Below are positions 1 through 64,000 of a stretch of DNA of 64,000 bases, one piece after another. The notes beneath the pieces are model-generated. The model ran no database searches, was not told the origin of the DNA, and saw only the letters and a program-made list of their open reading frames with translations. The first letter of the stretch is position 1; each line of letters starts with the position of its first letter. Made by a program: the position numbers and the translations under genes. This DNA comes from Candidatus Thiodictyon syntrophicum (GTDB taxonomy: Bacteria; Pseudomonadota; Gammaproteobacteria; Chromatiales; Chromatiaceae): the NCBI RefSeq assembly GCF_002813775.1, contig NZ_CP020370.1:4613501-4677500 (forward strand). Direction: 5' to 3'.

Positions 1-13
1 CGCGAGCAGTCCC

Positions 14-101
14 GTAGGATGGGTAGAGCGCAGCGAAACCCATCGTTTGCGCGCCTCGAAGGCGTTGCTTGCCGGGTTTCGCTGCGCTCGACCCATCCTA
101 C
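14..101. repeat. Palindromic intergenic repeat (REP-like)
   Basis: Two 28-base arms at 14-41 and 74-101 are near-perfect reverse complements, beginning GTAGGATGGGTAGAGCGCAG and ending in CCCATCCTAC. A 32-base loop separates them. The pair could fold as a long hairpin. No protein-coding signal is visible here. It is one of several unrelated palindromes between genes in this window. Confidence 0.8.
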
Positions 102-177
102 CGATCGGGCGTGTAGCGGGTCCCGACCGAATACTCTCGCAGGCTCGCCGCGTGGGAATCCCGCCTGGGCGCACGAA

Positions 178-314
178 GGCCTTGATCATCGTTCCGGCCG
201 ACGCGCACGCGGTCCGCACAGCGGACCCTACGGGAAGGCGCCGCGCCCGCAGGGTCCGCTGTGCGGACCAGCGACCTCGTCGTCACCGAAGTGGCAGGAA
301 CGATGATCGAGGCC
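178..314. mobile_element. MITE with 8-bp target duplication, upstream of cas3
   Basis: A 137-base non-coding element has imperfect 22-base terminal inverted repeats, GGCCTTGATCATCGTTCCGG on the left and the complement of GGCCTCGATCATCGTTCC on the right. It is flanked by a direct repeat CGCACGAA at 170-177 and 315-322, the mark of a transposition event. Its interior is a palindrome built on GGTCCGCACAGCGGACC. The ends resemble those of the IS inside cas8c (GGCCTTGATCAT shared), so that transposase may have mobilised it. It lies about 200 bases before cas3, in the likely promoter region of the cas operon. The rest of 1-520 shows no gene. Confidence 0.75.
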
Positions 315-520
315 CGCACGAAATTGATGCGGTGCCCCGCCCCGCTGACAACGGGCCTGTCATGGTTTATCCTCGCCCCAGTGAGGTTGCCGTGCAAGTC
401 CGCACCCTCGCCGGCAGGCCGGGGCCGTCGCCGCACCGAAGGACCTAAGCCGAGACGTACACAGCCCCCGGGCGCACGCGGCCCGGGGCCCAGGACCCGG
501 AAGCGACTGGAGGGAACGCG

Positions 521-2824
521 ATGAAAGACGACTGTTTCTACGCCCATAGCGCCAACGCCGCCGGGGCTTGGCACCGCCTGAGCGAGCACCTGGAGTCCGT
601 CGGCCGTCAGGCCCGGACCTTCGCCGGTGCCGCCCCCTGGCGTGAGGAAGCCGGTCTCGCCGGAGGTCAGCACGACCTCGGCAAGTACGGCGACCGCTTC
701 CGGCGCCGACTTCTGGGGCAAGACTCCGGACTCGATCACTGGTCGATGGGCGCCTGGCTGGCCCTGAAGCAACACCAGGCAATCGCCGCCGCGCTCGCCA
801 TTCAAGGCCATCACATCGGTCTGCAACAGGGTGGCCCGGACGGGCTGATGGGTCTGGACCCTGCGAGGCTCGCCCGCCAACACCCCCTCGGCCTGGCCCT
901 CTCCGACCCCGACTTGGAGCGACTGGTGGCACGCGCCGGCGCCGACGGACTGGAATTCAAGCCGCCCGGGACCAAGGCCGTCACCTCCTGGGAAAAGGCC
1001 GTCGCCGCCATGCTCGACGTGCGGATGCTCTTTTCCTGCCTGGTCGACGCCGATTTTCTGGACACCGAGGCCCACTTCGACGGCACCGCGGCCGGCAAAT
1101 GTCCCCGCGCCCCAGGCCCGACGCTCGATCCCCAAGCCGCCCTCAATGCACTCGATCGCTACATGCGCGACGGCATCCGCCCAGGGACCCAGGCGCAACC
1201 CGCCGTGCGCGCCGCCCGCGAGGCCCTCTGGCTGGCCTGCACCCACGCCGCCGAGGCCGCCACCGGGTGCTTCACCCTCACCGCCCCCACCGGTTCGGGC
1301 AAGACGCTCGCCATGCTCAAGTTCGCGCTGGAACAGGCGCACCGCCACGGGCTCAGGCGCGTCGTACTGGCGGTGCCCTTCCTCACCATCATCGAACAGA
1401 CCGCCCGGGTCTATCGTGCCGTCTTCGCCGACTTCCCCGAGCACTTCGTCCTGGAGCATCACAGCCTGGCCGGACTGGGTGCCGAAACCGCCCAAGCCGA
1501 CGCCCAGCCGCCCCAAGAGCGCGAACGGCGCCTGCTGGCCGAGAACTGGGACGCCCCCATCGTCATCACCACCAACGTCCAACTGCTGGAATCGCTCTTC
1601 TCCAATCGCCCGTCGGCCTGCCGCAAGCTCCACAACCTGATGGAGTCCGTGATCCTCTTCGACGAGGCCCAAAGCCTGCCGGTGCAACTGGCCGTGCCCA
1701 CCCTGGCCGCCCTGTCCCACCTGTCCGCGGCCTACCGCACCAGCGTCGTCTTCGCCACCGCCACCCAACCCGCCTTCGACTCGCTGCACGAGGCCGTCAG
1801 CAAGCACGCCGCCCCGGGCTGGCAACCGGTCGAGGCCGCCCCCGATCACCCGGCCCTGTTCGCCGCCTTGAAGCGCGTCGCCGTCACCTGGCCTGCCCCC
1901 GGTGAGAAGCGCACCTGGGACGAGTTGGCCGACGAGCTTCAGGACATTCCTCAAGCCCTGGTCGTCGTCAATCTGAAACGCCATGCACTGGCCCTGCTGG
2001 AGGCCCTGGGCGAGGCCCCTGATATCGTCCACCTGTCCACCAACCTGTGCCCGGTTCACCGCCGGGCCGTGCTGCAACGGGTGCGGACACGACTGGCCGA
2101 GGGTGCGCCCTGCCGCCTGGTCTCCACTCAATGCGTCGAGGCCGGCGTGGATCTCGACTTCCCCCGCGTCTTGCGCGCCTTCGCACCCCTGGAGGCCATC
2201 GCTCAGGCGGCCGGGCGCTGCAATCGCGAGGGTCGACTGAGCCACCCGGGCGAGGTGTTGGTCTTCGATCCCGATGAACCGGGCGACTGGCGGCGCCGCT
2301 ATCCGACCCACGCCTATTTCCAGGCGGCCGAGGTGACTCGGCGGATGCTTCTGGATAAGGGTACACTCGACATCAACAATCCAGCGGCCTTTCGGGACTA
2401 CTATCGGCAGCTTTACGACCTGAGCCAACCGGCCAGCCAGAACCCGACCTTCGACAGTGCCATCAATGCCCGCGACTTTCCGCAGATCGCCCGTCTTTAT
2501 CGCCTCATCGAGCAGGACGCCATCCAGGTATTAGTCCCCTGGGCCGAACGGCTCGACGAGTACGAGGCGTTGCGCGCCGAAGCCGAAGCGGACGGTATCG
2601 GCGGCGCTTGGATGCGCGGTGCCCAAGGACTCGCCGTCAGCGTCTACCGACCTCGGCCCGACCACCCCGCCTGGAGCATCCTGATCCCCGCCAAACTACG
2701 GCGGACCTCACGGGCGGACCGCCAACAGGACGAGTGGTTCATCCTCGAAGACCCACACGGCGCGCATTACGACGAGAGGCTGGGGCTCATCCTGCCCCAA
2801 GCGGAACCGGTACTCATTGGCTGA
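521..2824 (+). CDS. cas3: CRISPR-associated helicase/nuclease Cas3 (type I-C)
   Basis: A 767-residue Cas3 with an N-terminal HD nuclease domain and a C-terminal SF2 helicase. In type I systems it is recruited by target-bound Cascade to nick, unwind and degrade invader DNA. The HD pair is H51-D52 (GGQHDLGKYG), followed by GHH near residue 105. Walker A is APTGSGKT near residue 258, the DEAD-type box is DEAQ near residue 381, and motif VI is QAAGRCNREG near residue 565. ATG at 521 follows GGAGGGAACGCG, a good ribosome binding site. It heads the order cas3-cas5-cas8-cas7-cas4-cas1-cas2 that is typical of subtype I-C. The gene looks intact, but the complex that would recruit it is broken downstream. 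Confidence 0.96.
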   Translation: MKDDCFYAHSANAAGAWHRLSEHLESVGRQARTFAGAAPWREEAGLAGGQHDLGKYGDRFRRRLLGQDSGLDHWSMGAWLALKQHQAIAAALAIQGHHIGLQQGGPDGLMGLDPARLARQHPLGLALSDPDLERLVARAGADGLEFKPPGTKAVTSWEKAVAAMLDVRMLFSCLVDADFLDTEAHFDGTAAGKCPRAPGPTLDPQAALNALDRYMRDGIRPGTQAQPAVRAAREALWLACTHAAEAATGCFTLTAPTGSGKTLAMLKFALEQAHRHGLRRVVLAVPFLTIIEQTARVYRAVFADFPEHFVLEHHSLAGLGAETAQADAQPPQERERRLLAENWDAPIVITTNVQLLESLFSNRPSACRKLHNLMESVILFDEAQSLPVQLAVPTLAALSHLSAAYRTSVVFATATQPAFDSLHEAVSKHAAPGWQPVEAAPDHPALFAALKRVAVTWPAPGEKRTWDELADELQDIPQALVVVNLKRHALALLEALGEAPDIVHLSTNLCPVHRRAVLQRVRTRLAEGAPCRLVSTQCVEAGVDLDFPRVLRAFAPLEAIAQAAGRCNREGRLSHPGEVLVFDPDEPGDWRRRYPTHAYFQAAEVTRRMLLDKGTLDINNPAAFRDYYRQLYDLSQPASQNPTFDSAINARDFPQIARLYRLIEQDAIQVLVPWAERLDEYEALRAEAEADGIGGAWMRGAQGLAVSVYRPRPDHPAWSILIPAKLRRTSRADRQQDEWFILEDPHGAHYDERLGLILPQAEPVLIG

Positions 2825-2911
2825 ACCCAGTGCCCGGCACCGCTGGCAAACGGCGGCGACTTGCCGACACAGCCCAGTCGGCGCATGAGCAATCAATCCA
2901 CAGGAGGCACC

Positions 2912-3670
2912 ATGGCCAACGGCACGCATACGTTAGAAGTCTGGGGCGACCTTGCCTGCTTCACCCGCCCGGAGATGAAGGTGGAGCGCTTTTCTTATCC
3001 CGTCATCACCCCATCGGCAGCCCGGGGGATCTTCGACGCGATCTACTGGGACGCGCGCCGCGACGGCGACCGGGTGCGACCCTATTTCCACTGGCAGGTC
3101 ACGCGCATCGAGGTGCTGGCATTGCCCCGCTATATCGCGCTACGTCGCAATGAGGTCAAGGACCGGGTGCCTGGGACCGCCGTGCTCAACAAGTGGATGA
3201 AGGGCACCACCAACCCCGAGCCCCTCTGGGCCGACGGCGGCAAGGACGAACTCGGCACCGACCAGAAGGGGCGTACCCAGCGCCAGACCATGGCGCTGAA
3301 ACAGGTCCGCTACCGGCTCAGCGCCCGAATCGCCCCCAAGCCCGCCTTCAGTGCCGACCAGGGCGCCATGAACAGCCAGTTCCAGCGGCGCGCCCGTGCC
3401 GGCAAGTGCTTCCAGCAGCCTTACTTTGGCTGCCGCGAATTTCCGGCCTTCTTTGAGTACATTGAAGACCCCGCGGCCAGCACGCAACCGCCGATCCTGC
3501 TCGACCAGCACCTGGGACTCATGCTCTACGACGTTTTCGACCTGTCCCGGGACATCGTGAAGGATGGCGACCCGCCATTTATCAGCCTGTTCGATGCCAC
3601 CCTGTGCGGCGGGGTCATGGAGGTTCCAGCGTTCGACAGTTCAGCCGTAAAGAAGCCGGGGAGGGTCTGA
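2912..3670 (+). CDS. cas5c: Cas5c (Cas5d), crRNA-processing endoribonuclease of type I-C
   Basis: A 252-residue RAMP-fold protein. In subtype I-C there is no Cas6; Cas5 itself cuts the repeat at the 3' base of its hairpin and stays in Cascade. The start chosen is ATG 2912, preceded by CAGGAGG, rather than an in-frame TTG at 2861. Recognisable features are the N-terminal LEVWGDLACFTRPE strand, Y45 in AIYWDARR, which lies where the catalytic tyrosine of this family is found, and QRQTMALKQVRYRL around residue 125. The frame is intact and ends 2 bases before cas8c, so translation is probably coupled. As the repeat nuclease, it is also the protein expected to recognise the solitary repeat before cas4. 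Confidence 0.94.
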   Translation: MANGTHTLEVWGDLACFTRPEMKVERFSYPVITPSAARGIFDAIYWDARRDGDRVRPYFHWQVTRIEVLALPRYIALRRNEVKDRVPGTAVLNKWMKGTTNPEPLWADGGKDELGTDQKGRTQRQTMALKQVRYRLSARIAPKPAFSADQGAMNSQFQRRARAGKCFQQPYFGCREFPAFFEYIEDPAASTQPPILLDQHLGLMLYDVFDLSRDIVKDGDPPFISLFDATLCGGVMEVPAFDSSAVKKPGRV

Positions 3671-3672
3671 TC

Positions 3673-4524
3673 ATGCTCCAGCAACTCGCCGCCTACGCCG
3701 AAGCCCACCTGACCGAGTCCGAACCGGGCTTCAAGTCCCGCGAGGTCCGCTGGTCAGTCGAACTGGCCGCCGATGGTCGTTTTCTGAACGTCCTCCCCTT
3801 GGGCGACGGTAAGCGCGGTCAGGAACTCAGACGCTGCCCCGACATGCACAGCATGAACGCCGGGGGGCGTGCCCACTTCCTGGTGGAATCCTGCCAATTT
3901 GTCTCTCTCCTGATTAAGGGTGACGAGCCTCCCGACGACAAGACCCGCAAGCGCCACGCCTATTATGTGGATCTGCTGCGTCAGGCGGCCGACACCGTCC
4001 CGGCGCTGCTTCCACTTGCCGAGTTGGTGGCGGCTCCAGAGCACATTGCCGCGGTCCGTGCGGCCTTGGTCGCGCAGAAGGCGAAACCGACCGACTGGAT
4101 GACGTGGCGCATTGCCGCTGCGGACCCGCACGATTCCCACGAGGTGCAGCGCTGGTGGCGCGATTGGCGCCGGTCGGATCTGAGCGTCGCGGCACCGCAG
4201 TCGACCCCTGGGCCGGCTGGTGACGGGGCGCCTGCGGGCACCATGCTGTGCCTCCTCACCGGCACGAATGTTCGCCCACTAGCCACTCAGCCAAAGATCA
4301 CGGGGCTGTCGGGCGTCGGCGGACTTGCAATGGGCGATGTGATGGTCGGTTTCGACAAGTCATCCTTCGGTTCCTACGGCCTGGACCAGTCAGCTAATGC
4401 AGCGATGGGCGAGGAGGCCGTCCAGCGGTATGTCGATGGACTCAATGACCTGATCCGCAACCATAGCCGCAAACTTGCCAATGCCTTGGTCGCCCATTGG
4501 TATAAGGACAACATTGCCCCGGCC
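3673..4524 (+). pseudogene. cas8c: cas8c (csd1), 5' part, interrupted by IS
   Basis: The first 284 codons of Cas8c/Csd1, the large subunit of type I-C Cascade that reads the PAM and recruits Cas3. The start is ATG 3673 (MLQQLAAYAEAHL). The fragment is clean up to DNIAPA, where an insertion sequence begins at 4525. Direct repeat GCCCCGGCC at 4516-4524 recurs at 6442-6450. Joining 4524 to 6451 gives an uninterrupted frame reading DNIAPA-DDLFALLMS and a protein of about 596 residues, the usual Csd1 length. The absence of any other lesion suggests the insertion is recent. As it stands, translation runs into the IS and no full Cas8c can be made. Confidence 0.93.
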
Positions 4525-6441
4525 GGCCTTGATCATAACTCCGCCCACCCCCGTCACGCCGCCACCAGCGTCAGCGCCGGGCGCGTGACCGGTCGCGGTC
4601 GCCGCCGCCGCGCTGGCGGCGGCAGACCGACGTGCGCCAGCACGTGGTCAAACAGCGCCGGGTGAGCCCGCCCGAAGAAGCGTTCGGCGGCGGTGGTGCC
4701 ATCGGGGCGGCGGACATAATAGTTGTGCATGGCCGTCAGGGCCGCCAGCTTGCGGTCACTGAGGCGGTGACTGCCGTGATGATAAAGCGACAGGTGGCCG
4801 TTGCGCCCTTCCACACAAGAGCTACTGCGCTGGAACAGATCGGCGCAACCGCCGGCGACCGCCTCGATCTGTGCGCGGCGCGTGGGCGCCAGGGCCTGCA
4901 GCGGATGCGTCGGCTGGCGCAAGGGTTCGAGCAACTGTGCGCTCAGCGCCGTGAGTCGATGGCGGGTGTCGGCGTGGCTGCTGCGCCCCGCCACCCGCGC
5001 CAGGTAGAGGGCCGGAATCAACTGGGTCAGAACCGCCTGCTCCACGTCGGGCGCCAGGTCCAGGGCGTCGACCCGGGTCTGGACGCGCGCCCAGAAGAAC
5101 GCCAGGGTGGCCAACCACGGCACGGTCAGGCGCTGCGCCTTGGCGAGGTGTGCGCGGGCGCGTGCGGGCAAGTCGGCCGCGTCGGCGAGGTGTGCAAGGC
5201 GTGCCCAGACGTCGGCGAAGCGGGCGGCGACCTGCGCCACGGATTGCACCTGTCCGCTCACGAGGTCGTACGGGTGATACAGCAGGCCCAGTTCACGGAT
5301 CTGCTCACGGGCTTGCGTTTGGCGTGTCAGGGCCTGGGTCTGCTCGGCTTCGGCCGCGACCAGTTCAGTTAAGGCCGCGTCGCTGCGGGCCGCGAAGGCC
5401 GGTGGTCGGCCGCGCGGATGAGGGACTTGCGCGTCATACGCCCGTTGCGCGGCCTGCGCCGCGTCCAGCGGCGCCTGGGCCGCCGCGACGGCGGCGCTGG
5501 CCTGTCTGACCTGGCGGTCCAGGTGCAGACTGGTCCCCTTGGACACCTCATACTGAGCATGGAACAGGTCCGGGGAATGCTGGGCGCCGAGGTCTTGCTC
5601 GTGGTGGTGCCGTAACGCCTTGGCTTCATCACTGGTGCCTTGGATGACGGTCACCGGCATCCCCGCCAGCGCCGTCTCCAGGGCCTGCGTCCAGGTCGCC
5701 GCCGTGCGATCGGGCGCGTACTGTTCCAGCAGAATGAAATTCGACACCGGCTCAATGGCGACCAGGCAGACGTCGGGGTGAAAGGTTTCATCCTCAGCGA
5801 CCGTCAACTCCTGCGGCGGCATGCCGACAGCGAGGGCGACCCGCTGTTCCTGCGCCTGTTTGGCCACGGCCTCCTGCACCTGCACCGTCAGCGCATACTG
5901 GCTGCCATAGGAGGCCCCGACGAGCGCCGACAAGCCGCTCAGCTCCAGGAACTCACACACCATCCGCACCCCGGCGCCGGCCCGCAGGGTGATGATCAGA
6001 TGCATCACCACGACCAGTTGGTGCAGCCACTGCGCCCCCGCCGGGGTCGCCAGGCACGCCGCCACCTCCACCGGCAACCCCGCCAACGGCGCCGCCGCGC
6101 GCCAGCCGCGCAACGTGCTGCGCGCCACCCCCAACTCCGCCGCCACCTGCCGCAGCGGGTGTCCCTGCGCCAACTGGCCAGCGGCGCGCCCGCATTGCTC
6201 CGCCCGCTCCAAGCGGGTGCAGTGCTTCACCGTGCACCGCCGCGCGCCGGCCAGGCACGGCCGGGTGGCGAATGCCTGGCATCTGGGCTAAAGTCAGTGG
6301 CGGCAGGACCTTCGGACATTGTTGACTACCCCGGGTTAGTTTGCACTTCCAAGGGTATGAAAATTCGGAGGTCCTGCCAACCTCCCCGACACCGATGACC
6401 GAGTTCAGTGCTTGGTCTTGGGCGGATTTATGATCAAGGCC
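4525..6441. mobile_element. Insertion sequence A (1917 bp) inside cas8c
   Basis: The ends are 21-base inverted repeats with one mismatch: GGCCTTGATCATAACTCCGC at the left end and the complement of GGCCTTGATCATAAATCCGC at the right. A 9-bp target duplication GCCCCGGCC flanks the element at 4516-4524 and 6442-6450. It carries one transposase on the minus strand. The same termini, slightly diverged, bound MITE-like elements at 178-314, 31350-31525 and 37629-37896, and an almost identical left end stands alone at 36543. The IS family cannot be named with confidence from the sequence alone. Confidence 0.92.
4554..6230 (-). CDS. DDE-type transposase of insertion sequence A (DUF6399-like)
   Basis: A 558-residue transposase encoded antisense to cas8c. 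Residues 8-45 look like a helix-turn-helix (QVAAELGVARSTLRGW). Candidate catalytic acids are D147 in AEDETFHP, D201 in GTSDEAKAL and E474 in CVEGRNGHLSLYHHG. The last motif, together with AMHNYYVRR and TAAERFFGRAHP, is what I associate with DUF6399 transposase-like proteins; this family name comes from memory. The reading frame is full length and undamaged, so the element may still be active. ATG 6230 was taken as the start, about 210 bases inside the right end of the IS. Confidence 0.85.
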   Translation of the reverse strand: MKHCTRLERAEQCGRAAGQLAQGHPLRQVAAELGVARSTLRGWRAAAPLAGLPVEVAACLATPAGAQWLHQLVVVMHLIITLRAGAGVRMVCEFLELSGLSALVGASYGSQYALTVQVQEAVAKQAQEQRVALAVGMPPQELTVAEDETFHPDVCLVAIEPVSNFILLEQYAPDRTAATWTQALETALAGMPVTVIQGTSDEAKALRHHHEQDLGAQHSPDLFHAQYEVSKGTSLHLDRQVRQASAAVAAAQAPLDAAQAAQRAYDAQVPHPRGRPPAFAARSDAALTELVAAEAEQTQALTRQTQAREQIRELGLLYHPYDLVSGQVQSVAQVAARFADVWARLAHLADAADLPARARAHLAKAQRLTVPWLATLAFFWARVQTRVDALDLAPDVEQAVLTQLIPALYLARVAGRSSHADTRHRLTALSAQLLEPLRQPTHPLQALAPTRRAQIEAVAGGCADLFQRSSSCVEGRNGHLSLYHHGSHRLSDRKLAALTAMHNYYVRRPDGTTAAERFFGRAHPALFDHVLAHVGLPPPARRRRPRPVTRPALTLVAA

Positions 6442-6450
6442 GCCCCGGCC

Positions 6451-7389
6451 GATGATCTATTTGCACTCCTGATGAGTATGGAGACCGAAGAGCAGACCGA
6501 GGCCACGGCGCAAGCCGCGGTCCGCCGCTTACTGGACGCGATCCGCTCCGGTGAACGTGCCGACTTGGGCGACAACCGCTATTTTGCTTTGACCCTCTCC
6601 GGCGCCGCCGGACGCGTCATGGTACGGGACTGGATGGAAGGCCGGTTTGAACACCTGGCCGGCCACATTGCCGCCTGGTTCGCCGATCTTGCCATCGTCG
6701 CCCGCGATGGTCACGCGTTTGCCCACGACCCCAAGTTCATGGCGGTCTGTGGCGCGCTGGTCCGTGAACTCAAAGACCTGCCCGCCCCGATCGCCGCTAC
6801 CCTGTGGCGCGTCGCAGTCCAGGGTTTGCCGATCCCCCGGTCCCTGCTGGCACTCGCACTGGCCCGCTTGCGCGCGGAGCGTGTGGACAAAGACCAACCC
6901 CCGATCAATCACGCCAGGATGGGCCTTATTCGGGCCTACTACGTTCGACTCACTCCAGGAGGTGACGCCACCATGACTGCCTATCTCAACCCGGACCACC
7001 CGGCCGCCGCCTATCACTGCGGGCGCCTGCTGGCCGTCTTCGCCAACCTGCAACGCGCCGCCTTGGGGGAGGTCGGGGCCGGGGTGGTCCAGCGCTATTA
7101 CGCGGCTGCCAGTCAGACCCCCGGCCTCATTCTCGGCCGACTGGTCGCGAATTCTCGCAATCACCTGGGCAAGCTCGACGCCAAGCTCGCCTGGTGGTTT
7201 GAGAACCAGTTGGCCGAGGTCATGGGCCGCTTGGGTGACGGCGCCCCACGCATTCTCGATCTCGAAGGCCAGGGTCTCTTCGCGCTCGGCTATTACCAGC
7301 AGCTTGCTGCCCTGCGCGCCGGGCACAAAACCGAAGCTGGCGATCCGGAATCCCCCGCGACCATCGCTCCAGCAGACGGAGATCAATAA
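6451..7389 (+). pseudogene. cas8c: cas8c (csd1), 3' part, downstream of IS
   Basis: The last 312 residues of Csd1, in frame with the 5' part once the IS and one copy of the target duplication are removed. Typical Csd1 stretches are present: RYFALTLSGAAGRVMVRDW, the ALALARLRAER helix, and the C-terminal CGRLLAVFANLQRAALG and [13 protein letters not shown]. The C-terminal helical bundle acts as small subunit in type I-C. An in-frame ATG at 6430 lies inside the IS end, so a truncated C-terminal protein could in principle be translated, but no good ribosome binding site is evident. The stop TAA (7387-7389) overlaps the cas7c ATG as TAATG. Confidence 0.92.
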
Positions 7390-8164
7390 TGAATACGCTC
7401 CAGAACCGCTATGAATTCCTGTACCTTTTCGATTGTGAGAACGGCAATCCCAACGGCGATCCGGATGCGGGTAACAGCCCTCGCATCGACCCCGAGGACA
7501 TGCACGGTTTGGTGTCCGACGTTGCCATCAAACGGCGGATTCGCAACTACGTGCAGACGGCCTTCAACAACACCGCGCCCAACGCCATCTTCGTGGAGCA
7601 CGCAACCAACCTGAACAAGCCCATCACCGCCGCCCACATCGCCACCGGTGGTGCCCCCGGTGGCGGGGGCAATCGCACCCAGGTCAACGCGGCGCGCAAA
7701 TGGATGTGCGACCAGTTCTACGACGTGCGTACCTTTGGTGCCGTCATGTCGACCGGGGCAAACGCCGGACAGGTACGGGGACCGGTGCAGGTCGCCTTCT
7801 CGCGGTCCCTGGACCCCATCCTCCCCATGGATGCATCCATCACGCGTATGGCGGTCGCAGAGAAGGTACCCGGCGCCACCACGATGGCCGATTACGAGCG
7901 GTGGGAGACCAATCAAGAGGAAGACAAACTCCGCACCATGGGACGCAAATCTCTCATTCCCTACGGCCTCTACGCCTGCAAGGGCTTCGTCTCCGCCCAC
8001 CTGGCCCAGGGCACCGGCTTTTCCGACGAGGACCTGGCCCACCTCTGGGAGGCGCTGCTCGGCATGTGGGACCATGACCGCTCTGCTTCCAAGGGCGTCA
8101 TGTCCTGCCGCGGACTCTATGTCTTCAAGCACGTCGGGACCGACAGCGACGAGACCCAGCGGGT
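7389..8164 (+). pseudogene. cas7c: cas7c (csd2), 5' part, interrupted by IS
   Basis: The first 258 codons of Cas7c/Csd2, the backbone subunit that polymerises along the crRNA. Family features are clear: [17 protein letters not shown] near the N terminus, the RRIRNYV helix, FGAVMSTG and [15 protein letters not shown]. The frame is intact to DSDETQRV, where a second insertion sequence enters. Removing 8165-10122 and one copy of the duplicated ACCCAGCGGGT restores DETQRVRQAMLGCAPAQRM and a protein of 328 residues. In the present sequence the ORF instead runs 19 codons into the IS before a stop, so Cas7 lacks its last 70 residues. Confidence 0.93.
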
Positions 8165-10122
8165 AGGGTGTTCAATATTTCACCTATATCGCAAATTAAA
8201 TTCATGCAGTTTTCGTGTTTGACACAAAATCAATGAGAGCACGCCGACGCCGGGCCAGCATCGACGCACCGAGGTGCGTTGTCGCCCACTGCTCGACATC
8301 AATAGTACGCACCGATTCCATCGCCTCCTGAATCAACGGAGTCGCCAGGTCGGCGATGAAGGCAGGAATCGCAAGCACCAGCTTACCGATCTCCTTGAGC
8401 GGCCCCCTGGTGGTGAAGCATTTGTATTTCCCGAAGACCGATTCGATGATATCGGAGGAGGCCAGCCAGACACTATCAGTCGGGATCTTGGCGGATTCCA
8501 ATGCGACCTTCGCGAGAATCTGTTGGGTAAAGGCCGCCGCCCGTGGGGTGAGCGTTGACGGCGGTGGCAGCGTGGCCTGGAGTGATTCTTGGGAGCCCTG
8601 CTGAAGACCCGTGGATTTGAGATGCGACTGAATCAGCTTGGATTGCGCCATCATTTGCGCGTAATCCACCAGGTCATCCCGGTAGGACAGTAGCCAGGCA
8701 AAGCCGTCAAGGAAGCGACTGTACCCGGCGTCCGCTTGCTGCCAGAACACATCGTCGAGCGTATCACTCTCGAGGTCTGAGTGTGTCTGCAGTGCCTGGC
8801 AAAAAGCCGCCCGGTCGGGATAGCGAATGCCGACGATGGCCCGCAATGGGTGCGCCCGGGCGGCGCCGAACCGCGCGCACAGGTGCTCCCATGCCGGCCA
8901 CTTCAGGACGTATTGCGCGCGGATCGCGCTGAAGTCGCCGCGATCATGGTAGGCGAGGACGCGTTGTGCCCACCGCACATGGACATCCAGATTCATAAAA
9001 CGCGCCTTGATGCGCTGCCGAGGCGGCAGCAAGAAGGCGAGATCGGTCTGCTGCAAGGACGACCACGCGCGGCGACAGTGCGCCAGCAAGGACTCCCAGC
9101 GCGCATCTCGGCCCATCTCGGCCTTGAGCCGCGTCGCAATAAGATGCGATATATCATAAGTATAGACGCAGGCAGTGGCGTGCTCCTGAAACAAGGCGAT
9201 GCCCTTGTGCAGGTCGCTGCCGTGGTCGGCAACGATCTGGACTGGTGGACCGGTGCGTTGCGCAACGCGCCTGAGCACTTGTGCGACCCACGCTCCCGTG
9301 CTGTGTGTTGTGATCTCCACGGCCAGCACCTGCATGGCGCCGTGACACGGGCTGTAACCGCTCTGGGCCAGTGCACTCACCGGAATACCCAGGATGACGA
9401 GGCACTTGGACGCCCCCAAGGCGATCGTATGGTCGGCGACGTAGATCCAATCCGTGCGCCATTGCGGTTGGCGATTGAGAATCGCGAGACCGCAGCGATA
9501 GACCCAGTTGAGCACGGTGGTGTGGGCTGGCGCCGCCACCGGGAGTGACGCGCCGAACAGATTCAATACCCGCGCCACCCCGCGGCTGCCGAGCCCCGCG
9601 TGCAGATACAGCCGCATGGTTAACTGCATGACCATGACCGAATAGTGATGGCCGACCGGCGGGGACAGCGCAAGGTGTGGTGGCTCATCCGCTGGTTCGT
9701 CATCCGCCGGCGCCGCGGCCTCTTCGGCTCCCGTTCGCGCACGCTCCGCCTTTAGCGCACGCGCCTTCCACTGCGCGCGGCTGTGCTCCAGATCCCGAAT
9801 CTTGACCTCCGCGGCCCGCAGGCGCTGCTGCCGCTCCAACGCTTTCGCCTTCCAGGCATCACGTGATCGCTGGAACAGGTTGGCCAGACGGCTCGCTGGG
9901 CTCTTGAATGCATTCATCACGTCGTGCGTGCTCCGGCAAGGCGGTCAGATCACCGCGCCAGTAGACTGATCAAGCGTTCGTCGTTTGTCAACGGCTTGGC
10001 ATGAGAAAGTGGCGCACGCGTCATCGTACTCCCCCAAGCACAGAACCGACCGCCGGGCCTTCCAGGCAACACGCTTCTTGCATCGACTTTTCGGCGCCTT
10101 TTTAGGTCAGATTGAACACCCT
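8165..10122. mobile_element. Insertion sequence B (1958 bp) inside cas7c
   Basis: Inverted termini AGGGTGTTCAAT at 8165-8176 and its complement at 10111-10122 bound the element. The flanking direct repeat ACCCAGCGGGT (8154-8164 and 10123-10133) is itself nearly palindromic. The exact duplication could therefore be anything from 3 bp, with 16-base termini, to 11 bp. One transposase lies on the minus strand. The termini and the transposase are unrelated to those of insertion sequence A, so two different IS families hit neighbouring effector genes. Confidence 0.9.
8202..9920 (-). CDS. DDE-type transposase of insertion sequence B
   Basis: A 572-residue transposase, antisense to cas7c. It begins with a basic coiled-coil-like segment (residues 17-65, rich in K, R, E and A). 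An RNase H-like core follows: D163 in [12 protein letters not shown]232 in [12 protein letters not shown], and E493 in [13 protein letters not shown]. These three acids are my assignment of the DDE triad. The family name is not certain; long single-ORF transposases with an IIES-FGKYK motif occur in unclassified IS groups. The frame is undamaged. Only about 35 bases separate its stop from the left IS end. Confidence 0.82.
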
Positions 10123-10133
10123 ACCCAGCGGGT

Positions 10134-10344
10134 GCGCCAGGCCATGCTCGGATGCGCCCCGGCGCAGCGGATGTTGGACTTCTCGCAACCCGGCCGGGAA
10201 CAAGCCAATGCCATCATTGAGATCGGCCATCAGCCAGGCTTACAGGGCTCCCCGCGCACCTTCGCCGATTATGTGGTGACGCCCAACCCAGAGCGCTTGC
10301 CCGCCGGGGTCAAATTGCTGATCGACGGCAAGCCTGCGGGGTAA
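10134..10344 (+). pseudogene. cas7c: cas7c (csd2), 3' part, downstream of IS
   Basis: The C-terminal 70 residues of Csd2 in the correct frame to rejoin the 5' part: RQAMLGCAPAQRMLDFSQPG, then GSPRTFADYVVTPNPERLPAGV, which matches the usual Csd2 ending (SFDDY-V-LPAGV). It has no start codon of its own with a ribosome binding site. Stop TAA is at 10342-10344. It is followed by a 90-base gap to cas4, unusually long for this operon, which contains a CRISPR-repeat-like sequence. Confidence 0.9.
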
Positions 10345-10386
10345 CTCCGCAGCGAACGGCAGCGATTGACAGAGACCCTCCCGATC

Positions 10387-10423
10387 GCATCGCCCGGCCG
10401 AGTGGCCGGGCGTAAATTGAAAC
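10387..10423 (+). promoter_or_regulatory. Solitary CRISPR-repeat-like hairpin in the cas4 5' leader
   Basis: This 37-base stretch matches the array repeat at 32 of 37 positions in the same orientation. The 9-bp stem (CGCCCGGCC / GGCCGGGCG) is identical to the array repeat. All five differences fall in unpaired bases: two in the 4-base loop (AATT to GAGT) and three just after the stem (CGG to TAA). The conserved 3' tail ATTGAAAC follows. The cas4 ribosome binding site AGGAG starts at 10424, the very next base, and ATG is at 10435. Cas5c would be expected to bind or cut here at the 3' stem base, leaving an 11-base handle joined to the cas4 Shine-Dalgarno. Regulation is inference; the similarity and position are direct observations. 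Confidence 0.85.
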
Positions 10424-10434
10424 AGGAGACAGAT

Positions 10435-11094
10435 ATGAACCTGGACGTGCTCCCTGTTCCCGCGGTCGAAACACCCGACCCCGTCAACCTCTCGGCCCTC
10501 AATCAATATGCCTATTGCCCCCGGCGCTGCGGACTCATCTACCTCGACGGCGAGTTCGAGCAGAACATTCACACCGCCCGCGGCAATGCCGAGCACGAGC
10601 GGGTGGACCGTGCCGCCCATGTCGCCGGGCATGACGGCGCGCGGGTGGAATACGCCCTGCCGGTGTGGAGTGAACGCTGGGGCCTGATCGGCAAGTGCGA
10701 CGTGGTGGAGTTCTGGCCGGACGGCACCATCTACCCGGTGGAGTACAAACATGGGCCGAAAAAGAAGCATCTCAACGACGACCTGCAACTCGTCGCCCAG
10801 GCCCTATGCCTTGAAGAGATGTTCGGCCGTGCGATCACCCAGGGCGCCATCTACCACGCCACCAGTCGTCGGCGCCGCGAGATTGCCATCACCGCGGAGT
10901 TACGCCGCTCGGTGGCGCAAACCGCGGACGCCATCCGCACCATGCTCGCATCAAAGCGCCTGCCGGCGCCCATCAACGATCGGCGCTGTGATCAATGCTC
11001 GCTCAACGCAATCTGCGAGCCGAAAATGACGACAGCGTTGCGTCTGCAGCAGGCGGCGAGGGACTCACTCTTCGACCCGGATGCGCCGGTCTGA
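10435..11094 (+). CDS. cas4: Cas4 exonuclease (adaptation)
   Basis: A 219-residue Cas4, a RecB-like nuclease with an iron-sulfur cluster that selects PAM-proper prespacers and works with Cas1-Cas2. Four cysteines flank the domain: YCPRRC near residues 26-30 and CDQC...C near residues 195-205. RecB motifs are GLIGKCDVVEF, YPVEYKHG and QLVAQALCLEEM. The start is ATG 10435 with AGGAGA six bases upstream. A TTG at 10366 would translate the repeat-like sequence and is less likely. The gene is intact, but it lies downstream of two antisense-oriented insertion sequences, so its transcription may no longer depend on the cas3 promoter. Confidence 0.95.
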   Translation: MNLDVLPVPAVETPDPVNLSALNQYAYCPRRCGLIYLDGEFEQNIHTARGNAEHERVDRAAHVAGHDGARVEYALPVWSERWGLIGKCDVVEFWPDGTIYPVEYKHGPKKKHLNDDLQLVAQALCLEEMFGRAITQGAIYHATSRRRREIAITAELRRSVAQTADAIRTMLASKRLPAPINDRRCDQCSLNAICEPKMTTALRLQQAARDSLFDPDAPV

Positions 11095-11205
11095 TACGCG
11101 GCAGTGCCGAACACCGACATCATTAACACGCGATAAAGCCTTGGTCCGGGCGCACGAGGGCCGGACTGGCTATCTACCACTGAATTTGCTGAAGGAGCGC
11201 ATATC

Positions 11206-11499
11206 GTGACCGACTGGCAGGACCGCATCGTCTGCGATCCCGATACCCTATTCGGCAAACCCCGGATCAAGGGAACGCGAATCGGCGTCGAGTTTCTCCT
11301 GGATCGCCTGGCTTCGGGCTGGAGCCACGCGGACATCCTGGAAAGCTATCCGCACGTCAAACAGGAGGACTTGGAGGCGGTCTTCGCCTTCGTTCGCGAT
11401 TGTCTGAAGGATGAAAGCTTCATGATCAAGACCGCGGCGGAATCCGGCAAACGACCTGGCGGGGACGACCCTGACAACTTGGACGACGGATGGACCTGA
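11206..11499 (+). CDS. DUF433 protein between cas4 and cas1
   Basis: A 97-residue protein with the DUF433 domain in residues 4-75: RIVCDPDTLFGKPRIKGTRI, then EFLLDRLASGWSHADILESYPHV. DUF433 proteins are small winged-helix-like proteins, usually antitoxins paired with a PIN-like (DUF5615) toxin. No such toxin gene is present. The start GTG 11206 follows GAAGGAG. The C-terminal 22 residues are a polar, acidic tail. The stop codon overlaps the cas1 ATG as TGATG, so the two are probably translated together. A gene of this kind is not a standard part of type I-C operons. Its role here is unknown; an orphan antitoxin, a regulator of the adaptation genes, or a passenger are all possible. Confidence 0.82.
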   Translation: MTDWQDRIVCDPDTLFGKPRIKGTRIGVEFLLDRLASGWSHADILESYPHVKQEDLEAVFAFVRDCLKDESFMIKTAAESGKRPGGDDPDNLDDGWT

Positions 11500-12533
11500 T
11501 GCGTACCATACAAAACACCCTCTACGTGATGACCCCGCAAGCCTATGTGCACCTGGACAACTCCACGGTCCGCATCGAAGTGGAACGCGAAACCCGCCTG
11601 CGCGTCCCGCTGCATCACATCGGCGCCCTGGTCTGCTTCGGCAATGTCATGCTCTCCCCGGCCCTGATGCACCGCCTGGCCGAGGAAGGCAAGTCGCTGG
11701 TCCTGCTCGACCACTCCGGCCGCTTCAAGGCGCGGCTGGAGGGGCCGGTGTCCGGCAACATCCTGCTGCGCCAGGCCCAGCATCGGGCGGCGCTTGATCC
11801 CGACTTTACCCTCACGACCGCCCGCGCCGTCGTCGCCGGCAAGCTCCGCAACAGCCGCTCCGTCCTCCTGCGCGGCGCGCGCGAGGCGGCCGACCCCGGG
11901 GAGGCGCAGACCCTCACCCACTGCGCCGAGTCCCTGGCGGCTTCGCTGCGCGCCGTCCCTTCCGCGGGGGACCTGGACACCCTGCGAGGCTTCGAGGGCG
12001 AGGCCGCCCGCGGCTATTTCGCCGCCCTGAACCTCATCGTCAAACCCCAGGCACGCGCCGCCTTCTCGCTCGACGGACGCACCAAGCGCCCGCCGCGCGA
12101 CCGCTTCAACGCCCTCATCTCATTCCTCTATTCCATGCTGATGAACGACTGCCGCTCCGCCGCGGAGGCCGTCGGGCTCGACCCCCAACTGGGCTTCCTG
12201 CACGCCGTCCGCCCCGGACGCGCCGCCCTTGCGCTCGACCTGCAAGAGGAATTCCGCTCCGTTCTCGTCGACCGCTTCGCCCTAACGCTCATCAACCGCG
12301 GCCAACTGAGCGCCGGGGACTTCGACGAGCGCGAAGGCGGTGCGGTCATGCTCAACGACCAGGGCCGCCGACTCGTCGTCACCGCCTGGCAGGAGCGCAA
12401 ACAGGAGGAGGTCACCCACCCCTTGTTGGACAGCAAGGTCCCGCTCGCCCTGCTGCCCTTCGTCCAGGCCCGTCTGCTCGCCCGCACCCTGCGCGGCGAC
12501 ATGGACGGCTATCTCCCCTATCTCGCAAAATAG
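11499..12533 (+). CDS. cas1: Cas1 integrase (type I-C)
   Basis: A 344-residue Cas1, the metal-dependent integrase that inserts new spacers at the leader end of the array as a complex with Cas2. The start chosen is ATG 11499 ([20 protein letters not shown]), overlapping the DUF433 stop. ATG 11490 would add three residues. Metal ligands expected for the family are visible: E in [12 protein letters not shown] in [11 protein letters not shown] and D in [10 protein letters not shown]. Length and order match subtype I-C. Nothing suggests inactivation. Confidence 0.96.
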
Positions 12534-12549
12534 ACCAGGGAATCGCGCC

Positions 12550-12840
12550 ATGCTCGTCATCGCCACCTACGACGTCTCCACCGAAAGCCGCGAGGGCCGC
12601 CGCCGACTGCGCCGCGCGGCCAAGGTCTGTCTGCGATTTGGCCAGCGGGTCCAGAAATCGGTCTTCGAGTGCCAGGTCGACCAAATGCAGTTTGAAGAGT
12701 TGGAGCGCGACCTCCTCGCCGAGATCGACCTGGCGGAGGACAACCTGCGATTCTACCGGCTGACCGAACCCCACGAACTGAGGGTCAAGCAATACGGCGT
12801 CTTCCGCTCCCTCGACTTCGAGGGCCCGCTGGTCGTGTAG
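12550..12840 (+). CDS. cas2: Cas2, adaptation complex subunit
   Basis: A 96-residue ferredoxin-fold Cas2 which dimerises between two Cas1 dimers. The N-terminal strand [11 protein letters not shown] carries the conserved aspartate, followed by the helix [18 protein letters not shown] and [10 protein letters not shown]. It starts 16 bases after the cas1 stop. The stop TAG is followed directly by a GC-rich inverted repeat and the array leader. Confidence 0.96.
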
Positions 12841-12885
12841 CGCGCGAACCCCAAGCGACTGCCCAAACCCGGGGGGGTTCGCGCG
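12841..12885 (+). other. 12-bp perfect inverted repeat at the start of the CRISPR leader
   Basis: CGCGCGAACCCC (12841-12852) and its exact complement (12874-12885) flank a 21-base loop immediately after the cas2 stop. It can form a stable hairpin. There is no T-run after it (ACTTGTAAC follows), so it is not a standard intrinsic terminator. It may be a Rho-independent-like stop for the cas transcript or a structural element of the leader. The remaining leader, 12886-13021, is less GC-rich near 12886-12920 and ends in GCGGGGG against the first repeat. Confidence 0.6.
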
Positions 12886-13021
12886 ACTTGTAACCCTATG
12901 TTCTTTAACAACTCGGAACACCGATCCCACCCTGAAGCACCGATGCGACTTGCGCCAGCGTCCCAGTTCGCGCAAGCTTGCTCGGTTCCGCTGCGCAATC
13001 AACCGGTTGCCGCCGCGGGGG

Positions 13022-15749
13022 GCATCGCCCGGCCAATTGGCCGGGCGCGGATTGAAACAAAAAAACGCTGAGCTTGCCGAACATCTCAGGTCGGGCATCG
13101 CCCGGCCAATTGGCCGGGCGCGGATTGAAACACCGTGGCCATTGTGCCAGTCGCCTTGCCTTACCGGGCATCGCCCGGCCAATTGGCCGGGCGCGGATTG
13201 AAACAGAGGACTACGGTGAGGAGTCTGACTTCTTCAAGGGGGGCATCGCCCGGCCAATTGGCCGGGCGCGGATTGAAACCCCACCTCGCTGAAGAACCGG
13301 AACATGGAGATGTTGGGCATCGCCCGGCCAATTGGCCGGGCGCGGATTGAAACAAAGGACCTAGCATGACCACCACCGACACCACCCGCGGGCATCGCCC
13401 GGCCAATTGGCCGGGCGCGGATTGAAACACGGCAACCCAGGTGCAGGCAGGCACCACTTTGCGGGCATCGCCCGGCCAATTGGCCGGGCGCGGATTGAAA
13501 CACCCGGTGCAGCTCCTGACCGGCAATCCTTAGACGGGGCATCGCCCGGCCAATTGGCCGGGCGCGGATTGAAACTTTAGGATCAAAGATGAAATTTCGC
13601 TTGCCGGTTGGGCATCGCCCGGCCAATTGGCCGGGCGCGGATTGAAACGCTTTGGATACCCTCAGCAAGCCAGCGTTCGATCTGGGGCATCGCCCGGCCA
13701 ATTGGCCGGGCGCGGATTGAAACACTTGTCCATTGTGATATCTGTTCTTGCCTTTCGGGGCATCGCCCGGCCAATTGGCCGGGCGCGGATTGAAACTTAA
13801 TATGCCGCTCATCAATCAGACCACGCGCGCGCAGGCATCGCCCGGCCAATTGGCCGGGCGCGGATTGAAACAGTGTCGGAAGAACCATCAGCCCACGCGC
13901 CCGGAGCGGGCATCGCCCGGCCAATTGGCCGGGCGCGGATTGAAACACCAGATAATCACCGCTTAAGCGGACCTCATCGCGCGGGCATCGCCCGGCCAAT
14001 TGGCCGGGCGCGGATTGAAACCTGCGACCGTTCCACAGCACCACCCAACGACCACGGGCATCGCCCGGCCAATTGGCCGGGCGCGGATTGAAACGACATA
14101 ATAGGGCTATCCGGCCGCCCCTCTTGGCGGGGCATCGCCCGGCCAATTGGCCGGGCGCGGATTGAAACCGCACTGGGCTGTTGATCGATCCGCAGGAGGC
14201 GCTGCATCGCCCGGCCAATTGGCCGGGCGCGGATTGAAACATTCTGGCGGCTCTATCGATACCCCGGACGCAGCAGGCATCGCCCGGCCAATTGGCCGGG
14301 CGCGGATTGAAACATGCTCCGATCGGCTGCAGGCGCACTTCGAGGCGGCATCGCCCGGCCAATTGGCCGGGCGCGGATTGAAACGGATCAGTCCACGCGG
14401 GGGCCGACGAGGTAGGGTCGCATCGCCCGGCCAATTGGCCGGGCGCGGATTGAAACGCCTCACCGTGCCGACCGGCGGGCCTGACCATCTGCATCGCCCG
14501 GCCAATTGGCCGGGCGCGGATTGAAACGCCTCACCGTGCCGACCGGCGGGCCTGACCATCTGGCATCGCCCGGCCAATTGGCCGGGCGCGGATTGAAACG
14601 CGACTGCCTTCAGGGCATCGGCCGCCCGCTGCCCGCATCGCCCGGCCAATTGGCCGGGCGCGGATTGAAACTTATGACTCAAATTGTTTATGAGATTATT
14701 CCGATAGCATCGCCCGGCCAATTGGCCGGGCGCGGATTGAAACACCGCGGACGGCGGCACGATGGAGTTGGTCGGGGCGCATCGCCCGGCCAATTGGCCG
14801 GGCGCGGATTGAAACCCGCTGAGCGTCAACGGCACCCTCGTTGCGCCGAGCATCGCCCGGCCAATTGGCCGGGCGCGGATTGAAACCGGTCGGCCCCGGG
14901 ATGAGCGACCGGCTACGGCGCGCATCGCCCGGCCAATTGGCCGGGCGCGGATTGAAACATGGTATGGCTCTCTCTCTCTCTATGCTATGGATGGGCATCG
15001 CCCGGCCAATTGGCCGGGCGCGGATTGAAACGACCGCCCCGGCCCGCGCCAGGGCGATCAGGGCCGGCATCGCCCGGCCAATTGGCCGGGCGCGGATTGA
15101 AACTCCATCATGAATAGGCTGCTCATTGGGTTGCCTCGGCATCGCCCGGCCAATTGGCCGGGCGCGGATTGAAACCGGTAGCCTGTCCGTTTCAATCGCA
15201 GTTTGAATATGGCATCGCCCGGCCAATTGGCCGGGCGCGGATTGAAACAGTTCGCAGGTACGCGCGATGTATGACCGCGGTAAGCATCGCCCGGCCAATT
15301 GGCCGGGCGCGGATTGAAACATTTACTGTCCGATATCCAGGACGTGCGCGAACGGCATCGCCCGGCCAATTGGCCGGGCGCGGATTGAAACCGGCTGGGA
15401 CCCGACGCCTACCCCCGGAACCGACCGCATCGCCCGGCCAATTGGCCGGGCGCGGATTGAAACTCCGGCCACGGCCTCTTGCTTGGTCGCGCCCTCGAGC
15501 ATCGCCCGGCCAATTGGCCGGGCGCGGATTGAAACCTCCTGTCCCGCGACCCAATCCCAGGGCAGCAGGCGCATCGCCCGGCCAATTGGCCGGGCGCGGA
15601 TTGAAACATGACCTGCCTCCGCTGTGGGCCGCCGGACAAACGCATCGCCCGGCCAATTGGCCGGGCGCGGATTGAAACGGTCGGCGCAGTATGACACCGA
15701 GCTGGCAATCGAGCATCGCCCGGCCAATTGGCCGGGCGCGGATTGAAAC
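13022..15749 (+). CRISPR. Type I-C CRISPR array, 38 repeats and 37 spacers
   Basis: The 37-base repeat begins GCATCGCCCGGCCAATTGGC and ends GCGGATTGAAAC. Every copy reads as identical, including the last one, at 15713-15749. It has a 9-bp stem around AATT and the 3' ATTGAAAC tail expected of I-C crRNA handles. The leader lies on the cas2 side. Measured from 37-base repeats, spacers 1-15 are 36-38 bases and spacers 16-37 are 34-36. Fourteen of the fifteen repeats from 2 to 16 are preceded by GG, against one of the 22 later ones (repeat 28). Spacers 20 (14457-14490) and 21 (14528-14562) carry the same sequence, differing by one terminal G. No protospacer assignment is possible from this window alone. 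Confidence 0.98.
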
Positions 15750-15820
15750 GACTACGAAGACGGCATGATCGCCGAGCGCGACACCGAACCGGCGTCGCGC
15801 TGTAAGCAAGCCGGGGCGCG

Positions 15821-18800
15821 CTAGCCGGGCGGGATCGACGCCGCCGCTTTGCCGCCCCCCGCCAGCGCCTCCCGGCTCTGCTGGTCCAGCGTCACCATGA
15901 GGTCCGCGCGGCGGAACGGCATGGTGATGCCCTGCGCGGCAAAGCGCCGACCGATCTCCAGCAGGATGCTGGAGCGAGGCCCCCGGCCCAACTCATCACC
16001 CCCGCTGATGTCGATGTAATAGGTGATATCGATTTGGATGGCCCACTCGCCGTAGTCCGCCAGATAGACCGCGGGGGCCGGCTGTTTGAGCACCAGGGGC
16101 TCGTCGGCCAGGACCTGCGCGATGATCCGCATGGCCAGTTCCACGTCGTCCCCGAAGCCGATGCCGATGCGGTGCAACTGGCGCAGCACGGCGTCGCTGC
16201 GCGTCCAGTTGGTGAACTTGCCGCTGATCACGGCCGAGTTCGGGATGATCACCTCGCAGCGACTGCTGGTGCGCACCGTCAGCGAGCGGATGCCGATCTG
16301 GGTGACCCGGCCCTCGTCGGTGCCGATGCTGACGTAGTCCCCGACCCGCAGCGGCCGTTCGCCCAGCAGCAGGAGCCCGGAGACGAAGTTGTTGACGATG
16401 TTCTGCAGACCGAAGCCGATGCCGACGCCGAGCGCACCGGCAAAGATCGTCAGGGTGGTGAGGTCGAAGCCGATGGCCTCCAGCGCCAGCAGCAGGCCGA
16501 CGACGACCACCACATACTGCGTCAGGGTCGCCAGCGCCCGGCGCAGCCCGAGGTCGCGCACCCGGCCGTAGGCCAGGTGATAGCTGACCTGCTGCGACCA
16601 GCCGGCGATCCACAGGGCCGCGGCGACCATCAGGAGCACCGTGACCAGATCGGCCGGGCTCAGCGACACCGCGCCGATGCGCACCAACTCGGTCCGCAGC
16701 AGGCCGCCGATCCAGCGGATCGCCGGGCTCTCGGCGTTCCAGCCCCAGAGCTTGAGCAGCATCCAGACGGCCGCGACCCCGGCGATGAGTTGGGCCGCCC
16801 GGTAGCCCGGCGCCAGGAAGTGGGTCCGCCACAGCGACTCGCGCGGACCGTTACGGGTCGCGATGCCCGCGTCCAGGCGGCCCTTGAGGTCGCTCAAGAT
16901 GCCCAGCACCACCAGCAGGCCGAGCCCGACCGCCGCCGCCCAGCCGAAATAGTCGAGCATGGCCCAGGCCAGGCTGGTGTAGCCGGCGAGCCCGACCAGG
17001 GCGGTGACCACCAGATAGACCGGCAGTGCCTGCGCGACCCGGGCGACGACGGCGGCCCGCCGCCGCGCCTTGGGGGTCACGGCCCCGAGCACCCCGACCA
17101 GCAAGGGTCGCGCGGCGAACGCGGGCAGCGCCAGCGACAGCAGCCCGAGCATCGCCAGCCGGTCCAGCAGGTCCGCCAGGATCGGCGCCACCGGCAGCGC
17201 GCGCGACAGGAGATAGAGCGCCGTCACAAGGACGGCCGGGATCACGCCGAGCCTGAGCCGATGCAGGAAGCGCCGCAGCGCCTCGGCGTTGCCGGGGTCG
17301 GCCTCGATCCTGGCCGCCACCGCCCGGCGACTGAGATCCAGCACGAACATCTGCAGCGGCCACAGCAGCAGCACCAGCACGACCGGCAGCCGCATCGCCG
17401 GCGGCATGGCGAGCGCGAGCCCGGCGACCAACCAGACCGCGGCCGGCAGCAGCGCGGGCAGGACCCGGGCCAGGGCGGCACGCGTCAGGGCCAGACTGTC
17501 CCCAGGGTCGGCGCGCAACGCCCGGCGCGCCGGGCGCAGGGCCAGGACCAGCAACAGCGACCCGAGCGCCGCCGCCACCCATTGCCCCGCCGACGCGGCG
17601 CGGGCGCGCCCGGCCGTGACCTCGCTCAGGTCACGCACCGCCGCCGCGGTGAGGTGCGGCAGTTGCCAGGCAGTGGCCGCGACCCGCCGCCAGTCGGCCC
17701 CGCTCAGGGGCAGCGATTGGCGCTCCAGCAGCGAGCGGGCGCTGCGCTCACCGATCAGGCGCGCATAGGCCTGACGCTCGGTCTGGAGCCGGGCGTGCAG
17801 CGCCGTAAGATCGCGTTGTTGGAAGCGGCCGAGCACCTCCAGGCTGTCGATCAACTCCAGGCGCGGGTCGTCGCGCGCCCCCGTGGTGCGGAAGAGCGCG
17901 CGCTGCGCCTCCAGCGCCTTGACGGTCGCGGTCAGCTCGGCGGCGACCTTATCGGCGATATCGTTGACCTCATCGAGCTTGATCAGCGCCTCTTGCAGCA
18001 GCCGCACCGGGATCAGCGGGTCCTCACGCAGCGCCGCCAGACCGTCGAGCCGGTTCTGGGCCAACACCAGTTCCAGATCGTTCTGGCGCAGGAAGGCCCG
18101 GGCGACGGCCTCGTCCGCCTGCAACGCGAGCACCTCGCGCTGCTGCCGGTCCGCCGCCGTCGCCCCGCCGGTCGCGGCCAGTTGGGCCCGCAGGCGCGTG
18201 ACGCGACGCAGCAGGTCGGCGATGACCGACTCCAACATCGGCACCCGCTCGTCAGCGACGAAGGCGGCGGCGTCGTCGATGGCGCCGATCTGGACGCGAT
18301 GCTGCAACAGCCGCAGCCGCTGCTCCAGCAGGCGCTCGCGCTCGGCGAGATTCACCTGCAAGTCGGCGAAGGCGGCGGCCAGGCGCCGGGTGAGTTCTAC
18401 CTGACGGCCCAGCAGTTGATGCGCCATCTCCAGGCGCAGTTCCTCCGCGGTATCGGACACCAGACGCCGTTGGTCCTCGATGCGCGCGATCCGATCGCGC
18501 AGGTGCCGCTCGGCCAACCGGTATTGCTCGATCCGCCCGCCGACGACACTGACCCGGGAGCGACTCGAATCCAATTCCGCGCGCGCACGCCGCAGCGCCG
18601 CGGCATCGATCTGCTCGCCGGCGAGGCTGAGCTCTTCGGCGGCCAGGCGCTCGCGCAGCCGCGCCACGTCCTGCTCCAGCGGGGCGAGATCGGCCTGCAT
18701 CTCCGCCAGCATCTCGCCCTGGTCGGCGAGTTCGCTGCGGATCGCGCGCAGGTCGATGATCTCGCCCGCGGACTCACGCGCGGGGGCCGGCGCGCCGAGG

Positions 18801-19006
18801 TCTTCGGACTCGCCGCCGACCGCGAGCGGACTCGCGGACTCGGCCGGGCCCGCCCCGGCCCTGGCCATACCCGTCAGGATCAGGCCACCGACCAGCACCC
18901 AGAAGACCAGGACGAACCATGCCGCCTGCCTGAACCCAAGCGGGCGGCGGATCGGTGCGGCTGGCCCGCCGCGGACGCCCTCACTGACCGGGGGCCGGGA
19001 GGTCAT
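15821..19006 (-). CDS. Large MscS-family mechanosensitive channel (MscK/YjeP-like)
   Basis: A 1061-residue inner-membrane protein. An N-terminal membrane segment (AAWFVLVFWVLVGGLILTG, near residues 25-45) is followed by a long periplasmic coiled-coil domain to about residue 430. Roughly ten membrane helices come next, then the MscS pore and beta domain near residues 860-960 (NIVNNFVSGLLLLGERPLRV, VRTSSRCEVIIPNSAVISGK). Such channels release solutes on hypo-osmotic shock. ATG 19006 is preferred over 19087 because it overlaps the stop of the upstream substrate-binding protein gene as ATGA, indicating translational coupling. The linkage to binding proteins is unusual for a channel. Confidence 0.88.
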   Translation of the reverse strand: MTSRPPVSEGVRGGPAAPIRRPLGFRQAAWFVLVFWVLVGGLILTGMARAGAGPAESASPLAVGGESEDLGAPAPARESAGEIIDLRAIRSELADQGEMLAEMQADLAPLEQDVARLRERLAAEELSLAGEQIDAAALRRARAELDSSRSRVSVVGGRIEQYRLAERHLRDRIARIEDQRRLVSDTAEELRLEMAHQLLGRQVELTRRLAAAFADLQVNLAERERLLEQRLRLLQHRVQIGAIDDAAAFVADERVPMLESVIADLLRRVTRLRAQLAATGGATAADRQQREVLALQADEAVARAFLRQNDLELVLAQNRLDGLAALREDPLIPVRLLQEALIKLDEVNDIADKVAAELTATVKALEAQRALFRTTGARDDPRLELIDSLEVLGRFQQRDLTALHARLQTERQAYARLIGERSARSLLERQSLPLSGADWRRVAATAWQLPHLTAAAVRDLSEVTAGRARAASAGQWVAAALGSLLLVLALRPARRALRADPGDSLALTRAALARVLPALLPAAVWLVAGLALAMPPAMRLPVVLVLLLWPLQMFVLDLSRRAVAARIEADPGNAEALRRFLHRLRLGVIPAVLVTALYLLSRALPVAPILADLLDRLAMLGLLSLALPAFAARPLLVGVLGAVTPKARRRAAVVARVAQALPVYLVVTALVGLAGYTSLAWAMLDYFGWAAAVGLGLLVVLGILSDLKGRLDAGIATRNGPRESLWRTHFLAPGYRAAQLIAGVAAVWMLLKLWGWNAESPAIRWIGGLLRTELVRIGAVSLSPADLVTVLLMVAAALWIAGWSQQVSYHLAYGRVRDLGLRRALATLTQYVVVVVGLLLALEAIGFDLTTLTIFAGALGVGIGFGLQNIVNNFVSGLLLLGERPLRVGDYVSIGTDEGRVTQIGIRSLTVRTSSRCEVIIPNSAVISGKFTNWTRSDAVLRQLHRIGIGFGDDVELAMRIIAQVLADEPLVLKQPAPAVYLADYGEWAIQIDITYYIDISGGDELGRGPRSSILLEIGRRFAAQGITMPFRRADLMVTLDQQSREALAGGGKAAASIPPG

Positions 19007-19863
19007 GGCGCGCCGCCTGCGGGGGCGGCCACTGGGGCCGCCCGCACCAGGTCGCCGGACAGGTCGCGGACCGGGTAGCCGAACCACTGCATCTCGATAC
19101 GCTCGAAGACGCCGTTCTCATGCAGATCCGCCACCGCCCGGTCGAGCAGTTCGCGCAGGTCGTCGTCGCCCTTGGCGACGGCCACCGCGTTGCCGTCGCC
19201 GAACCAGCGGATGTCCGTGAGGGGCCCGCCGACGAACTCGAAGCCCGCCCCGGAGCGCCGCCGCAGGAAGCTGTGCTCCAGCACCAGGTGGTCGCCCAGC
19301 ACCAGGTCGATCCGGCCCATCAGCAGGTCGAGCAGCGCGTCGGGCTGGGTGCTGTAGCGGATGATCGTCGCGCCGCTGCTGAGGTTGGCAGCGGCATAGT
19401 CGTCGAAGGTGGTTTCGCTCGTCACGCCGATGCGCAGGCCCTTGATGGTCTCGGGCGTCACCTCGCGCAGACGCCCGCGGCGGGCGACGAAGCGGCCGGG
19501 GCTGCGGTAGTAGGCACGGGTGAAGTCGACCAGGGCGCGCCGCTGTTCGGTGGCCGACAGCGAGGCGACGACGAAATCCAACTGATGCCCCGCGAGGCCC
19601 GGTGCCAAGGCGTCCCACTCGCTTGGGATCAACTCGCACCGGGCCTTCAGCACCGCGCAGAGCGCATTGGCCACGTCGATGTCGAAGCCGACCAGACGCC
19701 CGTCGTCGGCGACGAAGCTCATCGGCGGGTCCTGACCATCCACGCCGACCCGCAGCCGGGTGGCCCCGGTCGCGGCACCGGTGTCGGTGTCGGCCGCGCG
19801 GCACGCCCCGGCGGCGGCCACGGCCAGCACCAGGGCGAGCAGCGCACCGGGCAGGCGGCTCAT
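19003..19863 (-). CDS. Periplasmic amino acid-type solute-binding protein (SBP family 3)
   Basis: A 286-residue protein with signal peptide MSRLPGALLALVLAVAAAGA and a full family 3 binding domain: LRVGVDGQDPPMSFVADDGR, GFDIDVANALC, and GLRIGVTSETTFDDYAAANL. ATG 19863 places the signal peptide at the N terminus; the longer ORF from 19944 does not. No permease or ATPase gene is nearby. It lies 49 bases after another solute-binding gene and is coupled by ATGA to the channel gene. A sensing or ligand-delivery role for the channel is possible but unproven. Confidence 0.85.
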   Translation of the reverse strand: MSRLPGALLALVLAVAAAGACRAADTDTGAATGATRLRVGVDGQDPPMSFVADDGRLVGFDIDVANALCAVLKARCELIPSEWDALAPGLAGHQLDFVVASLSATEQRRALVDFTRAYYRSPGRFVARRGRLREVTPETIKGLRIGVTSETTFDDYAAANLSSGATIIRYSTQPDALLDLLMGRIDLVLGDHLVLEHSFLRRRSGAGFEFVGGPLTDIRWFGDGNAVAVAKGDDDLRELLDRAVADLHENGVFERIEMQWFGYPVRDLSGDLVRAAPVAAPAGGAP

Positions 19864-19912
19864 CGCGGCCGCGACCGGGCGACGCTCAGTTCGGCACGGG
19901 GACCTGCAATCA

Positions 19913-21250
19913 TCACCAGTCCTCCCCCTGGCGGCTGATGACATTGAGACTGTGCTCCAGGGTCTTCAGCGCTTGCGCGGCAGTGACCTGGCCGCCCAGG
20001 ACGCTGGCCACGGCGCTCTGCACCAGCCCGCTGACCTGAAGGTAGCGCCGTCCGGTCACCACCGCCGGCCGGGCCACCAGGGTCAGTTCGCCCGCCGACA
20101 GGGCTCGGAGGTAGGGCTGGGCGGCCTCGATCTGCGGATCGGTGAGCAGCGCCGTGCGCGTCGGCGTCAGACCCAGCTCGAGGGCGCGGCGACGTTGCGC
20201 GTCCTCGCCGGTCAGGTACAGGACCAGCTCGGCGGCCAGGTCCGGATGCGCGGACGAGCGCGAGACGGCGAGCTGCCAGCCCGCCAGGGTCGCCGCGTGG
20301 ATGCCGTCGGTACCCCCTTTGGGCAGCGGCGCGACCCCGACCTTACCGCGGACCGGTGAATCCGCGGCATTCAAGCGCCGCCAGGCCCCCGGCCAGGCGC
20401 GCACGAAGGCGGCATTGCCGGCCGCGAACTGGGCTACCGAGTCCCGCTCGGTGTCCTCGCGCGGGGACGCCGGCGAGATGATCCCGCCCCAGTTGGACGC
20501 CCGCTGCAAAGCGAACAAAGCCGCGGGGTTATCGATGGTGACGCCGCCCGCGGCCGCCACAATGGTCCCGCCCCCCCAACTCGCAATCCATTCCAGTGCG
20601 TTGCAGGTCAGGATCTCCGCGCGCGCACCCTGCCACAGAAAGCCCCAGAAACGGGCGTTGCCCGCGTTGCGCTCCTGGTCCTGCACCACCGCCGCGGCCC
20701 GCTCCAGCGCGTCCCAGGTGTCCGGCACCGGCATGGCGCTGCGCGCGAGCAGGTCGCGGCGATAGAACAGCAGCCCGAAGTTCAGCGAATAGGGCAAGGC
20801 CACCAGCCGGCCCGCGACCGTATCGGCGGCGATCAGCGCGGGGAGGTAGTCCGCCGCGGCCGCACCGATACGCGGCCCCAGGTCGAGCAGGTGGTGCGCC
20901 AGCAGGCTCGGCGACACCACGTCAATCTCCAGGACGTCGGGCTTGGGCGCGCCGACCTCGAGCAGTTCCTGGTACAGACGCAGCCGCGTCGGCAGGTCAT
21001 CAGGCGCCGGCAGCACCCGCACCTGATGGCCGCGGGCCTGGGCCCAGGTCTCGGCCGCCTGCCGACAATGGGGGTGATCGATCCCTTGGAGACCGCAGAC
21101 GATGGTCAGCTCGGCCGTCGGCGCCGCCGTGGGGCACACCGAGAGCAAGGCCAACACGCTGATCGCCGCCGGCCAGGCCGCCCGGCGAACCTCGGGTCCG
21201 CGTGCCGCCGCGGCCGCCGCGCCACGGGTGGAAGGGAAGAAGAAAGACAA
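19913..21250 (-). CDS. Extracellular solute-binding protein family 1 (sugar type)
   Basis: A 445-residue ABC-type solute-binding protein. The hydrophobic N terminus (AAISVLALLSVCPTAAPTAE) is a signal peptide. Family 1 features include KPDVLEIDVVSPSLLAHHL, LVALPYSLNFGLLFYRRDLL, PDTWDALERAAAVVQ and the C-terminal half with GKVGVAPLPKG and AGWQLAVSRSSAHPDLAAELV. It resembles trehalose/maltose-type binding proteins, but the ligand cannot be read from sequence. No cognate permease or ATPase lies in the window. It is first in a three-gene unit ending with the MscS-type channel. Confidence 0.84.
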   Translation of the reverse strand: MSFFFPSTRGAAAAAARGPEVRRAAWPAAISVLALLSVCPTAAPTAELTIVCGLQGIDHPHCRQAAETWAQARGHQVRVLPAPDDLPTRLRLYQELLEVGAPKPDVLEIDVVSPSLLAHHLLDLGPRIGAAAADYLPALIAADTVAGRLVALPYSLNFGLLFYRRDLLARSAMPVPDTWDALERAAAVVQDQERNAGNARFWGFLWQGARAEILTCNALEWIASWGGGTIVAAAGGVTIDNPAALFALQRASNWGGIISPASPREDTERDSVAQFAAGNAAFVRAWPGAWRRLNAADSPVRGKVGVAPLPKGGTDGIHAATLAGWQLAVSRSSAHPDLAAELVLYLTGEDAQRRRALELGLTPTRTALLTDPQIEAAQPYLRALSAGELTLVARPAVVTGRRYLQVSGLVQSAVASVLGGQVTAAQALKTLEHSLNVISRQGEDW

Positions 21251-21387
21251 GATTCAACCGCCACAGTCCGATTCGCCACCGCCGATTGGGGCTGGGTGTG
21301 AGCTTAGTCCCGTCGCCGGTCAAGGGCAAGGTGCCACGACCGCCGGCGCCTGGTGCGCGATGCGTACCCTACAGCTCACGAACCGGG

Positions 21388-21487
<100 letters not shown>

Positions 21488-21511
21488 GTACCCGGGATCT
21501 CGGTCACCACG

Positions 21512-22636
21512 TCAGTCTTGATCGCCCCCGGGGCCGGGGTGTCCCCGCCCAAGGCGTTCGCGCAGGACCTTGTACCAGCGCGTCTCCGGCAGCGTCACCA
21601 GATAGACCAGTACCAGGACCAGTGCCTGGTACCAGAAACTGGTCAACCACAGCGGGGTCGTCCCATTTCCCAACCAGGTCTCCGCCAACTGCTGCAGGTT
21701 GAAGAAGGTGAAGTAGGCCAGAAAGGCGAGCAAGAGTCGCCCGGAGGTCTTTTGCCTGGGTGAGATGGCGACCAAGGGGACCGCGATCAGCAGCAGGGTG
21801 AAGATCGCCAGGGGGGCGGCGATCCGGTGCTCCAGCTCGGCCCGCGCCAGGGGGTCCGCGGACCCCAGCAGGTCCAGGGAGGGCGTGGTGGACTTCTTGG
21901 TCACCTGCGGCTCGGGGCCCTGGCCCGCGACCCGCAACTGATACTCGCGAAAGCGCGCAATCAGATAGTTGCCCTCCCCCGCGTTACCGTCGAAACGGTG
22001 TCCGTCGATGAGTGTCACCAGGTGATCCCCGGTGCGATCGTCCACCCGGTGGCGGCCGCTGTCGCTGACCACGATGCGCGTCTTATCCCCTTGCCGATCG
22101 AGGACGAAGACCCGCTCCAGGCCCTTGCCCTTGGCGATGGCCCCGACATAGACGACGACCTTCCCCCCTTCTTCCGTGTAGAAACGCCCGGCCTGAACCC
22201 CGGCGATCTGGGTCGCCTGATCCTTCTGCTGGAGGCGGATCTCGGCGATCCCCGCCGCCGCCCAGGGCTGGAGGACCAGGGCGAACCAGCCCGTGACCAG
22301 CGCCACCGGCAGCGCGAGCAGCACGAGCGCCCGGTACAGGCGCCGCGGCCCGATGCCGCAGGCATTGAGCGCCACCAACTCACTGTCCCGGGCCAGGCGG
22401 CTCAGTGCCGCCAGGGCGGCGATGAAGAAGGACGGCGGCAGCAGGGTCGCGGTATCGCGCACCAGTTGCAGCCCCAGGAAGCGCAGCACCAGGTCGGCGT
22501 TCAGGGCCCCCAGGTTCACCTCCTCCAGGGTCCGCAGAAAGAGCATGCTGGCGACGATCAGCATCAGCGTGATCAGGATCGCCAGCAGGGTCTTGGCGAC
22601 CTCGCCCAGGATGTAGCGGTCGACGATCGGGAGCAT
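21512..22636 (-). CDS. lptF: LPS export ABC transporter permease LptF
   Basis: A 374-residue YjgP/YjgQ permease. LptF and LptG form the inner-membrane core of the LptB2FG machine that extracts lipopolysaccharide for transport to the outer membrane. The N terminus MLPIVDRYILGEVAKTL and membrane segments near residues 12-32, 60-80 and 100-120, plus three C-terminal ones, are typical. A periplasmic beta-jellyroll domain separates the two halves. ATG 22636 is chosen because the longer ORF adds an unrelated leader. lptG, usually the next gene, is absent; a repeat element follows instead. The last residues lie in sequence shared with that repeat. Confidence 0.93.
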   Translation of the reverse strand: MLPIVDRYILGEVAKTLLAILITLMLIVASMLFLRTLEEVNLGALNADLVLRFLGLQLVRDTATLLPPSFFIAALAALSRLARDSELVALNACGIGPRRLYRALVLLALPVALVTGWFALVLQPWAAAGIAEIRLQQKDQATQIAGVQAGRFYTEEGGKVVVYVGAIAKGKGLERVFVLDRQGDKTRIVVSDSGRHRVDDRTGDHLVTLIDGHRFDGNAGEGNYLIARFREYQLRVAGQGPEPQVTKKSTTPSLDLLGSADPLARAELEHRIAAPLAIFTLLLIAVPLVAISPRQKTSGRLLLAFLAYFTFFNLQQLAETWLGNGTTPLWLTSFWYQALVLVLVYLVTLPETRWYKVLRERLGRGHPGPGGDQD

Positions 22637-22791
22637 AGCGCCTCGGTACCGGATGGGGTGCGCCATTCTGGCACGGACGCGGCCGGCCGGCGCGGGCGTG
22701 ATGGGCCGGCCACGACGGTGCGGTTGCCGCACCGTTGCTCCTATCGCCTCACTGCCATTACGTTAAAGCCTCACTGGCTGTCCGGCCTGGC

Positions 22792-22889
22792 CTGGGAGCG
22801 CCGCACCCCAGTGCGGCGCGATCTCGCGGATCACCCCGCCGGTGTGGGATGAGCAGAGGCCGCGCCGCACTGGGGTGCGGCGCTCCCAG
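22792..22889. repeat. Palindromic element (GGGAGCGCCGCACCCCAGTG family)
   Basis: Arms CTGGGAGCGCCGCACCCCAG (from 22792) and their complement (ending 22889) enclose about 50 bases. The same arms form the interior of the MITE at 31350-31525, so this palindrome exists both free and inside a mobile element. It lies upstream of lptF. Nothing coding is seen between 22637 and 23236; the rest is this repeat, a half ten-mer element at 22968-23042 and AT-richer sequence near 23040-23200. Confidence 0.8.
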
Positions 22890-22967
22890 TAGCCGTTGCG
22901 GCTTGTGGCGATTTCCGAAAGCCTCTCTATGATCAAGGCCCCGCGAAGGCTCGACCGAGAGTATTCG

Positions 22968-23042
22968 GCCGCGAATGAACGCAAATAAGCGCAAATAAAT
23001 CTGCTGGTTAGCATCGTTGCAGGCGTCACCCGGACGATGACC
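22968..23042. repeat. Half of a ten-mer-armed element (GCAAATGAAC family)
   Basis: GCGAATGAACGCAAATAAGC and the following AAATCTGCTGGTTAGCATCG closely match, in inverted orientation, the right half of the element at 61382-61523. Only one arm is present, so this looks like a truncated copy. Confidence 0.7.
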
Positions 23043-23236
23043 ATGCAGTAAAGACCAAACCTCTGATTATTGACGTTAATTTTGGTTCGTTTGCGGCTGA
23101 ACTGCCTTTTCTGGGATCAAAGCTCGCGCGGCTCCTCCTGCCACCCCACCAACTTAAGAAACTATGTACTTTAAATTTGACGCGCGTCATTTTTGAAGTA
23201 TTTTGATCCCCAACGAATCACGCTGGAGCGACGGCC

Positions 23237-23500
23237 ATGCCGATCAGATTGGGCAACAAGGCGGACGGTGACGACTTTTTCGACCGGGTGAACGAGCGCG
23301 CGGACCTCTGGCGCCATCTGGAGGGGAACCATGTCGTGCTCAGCGGTCCCCGGCGCCTGGGCAAGACCTCGCTCTTGCAGCGCCTGGCCGAGGAGGCGCC
23401 GGGGCACGGGCTGGTCGCCCGCCTGGAGGACGTGGGCGGGCTCGACACGGCCGCGGCCTTCATCCTGCGCGACTACTGGCGGCGCAACCATGCCCGCTGA
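23237..23500 (+). pseudogene. Truncated P-loop ATPase, N-terminal remnant
   Basis: An 87-residue ORF starting MPIRLGNKADGDDFFDRVNE with an intact Walker A (SGPRRLGKTSLLQRL). It stops after DYWRRNHAR, before any Walker B, sensor or C-terminal part. Proteins with this beginning are normally several hundred residues long, so it is a remnant. Its end overlaps the start of the next ATPase gene (ATG 23490), suggesting a deletion that fused the two loci. Confidence 0.7.
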
Positions 23501-25540
23501 AACCCCCGCCCTGAGCGCCACCGTCAAGTACAACCCGCACCTCTGGGGGCCGGCGGAGCTGCGCGCCATCTTCGTGGTCCGCACCCGGGAGCTTGCGGAC
23601 CTGCTGCGCCTGCTGCGCGGCACCGCGCCGGGGGCAATGCCGCAACACCTGCTGATCACGGGCGCGCGCGGCATGGGCAAGACCACGCTGCTGCGCCGGC
23701 TGGCGCTGGCGGTGGAGGACGACCCGGCGCTGGCCGCTGGCTGGATCCCAGTGACCTTCCCCGAGGAGCAATACACCGTCAGTACCCTGGCCGAACTATG
23801 GCGCAATGTGCTCGACGCCTTGGCCGACACCCGCGCACGCCAGGGCGCCCCGGCCGCGGAACTGGATCAACTGGACCGGGAGATCGCCCGCATCGGCGAC
23901 CTGTCGGCCGCGCAGCGTGAGGGCGCGGCCCTGGCGAGCCTCGACGCCTGGGTCCGGACCAACGAACGGCGCCTGCTGCTCCTGATCGACAGCACCGACC
24001 TGCTGCTGGCCAACCTGGCCGGGACCACCGAGGCCGGCGCTCTCAGGGGCGCCAAGGCACGCCAGGGCACCCCGATCGACGGCGGCGCCACCCCCCTGTG
24101 GCGGCTGCGCAAAACCCTCTCCCACGACCCCGCGATCTTCTGGCTCGGGGCCAGCTATCAGTCCCTGGAGTCCAACCACGCCTACCAGGACGCCTTCTGG
24201 GACTTCTTCCAACTGATCGAACTGCGCGCCCTGACGGTGGCCGAGATGCGCGAGGCCATGCTCGCCTTGGCCCGCACCTTCGGCGTCGGCCGCGGCCTGA
24301 CCGGCGAGGCGGCCGTCCAGGAGATGGCCCGCAACCTCGACACCCGCCCGGAGCGCCTGAAGGCCCTGCGCGCCATCACCGGCGGCAATCCGCGCACCAC
24401 CGTCATGCTCTACGAACTGTTCGCGGCCGGCGGGGCCGACGACGTCCACAGCGACCTGCGGCGCCTGCTCGACACCATGACCCCGCTCTATAAGGCGCGC
24501 ATGGAGACCCTGTCCGACCAGGCGCGCAAGCTGCTGGCGCATCTGATGGAGCACTGGGCCCCTATCTCCGCCCGCAGGCTCGGGGAGGTTTCAGGCATCG
24601 CCACCAATACCGTCAGCGGTCAGTTGGCCCGGCTGGAGGCCAAGGGCCTGGTGGAAAAGGCGCGGCTGTCCGGGACCAAGCGCACCGGCTACCAGGCGGC
24701 GAGCGGCTGTTCAATGTCTGGTATTTGATGCGGTATGCCTCGCGGCGGCTGCGGCAGCGGTTGACTTGGCTGGTGGAGTTTATGCGGTTGTGGTTCAGCG
24801 GGGAGGAATTGACACAGCTTGCGCACAGCCGAGCCGTGGAACACGCCAATGGTCGACTGTGTAGCGGCGACCAGCTCGAATACTCCCGCGCCTTGGGACG
24901 CGCACTGCCGGACGGTCATGCCGAGCGCTATCGGCTGGATTGGGAGGTCTTCGGCAGCCTTCCAGCAAACCAGATCGGCCGCTCGGAAGAGGCAGAGTCC
25001 GCTTACCTTGAAGCGAGAAAGCGCGACCCGTCGGACCCCTATCCGGCGATCAATCTTGCCCGACTCCTGGCCGCTACGGGCTCCCAGGCCGAGGCCCGTG
25101 CGGCCTATTGCGAGGCTGCGACCCTGGCCGACGCGGCAGACTCCAGAGTCCTCGCATCTGTTGATCCGAACAGCCAGGTTCTTGGGAGCGCTCATCTGCT
25201 CCTGCAATCCCACCTCTGGCTCGGCAACCGCGACCTGGCCCGCCAGGCGCTCGAGCGGCTGGCCGAGGCCGCCGCCGCGGGGGATCGGGACGCCTTCGCC
25301 CGTCTCAAGGAGCAGACCCAGGAATGCCAAGGGATCGGCCTGGGTCCGGCCCTGAGGGACCTGATGACCGAGGGCGCCTGGGTCGACTTCCTCCAACCCT
25401 TCGCCCTCGCCCTGGGGGCTGCCGTCGCGGCCGATCCCGCAGACGCCCTGGCCGGTGCCCCGCCCGAGTTGCGCACGCTGGCAGAGGAGGTCCTGGCGGA
25501 CTTGCGCCCACCGAGCACAGCCCCGGCGGGGCGCCGGTAG
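23490..25540 (+). pseudogene. AAA/STAND-like ATPase with TPR-type C terminus, frameshifted
   Basis: ATG 23490 opens a 413-codon frame with Walker A GARGMGKTTLLRRLAL near residue 55, Walker B-like RRLLLLIDSTDLLL, and a winged-helix at APISARRLGEVSGIATNTVS. After KRTGYQ (about 24702) the frame shifts. The expected continuation GERLFNVWYLMRYASRRLRQ is read in another frame through 25540 and continues into TPR-like helices (SEEAESAYLEARKRDPSDPYPAINLARLLAATG). A one-base loss near 24704 explains it. The whole gene would encode about 690 residues. It could be a real lesion, a sequencing error or, less likely, programmed frameshifting. Function is unknown; such ATPases are often accessory or signalling proteins. 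Confidence 0.75.
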
Positions 25541-25617
25541 CCATTGCGGGGCTTGATCATCCTTTGCAGGCCAGCGGCGTTTGGTCCGCACAGCAGACCA
25601 ACGACCTTGCGGCAGTC

Positions 25618-25724
25618 GTAGCCTGGATGGAGCGCAGCGCAATCCAGGTCTTCGCTACAAGTCGCTGATATCCAGCATGTCCGCGAGACTGCCCCGGATT
25701 CCGCTGCGCTCCATCCGGGCTACG
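25618..25724. repeat. Palindromic intergenic repeat
   Basis: GTAGCCTGGATGGAGCGCAG and its near complement ending at 25724 form an inverted pair. A second, unrelated palindrome (GTAGGGTACGCATCGCGTAC type) follows at 25807-25874, then the hexamer element. Between 25541 and 26173 no gene is visible, only repeats. Confidence 0.75.
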
Positions 25725-25901
25725 GCCAGGCCGCATTGAATACTTGCCCATTCTCACCGGGGTGCGGCGCTCGGGTGCGATCAGAACTGATTTATAACGC
25801 ACATCTCGTAGGGTACGCATCGCGTACCCGCCAAGCTGCGGCGACCGCCGGAGCCGGGTACGCGATGCGCCTACAGCTCCCGGACGTTCCCACGGACCGG
25901 G

Positions 25902-26010
<109 letters not shown>

Positions 26011-26173
26011 TATCCGGGATCTCGGTTACCACATCAGTTCTGATCGCACCCGCGGCGCTCCCAGGCTTTGCATTCCGACCCTTCCGGACGGAAAATCCCG
26101 GCGCATACTCCCAGATCCCGAGTCCGCGCGACCGCCACCCAGGAAGGCCGCCCCAGCCCCCACGGAGCCCCCG

Positions 26174-26839
26174 ATGTCCACCGATTTCGATGCCGCCGAA
26201 TTCGACACCAGCAACCCCGAGCCCCGCTGCCCCTGCGTGCTGTTGCTCGACACCTCCGGCTCCATGAACGGGGCGCGGATCACGGCCCTGAACCAGGGCC
26301 TGGCGAGCTTCCGCATGGACCTGGAGCAGGATGAGTTGGCCCTGCTGCGGGTGGAGATCGCCATCGTCAGCTTCGGGGGCCGTGCGGAACTGGTCCAGGA
26401 CTTCGTGACCGCCAACCAGTTCGAGCCGCCGCTGCTCAGCGTCGGCGGCCAGACCCCCATGGGGGGTGGGATCAACCTGGCGCTGGACCTCATCGAACAG
26501 CGCAAGTTGAGCTACAAGACCAACGGCATCCCCTTCTTCCGCCCCTGGGTCTTTCTGATCACCGACGGTGAACCCACCGATGGCGACCTGTGGCAGGAGG
26601 CGGCGCGGCGCGTGCAGGCGGCGGAGGCGGCCAAGAAGGTCGCCTTCTTCGCGGTGGGGGTCGGCGGGGCCAACCTGGACATCCTGGCCCAACTCGGGCC
26701 GCGCCAGCCGCTGATGCTCAACGGACTCAAGTTCCGCGAGATGTTCCAGTGGCTCTCCACCAGTATGCGCAGCGTCTCCCACGCCGAACTGGACACCGAG
26801 GTACCCCTGCAGGCCCCCATCGGCTGGGCCAGCGCCTAG
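26174..26839 (+). CDS. VWA-domain protein (TerY-like)
   Basis: A 221-residue von Willebrand factor A domain protein without signal peptide, so cytoplasmic. The MIDAS metal site is DTSGSMNG (D26), with the threonine in QTPMGGG and the aspartate in ITDGEPTDGD. This pattern matches TerY-type proteins, which in other bacteria occur with a PP2C phosphatase and a kinase as a signalling triad. Here it is followed 30 bases later by a kinase fusion, and no phosphatase gene is present. It probably binds a protein partner in a metal-dependent way; the partner and signal are unknown. Confidence 0.85.
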   Translation: MSTDFDAAEFDTSNPEPRCPCVLLLDTSGSMNGARITALNQGLASFRMDLEQDELALLRVEIAIVSFGGRAELVQDFVTANQFEPPLLSVGGQTPMGGGINLALDLIEQRKLSYKTNGIPFFRPWVFLITDGEPTDGDLWQEAARRVQAAEAAKKVAFFAVGVGGANLDILAQLGPRQPLMLNGLKFREMFQWLSTSMRSVSHAELDTEVPLQAPIGWASA

Positions 26840-26869
26840 TCTGGCGCACCCGCGGGGCCGCACCGGATC

Positions 26870-29125
<2,256 letters not shown>

Positions 29126-29142
29126 TCCCGGAAAGAGCAGTC

Positions 29143-29292
29143 ATCCACAGATGAACACAGATGAACACAGATGAATACAGATGATTCATTGGCTTACGCT
29201 TGGTCGCGGCTCATCTTGCAGGTGATTGTGACAGTACCGATAAGCGTATGACAATGCTAAAGGACATCTGTGTTCATCTGTGTTCATCTGTG
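29143..29292. repeat. Ten-mer-armed palindromic element (ACAGATGAAC family)
   Basis: The left arm has tandem ACAGATGAAC units from about 29146 to 29180 and the right arm their complement from about 29264 to 29292 (TCTGTGTTCATCTGTG). The unit resembles the GCAAATGAAC ten-mer of other elements here. It separates the kinase-FGE gene from the FGE gene and supplies the sequence just before the latter's start. Confidence 0.85.
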
Positions 29293-29310
29293 GATTTTTG
29301 GGGTGACTGC

Positions 29311-30249
29311 ATGATATCCCTGCCCGTCGCACTCTATCTGGCCTTGACCCTGGCCTGGCTGCTGCACCCGGCCCCGGCCGCCGCCTGGACGGAAGAGGAG
29401 CTAAAGGCGGCCGAGCGCCTCCTGGAGCGCGAGTTGGATCAACGTTGGACGGCCGAGGCGGACGCTCGCGACCGCACCGCGGCGGACGCCAAGGCGCGCG
29501 CCCAGACCGCAAGCGAGGCCGCGGCGCGGGCGGCAGTGGCGCGTCGGCAGATGATCGAGACGCTGGCGCAGACCCTGGTGGAGATCCCCGGCGGCAGCTT
29601 CGAGATGGGCTGCGGTCCTGGCGACGACGCCTGCGAAGGCGACGAGCGACCGGCCCACCGGGTCAGTGTCAAGCCCGTACGGATCGGCCGCCACGAGGTC
29701 ACCCAGGCCCAGTGGACGGCGGTCATGGGCGCGAATCCGGCGCAAATCCAGGATGATCAGCGGCCGGTGGAGATGGTCTCCTGGGACCAGGTCCAGCAGT
29801 TTCTCAAGCGCCTGAACGTCGAGACCGAAGGCCCGCCCTACCGCCTGCCGACCGAGGCCGAATGGGAATACGCCGCCCGCGCCGGGACCCGCACGGCCTG
29901 GTGGTGGGGCGCGGAGATCGGTCGCGGCAACGCCAACTGCGACGGCTGCGCCGGACCCGCTGCCGACCGCGAGACCGCCCGCGTAGGGACCCTCACGCCT
30001 AACGCCTTCGGTCTCTACGACACCGCGGGAAACGTCGCTGAGTGGGTCCAGGACTGCTACCACGAGACCTACAGCGCGGCCCCGACGGACGGCTCCGCAT
30101 GGCCCGGCCCCTGCCCCGACGGCTACCGGGTGGTCCGCGGCGGTTCCTGGCTCGGCCGCCCGGCCTCGGTGCGCAGCGCCGACCGCCAAAGCGTCTGGCC
30201 CTCGGACCGCAGCGGGGATCGGGGGTTTCGGCTGGCGCGGGACCTGTGA
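29311..30249 (+). CDS. Exported FGE-sulfatase (SUMF1-like) domain protein
   Basis: A 312-residue protein with signal peptide MISLPVALYLALTLAWLLHP, an alpha-helical, charged segment (residues 28-85, rich in A, E, R) and an FGE-sulfatase domain from about residue 90: IPGGSFEMGC, HEVTQAQWTAVMG, YRLPTEAEWEYAARAGTRT, YRVVRGGSW. The domain is very similar to the C-terminal part of the upstream kinase fusion, so the two probably arose by duplication. ATG 29311 is preferred because earlier codons translate the ten-mer repeat. Its catalytic status is unclear; many such domains act as binding or structural modules rather than formylglycine-generating enzymes. Confidence 0.83.
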   Translation: MISLPVALYLALTLAWLLHPAPAAAWTEEELKAAERLLERELDQRWTAEADARDRTAADAKARAQTASEAAARAAVARRQMIETLAQTLVEIPGGSFEMGCGPGDDACEGDERPAHRVSVKPVRIGRHEVTQAQWTAVMGANPAQIQDDQRPVEMVSWDQVQQFLKRLNVETEGPPYRLPTEAEWEYAARAGTRTAWWWGAEIGRGNANCDGCAGPAADRETARVGTLTPNAFGLYDTAGNVAEWVQDCYHETYSAAPTDGSAWPGPCPDGYRVVRGGSWLGRPASVRSADRQSVWPSDRSGDRGFRLARDL

Positions 30250-30311
30250 CCCGCGCCCCAGGGCGCGGCGGCAATCGCCCCGCTCGGCAGCCCCGCGGTT
30301 GGCCGCACGCC

Positions 30312-30560
30312 CGTAGGGTCCGCTGTGCGGACCAACCACCGCGCCGGCGTGACACCGTCCCGTAGGGTCCGCTGTGCGGACCAATCCACCGCGCCCTCGT
30401 GACGCCGTCCCGTAGGGTCCGCTGTGCGGACCAATCCACCGCGCCCTCGTGACGCCGTCCCGTAGGGTCCGCTGTGCGGACCAATCCACCGCGCCCTCGT
30501 GACGCCGTCCCGTAGGGTCCGCTGTGCGGACCAATCCACCGCGCCCTCGTGACGCCGTCA
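30312..30560 (+). repeat. Five tandem copies of a 50-base repeat
   Basis: Units start at 30312, 30361, 30411, 30461 and 30511. The first is 49 bases and diverged; the others read as identical. Each contains the palindrome GGTCCGCTGTGCGGACC, which also occurs singly at about 253-275 and in pairs inside the elements at 178-314 and 36543-36650. A dispersed palindrome appears to have been tandemly amplified here. A further short repeat (GTAGGTTGGGCTGAGG) follows at about 30581. Confidence 0.9.
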
Positions 30561-30652
30561 GAGGTTAGGCAAGGATTCTCGTAGGTTGGGCTGAGGAACG
30601 AAGCCCAACAAGCCGCCCAACGCAAGCCTATGAGCCGCCCCCTGGCGAATCC

Positions 30653-31228
30653 TCAACGACCCCTGACCCGCCGCACGAGCCACGGCAAACCGCCGATCAA
30701 CAACACCAACGTCCCAGGCAGCGGCGCCTGCCCCGCCCCCTGGATGGTCACTTGCGTGGCGGCAGTCAGATCACGCGCCGCCTCGGTCACGTAGATCAGC
30801 CCCTCGTTGAGGTCCCCAAGGTTCGAGAAGATCCCCAGGTCCAAGACCCCCTCCCCGGTCGCGACGAAATGCAGCACCGCCAGGGTAAAGGCCGGATCGG
30901 TGATGCCGGGCCCGGCGCCGACCAAACCCGCCACCCCCGTGTCGATCAAGTCAGCGCTGAGATCGTCCGAAAAGGGCGGCATCGCCACCTCCGCCCCGGT
31001 CCAGGACACCAGCAACGGATTGCCGATCGCCACATCGAAGCCGAAGGCAATCACCTCGTCAGCGGAGTAAACACCGTCCCGCGCGTCATTCACCCCGACC
31101 AAGAGATTGAAATGGTCGCCCACCCGGATCTGGCTGCTGGACGGGGTGAGGCTGATGCCCATGGCAAAGACCCCGGCCGACGCCAGCCCCAGCACCAAGG
31201 CGGCCATGGCCGCAACAAATGTTTTCAT
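30653..31228 (-). CDS. Exported protein with PEP-CTERM-like sorting tail, cohesin-like domain
   Basis: A 191-residue protein. The signal peptide is MKTFVAAMAALVLGLASAGV. The middle region (SLTPSSSQIRVGDHFNLLVGVND, FGFDVAIGN) resembles the cohesin fold that binds dockerins. The tail is PLPGTLVLLIGGLPWLVRRV: a proline motif, membrane helix and basic end, like PEP-CTERM signals but with PLPG in place of PEP. ATG 31228 has GGCGGAG upstream. A neighbouring gene (31626-32393) encodes a dockerin-like repeat, so the two may interact outside the cell. That pairing is inference. Confidence 0.7.
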   Translation of the reverse strand: MKTFVAAMAALVLGLASAGVFAMGISLTPSSSQIRVGDHFNLLVGVNDARDGVYSADEVIAFGFDVAIGNPLLVSWTGAEVAMPPFSDDLSADLIDTGVAGLVGAGPGITDPAFTLAVLHFVATGEGVLDLGIFSNLGDLNEGLIYVTEAARDLTAATQVTIQGAGQAPLPGTLVLLIGGLPWLVRRVRGR

Positions 31229-31291
31229 AGACACTCCGCCTGTTCCATTGAAATGAAAGAGTCGAAAAAAGACCTGCCACGCCCCAGCGCC

Positions 31292-31578
31292 CAACCGGAG
31301 GTCGAGGCTTTAGCCGGTCGCGCCCGCGCCTTGGCCGACGACAATGCGTGCCTCGATCATCGTTCCGGCCACCGCGGTGTGTCGGTCGGCCTTCAGGCCG
31401 ACCGACTGGGAGCGCCGCACCCCAGTGCGGCCCGGCCTGTCCGCAACACGCAACGCCGCGCTCGCCAGCGAGATCGCGCCGCACTGGGGTGCGGCGCTCC
31501 CAGTGGCCGGGACTATGATCGAGGCGACAATGCGTAGTGCCGACATGTCCGACCGGCTAAAGCCTCGACCTCCGGTTG
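31292..31578. repeat. Palindromic element, split by a MITE
   Basis: Arms of 29 bases, CAACCGGAGGTCGAGGCTTT... at 31292-31320 and its complement at 31550-31578, enclose a 176-base MITE. The AGGTCGAGGCTTTA/TAAAGCCTCGACCT arms recur inside the element at 37629-37896. The region 31229-31625 shows no gene, only these nested repeats. Confidence 0.8.
31350..31525. mobile_element. MITE with 10-bp target duplication
   Basis: The ends are GCCTCGATCATCGTTCCGGC and the complement of GCCTCGATCATAGTCCCGGC. Direct repeats GACAATGCGT flank it exactly at 31340-31349 and 31526-31535. The interior is the GGGAGCGCCGCACCCCAGTG palindrome also seen free at 22792-22889. It shares terminal sequence with the MITE at 178-314, yet carries a different palindrome. 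Confidence 0.82.
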
Positions 31579-31625
31579 CTGATGCTCCGCGACTGCCAGG
31601 AACGATGGCCGGGCGCGCCAGATTG

Positions 31626-32393
31626 TCACGGCCGAACCAGGAAGCTGCGGTAGAAGCCATACCAGATCCGATAGTCGCCGGTCGTCACACACCCGTCACG
31701 GTCATAGTCGGAGGCCAATCGGTAGCGCGCGGCCCCGCTACAGGCCCCAAGCGCCGCACGAAAGACCGTGTAGTCGCCGTTGTCCACGTCACTGTCGCCA
31801 TCCAGATCGGCCGCCAGGGTGAACCTGGCAATACAGCTCGCGTCCCCGGTCAGGGCGAAGGCGACGCCGCAACCGGTCGGCGTCCAGCCGGCGAAGCTGG
31901 ACCCGGATGCCGCGCTGGCCGTGGCCGTGACGCTGGTGTCGACCGGCCAGGTCCCGCCGCCGCCGACCGCGCCGGACCCGGCGCCGCTCTTACTCACCGT
32001 CAGGGTGAAACTGGGGACCGCCGCGACGAAGTCGCCGATACTGCTGCTGGTCGCGTTACCCATCGGATCGACCGAGGTCACCTGGTAGTAATAGGTCGCG
32101 CCCGGCACCAGCCCGGCCAGCCTGACGCGATGCGCAAGGCCGTACTCGATATCCCCCGCCACCCGCGACAGCAGCGCCGGCGAGTCACCGAAGTTCACCC
32201 GCGAATCCGCCGCCTCATCGGTGGTCCACACCACCTCCATCAGGCCGCCGGGAATCGCCTGCACCTCCGGGGCCGTAGTCAATACCGGCGACGTGACATC
32301 CACGCTGGACGCCGTGACGAATGAGACTGCCCAGGCGGACGGCATGGACAGCACGCCGACGAGCGTTAGAATCGATCTGATCGTTGAAGTCAT
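31626..32393 (-). CDS. Secreted protein with fibronectin-like domain, InlB-type repeat and dockerin-like motif
   Basis: A 255-residue exported protein with signal peptide ending PSAWA. Residues 35-125 look like an Ig/fibronectin type III-like fold (VVWTTDEAADSRVNFGD, GLVPGATYYYQVTSVD). Residues 128-190 look like a divergent beta-repeat (FTLTVSKSGAGSG, FAGWTPTGCG). The C terminus has two calcium-loop segments, DLDGDSDVDNGDYTVFRAAL and DYDRDGCVTTGDYRIW, arranged as in dockerin type I. It lies 14 bases after the 1142-residue gene and is probably co-transcribed with it. It is a surface or matrix protein by inference. Confidence 0.72.
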   Translation of the reverse strand: MTSTIRSILTLVGVLSMPSAWAVSFVTASSVDVTSPVLTTAPEVQAIPGGLMEVVWTTDEAADSRVNFGDSPALLSRVAGDIEYGLAHRVRLAGLVPGATYYYQVTSVDPMGNATSSSIGDFVAAVPSFTLTVSKSGAGSGAVGGGGTWPVDTSVTATASAASGSSFAGWTPTGCGVAFALTGDASCIARFTLAADLDGDSDVDNGDYTVFRAALGACSGAARYRLASDYDRDGCVTTGDYRIWYGFYRSFLVRP

Positions 32394-32407
32394 TGCCTGC
32401 GCCCCCT

Positions 32408-35400
32408 TTAGAAGTCACTCACCACCCGCTGACCATCGACATCGGTCGCGGTGACGCGGAACTGATAGGCCGTACCGGGGGCCAGGTTGGTGATCACCAG
32501 GCTGTGCCTCGTCAGCAGACGGCCGTCGCTGACCCGCAGGGGGAAGCCCCCCACGGTGCCCTCGACCAGCGCATGACAGGGGCGGTCGGTCTCCCATTCG
32601 ATGACCACCCGGTCGCTGCCTTCATAGGTCACGGTCGGTGCCTGCACAAACACCGGGACGGGCCTGGCGCTGGCGAGCGTGGTCGCCTGGAACAGCGGGC
32701 TGATCGACTCGTTACCCGCCTGATCCCGCACCTTGGCGCGCATGAAATAGCTCGTCTTGGCCGTCAATCCGTTGATGGACAGACTGTGCTGGGGATCGAG
32801 CCGGGCGCGCGCCGCGGTCCAGGTCAGGGCGTCCGGCGCGAGGCCGTACTCGATCACCAGGCTGGCCGGTTCGTCGGTCCGCAGGCACACCTGAATGAGT
32901 CGATCGGTGACATTGCAGACCGTCGGCGGTTCGACGAAGACCGGCGGCTCGGTGTCGGCCGTGCCCAGGGTACGCACCGCCAACGGCTGGGACAGCGTGG
33001 GGCCGTTGCCGAAGGCGTCGGTGGACGAGACAGTCACCTGATACAGCGTATTCGCGTTCAGCCCGACCATGGACACGCTGTGGTTCTGGGTCAGGGCATC
33101 GTCGTTGAGCACACCATAGGCAACGCCGTCGTTGTAGGACACGCCGCTATTGGCTGGCTCATCGGTCTCCCAGGCGACGGTGGCACCGGTTTCGGTGACA
33201 TCCACGAACCAGGGTCCCTTGGTAATCACCGGCGCAGTCAGGTCCGCCGCGGCGAGGGTCTTGAAACTGATCGCGCGCGTGGTGGGGCCGTTGCCGGCCT
33301 GGTCACTGGACGCCACACTGATCTGGTAGATCGTCAGCGCGGACAGCCCGGTCAGTTCGACACGATGCAGGGTGCGCAGGCCGGCGATCGTGGCCGACAG
33401 GTCGCCGCTCACTTGGGTCGTGGCCGGCTCGTTGGTCTCCCACTCCACCACCGCGCTCTGGTGGGTCAGCGTATTCACGGTTGGGCCCGCGATGATCAGC
33501 GGCGCCGTCGTATCGGCCGGGCCGGTCGTGAATGTCACGTTTGCCGTCGTGGGGCCGTTGCCCGCGTCGTCGGTCGAGGAAACCGTGACCGTGTAGGGTG
33601 TGGCGACCCCGAGTCCGGTCATCTGGATCGCGTGCTGGGTCTGATAGCCGGTCTCGCTGGCGCTGCCGGTGCCCCAATTGGCACTGCCGGTCGCGGGCTC
33701 GTCGGTCTGCCAGGCAACCGTCGCCTCGGTCGCACCGATCTGGGTGACCAGGGGGCCGGAGAGGATGCGCGGGGCGAAGCTATCGGATCGTTGCAAGATC
33801 ACGCTTAGGAGGGTCGGGCCTGAGACGTTCAGACCGCTGAGTCTGGTCTGGCCAAAGCCGCTGCCGGTGGGCGGCAGGATGGTTATCGTGTATTCAAAGC
33901 CATCAAACAGAGCCATGCTGTAGTTGCCGCTGGCATCCGACTTGTTGTTGCCATTATAGTGTATGATCTCGTAATAGGCCCCATCGGGCTTCGTGCCATC
34001 GAAAGTAGTCCGCAACTCCACCCCGCCGACTCGCGCCCCGTTGCTGTCCGTGGTCTTACCACTCATCTGCGTCAGCGGTAAGATCAGGTCCTTAATGGTC
34101 GCCGCCGAGACGACCGTGTTCTCTGAGAAATTTGATATACTTAGACGGGAAGGACTCCCCGGAAAGCTCATTCCACCAGATTCGCTGCCGCTCAGAATGT
34201 AGCTATAAGTGCCCGGAGCAACGGAAAACGAATAAGCCCCATCGTTCCCCGTGGTCAGATATCCGACAGTAACCCCCTCGATCTGATCCTGCAAAAGGAT
34301 TTGCACCCCCGCCACCGGCGTGCCATCCGGCAATCTGACGACTCCAGAAAGCGTGGTCCCGTTCCTTAAGGCAAAATCTCGCGCCGTGTTGCCTGACACT
34401 GCGACAGCATCAAAAGCCGTCTGCGCCATTCCGCTTCCTGTAGGGGGGATTGCTGTAATCGTATAGTTCAAGCCATCGAACAAGGTCATGCTGTAGTTGC
34501 CGCTGGCGTCCGACCTGGTGTTCCCATCATAGTGAGCGATCTCGTAATAGGCGCCATCGGGCCTCCAGCTACCAAAGAGAATGGTCTGCAACTCTACCCC
34601 GCCGACTTGCGCCCCGTTGCTGTCCGTGGTCTTACCACTCATCTGCGTCAGCGGCAAGACCAAGTCCTTGATGGTCGCCGCCGAGACGACCGTGTTCTCT
34701 GCGAAATTTGATATGCTTAGATAGGAAGGACTCCCCGGAAAGCTCATTGCACCAGAGTTGCTGCCGCTCAGAATGTAGCTATAAGTGCCCGGCGCAACGG
34801 AAAACGAATAAGCCCCATCGCTCCCCGTCGTCAGATATCCGACAGTAACACCCGCGATCTGATCCTGCAAAAGGATCTGCACCCCCACCACCGGCGTGCC
34901 ATCCGGCAATCTGACGATTCCGGAAAGCGTCGTCGCGCTCCTTAAGGCAAAATCTCGCGCCGTGTTGCCAGACACTGCGACAGCATCAAAAGCCGTCTGC
35001 GCCATCCCGCTTCCTGTAGGGGGGATTGCTGTAATCGTATAGCTGAAGCCATCGAACAGGGTCATGCTGTAGTTGCCGCTGGCGTCCGACTTGGTGTTGC
35101 CATTCTGGTGCATGATCTCGTAGTATGCGCCATCGGGCTTCGAGCCACCAAGAATGGTCTGCAACTCCACCCCGCCGACTTGCGCCCCGTTGCTGTCCGT
35201 GGTCTTACCAGTCATCTGCGTCAGCGGCAAGACCAAGTCCTTGATGGTCGCCGCCGAGACGACCGTGTTCTCTGCGAAATTTGATATGCTTAGAGAGGAA
35301 GGACTCCCCGGAAAGCTCATTGCACCAGAGTTGCTGCCCCACAGGCTGTAGCTATAAGTTCCCGGAGCAACGGAAAACGAATAAGACCCATCGCTCCCCG

Positions 35401-35836
35401 TGATCATATATCCGACAGTAACCCCGCCGATCTGATCCTGCAATAAGATGCCCACCCCCACCACTGGCGTTCCGTCAAGCAACTTCACAACACCTGAAAG
35501 GGTAGTCGCCCCAGTGACCAACGCCACATTCTGAGTGACATTGGCGCCGGCAACCACGATGCCGTTCACCGGCGAGTTACCATAACCGACCGCACTGCTG
35601 GGCGGTTCTACCAGCAGGTTATAGGTGCCGTCATCGACCGCCAGGGTATAATACCCGCTGCCGTTCGTCGCGGTCTGCCCGACCGCGGACCCGTCCGACG
35701 CCAGAAAGAGCTTGACGCCGGCATTGGGCATCGGTGTCCCGTTGCCGAACACGGTCCCGGAGAGGGTCCAGGCAAAGGCCCCTTGCGAGACGAGCAGGAA
35801 CCAGCCAAGCAACAAGAATCGAATGAACGGCATCAT
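32408..35836 (-). CDS. Large secreted repeat protein (carboxypeptidase regulatory-like and fibronectin-like domains)
   Basis: A 1142-residue exported protein with signal peptide to about residue 22 (FLLLGWFLLVSQGAFA). Residues 22-690 hold an initial carboxypeptidase-regulatory-like beta domain and three nearly identical units of about 190 residues (LSGVVRLPDGTPV, VAPGTYSY, TDSNGAQVGGVEL, ASGNYSMTLFDG). From about residue 690 there are five fibronectin-like domains sharing VAWQTDEPATG. The near identity of the three units extends to DNA, period about 575 bases, which points to recent duplication or gene conversion. It is divergent from the XRE regulator gene. Its role is probably adhesion or matrix. 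Confidence 0.78.
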   Translation of the reverse strand: MMPFIRFLLLGWFLLVSQGAFAWTLSGTVFGNGTPMPNAGVKLFLASDGSAVGQTATNGSGYYTLAVDDGTYNLLVEPPSSAVGYGNSPVNGIVVAGANVTQNVALVTGATTLSGVVKLLDGTPVVGVGILLQDQIGGVTVGYMITGSDGSYSFSVAPGTYSYSLWGSNSGAMSFPGSPSSLSISNFAENTVVSAATIKDLVLPLTQMTGKTTDSNGAQVGGVELQTILGGSKPDGAYYEIMHQNGNTKSDASGNYSMTLFDGFSYTITAIPPTGSGMAQTAFDAVAVSGNTARDFALRSATTLSGIVRLPDGTPVVGVQILLQDQIAGVTVGYLTTGSDGAYSFSVAPGTYSYILSGSNSGAMSFPGSPSYLSISNFAENTVVSAATIKDLVLPLTQMSGKTTDSNGAQVGGVELQTILFGSWRPDGAYYEIAHYDGNTRSDASGNYSMTLFDGLNYTITAIPPTGSGMAQTAFDAVAVSGNTARDFALRNGTTLSGVVRLPDGTPVAGVQILLQDQIEGVTVGYLTTGNDGAYSFSVAPGTYSYILSGSESGGMSFPGSPSRLSISNFSENTVVSAATIKDLILPLTQMSGKTTDSNGARVGGVELRTTFDGTKPDGAYYEIIHYNGNNKSDASGNYSMALFDGFEYTITILPPTGSGFGQTRLSGLNVSGPTLLSVILQRSDSFAPRILSGPLVTQIGATEATVAWQTDEPATGSANWGTGSASETGYQTQHAIQMTGLGVATPYTVTVSSTDDAGNGPTTANVTFTTGPADTTAPLIIAGPTVNTLTHQSAVVEWETNEPATTQVSGDLSATIAGLRTLHRVELTGLSALTIYQISVASSDQAGNGPTTRAISFKTLAAADLTAPVITKGPWFVDVTETGATVAWETDEPANSGVSYNDGVAYGVLNDDALTQNHSVSMVGLNANTLYQVTVSSTDAFGNGPTLSQPLAVRTLGTADTEPPVFVEPPTVCNVTDRLIQVCLRTDEPASLVIEYGLAPDALTWTAARARLDPQHSLSINGLTAKTSYFMRAKVRDQAGNESISPLFQATTLASARPVPVFVQAPTVTYEGSDRVVIEWETDRPCHALVEGTVGGFPLRVSDGRLLTRHSLVITNLAPGTAYQFRVTATDVDGQRVVSDF

Positions 35837-36066
35837 AAATGGGCACCCGTTGAACGAGCGGAGGTCTACTGGAACGAGATCGGGTCGCGCCCGTCGGCGT
35901 GCCGGGGGCGAGCCTCGGCGGGCGCGGCGGGTCGGCGCGCACCTGAGATCGGGCGCGCGGGAGATCGGGACTTGCGTCCCAAGCGGCCGTGTGGTGAGAC
36001 TCGCATGGACACCAGCAAGATGACAGCCCCAAAGTTGGGGATTTCCACCACGTTTCGGGGTATCCG

Positions 36067-36480
36067 ATGCACGTTCACGAAAAACTCAGGACGCTGCGGT
36101 TGAGCAAGAACTGGACGCAGGAGGGCATCGCCGAGAAGCTCGGGTGGGCGGTCAACACCTACGCCAAGATCGAGCGTGGCGAATCGGATGTGAAGCTGGA
36201 GAAGTTGAAGGAGATTGCCGACGTGATCGGTGTGGACGCCACCGAGCTATTGGACTGCGACGACAAGAGGATATTAAACTTCACGGGAAATTCCGGTCAC
36301 AGCAATCTGGCGCAGAGCAGTCTTGCCAACTGCACTATCCTCCTGAGCGAGGCGCAATGCGCCCACCAACTGGACAAGGCGCTGTTGATTGCCGCGCAGC
36401 ACGAAAAGGAGATCGCTTGGCTGAAAGAGGAAAACCTGCGCCTGAAAGAGATCATCGCCCTGCTGAAAAAAGATGGGTGA
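36067..36480 (+). CDS. XRE-family helix-turn-helix regulator with C-terminal coiled coil
   Basis: A 137-residue protein. Residues 5-62 form a Cro/C1-type HTH (LRTLRLSKNWTQEGIAEKLG, NTYAKIERGESDVKLEKLKE). Residues 100-135 form a likely coiled coil (HEKEIAWLKEENLRLKEIIA). It is transcribed away from the large secreted protein gene across a 230-base gap and could regulate it or itself. The target cannot be read from sequence. Confidence 0.87.
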   Translation: MHVHEKLRTLRLSKNWTQEGIAEKLGWAVNTYAKIERGESDVKLEKLKEIADVIGVDATELLDCDDKRILNFTGNSGHSNLAQSSLANCTILLSEAQCAHQLDKALLIAAQHEKEIAWLKEENLRLKEIIALLKKDG

Positions 36481-36542
36481 GTGCGTAGGGTGGATAAGCG
36501 CAGCGCATCCACCATACCGCCGGGGTCGGTGGATGCGGCGCG

Positions 36543-36650
36543 GGCCTTGATCATAACTCCGGCCACCCCCCTGGACGGGAGGTCGCTGGTCCGCACAGCG
36601 GACCCTACGGCCCCGCGCCCGTAGGGTCCGCTGTGCGGACCACAGACAGC
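36543..36650. repeat. Solo IS-A-type terminus with GGTCCGC palindrome
   Basis: GGCCTTGATCATAACTCCGG at 36543, continuing CCACCCCC, matches the left end of insertion sequence A at 27 of 28 bases. It is followed by the palindrome GGTCCGCACAGCGGACCC and its partner to about 36640. No matching right end is seen, so it is a decayed element. A separate short palindrome (GGGTGGATAAGCGCAGCG) precedes it at 36484-36541. No gene is seen in 36481-36774. Confidence 0.75.
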
Positions 36651-36774
36651 GCCGCCACGTCCGGTCGGTTGGCGCCTCCGCCATGTTGGGCGGCACCCGC
36701 ACCGCTGGTTGGCGCGAACGCCCATTTGGGCGTGTGCATGCGGTAGACGGTCAGGGCGTCCAGCCGGGTCAAGA

Positions 36775-36999
36775 TCATCCCGCTGCCCCAGTCTCCAGGG
36801 ACGCGATGTAGCGCAGGAGGTCGTCGGTGCGGCCATCGCTGACCAGTTGCTCAGCCGTCTTGTAACCGAACGGCGGCAGGGGCTCGTTGCGATACCAGAA
36901 AAGCGCTCGGTCCAGGTCCCCGCACTGATCCGCCGCCGCACGGATCGCGCGCAGCGCCTCGCGCAGGAAGCAGTGGCAAATGAGCTGGCCCCGCTTCAT
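36775..36999 (-). CDS. Small DUF2384-like (MbcA/ParS-type) protein
   Basis: A 74-residue protein. Its C-terminal half, FWYRNEPLPPFGYKTAEQLV followed by GRTDDLLRYIASLETG, resembles the toxin-binding domain of Xre/MbcA/ParS antitoxins, in which a truncated HTH precedes it. Its ATG overlaps the stop of the HicB-like gene as ATGA. No RES-type toxin is present beside it. It may be a truncated antitoxin; the assignment is moderate. Confidence 0.6.
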   Translation of the reverse strand: MKRGQLICHCFLREALRAIRAAADQCGDLDRALFWYRNEPLPPFGYKTAEQLVSDGRTDDLLRYIASLETGAAG

Positions 37000-37208
37000 A
37001 TCACCAAGACGACTTCTTCACAATCCGAATCTGCCTCTCTCAACGCGGCTAAACGGTGCAGGTCGATAATATCCCTGGCCGCCTCCCGGAGACTGATCAT
37101 CAGCTCATCTTTGCTCTTTTCCTGGGCATTGACGCCGGGTATTTCCTCAATCCAGCCAACCCACCAATCACCGTCCTTTTTTACGATAGCCGTGAATTCT
37201 GCTTTCAT
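36996..37208 (-). CDS. HicB-family antitoxin-like protein
   Basis: A 70-residue protein with the HicB partial RNase H fold: FTAIVKKDGDWWVGWIEEIP, GVNAQEKSKDELMISLREAA. HicB normally neutralises a HicA mRNA interferase. No HicA gene is seen on either side. It is coupled to the DUF2384-like gene and lies 20 bases after the PIN-toxin remnant. Confidence 0.78.
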   Translation of the reverse strand: MKAEFTAIVKKDGDWWVGWIEEIPGVNAQEKSKDELMISLREAARDIIDLHRLAALREADSDCEEVVLVI

Positions 37209-37228
37209 TGCCGCCGATACCTCTGGTG

Positions 37229-37306
37229 TTATTTGGAGACAAAATCTGTCGCCAACTCATGCACATAGCGCGCGACCAGCACCGCGGAATCGAACAAGAC
37301 CCGCAT
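37229..37306 (-). pseudogene. PIN-domain (VapC-like) toxin remnant
   Basis: A 25-codon frame, MRVLFDSAVLVARYVHELAT..., overlaps the Phd/YefM stop codon as TGATG. It reads like the first strand and helix of a PIN toxin, where VLFDSAVLVARY matches the usual FFDTSALVKRY pattern. It stops at 37229, so about 100 residues are missing. It is too short to be functional. Confidence 0.65.
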
Positions 37307-37527
37307 CAGGCATCGCGCCACGCCAGTATCAGGTCACTGACGGTGGCTCCATCAGTGGTTAAGGGCTTGGCCGCGCGCCGCTTCCAGGATGGGCGCCCCG
37401 GTTGGATCGGGCGGATCTCGGCAATCGGCTGGCCTTTTCGCAGGACCCTGACGGTCTCGCCGGCCTCAACCAGGTCGAAGTAGCGCCGGGTCTTGCTTCG
37501 TAGCTCGGAGAAGCTGGTCTCACGCAT
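37306..37527 (-). CDS. Phd/YefM-family antitoxin
   Basis: A 73-residue antitoxin: MRETSFSELRSKTRRYFDLV, then GETVRVLRKGQPIAEIRPIQ, the standard Phd/YefM N-terminal DNA-binding fold. The C-terminal toxin-binding tail is present. Its toxin partner is reduced to 25 codons, leaving it an orphan. Such proteins autorepress their own promoter. Confidence 0.82.
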   Translation of the reverse strand: MRETSFSELRSKTRRYFDLVEAGETVRVLRKGQPIAEIRPIQPGRPSWKRRAAKPLTTDGATVSDLILAWRDA

Positions 37528-37628
37528 GGTCGTCGCCCCGCTTATCCCATTGAATTCTGTATGCTCATGGCCGTTCAGTTGCGGCCAACCCCTCCTTCAC
37601 GGGCGGTCGCCCGGCCAACTCACCCCGT

Positions 37629-37896
37629 GCCGCGATCATAGTTCCGGCTGCGGCCGGTCGTCCCGCACTGGAGGTCGAGGCTTTACCGTGAAAGTCGCGC
37701 CGGGAGCGCGCTCTAAATCTCCCTCCCCCGCTGGGGGAGGGCCGGGGAGAGGGAACGGCCATGGCGCCCGCACTTTCATCTTTCGGGGTGGCGCGGGCGC
37801 CATGGCCGTTAGCCGGACCAGGGCCGCAGAAACGCACTGTCGACCGGCTAAAGCCTCGACCTCCTGTCTACCTGCGGCCGGAACGACGATCGAGGC
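37629..37896. mobile_element. MITE-like element abutting the 3' end of hom
   Basis: Terminal inverted repeats GCCGCGATCATAGTTCCGGC and the complement of GCCTCGATCGTCGTTCCGGC lie at 37629 and 37896. The flanks CTCACCCCGT (37619-37628) and CTCACCCCGC (37897-37906) look like a 10-bp duplication with one change. The interior has AGGTCGAGGCTTTA arms and a CCCTCCCCCGCTGGGGGAGG hairpin. The right flank includes the hom stop codon. Confidence 0.68.
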
Positions 37897-37897
37897 C

Positions 37898-39214
37898 TCA
37901 CCCCGCCAGGTTCTCCATCCGAATGCGCATCACCGCCCCCTGCACCGACCCCTGCGCCTCAATGCGGGCGATGGCCTGGTTCATCTGGCCCTCGCGTACC
38001 CGGTGGGTGAGCATGACGAGCGGGACATGGGTGTCGCCCTCGCCGGGCTCCTTCTGCTGGATCGCCTCAATGCTGATGCCCTGCTCGCCCAAGATGCTGG
38101 CGATGCGGGCCATGACGCCGGGTTCGTCGCGGGCCATCATGCGCAGGTAATAGGCGGTCTCCACCTGATCCATCGGCAGGATCGGGGTATCGGCCAGCTC
38201 GTCCGGCTGGAAGGCGAGGTGCGGTACCCGGTTGTTGGGATCGGTGGTCAGGGCCCGCACCACGTCCACCAGGTCGGCGACCACCGAGGAGGCGGTGGGG
38301 AGCGAACCGGCACCGGCACCGTAATAGAGGGTGGGACCGACCGCATCGCCCTTCACCAGGACGGCGTTCATCACCCCGTCCACATTGGCGATCAGACGCC
38401 GATGGGGGATGAGGGTCGGATGCACCCGCAGTTCGATCCCCTCCGGGCAGCGGCGTGCAATACCTAAGTGCTTGATGCGATAGCCGAGTTGTTCGGCATA
38501 GGCGACGTCCTGCGCCTCGATGCGCGAGATGCCCTCGGTGAAACAGCGCTCGAACTGGAGCGGGATGCCGAAGGCGAGCGAGGCCAGGATGGTCAGCTTG
38601 TGGGCGGCGTCGATCCCCTCCACGTCGAAGGTCGGGTCCGCCTCCGCATAGCCGCGCGCCTGCGCCTCCTTGAGTACGTCGGCGAAGTCCCGGCCCTTGT
38701 CGCGCATCTCGGTGAGGATGAAGTTGCCGGTGCCGTTGATGATGCCGGCGATCCATTCGATATGGTTGGCGGCCAGGCCCTCACGCAGGGCCTTGATAAT
38801 GGGGATGCCGCCGGCCACCGCCGCCTCGAAGCCGACCATGACCCCGCGCGCCCGGGCGGCGGCGAAGATCTCATTGCCGTGGCGCGCGATCAGGGCCTTG
38901 TTGGCGGTGACGACATGCTTGCCGTTGGCAATGGCCCGCAGCACCAGTTCCTTGGCTGGGGAATAGCCGCCGATCAGTTCGACGACGATCTCGACCTCGG
39001 GGTCGTCGACGACTGCAAAGGCATCCTCCCCGATGCGCCCGATGTGCTCGATTCCGGTGATGGCATCGCGTTTGTATTCCCGCGCCGCGGCATGGGCGAT
39101 CTCAATCCCGCGACCCGCGCGCCGCGCGATCTCCCCGGCGTTACGGGTGAGCACGATGACCGTGCCGCTGCCGACAGTGCCTAAACCCAACAGACCGATC
39201 TTGACCGGTTCCAT
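37898..39214 (-). CDS. hom: Homoserine dehydrogenase
   Basis: A 438-residue NAD(P)-dependent enzyme converting aspartate semialdehyde to homoserine, the branch point to threonine and methionine. The Rossmann motif GLLGLGTVGSGTV is at the N terminus. The catalytic region has KHVVTANKALIARHG, GGIPIIKALREGL and NGTGNFILTEM. A C-terminal ACT domain starts near residue 350 (ETAYYLRMMARDEPGVMARI), as in feedback-regulated single-function enzymes. ATG 39214 with GAGGGG upstream is preferred over 39232. It follows the aminotransferase gene, separated by a ten-mer element. thrC, its common partner, is not in the window. Confidence 0.95.
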   Translation of the reverse strand: MEPVKIGLLGLGTVGSGTVIVLTRNAGEIARRAGRGIEIAHAAAREYKRDAITGIEHIGRIGEDAFAVVDDPEVEIVVELIGGYSPAKELVLRAIANGKHVVTANKALIARHGNEIFAAARARGVMVGFEAAVAGGIPIIKALREGLAANHIEWIAGIINGTGNFILTEMRDKGRDFADVLKEAQARGYAEADPTFDVEGIDAAHKLTILASLAFGIPLQFERCFTEGISRIEAQDVAYAEQLGYRIKHLGIARRCPEGIELRVHPTLIPHRRLIANVDGVMNAVLVKGDAVGPTLYYGAGAGSLPTASSVVADLVDVVRALTTDPNNRVPHLAFQPDELADTPILPMDQVETAYYLRMMARDEPGVMARIASILGEQGISIEAIQQKEPGEGDTHVPLVMLTHRVREGQMNQAIARIEAQGSVQGAVMRIRMENLAG

Positions 39215-39256
39215 ACCTATCCCCTCTGCCATACAATCAATCGAAAAAGAAATTCA

Positions 39257-39384
39257 GCCGCAAATGAACGCAAATAAACGCAAATAATCCCTGGTGCGAT
39301 TGCGTCAGCCTGCTCACAGCCCGAGTTTGGCAGGGGCTTCACCAAGCTGACGGACTATTTGCGCTCATTCGCGTTCATTTGCGG
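39257..39384. repeat. Ten-mer-armed palindromic element between alaC and hom
   Basis: Left arm GCCGCAAATGAACGCAAATA (39257 on) and right arm ending TTCATTTGCGGC (to 39384). The arms are made of GCAAATGAAC-like ten-mers. It lies in the 206-base gap between two co-directional genes and could affect transcript processing or termination. Confidence 0.85.
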
Positions 39385-39420
39385 CCAAATGCTCTTCTTA
39401 GGCTGAGCGGTGCCCCGCCC

Positions 39421-40653
39421 TCAGGCCCCCGCCCGCGACTCGCGCCGGAACATCTCCTTGATCCCGCGCACCGCCTGGCGGGTGCGGTGCTCGTTCTCGA
39501 TCAGGCCGAAGCGTACATACTCGTCACCATAGTCGCCGAAACCGATCCCCGGGGCCACCGCGACCTTGGCCTCGACGATCAGACGCTTGCAGAACTCCAG
39601 CGAGAGGGAGGCCCCGTCCTGAAGGTGCGGGCGGAGCTGCTCCTGGATAAAGCCGGGGATGCGCGCCCATACGAACATGGTCGCCCGCGGCAGCGCGACC
39701 TCCCACCCGGCCTCGTTCAGGCCCTTGCACAGGACATCCCGACGGCCCTGGTAGGTCGCGGCGATCTCGCGCACGCACTGCTGGGGGCCTTCCAGCGCGG
39801 TGATCGCCGCCACCTGGATAGGGGTGAAGGTACCGTAGTCGAGATAGGACTTGATGCGCGCCAGGGCCCCGACCAGGGTCTTGTTACCACACATGAAACC
39901 GACCCGCCACCCGGGCATGTTGTAGCTCTTCGACAGGGTGAAGAACTCCACCGAGATATCCTTGGCCCCAGGGACCTGGAGGATCGACGGGGCCTGGTAG
40001 CCGTCGAAGACGATGTCGGCATAGGCCAGATCGTGCACCACCCAGATGCCGTGCTCACCGGCGATGTCGATCACCCGCTGGAAGAAGTCCAGTTCCACGC
40101 ACTGGGTGGTCGGGTTACCGGGGAAATTCAGCACCAGCATCTTCGGCTTGGGCCAGGACTCCAGGATGGCGCGCTGCAATTCCTCGAAAAAATCGGTGTC
40201 CGGGGTCAGGCGGACATGGCGCACGTCGGCCCCGGCGATGATGAACCCATAGGGATGGATCGGGTAGGCCGGGTTGGGCACCAGCACGGTGTCTCCGGCC
40301 CCCATGGTCGCGAGCGCCAGGTGCGCCAGGCCCTCCTTGGAGCCGATGGTGACGATCGCCTCGGCGTCCGGGTCCAGGTGCACGTCGTAGCGGTCCCGGT
40401 ACCAGTTGCAGATGGCCCGGCGCAGGCGCGGGATGCCGCGCGAGACCGAGTAACGGTGGGTGTCCTTGCGCCCCGCCGCCTCGATCAGCTTCTCCACGAT
40501 GTGCGGTGGCGTTGGCTGGTCCGGATTGCCCATCCCGAAATCGATCACGTCCTCCCCGCGGGCCCGGGCCTCGGCCTTCAACTCGTTGACGATGTTGAAG
40601 ACATAGGGCGGCAAGCGCTTGATGCGGCGAAAATCCGAATCAGGAATGACCAC
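39421..40653 (-). CDS. alaC: PLP-dependent aminotransferase (AlaC-type)
   Basis: A 410-residue fold type I aminotransferase, most like alanine/valine-pyruvate transaminases found beside hom in many proteobacteria. Key features are the N-terminal [34 protein letters not shown], the substrate loop [18 protein letters not shown], the aspartate and tyrosine of [12 protein letters not shown], and the PLP lysine in [15 protein letters not shown]. The length is typical. The exact substrate is not certain from sequence. Confidence 0.9.
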
Positions 40654-40883
40654 GGCGACCTCGGGCTGGCGGCAAAGCCCGGAAGTTTACCGTTGCGCCC
40701 CGGGGATTGAAACCGCGGTCGGCGACAACGGCCTGCCGCGGCGCACCGCCACGCCGGGCGCCCCGGGTTTTTCCGGCAGTGACCTTGTGATTCCCGGGCT
40801 TGCGTTGCATATTGCCAGTCCGCGCGGCCCCCAGCGGACGACCCGATCGCGCCGGCCCATTCAGCATCAAGCCCGAGTTTTTT

Positions 40884-43187
40884 ATGACCCAACATCTGTC
40901 CGCCGCCGAACAGGCCCTCCGCGACGCAGCCCTTGAGTATCATCGCAGCCCCAGTCGCGGCAAGATCTCAGTCACGCCCACCAAGCCGCTGTCGAACCAG
41001 CACGACCTGGCGCTGGCGTACTCGCCCGGCGTGGCCTACCCCTGCCTTGCCATCCAGGCCGATCCGGGGCTTGCGGCGGAATACACCTCACGCGGAAATC
41101 TGGTAGGCGTAGTGACCAACGGCACGGCCGTGCTGGGTTTGGGCGACATAGGCCCGCTGGCGGGCAAGCCCGTGATGGAGGGCAAGGGGTGCCTGTTCAA
41201 GAAATTCGCGGGGATCGATGTCTTCGATATCGAGCTGGCCGAGCACGACCCGGACAAACTGATCGATATCATTGCCGCGCTCGAGCCGACGTTGGGCGGC
41301 GTCAACCTGGAGGACATCAAGGCCCCGGAGTGCTTCTATATCGAGCGCGAGCTGAGCCGGCGCATGAACATCCCGGTGTTCCATGACGATCAGCACGGCA
41401 CCGCCATCATCTCCAGCGCGGCCCTGCTCAACGGCCTGGAACTGGTCGGCAAGGCCATCGGCAGCGTGAAACTGGCGGTCTCGGGTGCCGGCGCGGCGGC
41501 CATCGCCTGTGTGGATGTCATGGTCGGCCTGGGCGTGCGGCCCGAGAACGTCTTCATGGCCGATTCCAAGGGCGTGATCTACGAGGGCCGCCCCGGCGGC
41601 TTCGACGAATCCAAGGCCCGCTATGCGCAGGCGACGCCGGCGCGCACCCTGGCCGATGTCGTCCGGGACGCCGACGTCTTCCTGGGCTGCTCCGCCGCCG
41701 GGGTACTGACGGTCGATATGGTCAAGACCATGGCCGCGCGGCCCATCATCCTGGCCCTGGCCAACCCCGAGCCCGAGATCCGCCCGGAACTGGCCAAGGC
41801 CGCGCGCCCCGACTGCATCATCGCGACCGGCCGCTCGGACTACCCGAATCAGGTCAACAACGTCCTGTGCTTCCCCTATATCTTCCGCGGCGCACTCGAC
41901 TGCGGCGCCACCAAGATCACGCCCGAGATGAAGCTCGCCTGCGTCTATGAGATCGCGGCATTGGCCAAGCGCGAGACCACCGATGTCGTGGCCGCCGCCT
42001 ATGCCGGGGAGGAGCTGAAATTCGGACCCGAGTACCTGATCCCCAAGCCGTTCGACACCCGCCTGATCCTGACCATCGCACCCGCCGTGGCACAGGCCGC
42101 CGCCGACTCGGGGGTGGCCACCCGCCCCATTGCCGACATGCAGGCCTACCGGGACAGCCTGTCGCTCTTTGTCTACCGGACCGGCATCCTCATGCGCCCG
42201 GTCTTCAATGTCGCCAAGGCCCTGCCTGACGCCGGAAAGCGCATCGCCTTTGCCGACGGGGAGGACGAGCGGGCGTTGCGCGCCGCGCAGATGGCGATCG
42301 ACGGACAGGTCGCCCGGCCCATCCTGATCGGACGCCCGGCCGTGATCAACGCCCGCATCGAGAAGGCCGGACTGCGGATGCGCCTCGGGGTCGATGTGGA
42401 AAACGCCAACCCCCATGAAGACCCGCGCTTCCGCCAGTATTGGACCCATTATCACCAGCGCATGAGCCGCAATGGGGCGACGCCCGATGAGGCCAAGGCG
42501 GCGGTGCGTCGCTCCAATACCCGCATCGCCGCGCTCATGGTCACGCTCGGCGACGCCGACGCCATGCTCTGCGGCCTGGTGGGCACCTACGAGGCCCATC
42601 TCGAATGCATCGACAGCATCATCGGTCTGCAACCCGGCGTCAGCAATTACGCGGCCGTCAATGTCCTGATGACTGACCGCGGACCGCTCTTCATCACCGA
42701 CACCTATGTCAATGAAGACCCCGGTGCGCAACAGTTGGCCGAAATCGCCTGGATGGCCGTGCAGGAGGTGCAGCGCTTCGGCCTGCCGCCCAAGGTCGCC
42801 TTTCTGTCGCATTCCAGCTTCGGCGGGTCCAGGCGCGCCTCGGCCAGGAAGATGCGTCTGGCGCGCGACCTGTTCGTCGCCGGCCACCCCGGCATTGAAT
42901 GTGATGGCGAATTGCACGGCGACGCCGCGCTCGACGAGGGCATCCGCAACCGCTACCTGAGCGATTCGACCTTGAGCGGTTCGGCGAACCTGCTGGTCTG
43001 CCCCAACCTGGATGCGGCCAACATCCTCTACAACGTACTCAAGACCACGATCAGCAGCGGTGTGACGGTGGGCCCGATCCTGATGGGTGCCGCCGCCGCG
43101 GCCCATATCCTCACCCCCGCGACCACGCCGCGCCGGATGCTGAACATGACGGCCCTGGCGATGGCGAGCGCGGCGGCGGCGCGTTAG
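40884..43187 (+). CDS. maeB: NADP-dependent malic enzyme with phosphotransacetylase-like domain
   Basis: A 767-residue MaeB. Residues 1-425 form the malic enzyme: [42 protein letters not shown] and the nucleotide motif [13 protein letters not shown]. Residues 430-767 form a phosphate acetyl/butyryl transferase-like regulatory domain ([36 protein letters not shown]). It decarboxylates malate to pyruvate with NADPH production, and the C-terminal domain is thought to sense acetyl-CoA. The start is ATG 40884; an upstream TTG would add 28 unrelated residues. It is divergent from the aminotransferase gene. Confidence 0.96.
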
Positions 43188-43218
43188 TACCACCTGACGC
43201 AATTGCCCGGACCATTGG

Positions 43219-43313
43219 CGTAGGGTGCGCCGTGCGCACCTTGAGAGGCTGCGGTTGATCGCCGCGGCCTAGGGTTTCGATTGGCGCGATGGTGCGCACG
43301 GCGCACCCTACGG
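43219..43313. repeat. Palindromic intergenic repeat
   Basis: CGTAGGGTGCGCCGTGCGCA at 43219 pairs with its complement ending at 43313. It lies between the convergent maeB and tcdA genes, where a hairpin could also act in termination. Confidence 0.8.
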
Positions 43314-43357
43314 TCGCGGTGCGGCGCGGCTTTCACGGTTAAGCCGCGGCCGCCGCT

Positions 43358-44134
43358 TCATTCGCGGTCGCTGCGCAGGAGCCGCAGCGCTTCGGCCGCG
43401 AGCGCCATGCCGAAGCTCGCGGTGACCATGACGCAGGAGCCGTAGCCATGGCAGTTCAGGGAGCCGTCGACCATGCAGTCGCCCGCGGCCGGCAGGGTGA
43501 TGGGCTCACGCGAGAAGACGCAAGGCAGGCCGATCCTGCCGCGACCCGGGGCGCCGAGCTTGCGCAGGCGCTGGCGCAGCGCGGCCAACAGCGGGTCGTG
43601 CGTCACCAGCGCCAAGTCATCGACCTCAATGCGCTGCGGCTGCGACTTGCCGCCGGCCGCCCCGGCGCAGACCAATGAATGCCCGCCGCGCCAGGCCCAG
43701 TGCGCCATGGCGAGCTTGGCGTGCCCCTGGTCGCAGGCGTCGATTACGACATCCACCGGCCCCGGCAGCAGCGCCGGCCAGTTCTCCGGGGTAACGAACT
43801 CCTCCACCGCCGTGACCTCACAGTCGGGGTGGATGTCCGCGATCCGCCGCCGCAACGCCTGCACCTTGGCCGCACCCAGGGTGCTGTCGAGCGCCTGCAC
43901 CTGGCGGTTGATATTCGACTCGGCGACCTGGTCCAGGTCGATCAGCACCAGCCCGGCCACGCCCGAGCGCGCCAGGGCCTCCGCCGACCAGGACCCAACC
44001 CCGCCGACCCCCACGACCGCGATGCGGGCCGCGCGCACCCGGGCATAGTGCGCGTCGCCCCAGAGGCGGCGCAGACCGCTGAAACGGCGTTGGGGATCGA
44101 TCAGGCCCTCGGTCGCACCGATCGTTGCGCTCAC
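43358..44134 (-). CDS. tcdA: tRNA threonylcarbamoyladenosine dehydratase
   Basis: A 258-residue E1-like ATP-dependent enzyme (CsdL/YgdL family) that cyclises t6A at tRNA position 37. The ATP-binding motif is VVGVGGVGSWSAEALARSGV. The family signature SNINRQVQA follows LIDLDQVAE. Further typical parts are DVVIDACDQGHAKLAM, GAAGGKSQPQRIEVDDL and SREPI-GSLNCHGYGSCVMVTASFG. Its ATG overlaps the stop of the upstream glycosyltransferase gene. A decayed partial copy lies at about 45290-45690. Confidence 0.95.
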   Translation of the reverse strand: MSATIGATEGLIDPQRRFSGLRRLWGDAHYARVRAARIAVVGVGGVGSWSAEALARSGVAGLVLIDLDQVAESNINRQVQALDSTLGAAKVQALRRRIADIHPDCEVTAVEEFVTPENWPALLPGPVDVVIDACDQGHAKLAMAHWAWRGGHSLVCAGAAGGKSQPQRIEVDDLALVTHDPLLAALRQRLRKLGAPGRGRIGLPCVFSREPITLPAAGDCMVDGSLNCHGYGSCVMVTASFGMALAAEALRLLRSDRE

Positions 44135-45036
44135 CGCGTGCTCATGTCGAGCTGGCCCGCATAGTAGTCTTGCCAGAACTTGTTGATCCCTTGCCTAAAA
44201 CTGCGTGCGGGATGCCCGTCGATCACGTCGTCATCATTCAGCGTATACAGGCGACCCGAGTACCACTGGTGGTAGACGACTGCATCCCGCACGTCGCGAT
44301 AATAACCGACACAACCAAGTCCGTACTGGGTCGGATGGGTGTCCAGGTAGCCGATGCTGTGCGGGTCCTGGAGCAGGGCTTTGCAGCTCAGGGCATGGTA
44401 GGGTTCTTGCTGGCCGATCTCGTAACCCTCATATCCCGGTCGCTCGCCGACGAAGAATGGCGGCTGCAGGCGCGCGCTGCATCTCGTCTTGTTGATCAAC
44501 AGAAAGGATGGGTGCACCATCCGGGGACTGTGGCGGTTGATATGCTGATCCCTCATGCCGATGAGAGTCAGGCGCAGATCGCGCTGGAATTCGTCAAGCA
44601 AGGTCTCCCATCGATTCGATAGCAGGAGGGTATCCTGATCAAGGATCAGGACGTACGGTGATCGGGCCTTGCGGTAGAGCCACTCGAGCACGAACGAATG
44701 CCCGTGCGGGGTCCGGAAACGGTAGAGTCTCAGATACGGTTGCCGAATCGCCAGCAATTCTGAAAACGCCGGCGCAGCGGAGCAGTCATCGGCGACGATG
44801 ATCTCGTAGGTGGTCTGTATCGTGTGCGTCGCAATGCTTTGCAGGCATGCCTTCACGAACTCCGGGGCATTCTTGTGGGCAATTACGATGGTGCAGCAGG
44901 GACTGTTCCTGCGCCGTGTGCTTGTGTATTTCTTCGGCGAAGTCAACCAGAATTCTTGCGTTGCCACCCAGGTCCGCACCCGGCCGGCGACCCGCTGCGC
45001 AATAGTCCTAACCGTATCCCTCTCAAGATGGCTCAT
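44131..45036 (-). CDS. Family 2 glycosyltransferase
   Basis: A 301-residue GT-A fold enzyme: CCTIVIAHKNAPEFVKACLQ, YEIIVADDCSAAPAF, the metal-binding LILDQDTLLLS and WETLLDEFQRDL. The C-terminal part has Y/W-rich HQWYSGRLYTLNDDDVIDG. ATG 45036 was chosen because the longer ORF gives unrelated residues; GGAGATC lies upstream. No signal peptide or membrane segment is evident. It sits between tcdA and its decayed copy, so it may have arrived with a duplication or insertion. The sugar and acceptor are unknown. Confidence 0.85.
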   Translation of the reverse strand: MSHLERDTVRTIAQRVAGRVRTWVATQEFWLTSPKKYTSTRRRNSPCCTIVIAHKNAPEFVKACLQSIATHTIQTTYEIIVADDCSAAPAFSELLAIRQPYLRLYRFRTPHGHSFVLEWLYRKARSPYVLILDQDTLLLSNRWETLLDEFQRDLRLTLIGMRDQHINRHSPRMVHPSFLLINKTRCSARLQPPFFVGERPGYEGYEIGQQEPYHALSCKALLQDPHSIGYLDTHPTQYGLGCVGYYRDVRDAVVYHQWYSGRLYTLNDDDVIDGHPARSFRQGINKFWQDYYAGQLDMSTR

Positions 45037-45289
45037 CCCCGGTGATCTCCTGTCCTCGGTCGTCTGCGGCGGTAGCGGTGCCGCGAACTGCCGGCTATCA
45101 GGTGACCATCGCCCGCCAGCAGCGCAGCCGCCCGAAGCCGATGCGGCGGTGCTGCTGGGGCGGGTCGGTCGTCGGTCATGGTCCTGGTTCCGGATGGCGG
45201 GCGCGCGTGGGGCTATCACATCGCAGGAGGACGGGATACGGACGCGACCGCCAGGTAATGGCATTTGGCGGCAGATTATCAGCAACGGC

Positions 45290-45690
45290 AGGCGCCAACA
45301 ACGGGCAACTCGCAGACGATCTGCGGCACCTGCGTCACCAAGTCCATGCCGAAGCCGGCGGTGTCCATAACGCTGGAGCCGCGGCCGTGGCAGTTCAGCG
45401 TGCCGTCAAGCGCGCCGTCCCCAGCGCCCGGGGGTACGATCGGATCGCGCGAAAACACGCGGCCCACGCCGATCGTGCCGTTGGCGAGCGCCCCGAGGCT
45501 GCGTCGGGCGCTGGCGCGGCACGACCAGCAACGGAGCATGCAGCACCGCCGCCAGCTCGTCGATATCGATGCGCTGGGGCTGCGACCTACCGCCCGCCGC
45601 CCCGGTACCTGATCCGAGTGGTTGATATTGGACTCGACCGCTTGGTCCAGGTCGATCAGCACCAGCCGCTCGAATAATGCCTGGCCGGTA
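45290..45690 (-). pseudogene. Decayed partial copy of tcdA
   Basis: Read on the minus strand, LFERLVLIDLDQAVESNINH and GRVFSRDPIVPPGAGDGALD, then GTLNCHGRGSSVMDTAGFGM match the intact TcdA segments. The ATP-binding N terminus is missing and the central region is out of frame or deleted. DNA between the two matching blocks still resembles tcdA (CGGCGGGCGGTAGGTCGCAG). It is a second tcdA-like gene in advanced decay. Confidence 0.75.
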
Positions 45691-45992
45691 CCGGGTTCCA
45701 TACGTCGGAAATTTCTGACAGGTTTCAGGCCATTATCTGCGCTTGCCAGGGACTTTTTCACTATCGGGGGATGGGCGATGCAGCTATCTTTAGCCGCGAC
45801 AGGACGGACACCGGGTCGGTCACTCATTGCGGCAGGTGAGCGGCCAGTAAGCTTCACTGCTGGTCAGGATAGTGCCGAGGTGCTCGATAGACCTGCCGCG
45901 GGGCGAGGTCTGGCGGCCACCGCGCCCGCCGGCGCGGCCGACCCGCAACGACGGAGTCTTTCTCGACCAACGCGATGTGACAGGAGACATCA

Positions 45993-46561
45993 ATGTCAGA
46001 TATCGACGTGAAATACGCTGCCCTGGGCGGCCCCGGGGGCTGGCTCGGTCCCGCGACCACGCCCGAATTGGTGGCACCGGACGGTGTGGGTCATTACCGG
46101 CACTTGCTGAAATCGACCGCGAGGAGCCCGACTACGCGGCCTTTCCGAAACTTGGACCCGCGGCCCTGCCCCATCTGCAGATGATCGCCGAGGCCACTGA
46201 TCCGCTCAAGGCGGCCAAGGCGGCCTACGCGGCCAGCCTGATCGGCGGCCTCGCGGCGATCGAGCTGCTGCGGGTTGCAGCCCGACACCATGACCCGCAG
46301 GTGCGCATCGCCGTCGCGGATGGACTGAAAAACCTGGCGGCGGCAGCCCCCACTGACCTCGTGATGAATGCGCTCAATGACCCCGACGTGGGGGTACGCA
46401 AACTCGCCTTGAGCACGGCCGACCGACTCAAGCGCGCTGACTTCGCCCAACGGGTGGCCGAGATCGCCAAGGCCGATCCGGCCGAGCATCTGCGCAGCGC
46501 CGCCACCGTGACCGCCAAGCACCTGTCGACGCTCGCGCCGGGCACGCCGACGGGACCCTGA
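45993..46561 (+). pseudogene. LGFP-repeat fragment joined to a HEAT-repeat frame
   Basis: ATG 45993 with CAGGAGACATCA upstream opens MSDIDVKYAALGGPGGWLGP, then PDGVGHYRH, one LGFP-type repeat. That frame ends at 46184. From about 46095 a different frame reads EIDREEPDYAAFPKLGPAAL and continues as HEAT-like helices (AAIELLRVAARHHDPQVRIA, ALNDPDVGVRKLALSTADRL) to 46561, with no start codon of its own nearby. Two gene remnants, or one frameshifted gene, seem to be joined here. Functions are unknown. Confidence 0.55.
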
Positions 46562-46898
46562 CCGGCCGGGCGGGGCCCGGGCGCCGCGATGGCGTTCACC
46601 TCGCCCGCCAAGTCCGGGCGGCCGCCGCGGTATCCTCGATCAGGGGTTTCTTTGCGCCGACAAGCGCCGCTTGATCGCAGCTACCAGCTTCCCAGCCGTA
46701 AGGTCTTCGGTTATGATTGGACCTGGTATTTGTCGGCGCAGTCCCGGTGCGTCGTCGCTCGACTGGGTCAACCCCGCGCCCGGTGGCAGTCCGGGGGCCG
46801 CGCTACAAGCGTTAAGTGGCTCGAAATTTGCAGTGTCCGCGCGCAACCGCGGCCATCAATGTCCCCTGGTACGCACTGGCAGTGGAGCACATCGTTCG

Positions 46899-47567
46899 AT
46901 GAAAAAGATTGATCTCGCGTTGGCCCTCTGCGGCGTTCTGGCAGCATGTAACGCCGGCGCCTTGACCATCGACAGCTTCGACACGACGCAGTCCAACAAG
47001 CGGGTCGCAAACGGGGCAAGCGTTGACATCCCCATCAACACCTCGGGCGCCGGGGTGACCTATATCGGCACCTCCCGTACCCTCTCGAGCCAGGCCGCCA
47101 CCGGCGAGACCTCGTGGACGGACGCTCGCATCGCGACAGCGTCTTATCCGTCTGCGCTTTATGTTGCCAACAATGCATCGCCCGGGACCGTCTATGTCCA
47201 ATGGAACGGGATTTCGGGGTCCGACAGGGATTTCACCGCCGGCAACGCACTTGGCCTCCGCATCAGCCTGCCCGCACTGGTCAATAACGCGTTGACCGTC
47301 ACCTTTCTCGTGAACGGAACCTCCAGCGCATCGCGGACCTTCACCAGCAGCACGTCCGATGACCTCTTCACGTTCGCCTCGTTCACCGACCGGAGCGTTT
47401 TCGCCGACGTCAGCACGCTCAGGATGACCACGACCATGACCCTGGGCACGAGTGATCCGACGGGCTGGGCGGCCATCGGTCTTGTCGAGACCGTTCCTTT
47501 ACCGGGCACCCTAATGCTGGTGGGCATCGGTCTGGCTGGGCTGGCCCGCAGCGTCAAGCGCGCCTGA
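46899..47567 (+). CDS. Exported protein with PEP-CTERM-like sorting tail
   Basis: A 222-residue protein with signal peptide MKKIDLALALCGVLAACNAG and a beta-rich, serine/threonine-rich middle (SGAGVTYIGTSRTLSSQAAT, TVTFLVNGTSSASRTF). The tail is VPLPGTLMLVGIGLAGLARS followed by VKRA, meaning a PLPG motif, membrane helix and basic end. This is the same variant tail as the protein at 30653-31228. It lies upstream of the PrsT-like gene, consistent with an exosortase-dependent sorting system, whose sortase is not in this window. Confidence 0.72.
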   Translation: MKKIDLALALCGVLAACNAGALTIDSFDTTQSNKRVANGASVDIPINTSGAGVTYIGTSRTLSSQAATGETSWTDARIATASYPSALYVANNASPGTVYVQWNGISGSDRDFTAGNALGLRISLPALVNNALTVTFLVNGTSSASRTFTSSTSDDLFTFASFTDRSVFADVSTLRMTTTMTLGTSDPTGWAAIGLVETVPLPGTLMLVGIGLAGLARSVKRA

Positions 47568-47857
47568 CCCCTGCCGTGGGTCGCCCGACCAGCCCTGCTG
47601 ATCCGCATGGCCAACGACGGGACCCCGGAGCGGATCGGCGCCTCGATGGCATGTGCGCCGCACAACGGATGGTGCCGCAACCAATTGGGGGCCCCGTATA
47701 CCACCCCTTCTCACTCGACCCCGGTGCTGACCGCGATTAGTCCTTTAGTTCTGCTGCCACAGGCCCGGGCGCCGCAAGCGGTGGTTCCGCGGGCATTGTC
47801 CAAGCGGCCTGACCCCAGCGTCGGGCACCATCGGGCATGACGCAGGAGATCCCTCCA

Positions 47858-50629
47858 ATGACGAGCCAACGCGGTTTGCAGCCCGCTCTGGTGTCGGGCG
47901 TGCTCGCCTTATTGATCCTCATGCCGGTCGCTCAGGCGGACCCCCTCGCGGATGCCCGTAGCCAATGGCAGTCCGGGGATGGGCGCGCCGCGGTCCGGAC
48001 CCTGAAGCACTATCTGAGGCAGGGCGGCAACGACCCCGCCGTACGGGCGCTGTTGGGGCAGGTCTATCTGGACCTGGCGTCCGGCGCTGCGGCCGAGCAG
48101 GAACTCAAGCGCGCCATCAAGGAAGGCCGCCTCAATGCCACCGAGTATCAGACGGACGTGGCCCAGGCGCAGTTGCTTCAGGGCAAGTACGCCGAGATCC
48201 TGGAGGACCCGGCGATCGGTTCACCAACGGACCCGCGCAAGCAGGCCGAACTGCACGCCATCCGGGGTGAAGCCTACCTGGCCCTGGGCCAGCCAGATCA
48301 GGCGAACCAGGCGTTTGACAAGGCCCTGGACCTGATTTCCACCTATCCCCGCGCCCTGCTCGGCCTCGCCAGGCTCGCCGCGCGCCAGGATGACATGACG
48401 CGCGCGCGCGCCCTGGTGGACCAGGCGATCACGGCCAACCCCGGGGACTCCACCGGGTGGGAGGCGCGGGGTGATTTAGCGCTGTCCAACCGCATGCCGC
48501 AACCGGCAGAGGAGGCGTTCGGACATGCGATCGAGACTGCGCGCGCCACCTGGATGCCACTCTATAAGCGCGCCCTGGCACGCCTGGAGTTGGAAAAGCT
48601 GGTGGAGGCCCAGGCCGATATCGACTTGGCCAGCCAACAGGTTCCGCAATTCCCCGGCCTGAATTACGCCCGCGGTTTGCTGCTGCTGAAGCAGAATCAA
48701 CCGGAACCGGCCCTGGCGCAGCTCAATCTGTACCTCCCCTATCGCCCCGAGGATCCCCAGGCGCTCTACCTGGCGGGGGTGGCGCTGTTCCAACTTGCGC
48801 GCTACCAGGAGGCCGACGAGTACCTGACGCGCGCCTGCCGCACCGCCCCGGACTCGTCCACGGCGGCCACCCTGCTGGCGCGGGCGCGGCTCGCCCGCGG
48901 GGATCTCAAGGGCGCCGAAACCGCGCTGCGCCCGTTCGCGGACCAACAAGCCACGAATCCGGACGTGCTTGAGATTCTCGGCGATGTCATGGCGCAAGAC
49001 GGCCGGCCGGGAGAGGCCGGGGCCTTGCTGCGTCAGGCACTCGCCGCCCGTCCGGACGATGCGCAGACACCGGTGAAACTGGCCGCCGCCCTGTTGGCCG
49101 ACGGGGAGCGCGAGGCCGCGGAGCTGGAGCTGCGCGCGCTGCTGGAGAAGAACCCCGCGGACGAGACGGCCCAGGTGCTGTTGGTCCGACTGCTGCTGGC
49201 CAAGCCCGATGGCGCGGCCGCCCAGGCCCAGGCACTGGCCTATCTGGCGGCGGTGCCGGACAGCCCGCGCGCCCAGGTTGCCCTGGGCCTCGCGCATCTC
49301 GCCTTGGGCGACGAGCCCGCGGCGCGCCAAGCCTTCGCGCGCGCCCTGGAGCTCAAACCCGGGTTTGCCGATGCGGCCTTCAACCTCGCCACCCTGGAGC
49401 GACACGCCGGGCGGACGGAGGCGGCGCGCGCGCTCTATGGGCAGGTCCTGGCAGTGGACCCGCGCGATGCCGACGCAACCCTGCTGCTGACTCAGCTGGA
49501 CGTGGACGCCGGGCACCAGGCGGCTGCGCTGGCCCGCGTGCGCGAGGCCGTGACCAAGGACCCCGCCAACCTGAACCTGCGGCTCAACCTGGCCCAGGGC
49601 TACCAGTCCGCGGGGCAGACGCAGGAGGCCCTGCGCACCCTGCAGGACGCCGTGCCGACGCTCGCCGACGACCCGCGCCTGCTGCTGGCGCGCGGCCAGT
49701 TGGAACTCGCCGCGGGGCAGCCATTCAAGGCCGCGACGACGCTGGAGACCCTGGTGAACCGGCAGCCCGGATCGGCGCAGACGCGGCTGCTGTTGGCAAA
49801 CGCTTACGCGGCGGCCAAGCAGGCCGGCGCCATGCAGGGGCACCTGTTGGCCGGCTTGAAGGTCGATCCGAGTTCACCCCTGGTGGGCCCGACCCTGCGC
49901 AACGTCTACCCCGCCCTGCCGGACCCGGCGGCGAAGGCCGCGCTGATCGAGCGTTTGTTGGCATTGGGGGTGCCACTGCCCGGGCTGCCGCTGCTGCAGG
50001 CGCGCCTGAGCCTCGATGAGGAGAAATACGAGGAGGCCCAGAAACGGCTCGGCGCCCTGCTCCAGTCCGACCCCGCGGACCGGGAGGTGCTGCTGCTGCT
50101 GCTGAGCGCCCAGGTCAAGGCGCCGGCCCTGGAGTCGGCCACCGCGACGGCCGACACCTGGCTCGCGGTCCACCCCGACGATGCGGAGGTGCGGCGCCGC
50201 TTGGCCCAGATCTACGAACGGCGCGGACAGCCGCAACAGGCGATCGAAATTTACCGGTCCCTGCTGCAGGCGCAGCCCGACGACCCGGTGACCAACAACA
50301 ACCTGGCGATGCTGTTGTTGGAGCAGGACCCCGCCCAGGCGCTGGACCATGCGCGGGCCGCGGCGCGCGCGGTGCCGGCCGATCCCGCGGTCGGCGATAC
50401 CCTGGGGCAGGCGCTGCTGGCCAGGGGCGAGGCCCAGGCCGCCGCCCAGGCCTTCGCCCAAGCCTCACTGGCGGCGCCCAAGGACCCCACCATCGCCTAC
50501 CATCACGCCCGCGCCCTGCTGGCCGCCGGTGAGCCTGAGCGGGCGCGCGCCGCGCTCCAGCCGATCCTGGGGCAGCCATTCCCCGAGGAGGAGGCGGCGC
50601 GCACGCTGCTCCTGCAGACCTGGCAATGA
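47858..50629 (+). CDS. prsT: PEP-CTERM system TPR-repeat protein PrsT
   Basis: A 923-residue exported protein. The signal peptide ends LMPVAQA. About twenty tetratricopeptide repeats follow, for example AYLALGQPDQANQAFDKALD, LGLAHLALGDEPAARQAFAR and QIYERRGQPQQAIEIYRSLL. Length and layout match PrsT, the TPR protein linked to exosortase/PEP-CTERM exopolysaccharide systems. There is no clear lipobox cysteine at the cleavage site. ATG 47858 has AGGAG nine bases upstream; ATG 47837 would add seven residues. The next gene starts four bases after its stop. Confidence 0.82.
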   Translation: MTSQRGLQPALVSGVLALLILMPVAQADPLADARSQWQSGDGRAAVRTLKHYLRQGGNDPAVRALLGQVYLDLASGAAAEQELKRAIKEGRLNATEYQTDVAQAQLLQGKYAEILEDPAIGSPTDPRKQAELHAIRGEAYLALGQPDQANQAFDKALDLISTYPRALLGLARLAARQDDMTRARALVDQAITANPGDSTGWEARGDLALSNRMPQPAEEAFGHAIETARATWMPLYKRALARLELEKLVEAQADIDLASQQVPQFPGLNYARGLLLLKQNQPEPALAQLNLYLPYRPEDPQALYLAGVALFQLARYQEADEYLTRACRTAPDSSTAATLLARARLARGDLKGAETALRPFADQQATNPDVLEILGDVMAQDGRPGEAGALLRQALAARPDDAQTPVKLAAALLADGEREAAELELRALLEKNPADETAQVLLVRLLLAKPDGAAAQAQALAYLAAVPDSPRAQVALGLAHLALGDEPAARQAFARALELKPGFADAAFNLATLERHAGRTEAARALYGQVLAVDPRDADATLLLTQLDVDAGHQAAALARVREAVTKDPANLNLRLNLAQGYQSAGQTQEALRTLQDAVPTLADDPRLLLARGQLELAAGQPFKAATTLETLVNRQPGSAQTRLLLANAYAAAKQAGAMQGHLLAGLKVDPSSPLVGPTLRNVYPALPDPAAKAALIERLLALGVPLPGLPLLQARLSLDEEKYEEAQKRLGALLQSDPADREVLLLLLSAQVKAPALESATATADTWLAVHPDDAEVRRRLAQIYERRGQPQQAIEIYRSLLQAQPDDPVTNNNLAMLLLEQDPAQALDHARAAARAVPADPAVGDTLGQALLARGEAQAAAQAFAQASLAAPKDPTIAYHHARALLAAGEPERARAALQPILGQPFPEEEAARTLLLQTWQ

Positions 50630-50632
50630 TCC

Positions 50633-51490
50633 ATGCCCAACCTGCGCGACAAGATGGCCCGCTACGGATTCGAGTCCAACGACGACTATGAATTCCAGGT
50701 CCGCTGCCTGCTCGAAGGCCCGACGCGCACCTTGCGTACGCTCAACATTGAGGGCGACTCAGAGCGGCGCAAGAGCGCCTTCGCCACGGCCCTGGGCCGG
50801 GCACTGGAGTTCCCCCATCTGCTGTATCTCGACTTCACCGAGGCCCACCCGCCCCTGCCCGACGTGCTGCTGCCGCCGAGCCAGGACGAGATGGGCCGCG
50901 CGGAGCCGCCCATCGACCCCTTGGACCTGACGGTGAGCGAGGCCTGCGCCCAGAGCGAGGGGGAGCCCACGGTGCTGATCCTGGATCAGTTGCAGGCGGC
51001 GGACTTCCGCGAGCACATCCGGCTGCACCGCTTCATCAACGACTGCTTCTGGGAGGTGCGCGGCGGGCGCTATTACGCCAACCCGCGGCATCTGCTGCTG
51101 TTCCTGATCTCGGAGTCCCCCCTCTACCACTCGCTGCAGAAGGAGAGCTTCCGGGTCTGGGTCGGGCGGATTTCCGAACACCAGGTGGAGTACCGGCCCG
51201 CCGATTTCGGGCTGGGCGCGGCGGCCGTGCCGCTGTTCGCCGCCCTGGCGGAGCTGTTCCGCGCCCTGGGCAGCGCCCCGACCCATAGCGAGTTCGGGCA
51301 CATCCTGACCGACCTGCAACTGCATGTGCGCACCAGCGAGCACCTGCGCCTGTGCCTCTACGGCCGGGCGGAGGGGATTATGCGGGACGCGCTCGCCGCG
51401 CCGGCCCTGAGAGCGCCCCTGGACGCCGTGGTCGCGGCCGCCGCGACGCTGCTGGTGGCCGAGCACATCGAACTGCGCGGCGACTGCTGA
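50633..51490 (+). CDS. Conserved protein of unknown function, coupled to prsT
   Basis: I do not recognise a named family with confidence. The 285-residue protein has no signal peptide or membrane helix. Features are FESNDDYEFQVRCLLEGPTR, LNIEGDSERRKSAFATALGR and LNLD-like DFTEAH segments, then TVLILDQLQAADFREHIRLH, which looks like an ATPase Walker B-like strand though no Walker A is visible, and HLLLFLISESPLYHSLQKES. This resembles a degenerate P-loop or clamp-loader-like fold. ATG 50633 is four bases past the prsT stop, so the two genes are probably one operon. Confidence 0.6.
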   Translation: MPNLRDKMARYGFESNDDYEFQVRCLLEGPTRTLRTLNIEGDSERRKSAFATALGRALEFPHLLYLDFTEAHPPLPDVLLPPSQDEMGRAEPPIDPLDLTVSEACAQSEGEPTVLILDQLQAADFREHIRLHRFINDCFWEVRGGRYYANPRHLLLFLISESPLYHSLQKESFRVWVGRISEHQVEYRPADFGLGAAAVPLFAALAELFRALGSAPTHSEFGHILTDLQLHVRTSEHLRLCLYGRAEGIMRDALAAPALRAPLDAVVAAAATLLVAEHIELRGDC

Positions 51491-51617
51491 AAACCGCCCG
51501 CCGGGCGACTTTTCAAGGGTTATTTGGGGTCCGCGAGCCGGGGGAGTTGCGCGAGTGCCTTCACCCGAAAGCTGCGCGCCGCCAGGATGCTGCACGGGAC
51601 GAAGCCGACATCGTGGC

Positions 51618-52157
51618 TCATGGTCTGGAGCGGTTCACCGGGCGCAGATAATCGAGGTTCGCGACCGCCGCTCCCAAGAGCCGCGCCTGGACCACCTCGT
51701 CCGGCTGGGTCCCCGGCAGGAGTGCCGCCGTCTCTTGGGCGAACTGCGGACGCAGCAGGGCGCTGAGCGGCTGGCCGGTCACCTGCGCCGCGGTCACGCC
51801 CGCGAAGGCGATGAAAAAGGGCTTATCGATCAAATTGTCGACAAAATCCGGCTGCGCCTCCAGAAAGGAGTGCGCGGTGGCCCCGGTGATGTCGTAGGGC
51901 CCGGACATGGCCGTGATGAAACTCGGCCGCAGCGCCGGGTCCCGGGCCTCCTCCAGCAGGCGGCCGAGCCACAATGCGTTACCTCCGCCCTCGCTGTAAC
52001 CGGTGACATAGAGCGCCGCGCCCGTCTTGCGCCCGAGTCGCGCCAGGAGTTCACGGGCGGCATGGATCAGGTCCCGGCCCGCCGGGGCATTGAGCCGGCC
52101 CAGGGCAAAGGGGTGCGGTCCGCGGTTCACCCCATAGCCGAGATAGTCCGTGGCCAT
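51618..52157 (-). pseudogene. Alpha/beta-hydrolase fragment
   Basis: The readable part starts at MATDYLGYGVNRGPHPFALG and holds the nucleophile elbow GYSEGGG, then ALWLGRLLEEARDP and SGPYDITGATAHSFL. It ends at 51618 (YLRPVNRSRP), well short of the catalytic aspartate and histidine expected later. The frame extends upstream of 52157 with a degenerate match (YNPGRTRSLSGTELP), suggesting that the N-terminal half is also damaged. It is probably a lipase-like gene remnant. Confidence 0.65.
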
Positions 52158-52355
52158 CGGCAGTTCGGTGCCGGACAAAGAGCGGGTTCGGCCCGGATTG
52201 TAGGCCCCTGACGCCCTGCCCGTCTCCCGCCATAGGCACCGACCGGGGCACGCGCACGGGTACGGGGGAACAGGAACGCTTGCCGCAACGCCGGGGCGAC
52301 CGCACCTAACGGGGCATCGGGGTGACGCCCCGCCCTCACGACCCGGGACCTCAGC

Positions 52356-52673
52356 ATGAACCGACAGACCCGTATCACGACCGTCCTGACACAAGCCCTG
52401 GGGCCGCTGCACCTGGAAGTGGTCGACGAGAGCCACCTGCACGCGGTGCCGGTGGGGGCCCAGTCACACTTCAAGGTGTTGGTGGTCAGCGAGCAGTTCG
52501 CCGACCATGGGCTGGTCATGCGCCACCGGGTGGTCAATCGGCTGCTGCGCGACGAGTTCGACCACGGGCTCCACGCCCTGGCCCTGCACACCTGGACCCC
52601 GCGGGAGTGGTTTGAGAAGGGCGGTACGGCCCCGGAGTCGCCCCCGTGCCAGGGCGGATCGCACGCAGACTGA
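52356..52673 (+). CDS. bolA: BolA-family protein
   Basis: A 105-residue protein with the class II KH-like BolA fold: LGPLHLEVVDESHLHAVPVG, HFKVLVVSEQFADHGLVMRH, RVVNRLLRDEF and LALHTWTPREW. The conserved histidine in SHLHAVP and the C-terminal histidine in ALHTWTP are iron-sulfur ligands when BolA pairs with a monothiol glutaredoxin. The length is normal. It is transcribed alone here. Confidence 0.93.
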   Translation: MNRQTRITTVLTQALGPLHLEVVDESHLHAVPVGAQSHFKVLVVSEQFADHGLVMRHRVVNRLLRDEFDHGLHALALHTWTPREWFEKGGTAPESPPCQGGSHAD

Positions 52674-52833
52674 GGCGGGGGAACCGGCCGGCGCCAACAT
52701 CGGCGAGGTAAGGAAGCGCCGCTATTGATACTATTGCCGCCCGGCCGGCCTGCACCTGGCCGGGCAAGTCTTAAAACGGGGGCCCTGCGCTTCCCATCGT
52801 CAATCCTGTCGGCACGGCATCGGGAGCAGACTC

Positions 52834-53973
52834 ATGAGATCCAAGTTATTGATTGCGTGTATTCTTGGCGCCTCCTACTGGACGGCGCCCGCCGGGGCCG
52901 CCGATCCGGCGACGGTCAAGATCGGCTGCGTGGCGCCGCTGACCGGTCCCCAGGCGCACCTGGGAAAGGACATCGAGAACGGGGCCCGCCTGGCGGTGGA
53001 CGCGATCAACGCGACCAATCCCCGGCTCGGCGGTCAGCCGGTCCAGTTCGTCCTGCAGGTCGAGGACGACGCGGCGGACCCCAAGACCGCGACCGTAGTG
53101 GCGCAAAAGCTGGTGGATGAGGGCGTCAAGGGCGTGGTCGGGCACCTGAACTCGGGGGCCAGCATCCCGGCCTCACGCATCTATGCCGACAACGACATCC
53201 CCCAAATCTCCCCCGCCTCCACCGCGGTGGCCTACACCCACCAGGGGTTTAAGACCACCTACCGGGTGATGGCCAACGACTCCCAACAGGGTCAGGCCTT
53301 GGGCAAGTACGCGACCAAGCTCGGCAAGCGGGTGGCGGTGATCGATGACCGCACCGCCTACGGCCAGGGCCTGATCGACGAGGTGGTGAAGGGGGTCGCG
53401 GCGGCCGGCGGGGAGGTCGTGGGCCGGGAATACACCACCGATAAGTCGACCGACTTCACCGCCATCCTCACCTCGCTCAAATCCAAGAAGCCGGACGTGG
53501 TGGTGTTCGGCGGCATGGACCCCCAGGCCGCCCCCATGATCCGGCAGCTGCGCACCCTGGGGATGAAGACCGCCTTCATGGGCGGCGACGGCATGCAGTC
53601 GGCCGAATTCCTCAAACTCGCGGGACCCGCCGGGGAGGGGGCCATCGGGTCGTCGCCTGGGCTGCCGCTGGCGAAGATGCCCGGGGGGGCAGACTTCAGA
53701 AAGCGCTTCAATGAGCGCTTCGGCAAGGTCCAGATCTATGCCCCCTTCGCCCACGACGCGGCCGTGGTGATGATCCAGGCGATGCTGCGGGCCGACTCGA
53801 CCGAGCCTGAGAAGTACCTGCCGGAACTGGCCAAGACCCGCATCGACGGGGTCATCGGCCCCATCGCCTTCGACGACAAGGGGGATCTGAAGGACGGCCC
53901 CGTCACCCTCTATCAGGTCAAGAAGGGCCACTGGGAGCCGGTGGAGACCGTCGGCGGCCAGGCGGCGCAGTAG
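52834..53973 (+). CDS. livK: Branched-chain amino acid ABC transporter, periplasmic binding protein
   Basis: A 379-residue type I periplasmic binding protein with signal peptide MRSKLLIACILGASYWTAPA. Family features are VKIGCVAPLTGPQAHLGKDI, ENGARLAVDAIN, VGHLNSGASIPASRIYADND and RVAVIDDRTAYGQGLIDEV. It captures leucine, isoleucine or valine (or related amino acids) for the LivHMGF importer encoded directly downstream. ATG 52834 is preceded by GGGAGCAGACTC. Confidence 0.94.
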   Translation: MRSKLLIACILGASYWTAPAGAADPATVKIGCVAPLTGPQAHLGKDIENGARLAVDAINATNPRLGGQPVQFVLQVEDDAADPKTATVVAQKLVDEGVKGVVGHLNSGASIPASRIYADNDIPQISPASTAVAYTHQGFKTTYRVMANDSQQGQALGKYATKLGKRVAVIDDRTAYGQGLIDEVVKGVAAAGGEVVGREYTTDKSTDFTAILTSLKSKKPDVVVFGGMDPQAAPMIRQLRTLGMKTAFMGGDGMQSAEFLKLAGPAGEGAIGSSPGLPLAKMPGGADFRKRFNERFGKVQIYAPFAHDAAVVMIQAMLRADSTEPEKYLPELAKTRIDGVIGPIAFDDKGDLKDGPVTLYQVKKGHWEPVETVGGQAAQ

Positions 53974-53994
53974 CAACCACCCGCCGCGCCGCGC

Positions 53995-54918
53995 ATGGAC
54001 GTCCTGCTCCAGCAACTCGTCAACGGCCTGATCCTGGGTAGCCTGTACGCCCTGGTGGCCTTGGGCTACACCATGGTGTACGGCATCCTGGAGTTGATCA
54101 ATTTCGCCCACGGCGAGATCGTGATGCTGGGGGCCATGGTGTCGGTGACGGTCCTCGGCCTGCTGGTGGCGGCCGGGGTGCCGGTGCCGCTGGCCCTGGC
54201 GGTGGCCCTGGCCGCGGCCGTGCTGGTATGCATGGCGACCGGGGTCCTGGTGGAGCGGGTCGCCTACCGGCCCCTGCGCAATGCCCCGCGTCTGGCCCCG
54301 CTGATCACCGCCATCGGGGTCTCGATCGTCCTGCAGAACCTGGCGATGATCATCTGGGGCCGCCAATATCTCTCCTTCCCGCCGGTGCTGGCCCCCCATG
54401 TTTATGAGTGGCACGGGGCCACGGTGTCGAATGTCCAGTTGCTCATCGTGGCGGTGGCAGCCCTGACCATGGGCGCCCTGCTGCTGCTGGTGCAGCGCAC
54501 CCGGCTGGGGCGGGCGATGCGCGCCACTGCCCAGCACCGGGAGGTGGCGGGGCTCATGGGGGTGGACGTGAACCGGGTGATTGCCGCCACCTTTGCGGTG
54601 GGCTCGGCGCTCGCGGCGGTGGCGGGACTGCTGATCGCCGCCTATTACGGCATCGCCCACTACAATATGGGCTTCCTCCTGGGGCTGAAGGCCTTCAGCG
54701 CGGCGGTGCTCGGGGGCATCGGCAACATCCCCGGGGCCCTGCTGGGCGGGCTGCTCCTGGGGGTGATCGAGAGCCTGGGGGCGGGCTATATCGGGGATCT
54801 GACCGGCGGCTTTCTGGGCAGCCACTACCAGGACATCTTCGCCTTCTTCATCCTGATCCTGGTGCTCGTCTTCCGCCCCTCCGGGCTGTTGGGCGAGCGC
54901 GTGGCGGACCGTGCCTAA
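53995..54918 (+). CDS. livH: Branched-chain amino acid ABC transporter permease LivH
   Basis: A 307-residue inner-membrane permease with about eight helices. Recognisable parts are QLVNGLILGSLYALVALGYT, VYGILELINFAHGEIVMLGA, GLMGVDVNRVIAATFAVGSA and the C-terminal PSGLLGERVADRA. It forms the translocation channel with LivM. It starts 21 bases after livK. A ten-mer palindromic element directly follows its stop. Confidence 0.94.
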   Translation: MDVLLQQLVNGLILGSLYALVALGYTMVYGILELINFAHGEIVMLGAMVSVTVLGLLVAAGVPVPLALAVALAAAVLVCMATGVLVERVAYRPLRNAPRLAPLITAIGVSIVLQNLAMIIWGRQYLSFPPVLAPHVYEWHGATVSNVQLLIVAVAALTMGALLLLVQRTRLGRAMRATAQHREVAGLMGVDVNRVIAATFAVGSALAAVAGLLIAAYYGIAHYNMGFLLGLKAFSAAVLGGIGNIPGALLGGLLLGVIESLGAGYIGDLTGGFLGSHYQDIFAFFILILVLVFRPSGLLGERVADRA

Positions 54919-54925
54919 GGGTTTT

Positions 54926-55110
54926 GTCCGCAAATGAACGCAAATAAACGCAAATTAAGATCTTGGCTGGGTTGTTGCGGTGCTCGCCCGAACCGTCACT
55001 CCCCTCCAGCGCTGCCACGGGTTTTGCAAGACGCGATGGATATGGCGAGGGCGTGCCGGACAGGGCACGGAATTTTCTTCATTTGCGTTCATTTGCGTTC
55101 ATTTGCGGAC
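54926..55110. repeat. Ten-mer-armed palindromic element inside the liv operon
   Basis: Left arm GTCCGCAAATGAACGCAAAT from 54926 and right arm ending TTCATTTGCGGAC at 55110 can pair over about 30 bases. It fills the livH-livM gap, whereas the other liv genes overlap or are 21 bases apart. It probably entered an established operon. It leaves livM with a weak ribosome binding site (AACAATTCTCAGT). Confidence 0.88.
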
Positions 55111-55123
55111 AACAATTCTCAGT

Positions 55124-56251
55124 ATGCCTGACCTGCTGCCCGAGCGTTTCTACCGCGACCCGCGCCTCGCCTGGGGTGCCTATGCGGCCCTGGCGGTGCT
55201 GCTGGTCGCCCTGCCCTTCCTGGTGGACGCCGGGATGGGGCGGTCCTGGGTGCGGATACTCGATTTCGCGCTGCTCTATGTGATGCTGGCGCTCGGGCTC
55301 AACATCGTGGTGGGGTTTGCGGGGCTGCTGGATCTCGGCTATGTCGCCTTCTATGCGGTGGGGGCCTATTTCTACGCCATCCTGGCCTCGCCCCAACTCG
55401 GCATCCACCTGCCTTTCTGGGCCTTGCTGCCGCTGGGGGCCGGGGTCGCCTGTCTCTTCGGGGTGCTGCTAGGCGCCCCGACACTGCGCCTGCGCGGTGA
55501 CTATCTGGCCATCGTGACGCTCGGCTTCGGGGAGATCATCCGGATTTTTCTGAACAACCTGAATGCCCCGGTCAATCTCACCAACGGCCCCCAGGGCATC
55601 AACATGATCGACCCGGTGCGCATCGCCGATGCGTCCCTGCGGCGGCCAAGCGAATGGCTGGGGGTCACGCTGCCCGGCACACACACCCACTATTACCTGT
55701 TTCTCCTTCTCACCCTGGCGGTGATCTTCATGGCCCTGCGGCTACAGGGGTCGCGCATCGGGCGCGCCTGGGCGGCGATCCGCGAGGACGAGGTCGCCGC
55801 CGAGGCGATGGGTATCAACACCCGCAACCTGAAGCTGCTGGCCTTCGCCATGGGGGCGACCTTCGGCGGCCTGGGGGGCGGACTCTTCGCCGCCTTCCAG
55901 GGTTTCGTGAGCCCCGAGTCCTTCACCCTGATGGAGTCCATCATGATCCTGTGCATGGTGGTGCTGGGGGGCATGGGCCACATCCCGGGGGTCATCCTGG
56001 GGGCCATCCTGGTGACCGTGCTGCCGGAACTGCTGCGCTACATCGGCCCGCTGCAGGAGGGGCTGCTCGGACGGGTGCTGGTGGACCCGGCAGATCTGCG
56101 GATGCTCCTCTTTGGTCTCGCGCTGGTGGTGGTGATGCTGTTCCGACCCCAGGGGCTCTGGCCCTCGCCGGTGCGGGCGCGGGAGTTGCACCCGGACAAC
56201 CCGGACCTGGTCCGGCAGGAACAAGAGGCACTCTATGACGCCGAACGCTGA
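55124..56251 (+). CDS. livM: Branched-chain amino acid ABC transporter permease LivM
   Basis: A 375-residue permease with about ten helices: LLYVMLALGLNIVVGFAGLL, LGYVAFYAVGAYFYAIL, LRLRGDYLAIVTLGFGEIIR and SRIGRAWAAIREDEVAAEAM. ATG 55124 is the first codon after the repeat element; earlier codons in the frame translate that repeat. It overlaps livG by 17 bases. Confidence 0.94.
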   Translation: MPDLLPERFYRDPRLAWGAYAALAVLLVALPFLVDAGMGRSWVRILDFALLYVMLALGLNIVVGFAGLLDLGYVAFYAVGAYFYAILASPQLGIHLPFWALLPLGAGVACLFGVLLGAPTLRLRGDYLAIVTLGFGEIIRIFLNNLNAPVNLTNGPQGINMIDPVRIADASLRRPSEWLGVTLPGTHTHYYLFLLLTLAVIFMALRLQGSRIGRAWAAIREDEVAAEAMGINTRNLKLLAFAMGATFGGLGGGLFAAFQGFVSPESFTLMESIMILCMVVLGGMGHIPGVILGAILVTVLPELLRYIGPLQEGLLGRVLVDPADLRMLLFGLALVVVMLFRPQGLWPSPVRARELHPDNPDLVRQEQEALYDAER

Positions 56252-57044
56252 GACCGCCGCCCGCCCGCCGCCGCTGCTCGACGCCCGCGCGGTGACCAAA
56301 CGCTTCGGTGGGCTGACCGCGCTCAGCGAGGTCTCCATCGCGGTCCAGGCGGGCGAGATCGTCGGACTGATCGGGCCTAACGGGGCCGGCAAGACCACCT
56401 TCTTCAACTGTCTCACCGGGCTCTATCACCCGAGCAGCGGCAGCGTACACCTGGATGGCGTGCCGCTGGCCGGGCTCAAGCCCCACGCGGTGGCGGCCCT
56501 GGGGCTGGCACGCACCTTCCAGAACATCCGGCTGTTCGCCAACATGAGTGTCGTGGAGAACGTGATGGTCGGACGCCATGTGCGCTCGCGCGCCGGGGTC
56601 TTGGGGGCCGTGCTGCGCGGCGCGCGCACCCGTGCCGAGGAGCGCTCCATCCGCGAGCGGTCCCGGCAACTCCTGGAACGGGTGGGGCTCGCCGCACGCG
56701 CTGACCAACTCGCCCGGCAACTGCCCTATGGCGACCAACGGCGCCTGGAGATCGCCCGGGCACTCGCCACCGACCCCAAGGTCCTGGCGCTCGACGAGCC
56801 GGCCGCGGGGATGAATCCGATCGAGACCCAAGCCCTCAAGGGGCTCCTGGAGGCGATCCGCGCCCGGGGCCTGACCCTGCTCCTGATCGAGCACGACGTG
56901 CGTCTGATGATGGACCTGTGCGACCGGGTCGTGGTGCTGGACTACGGGCGCAAGATCGCCGATGGGCCGCCCGCTGCGGTGCAGCGCGACCCGGCCGTGA
57001 TCGAGGCCTATCTGGGCGCCGGGGCGGGGGGGGCCGCGGCATGA
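56235..57044 (+). CDS. livG: Branched-chain amino acid ABC transporter ATPase LivG
   Basis: A 269-residue ABC ATPase. Walker A is GPNGAGKTT, the Q-loop region is FQNIRLF, the signature is QLPYGDQRRLEIARAL (LPYGDQRR in place of LSGGQ, usual for LivG) and Walker B is VLALDEPAAGMN. The C-terminal LivG extension is present. It energises uptake with LivF. It overlaps livF by 4 bases (ATGA). Confidence 0.95.
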   Translation: MTPNAETAARPPPLLDARAVTKRFGGLTALSEVSIAVQAGEIVGLIGPNGAGKTTFFNCLTGLYHPSSGSVHLDGVPLAGLKPHAVAALGLARTFQNIRLFANMSVVENVMVGRHVRSRAGVLGAVLRGARTRAEERSIRERSRQLLERVGLAARADQLARQLPYGDQRRLEIARALATDPKVLALDEPAAGMNPIETQALKGLLEAIRARGLTLLLIEHDVRLMMDLCDRVVVLDYGRKIADGPPAAVQRDPAVIEAYLGAGAGGAAA

Positions 57045-57751
57045 GCCTGCTCGAAGTCCAGGGCCTCGAGGTGCATTACGGCGGCATCCGCGCCCTCAAG
57101 GGGATCGACCTTGCGGTCACGCAGGGGGAGGTCGTTTGCCTGATCGGCGCCAACGGGGCGGGCAAGACCACGACGATGCGCGCACTCGCGGGCCTCCTGC
57201 CGGCCGCCGCCGGGACCATCCGCTACGCCGGCAGCGAGGTGACGGGACTGCCGGTACACCGGCGGGCGCGGCTCGGGATCAGTCTGGTCCCGGAGGGCCG
57301 CGGGGTCTTCCCGCGCCTGACGGTGGCGGAGAACCTGCAAATGGGGGCCTATTTCCGTACTGATATGGCTGGTATTGCCGCGGATCTCGCGCGTGTCTAC
57401 GGGCTCTTTCCGCGCCTGGAGGAGCGTCGCGCCCAGACCGGCGGCACCCTGTCCGGGGGTGAACAGCAAATGCTGGCCATCGCCCGCGCCCTGATGAGCC
57501 GCCCGCGCCTGCTGCTGCTCGACGAGCCCAGCATGGGGCTGGCCCCCCTGGCGGTGCAGACGATCTTCGCGACCATCCGGCTCATCGCCGACCAGGGCAT
57601 GACCCTGCTCTTGGTGGAGCAGAACGCCCGCCTGGCCTTGGAGGTGAGCGGCCGCGGCTACGTCCTGGAGGGCGGGCTGATCGTCCACCAGGACGCCGCC
57701 GCCGCGCTGCTCGCAAGCCCCAAGGTCCGCGCCGCTTATCTGGGGGCCTGA
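57041..57751 (+). CDS. livF: Branched-chain amino acid ABC transporter ATPase LivF
   Basis: A 236-residue ABC ATPase. Walker A is GANGAGKTTTMRAL, the signature is GGTLSGGEQQMLAIARALMS, Walker B is LLLLDEPSMGLAP and the H-loop region is LLLVEQNARLAL. It pairs with LivG and is the last gene of the complete livKHMGF operon. A hexamer-armed hairpin lies 20 bases after its stop. Confidence 0.95.
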   Translation: MSLLEVQGLEVHYGGIRALKGIDLAVTQGEVVCLIGANGAGKTTTMRALAGLLPAAAGTIRYAGSEVTGLPVHRRARLGISLVPEGRGVFPRLTVAENLQMGAYFRTDMAGIAADLARVYGLFPRLEERRAQTGGTLSGGEQQMLAIARALMSRPRLLLLDEPSMGLAPLAVQTIFATIRLIADQGMTLLLVEQNARLALEVSGRGYVLEGGLIVHQDAAAALLASPKVRAAYLGA

Positions 57752-57771
57752 CCCGGGTTCCTTGCGCATCA

Positions 57772-57850
<79 letters not shown>

Positions 57851-57878
57851 CTTGGGGCGTCGGTCTGGCGGGAAGACG

Positions 57879-58991
57879 TCAGGCGCCCTTGACCTTGTTC
57901 CAGGTATACACGGACGTCACGGCATAGTTCCATACTGCCCCCACGATGATACCGGCAATGGCCGACAGGACCCAGGCAGTCTGGCCGACCAAGTGAGTCT
58001 CGAAGGCGTAGGTGGCGATGCCGACGTTGGCGACGGCGCCGAGCGAGCAGGCGAGCGTGAAGGAAACCCAGCCGCGCAGCAGCCCCCAGCCGCGCAGTTG
58101 TCGGTCGCGGTAGGTGACGACGTTATTGATGAAGAAGTTGAACGTCATCGCCACGACCGCGGCGACAGTCTGACCGACGGCAAAGCGGGCACCACCCAGG
58201 TCAAAGACCAGCCACAAGACGAACAAGTGGACAAAGACCCCGGCCCCACCGACCAAGGCAAAGGGGATGAAGCGGATCGGGACATAGCGCCCCAAGGTCT
58301 TGTCCAGCAGCATCATCAGAAAGTCCCAGAGGACCGCCGTATCGAACTTGCTCTCGCCCGCCTGCCGGGTCCGGAACTCATAAGGCACCTCAATGAACCG
58401 CAGGGGCTTGGGGCTTGAGGCGAACAGGTCCAACAGAATCTTAAAGCCGATTCCCGACAGGTCATGCACCGCCCCTTCCAGGACTCCGCGTTTCAGCAGG
58501 AAGTACCCGCTCATAGGGTCCTGCACCGCCGCCTTGAGGAGCAACCGGGACACCCGGGTCGCAAAGCGGCTGGCAAATTGCCGATCACCCGCCCATTGGC
58601 CCAGGCCGCCGCCGACGACATAGCGGCTGCCGATGGCAATCTCAAAGCCCCCCTCTTTCACCCCTCGCAGCATGGCGGGCAGGATCGACTCATCATGTTG
58701 CAGATCCCCATCCATCACCGCCAGGTAGGGGGCGGAAGAGGCCAGCATGCCCTCCACACAGGCGGTGGAAAGGCCCCGTCGGCCGATCCGCTGCAGCACC
58801 CGCACCCGCGGGTCCTGCCGCGCGACCTCCCGCACCAGCGCGGCGGTGCCGTCCGGTGAGTCGTCGTCCACGAAGATGACCTCCCAGGCGACGCCATCAA
58901 GGACCGCGGTGAGCCGTTTCACCAGTTCCTGGACATTCTCCCGCTCGTTGAAGGTCGGGACTATTACTGATAGCTCAGGGCTTGGGGACAC
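57879..58991 (-). CDS. DPM1-like glycosyltransferase with C-terminal GtrA domain
   Basis: A 370-residue two-domain protein. Residues 1-235 are a GT2 polyprenyl-phosphate mannosyl/glucosyltransferase (ELSVIVPTFNERENVQELVK, VIFVDDDSPDGTAALVREVA, VMDGDLQHDES, GSRYVVGGG). Residues 240-370 are a four-helix GtrA-like membrane domain (RFIPFALVGGAGVFVHLFVL, TFNFFINNVVTYRDR). It probably loads a sugar on undecaprenyl phosphate and helps flip it. The start is GTG 58991. The sugar and final acceptor are not known. Confidence 0.9.
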   Translation of the reverse strand: MSPSPELSVIVPTFNERENVQELVKRLTAVLDGVAWEVIFVDDDSPDGTAALVREVARQDPRVRVLQRIGRRGLSTACVEGMLASSAPYLAVMDGDLQHDESILPAMLRGVKEGGFEIAIGSRYVVGGGLGQWAGDRQFASRFATRVSRLLLKAAVQDPMSGYFLLKRGVLEGAVHDLSGIGFKILLDLFASSPKPLRFIEVPYEFRTRQAGESKFDTAVLWDFLMMLLDKTLGRYVPIRFIPFALVGGAGVFVHLFVLWLVFDLGGARFAVGQTVAAVVAMTFNFFINNVVTYRDRQLRGWGLLRGWVSFTLACSLGAVANVGIATYAFETHLVGQTAWVLSAIAGIIVGAVWNYAVTSVYTWNKVKGA

Positions 58992-59256
58992 GTTGACCTC
59001 GGGGGTTAGCGGTTAGGAGGACCGGTACTGACGCCGCGACGGGGCTCTTGCCGACCGGTCGGCTTGCCGGCGATTGTACTATTCGTCGGCGCAGGGCTCC
59101 TCTTTCCCGGATCGAGCCCGGCTTTACCTAGAACCCGGCAAGGGCTTATGCTCCGCGTCCCGCGCTGTCGGCGACGCCGGCAGGAGCACATCACCGCGTC
59201 GCTGCCGCCACCGACACCCAGCGGTCCCGGTTAGCCGCAACCCTTAAGGACTCCTC

Positions 59257-59931
59257 ATGAAGATCCTGTTCGACCTGCTCCCGATCGTGCTCTTTTTCGT
59301 TGTCTACAAGTTTGCCGGCATCTACTGGGCGACCGGGGCGGCCATCGCCGCCGCGGGGCTCCAGGTCGCCTGGGTGTGGTGGCGCGAGCACCGGGTGGAC
59401 AAACTGCTGCTTGCAACCCTGGGGCTGATCGTCGTCTTCGGCGGCTTGACCATCGCCCTGCGCGACCCGATCTTCGTGATGTGGAAGCCGACCCTGGTCA
59501 ACTGGCTGTTCGGGGCAGCCTTCCTGGGTAGCCAGTGGATCGGCAAACGCCCCCTGACCCAGCGCATGATGGGCCAGGCGATCAGGGTCCCCGCCCCCGT
59601 CTGGCGCCAGCTGAACCTGACCTGGGCGCTGTTCTTCGTCGTCCTGGGGCTGACCAATCTCTTCGTGGTCTATTGGGCCAGCGGCTTCTACCAGGCCCAG
59701 CACGCGCTGCTCCAGGCGACCGGACTGGACGCGATCGATCTGGCGACCTGTGCCGCCCAGTTTTCCGACGCCCTGCTGGCGCTGTGCAACGAGGCCCATG
59801 TCCGCGAAGGGTACTGGGTCAATTTCAAGCTGTTCGGTATGATGGGACTCACCCTGCTCTTCGTGGTCGCCCAGGCCCTCTATCTGGGACGCCACCTCGA
59901 GGACGAACCCACGGCCGTGGAGACCGACTGA
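59257..59931 (+). CDS. yciB: Inner membrane protein YciB (IspZ, intracellular septation protein A)
   Basis: A 224-residue membrane protein with five or six helices: [60 protein letters not shown] and [18 protein letters not shown]. YciB takes part in envelope maintenance and cell-size control. The C-terminal part carries an insertion (residues 150-190) before the final helix. It is followed by yciI one base after its stop, the usual yciB-yciI order. Confidence 0.9.
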
Positions 59932-59932
59932 C

Positions 59933-60235
59933 GTGCTGTATGCCATTATCGCCGCCGACGTGCCGGGCAGCCTCACCGCCCGCCTGAGCGCCCGTCCCGC
60001 CCACCTGGAGCGCCTGCGCGCCCTCCAGGAGGAGGGGCGCCTGGTCCTGGCCGGACCCCATCCCGCCATCGACAGTCCGGACCCGGGGCCCGCGGGCTTC
60101 ACCGGGTCGCTCATCGTCGCGGAGTTTCCGGACCTGGCGACGGCCGAACGCTGGGCGGGCGCGGACCCCTATGTCACGGCCGGGGTCTACGCCCAGGTCC
60201 AGGTCAAGCCATTCAAACAGGTGTTCCCCGCCTGA
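59933..60235 (+). CDS. yciI: YciI-family protein
   Basis: A 100-residue ferredoxin-like protein: [64 protein letters not shown]. The conserved histidine and aspartate ([12 protein letters not shown]) form the putative active site. The start is GTG 59933. Its biochemical role is unknown; it is conserved next to yciB. Confidence 0.9.
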
Positions 60236-60352
60236 CCAATCGACACCGGCCGGTACCGCACCCCGGCGGCCAGACCGACGCTGCGCCGGTACGCAGCGCG
60301 GGCCGCGGCCTCTCACCTAACCACTGAAACCAACCTACGGAACCGTAACGAC

Positions 60353-61300
60353 ATGCTCAAGAATCGTATTTCACTCGTGGTCGGCGCCCTGCTCGCCTCC
60401 GGTCTGTGCCTGGCGGACGACGCCAAGGTGGCGCCCAAGGGTGCCGCGCCGGCCGCCGCCGCCGCCGCGCCGGCCGCCCCTGGGGCCAACGTCAACATTG
60501 CCACGGTCAACGGTGTCGCCTATCCCCTGGATCTCTTCCGCATGTTCTTCATGGAGCGGCTGCAGGAGACCCAGGCCCAGAATGACCCGGCCTTCCAGCA
60601 GCAGGCGTTCAATGAGTTCATGACCATGGTCGTCGCCGCCCAGGAGGCGCAGAAGCGCAAACTCCAGGACGCCCCGGACGTCACCGCGGCCATCGAGGTG
60701 CAGCGCCTGAAGGTCCTGTCCAACGCGGCCCTGGCCGCCATGGCCCAGGACCTGAAGGTCACGGATGACGAGTTGAAAAAGGCCTACGAAGAGGTCAAGA
60801 AAAACGCGGCCCGCACCGAGTTCAAGGCGCGCCACATCCTGCTCAAGGACGAGGCCGCGGCCAAAAAGGTCATCAAGGACCTGGAAAAGGGGGCGGACTT
60901 CGGCGAACTGGCGAAAAAGAACTCGGAGGTCTCGACCGCCAAGACCGACGGTGGCGTGCTCGATTGGTTCGACGCCAATTCGATGCCCAAGCCCTTTGCC
61001 GATGCCGTGGCGAAAATGAAAGCGGGTACCAACTCCAAGGAGCCGGTACAGACCCAGTTCGGCTGGCACGTCATCAACCTGCAGGAGACCCGCACCGGCG
61101 AGCCGCCCAGTTTTGAAGACGCCAAGCAAAAGCTCACCGCCTTGGTCCAGCGTCAGAAGCTGGCGGTTGAGGTCAACAAGCTGCGCGAAGGGGCCAAGGT
61201 GGACTTGAACGAGGAGGTGGTCAAGGTCACCCCCAAGACGGACGCGGCGGCACCGGACGCGGCACCGGCGAGCCCGGCCAAGAAGGACGACAAGAAATAG
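60353..61300 (+). CDS. Periplasmic parvulin-type peptidyl-prolyl isomerase
   Basis: A 315-residue PpiC/SurA-like foldase with signal peptide MLKNRISLVVGALLASGLCLA, an alanine/proline linker, and an N-terminal chaperone helix region (residues 45-155). The parvulin domain runs from about residue 160 to 248 (RTEFKARHILLKDEAAAKKV, GADFGELAKKNSEVSTAKTD, GGVLDWF, PVQTQFGWHVINLQET). The lysine-rich tail follows. It assists folding of exported proteins. A terminator lies 28 bases downstream. Confidence 0.9.
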   Translation: MLKNRISLVVGALLASGLCLADDAKVAPKGAAPAAAAAAPAAPGANVNIATVNGVAYPLDLFRMFFMERLQETQAQNDPAFQQQAFNEFMTMVVAAQEAQKRKLQDAPDVTAAIEVQRLKVLSNAALAAMAQDLKVTDDELKKAYEEVKKNAARTEFKARHILLKDEAAAKKVIKDLEKGADFGELAKKNSEVSTAKTDGGVLDWFDANSMPKPFADAVAKMKAGTNSKEPVQTQFGWHVINLQETRTGEPPSFEDAKQKLTALVQRQKLAVEVNKLREGAKVDLNEEVVKVTPKTDAAAPDAAPASPAKKDDKK

Positions 61301-61328
61301 TCTGCACCCCAAGCGCGGTGCGATTTCC

Positions 61329-61365
61329 GGCCGCCCTGGTTGATCGGGGCGGCCCTTAATTTTAT
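61329..61365 (+). terminator. Intrinsic terminator after the peptidyl-prolyl isomerase gene
   Basis: Stem GGCCGCC (61329-61335) pairs with GGCGGCC (61348-61354) around a 12-base loop, followed by CTTAATTTTATT. This is a standard hairpin plus T-rich tract. Confidence 0.85.
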
Positions 61366-61381
61366 TAAAAAGAAGAAGTTT

Positions 61382-61523
61382 AGCCGCAAATGAACGCAAA
61401 TTGACGCAAATAATCGAAGACTTAGCCTTTGGTGCGTGTTAATCATCCGGGTGACGCCCGCGACGATGCTAACCAGCAGATTTATTTGCGCTTATTTGCG
61501 TTCATTTGCGGCCAAATACTCTT
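61382..61523. repeat. Ten-mer-armed palindromic element
   Basis: Left arm AGCCGCAAATGAACGCAAAT and right arm ending GCGTTCATTTGCGGCC. The right half, with AACCAGCAGATTTATTTGCG, is shared in inverted orientation with the half element at 22968-23042. It lies between convergent genes. Confidence 0.85.
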
Positions 61524-61538
61524 TCTTGGTTCAGCGGA

Positions 61539-62702
61539 TCAGCGCCGCTTGCGCTGCATCAGCTCAGCGTAGAGGGCCTCGTAGCGGGCCGCTACGATAT
61601 CGATGTCGAAACCCGCCTGCACCATCAGCCGGGCCGCAGCCCCCATCCGGCGTCCGCAATCACCCTGCACCGCTTGCAGCGCCGCGGCCAGCCCGGCCGC
61701 GTCGTCCACCTCGAAGGCGGCGCCCGTGACCCCGTCGCTTACCAGTTCGTTGCAGCCGCTGACCCTGGTCGCCACCGCGGGCAGACCGCTGGCTATCGCC
61801 TCCAGCAGGGCGTTGGGAAGCCCTTCGTTGGCCGAGGGGAAGACAAAGCAATCGCTCGCCTGATAGTAGGGCACCACGTCCCGCACATGCGGATGGATTC
61901 GCAGCAGAGTCGGGTACGCCGCCGCCCACTGCTCCAACTTGCACCGCAGCTCGGCACCGTAGGACTCCCGACTGGTCGGGCCGACGGCCAGAAGCAACAT
62001 GCCGGTGCCGAAGCCCTGGGTACTGATCCACCGCTCACACAGCCACTCGATACGCTTGCGACGGTCGAACACGCCGACGAACAGAGCGACCGCGCGCTCG
62101 GGCGGCAACCCGAGCGCCGCCGCCGCCTGTCGCTTCTGTTCTGGGGTGGCCGGATGGAAGCGCTGCATATCCACCCCGTTGGGAATGCGCCGAACCTTGG
62201 CGGTGGACAGCCCCCGTAGTGCGAATTCCTCCTCAAGATCGGCGCTGATCGCCACATAGGCGTCGATCATGCCGAGAAAGGCCCGGTGGATGGGGGCGAC
62301 GCGTGAGCCGCTCAGGCTGCTCAGGTCGTCGTTGGCCAGGCTCGCCTTGACCAGACTCGGTTTGCCCAGCAGACGGCCCACGGGGCCCACGATGCTCTGG
62401 GTGTAATTGGCGCCCTGCCCATGCACGATGTCGATCTCCCGACGCCGCTCCCACAGGTGGGCCAGCAGCGAGCGCCACACGCTGAACTCCTGGTGGACCG
62501 CCCGCAGGTTGATGTGGACCCCGGTGACCTCAAAGCCGTCGACCTCATAGCGCCGGGGGACGCCGGTCCAGGCCGGCGACACAAACGCGATGCGATGGCC
62601 GCGCTCGCGCAACCGCCTGGCCAGCAGCAGGGCCTGGGACGCCGCGCCGCTGTATTCCGGCGGGAGATAGCGCGCGAACATCAGGATGCGGAAGCTGCTC
62701 AC
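61539..62702 (-). CDS. Family 4 glycosyltransferase
   Basis: A 387-residue GT-B fold enzyme. The N-terminal domain begins FRILMFARYLPPEYSGAASQ, and the glycine-rich acceptor loop lies here. The C-terminal nucleotide-sugar domain has RRIPNGVDMQRFHP, ALFVGVFDRRKRIEWLC and the EX7E region with FPSANEGLPNALLEAIASGL. GTG 62702 gives the usual short N terminus; ATG 62765 would add 21 unlikely residues. No ribosome binding site is clear at either. It is probably cytoplasmic and acts in surface polysaccharide synthesis; the substrate is unknown. Confidence 0.87.
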   Translation of the reverse strand: MSSFRILMFARYLPPEYSGAASQALLLARRLRERGHRIAFVSPAWTGVPRRYEVDGFEVTGVHINLRAVHQEFSVWRSLLAHLWERRREIDIVHGQGANYTQSIVGPVGRLLGKPSLVKASLANDDLSSLSGSRVAPIHRAFLGMIDAYVAISADLEEEFALRGLSTAKVRRIPNGVDMQRFHPATPEQKRQAAAALGLPPERAVALFVGVFDRRKRIEWLCERWISTQGFGTGMLLLAVGPTSRESYGAELRCKLEQWAAAYPTLLRIHPHVRDVVPYYQASDCFVFPSANEGLPNALLEAIASGLPAVATRVSGCNELVSDGVTGAAFEVDDAAGLAAALQAVQGDCGRRMGAAARLMVQAGFDIDIVAARYEALYAELMQRKRR

Positions 62703-62904
62703 GGGGAATGGGGGCCTTCTCGTCGAGTTGGATAGGCGCACTGCAAACCCCGCGATGCTACACAAAAACCACCGCCGCCGCCCCTGGAGAACGCACGGCA
62801 GGCGCCGACGGCCGCCGGACGGTGATGACAGCGCCGACCCTCCCGGAGCCCGATTGCGCGCACCGACCGCTGCGGGGGGCCGCCGGACCTCGTCCGAAAC
62901 AAGC

Positions 62905-63798
62905 TCAATCGCGACCGGACTCCAGGGCTGCGATGCGCACCTCCAGGGGCGGGTGGCTCATGAACAGGGCCGCGAGCCCCTGGCCGATGCCGCCGCTGAT
63001 ACCGAAGGCGGCGAACTCGCGCGACGGCAGGTCAGCTGTCGCATGGCCGCGCTGCAAGGCGCGCAGGGCATCGACCATCTGGCGCCGGCTGGTGAGCCGG
63101 GCACCACCCGCGTCGGCGTGGAATTCGCGGTAGCGGGAGAACCACATGACGATCATGGTCGCGAGGAAGGACAACAATACCTGTGCGATCATCGAGGCGA
63201 CAAAATAGCCGATCCCGGGACCTGAGCGCTGATCGTTGGGACCGCGCAGGGCCTGGTCCACCAGGCTGCCGATGATCCGCGACAAGAACACCACGAAGGT
63301 GTTGACCACGCCCTGGATCAAGGTCAGGGTCACCATGTCGCCGTTGGCTACGTGGCTGATCTCGTGGCCGACCACCGCCTCCACCTCGTCCTTGGTCATG
63401 GACTGGAGGAGTCCGGTGCTGACCGCGACCAGGGCCGCGTTGCGGTTCCAGCCGGTCGCAAAGGCATTGGGGTCGGGCGAGTCGAAGATGCCGACCTCCG
63501 GCATCCTGATCCCGGCCGCCGCGCACTGGCGCGCGACCGTGTCCACCAGCCAGCGCTCGAAGGGGGTGCCCGGTTGCTCGATGATCTGCACCCCCATGCT
63601 GCGCTTGGCCATGGACTTGGAGAGAAAAAGCGAGATGAGGGACCCGGTGAACCCGATGACGGCGGACATCACCAGCAGGGACGTCAAGTCGAGGCCGCCG
63701 TTGGCATTGACGCCGCTCAGGCCAAGCAGGTTGAAAACCAGGCTGATGACCACCAGCACGGCGACATTGGTCGCCAGAAACAGGAAGATTCGCATCAT
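62905..63798 (-). CDS. htpX: Membrane zinc metalloprotease HtpX
   Basis: A 297-residue inner-membrane protease of the M48 family that degrades misfolded membrane proteins. Two N-terminal helices (MMRIFLFLATNVAVLVVISL, SLLVMSAVIGFTGSLISLFL) precede the zinc motif HEISH in AVVGHEISHVANGDM. Two further helices follow (NTFVVFLSRIIGSLV, GIGYFVASMIAQVLLSFLA), then the third zinc ligand region SRYREFHADAGGARL. The MMRI start at 63798 matches known HtpX. The C-terminal SHPPLEVRIAALE is typical. Confidence 0.95.
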   Translation of the reverse strand: MMRIFLFLATNVAVLVVISLVFNLLGLSGVNANGGLDLTSLLVMSAVIGFTGSLISLFLSKSMAKRSMGVQIIEQPGTPFERWLVDTVARQCAAAGIRMPEVGIFDSPDPNAFATGWNRNAALVAVSTGLLQSMTKDEVEAVVGHEISHVANGDMVTLTLIQGVVNTFVVFLSRIIGSLVDQALRGPNDQRSGPGIGYFVASMIAQVLLSFLATMIVMWFSRYREFHADAGGARLTSRRQMVDALRALQRGHATADLPSREFAAFGISGGIGQGLAALFMSHPPLEVRIAALESGRD

Positions 63799-63931
63799 GA
63801 GTCGAGACTCCGGCTTGAGGGTTGCGACGGTGTGCATACCATGCGCGCAAGGGCGGTCCGCACGCAATTGTGAGATGTTACTTGAGATCCGGCACTGAGG
63901 GCGATGCCGACTCGGCCAAGAAAAAACGGGC

Positions 63932-63960
63932 TGGACAAGCGGCACGCCCGCCGCTAAAAT
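63932..63960 (+). promoter_or_regulatory. Sigma70-type promoter for tRNA-Ala
   Basis: TGGACA at 63932-63937 and TAAAAT at 63955-63960 are separated by 17 bases, near the consensus. Transcription would start about 6-8 bases later, a short distance before the tRNA gene at 63979. Confidence 0.75.
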
Positions 63961-63978
63961 TTCCGTCTCGATGTGATC

Positions 63979-64000
63979 GGGGCCATAGCTCAGCTGGGAG
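63979..64000 (+). tRNA. tRNA-Ala, 5' end only
   Basis: GGGGCCATAGCTCAGCTGGG followed by AG matches the acceptor stem and D-arm start of bacterial tRNA-Ala. The window ends before the anticodon, so the isoacceptor cannot be given. Alanine is favoured by the GGGGCCATAGCTCAGCTGGG start. Confidence 0.8.

Follow-up and report, generated by a model that had tools for sequence, protein, structure and literature searches.

An important question raised by this locus is what a single CRISPR repeat is doing directly in front of a cas4 gene, i.e. whether it serves the message that it precedes or is just a trace of recombination. The window, i.e. the whole stretch of 64,000 nucleotides of Candidatus Thiodictyon syntrophicum (NZ_CP020370.1) that was analysed, contains a type I-C locus with the order cas3, cas5c, cas8c, cas7, cas4, DUF433, cas1, cas2 and array, with the following features.

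2912-3670, + strand: cas5c, uninterrupted, encoding A where most aligned I-C Cas5 proteins have K
3676-4512, + strand: N-terminal part of cas8c (PF09709 positions 16-269)
7389-8164, + strand: N-terminal part of cas7, cut by an insertion sequence
10134-10344, + strand: C-terminal remnant of cas7, matching the C-terminal part of the congeners' cas7
10345-10386, + strand: remainder of the cas7-cas4 gap, which holds ACCCTCCCGATC
10387-10423, + strand: single (ectopic) copy of the I-C CRISPR repeat, by its identity to the array repeat
10391-10412, + strand: hairpin of the lone repeat by folding, 9-bp stem CGCCCGGCC/GGCCGGGCG, loop GAGT
10413-10423, + strand: 11-nt tract matching the crRNA 5' handle, with AA here for GG in the array (TAAATTGAAAC)
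10424-10428, + strand: Shine-Dalgarno sequence of cas4, AGGAG, abutting the repeat
10435-11094, + strand: cas4 (Cas_Cas4, PF01930), ATG at 10435
13022-15749, + strand: I-C CRISPR array, 38 identical 37-nt repeats and 37 spacers

The lone repeat is a full-length copy of 37 nt on the array strand and agrees with all 38 array copies at 32 of 37 positions, as the initial annotation had claimed for the sequence upstream of the cas4 ribosome binding site. Alignment also bears out its statements that the 9-bp stem is unchanged, with all five differences in the loop (two of four bases, A14G and T16G) or just 3' of the stem (three adjacent bases, CGG to TAA), and that the cas4 Shine-Dalgarno sequence begins on the next base. 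Unchanged as well are the 5' GCAT and the 3' ATTGAAAC. Eleven nucleotides separate the repeat from the cas4 ATG, six of them lying between AGGAG and ATG. In the genome of 7.74 Mb, a pattern search allowing up to three mismatches found 39 places, i.e. the 38 array copies and the lone one, and none for the reversed pattern; other non-array sequence in the first 18 kb reached an identity to the repeat of at most 54% on the + strand and 62% on the - strand. A covariance model (R1), built only from repeats of another family, gives the lone repeat a score of 24.9 bits with an E of 2.3e-5; its next match outside the array in the 64 kb has an E of 0.31, and at 19 other loci it finds arrays and array-end copies only. 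With Rfam CRISPR-DR9 (RF01322), the gathering score is reached by the 38 array copies and not by the lone repeat. The resemblance of the lone repeat to the array repeat is far above chance.

At the level of RNA structure, the 90-nt gap between cas7 and cas4 (10345-10434) outfolds 200 of 200 shuffled sequences (z -4.39), and the proposal that the repeat hairpin forms the 5' leader sequence of cas4 is supported. A consensus scan of the gap found neither a promoter nor a terminator. Since folding predicts that the cas4 Shine-Dalgarno sequence is itself largely base-paired to other sequence (its probability of being unpaired is 0.01-0.53), a role of the hairpin in keeping this site open is unsupported. 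The suggestion that the conserved pairs reflect selection on structure stands in so far as the stem is intact, but five independent random changes would all spare the 18 stem bases with a p of about 0.03 (C(19,5)/C(37,5)), or about 0.14 if the three adjacent changes were one event, and stem sparing in one copy would be a weak sign of such selection.

The operon around this leader is damaged. The remainder of cas8c is found at 6412-7389, beyond an insertion sequence with a 10-bp direct repeat, and the insertion in cas7 is flanked by the 11-bp direct repeat ACCCAGCGGGT (8154-8164 and 10123-10133). Because both genes are interrupted and a genome search found no second Cas7 and no second Cas8c C-terminal part, the locus probably makes no interference complex. 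The element inserted in cas7 (8165-10122) is seemingly multi-copy, with 11 further partial genome matches to its end. Within the array, the adjacent spacers 20 and 21 (14457-14562) differ by a single extra base and have matches of 20/20 bases in locus L072 and of 17-21 bases in other loci, all within cas3; by reading, their target would be the Walker A region of cas3. GG ends 14 of the 15 spacers nearest the leader (36-38 nt), and later ones measure 34-36 nt; in its newer part, the array seems to have an effective repeat that extends further in the 5' direction. Neither a comparison of the array with phage records nor one of the gap with plasmid records gave a match.

How far the lone repeat is shared was followed in relatives, with 80 loci collected by Cas1 and others by Cas4, the Cas4 search giving matches in 14 of 55 relatives and in 54 of 210 genomes from the order. 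Besides the window, 87 loci were examined for cas genes and array repeats, and 70 loci, the window included and L031 omitted as a duplicate of L038, had both a readable array and cas4; at 16 of the listed loci called I-C-type the Cas7 match is only 27-30% identical and the effector subtype thus uncertain. A stretch at least 70% identical to the locus's own repeat within 1.5 kb before cas4 occurs in the window alone, i.e. in none of the other 69 I-C-type loci, and the next-best identity, 0.68, lies inside a cas7 match. An array-independent scan for stem and handle also gave the window the top combined score (8/10 handle bases, 9/9 pairs), with L073 reaching 8/10 handle bases but having a weaker stem. 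The congeners G001 and G004 have a 51-nt gap with a different hairpin, CCTTCCCGG..CCGGGAAGG, and two Thiocapsa gaps contain a third one, AGGCGTTGA..TCAACGCCT. As all 69 other loci lack the repeat and the congeners have another hairpin, the lone repeat appears to be a lineage-specific acquisition. The initial annotation had held that its proposal would suffer if related I-C operons had no repeat in this gap and Cas5c did not act on the leader RNA; the former part is what these 69 loci present.

Each of the operons of the window, its two congeners and the two Thiocapsa, which are the five closest, has a strong gap hairpin, with z from -1.85 to -4.39, and a perfect 8-bp stem, albeit in only three sequence types, against an expected 0.0097 per 70 nt for perfect 8-bp stems with 3-5 nt loops in these loci; the short gaps of L108 and L065 contain no such stem. 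So the gap slot would seem to keep a hairpin while the sequence of the hairpin turns over. That the congeners' hairpin might be an old leader repeat that has covaried was considered and set aside, with support ranging from borderline to absent by random-hairpin tests. Compared with its own repeat, the G001 hairpin is equalled by 542 of 20000 random hairpins (913 of 20000 under a GC-richer null), by 20 of 250 real hairpins of these loci and, in a separate shuffle test of repeat-likeness, by 140 of 5000 shuffles; compared with the lone repeat, 2131 of 20000 random hairpins score as high. The counts of random hairpins scoring as high against the repeat are 7932 of 20000 for G004 and 13887 of 20000 for Thiocapsa. 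Judged by these scores, neither the congener nor the Thiocapsa hairpin would be demonstrably repeat-derived, with G001 borderline. Also rejected were the similarity of ACCCTCCCGATC in the left flank to the congeners' left hairpin arm (not significant, 2075 and 3991 of 20000), a repeat-like stretch before the cas7 Shine-Dalgarno sequence of Imhoffiella (25/38, a weak fold and, with chance matches at 0.65-0.68, noise) and an inverted pair ATTGAAAC/GTTTCAAT in L108, one arm of which is cas7 coding sequence.

The gap region has other inhabitants. Toxin-antitoxin-like genes lie between cas7 and cas4 in 59 of the 61 loci with more than 150 nt there (called by similarity to ten representatives, nine of which have a Pfam match), the types being ParE with Unstab_antitox, HicA/HicB, DUF433 with DUF5615, PIN and nucleotidyltransferase; the window and G001 differ in having DUF433 between cas4 and cas1. 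In L052, a degenerate repeat (81%) is found outside the array at 2795-2831, about 390 nt before the cas3 match, and is a further candidate for an ectopic repeat near the start of a cas operon.

Single repeats in leader position also occur in a second gammaproteobacterial family. When 369 genomes of the class were searched for ATTGAAAC with a Shine-Dalgarno sequence and ATG behind it, 48 places in 40 genomes were found versus 3 for the reversed pattern, and among 30 such loci read, an 8-9 bp hairpin lies directly before the motif in two, the window and genome G407, where the mdh leader contains an I-C-type repeat of 37 nt. This is the only one of 27 mdh leaders read in the family to have a repeat; its promoter-side sequence is common to the congener G277, the leader of which differs. 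Since the G407 genome holds no further copy of its 37-mer within three mismatches and the neighbourhoods of its three Cas1 genes contain other repeats or none and no I-C array, the G407 leader repeat probably works, if at all, without Cas5c. Across the family (39 genomes), arrays and scattered single copies were found in at least 18 genomes. A census of the 32 genomes without the main arrays, with a pattern that, unlike the one that found the G407 repeat, demands neither Shine-Dalgarno sequence nor ATG, gave 64 matches in 21 genomes versus 2 for the reversed pattern; 14 of the 64 are one array and 50 are non-array. Five non-array matches were left out as coding look-alikes (G609:C60, G407:C39, G277:C64, G600:C239 and G587:C71), and 49 unique copies among the matches listed, 45 from the census and four from array-bearing genomes, were read. 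Of these, 45 were kept, three having no hairpin and one, L270, being set aside by eye as coding. Five array-bearing contigs of the family were read. I-C cas genes are present on four, one of them lacking a cas1 or cas2 match; the array repeat is GATTCGCCCGCCGTAATTGGCGGGCGCGGATTGAAAC on three of the four, and the remaining one ends in copies of GATTCGCCCGCCGTAATTGGCGGGCGCGGATTGAAAC. On the fifth contig, the stretch read contains an array and no cas genes. Because the contigs with I-C cas genes carry arrays of GATTCGCCCGCCGTAATTGGCGGGCGCGGATTGAAAC, the leader repeats of this family are regarded as I-C-type.

Of the 45 copies, 40 are followed in sense, at a distance of 0-145 nt (no more than 48 nt in 35 cases), by a gene of a recognised family, and five (L235, L242, L250, L259 and L268) have no recognised gene behind them. 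The genes include acpP (in five species), pntA (three), ppdK and yciK (two each) and, once each, gyrB, rpoC, rpsB, rpmI, hfq, hisS, dnaK, mdh, sucA, ilvC, argG, ribF, narI and plsY. These counts take orthologues separately; grouped by gene family, there are about 22, five of which have a leader repeat in at least two species. For 20 families there is an NCBIfam match (several of the proteins are partial and score under the cut-off, CcoG by a wide margin), and two (LivK-like and PilT-like) are named by reading only. The ten copies that precede ccoP run into the 3' end of the upstream coding sequence and probably go back to a single event. Within 40 nt, a new ORF opens with its ATG in 30 of 46 cases in sense and 11 of 46 in antisense, compared with 245 of 4000 random positions, in a test that still includes L270 and the ccoP group. 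TATAAT-like boxes are found 13-25 nt upstream of some copies (pntA, gyrB, ribF), so that these messages could start near the hairpin. In front of a LivK-like gene, L262 (G605:C131) has two leader repeats 18 nt apart with GCGGATTGAAA just upstream, an arrangement that resembles a mini-array with very short spacers in a leader.

The stems of this set vary in a correlated manner, with changes on both sides in six of eight pairs and a covariation score of 0.285 versus 0.230 in shuffles. Scores as high arose in 1 of 500 shuffles when the window copy was joined to 30 leader copies outside the ccoP group, in none of 500 for the first 40 sequences and in 0-5 of 500 overall; the alignment of 40 omits L229, L249, L264, L265, L270 and one L262 copy and includes all five copies without a recognised gene. 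The search pattern partly fixed the stems, which limits variation at those positions. The lone repeat itself is absent from the congeners, the covariation being that of the other-family set only.

With its single, full-length sense copy, its hairpin kept and its position shortly before a start codon, the repeat before cas4 fits this leader pattern, and the second-family set strengthens the case for single I-C repeats as leaders. The reading that we favour, tentatively and with belief and doubt close to balance, is that an ectopic repeat was captured as a cis-acting leader hairpin, probably independently of Cas proteins. An array repeat would have been copied into the cas7-cas4 gap, in the lineage of the window only as far as relatives show, and at a site that, judging by the same relatives, already held a hairpin. 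The copy would now form the leader hairpin before cas4-DUF433-cas1-cas2 and act in cis as a stable stem-loop at the junction of the cas7 and cas4 portions of the message, where it would protect or trim message ends without a need for Cas5c. What we count in favour is the copy itself—lone, sense, full-length and abutting the Shine-Dalgarno sequence—together with the strong gap hairpin of all five closest operons, the placement and covarying stems of the second-family copies and the presence of I-C operons and same-type arrays in the second family; what counts against is that the repeat is private to one genome, with no conservation signal in the window, and that leader repeats are rare outside the second family, with a hairpin at only 2 of the 30 motif-bearing loci. 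As the leader set lies in a different family, its link to the window is one of analogy only. The simplest account of both sets would be that I-C repeats are copied from arrays and sometimes kept as leader hairpins.

The initial annotation had suggested a specific role of Cas5c, which would bind or cut the leader hairpin and so could cleave, stabilise or repress the message; the level of cas4-cas1-cas2 would then be set by free Cas5c or by competition with array transcripts. Consistent with this, the stem is identical to that of the array repeat, ATTGAAAC is kept and cas5c is uninterrupted in the same operon. In a review (PMC3890593), Cas5d is described as reading the hairpin together with the 3' single-stranded part and cutting at the hairpin base, which leaves an 11-nt tag. 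The GG of the nGGATTGAAAC handle, at the 3' base of the stem, is present in 70 of 70 readable arrays (the window's own included, one array being unreadable), but is replaced by AA in the lone repeat. In a Cas5c alignment, A or S precedes MN in the window, its two congeners, Thiocapsa roseopersicina, Imhoffiella and one Thiocystis, whereas most other aligned I-C Cas5 proteins have K, followed by Y, F or H, and six betaproteobacterial-type members of the window's own Cas5c group keep the K. The structures 3kg4 and 7kha have K-H at the corresponding position, a pair that we take to be catalytic. With GG changed to AA and the lysine absent, cleavage of the leader by Cas5c is less likely, and binding may still occur. 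Arrays are present at several of the loci with a lysine-less Cas5c (window, L038, L035, L041, L043 and L048), and one may ask how pre-crRNA is matured there; these array-bearing kin share the change and may still cut. Further points against CRISPR-specific control are that Cas8c and Cas7 are broken with no second copy found in the genome, that the other I-C-type loci tested have no such leader, that the repeats of the other family precede housekeeping genes and that G407 has its leader repeat with no I-C array near its three Cas1 genes. Overall, control by Cas5c strikes us as improbable.

The main rival is a neutral scar, i.e. recombination or template switching with the array would have pasted a functionless copy, whose intact stem would be due to chance or to a young insertion. 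Absence of the repeat from both congeners and all 69 other I-C-type loci is as expected for such an event, as are effector genes that were already broken and changes numbering just five, three of them adjacent; moreover, most second-family leader repeats are also seen in one genome only, so that turnover without function is possible there too. A scar would not lead one to expect a copy that is full-length, in sense and exactly abutting the Shine-Dalgarno sequence, the same placement at core genes elsewhere with covarying stems, or a gap hairpin in all five nearest operons, and we consider it rather unlikely. A repeat-capped self protospacer, in contrast, concerns an origin and is compatible with either function: a spacer from the cas4 start would have recombined back and the repeat replaced the PAM, the site no longer being foreign. 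TTC, the PAM reported for a type I-C system (PMC8406640), precedes the homologous stretch in G001, and CTC that in G004; the repeat replaces this position in array orientation, its sharp ends fit recombination with a self-derived spacer, and cas8c and cas7 are disrupted in the same genome. Yet none of the 37 window spacers matches the site, 2218 array spacers gave a single own-locus match (17 nt, outside cas genes), TTC occurs by chance once in 64, and leader repeats elsewhere are left unexplained, all of which makes this origin an outside chance. Scarcely credible, finally, is a CreR-like guide, i.e. a crRNA-like RNA consisting of handle and cas4 start that would direct Cascade to a cas promoter. 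Cas-regulating RNAs of this kind are reported for types I-B, I-E and V-A (PMC13131331), but the lone repeat has no second repeat beside it, the 24 nt that follow it find a best other match of 17/24 in the window, and the effector genes are broken.

Returning to the captured leader hairpin, a broader version, in which single I-C repeats are recurrent portable mRNA leaders of core genes, selected for their hairpin and with cas4 as one case, is conceivable but doubtful. If the core-gene leader repeats are real regulatory parts, CRISPR arrays would supply ordinary genes with ready-made RNA hairpins, and housekeeping messages could come within range of the repeat nuclease; should Cas5c indeed read these leaders, they would form a CRISPR-linked regulon of host messages. 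Scattered single repeats, which are passed over by array-finding programs, thus become a testable question. The literature yielded no description of single repeats as 5' leaders, though absence from print is not certain, and the earlier remark that no repeat had been described as a leader of the cas4 kind agrees with this.

Among known systems, tracr-L, the long form of tracrRNA in type II, is a repeat-derived RNA that directs Cas9 to repress a promoter; the lone repeat shares the tie between a repeat-derived RNA and cas control, but there is no such guide at the cas4 leader. CRISPR-derived regulatory RNAs have reportedly been treated by Shmakov and others in 2023. Stabilizing stem-loops at 5' ends or between genes, such as the ompA leader, act through structure, with a strong hairpin near the Shine-Dalgarno sequence or between genes; unlike the lone repeat, they are not derived from CRISPR repeats. 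The ectopic repeats of CreTA and CreR, like the lone repeat, are partly degenerate non-array copies, single or paired (PMC9458426 and PMC13131331); they make crRNA-like guides for Cascade, whereas the lone repeat is an untranslated leader, a single repeat with no good guide target and no match to a promoter among the targets sought in the window. Solitary repeat units or Racr likewise mimic array repeats, a tested type I-C case lying downstream of an AcrIC5 homologue (PMC10651486), but they are viral and inhibit the effector; the lone repeat is chromosomal and lies within the cas operon, and its pattern has no exact match in a viral contig collection. The ectopic repeats of the papers cited here make guides or inhibit effectors, and use as an untranslated leader would be different from both.
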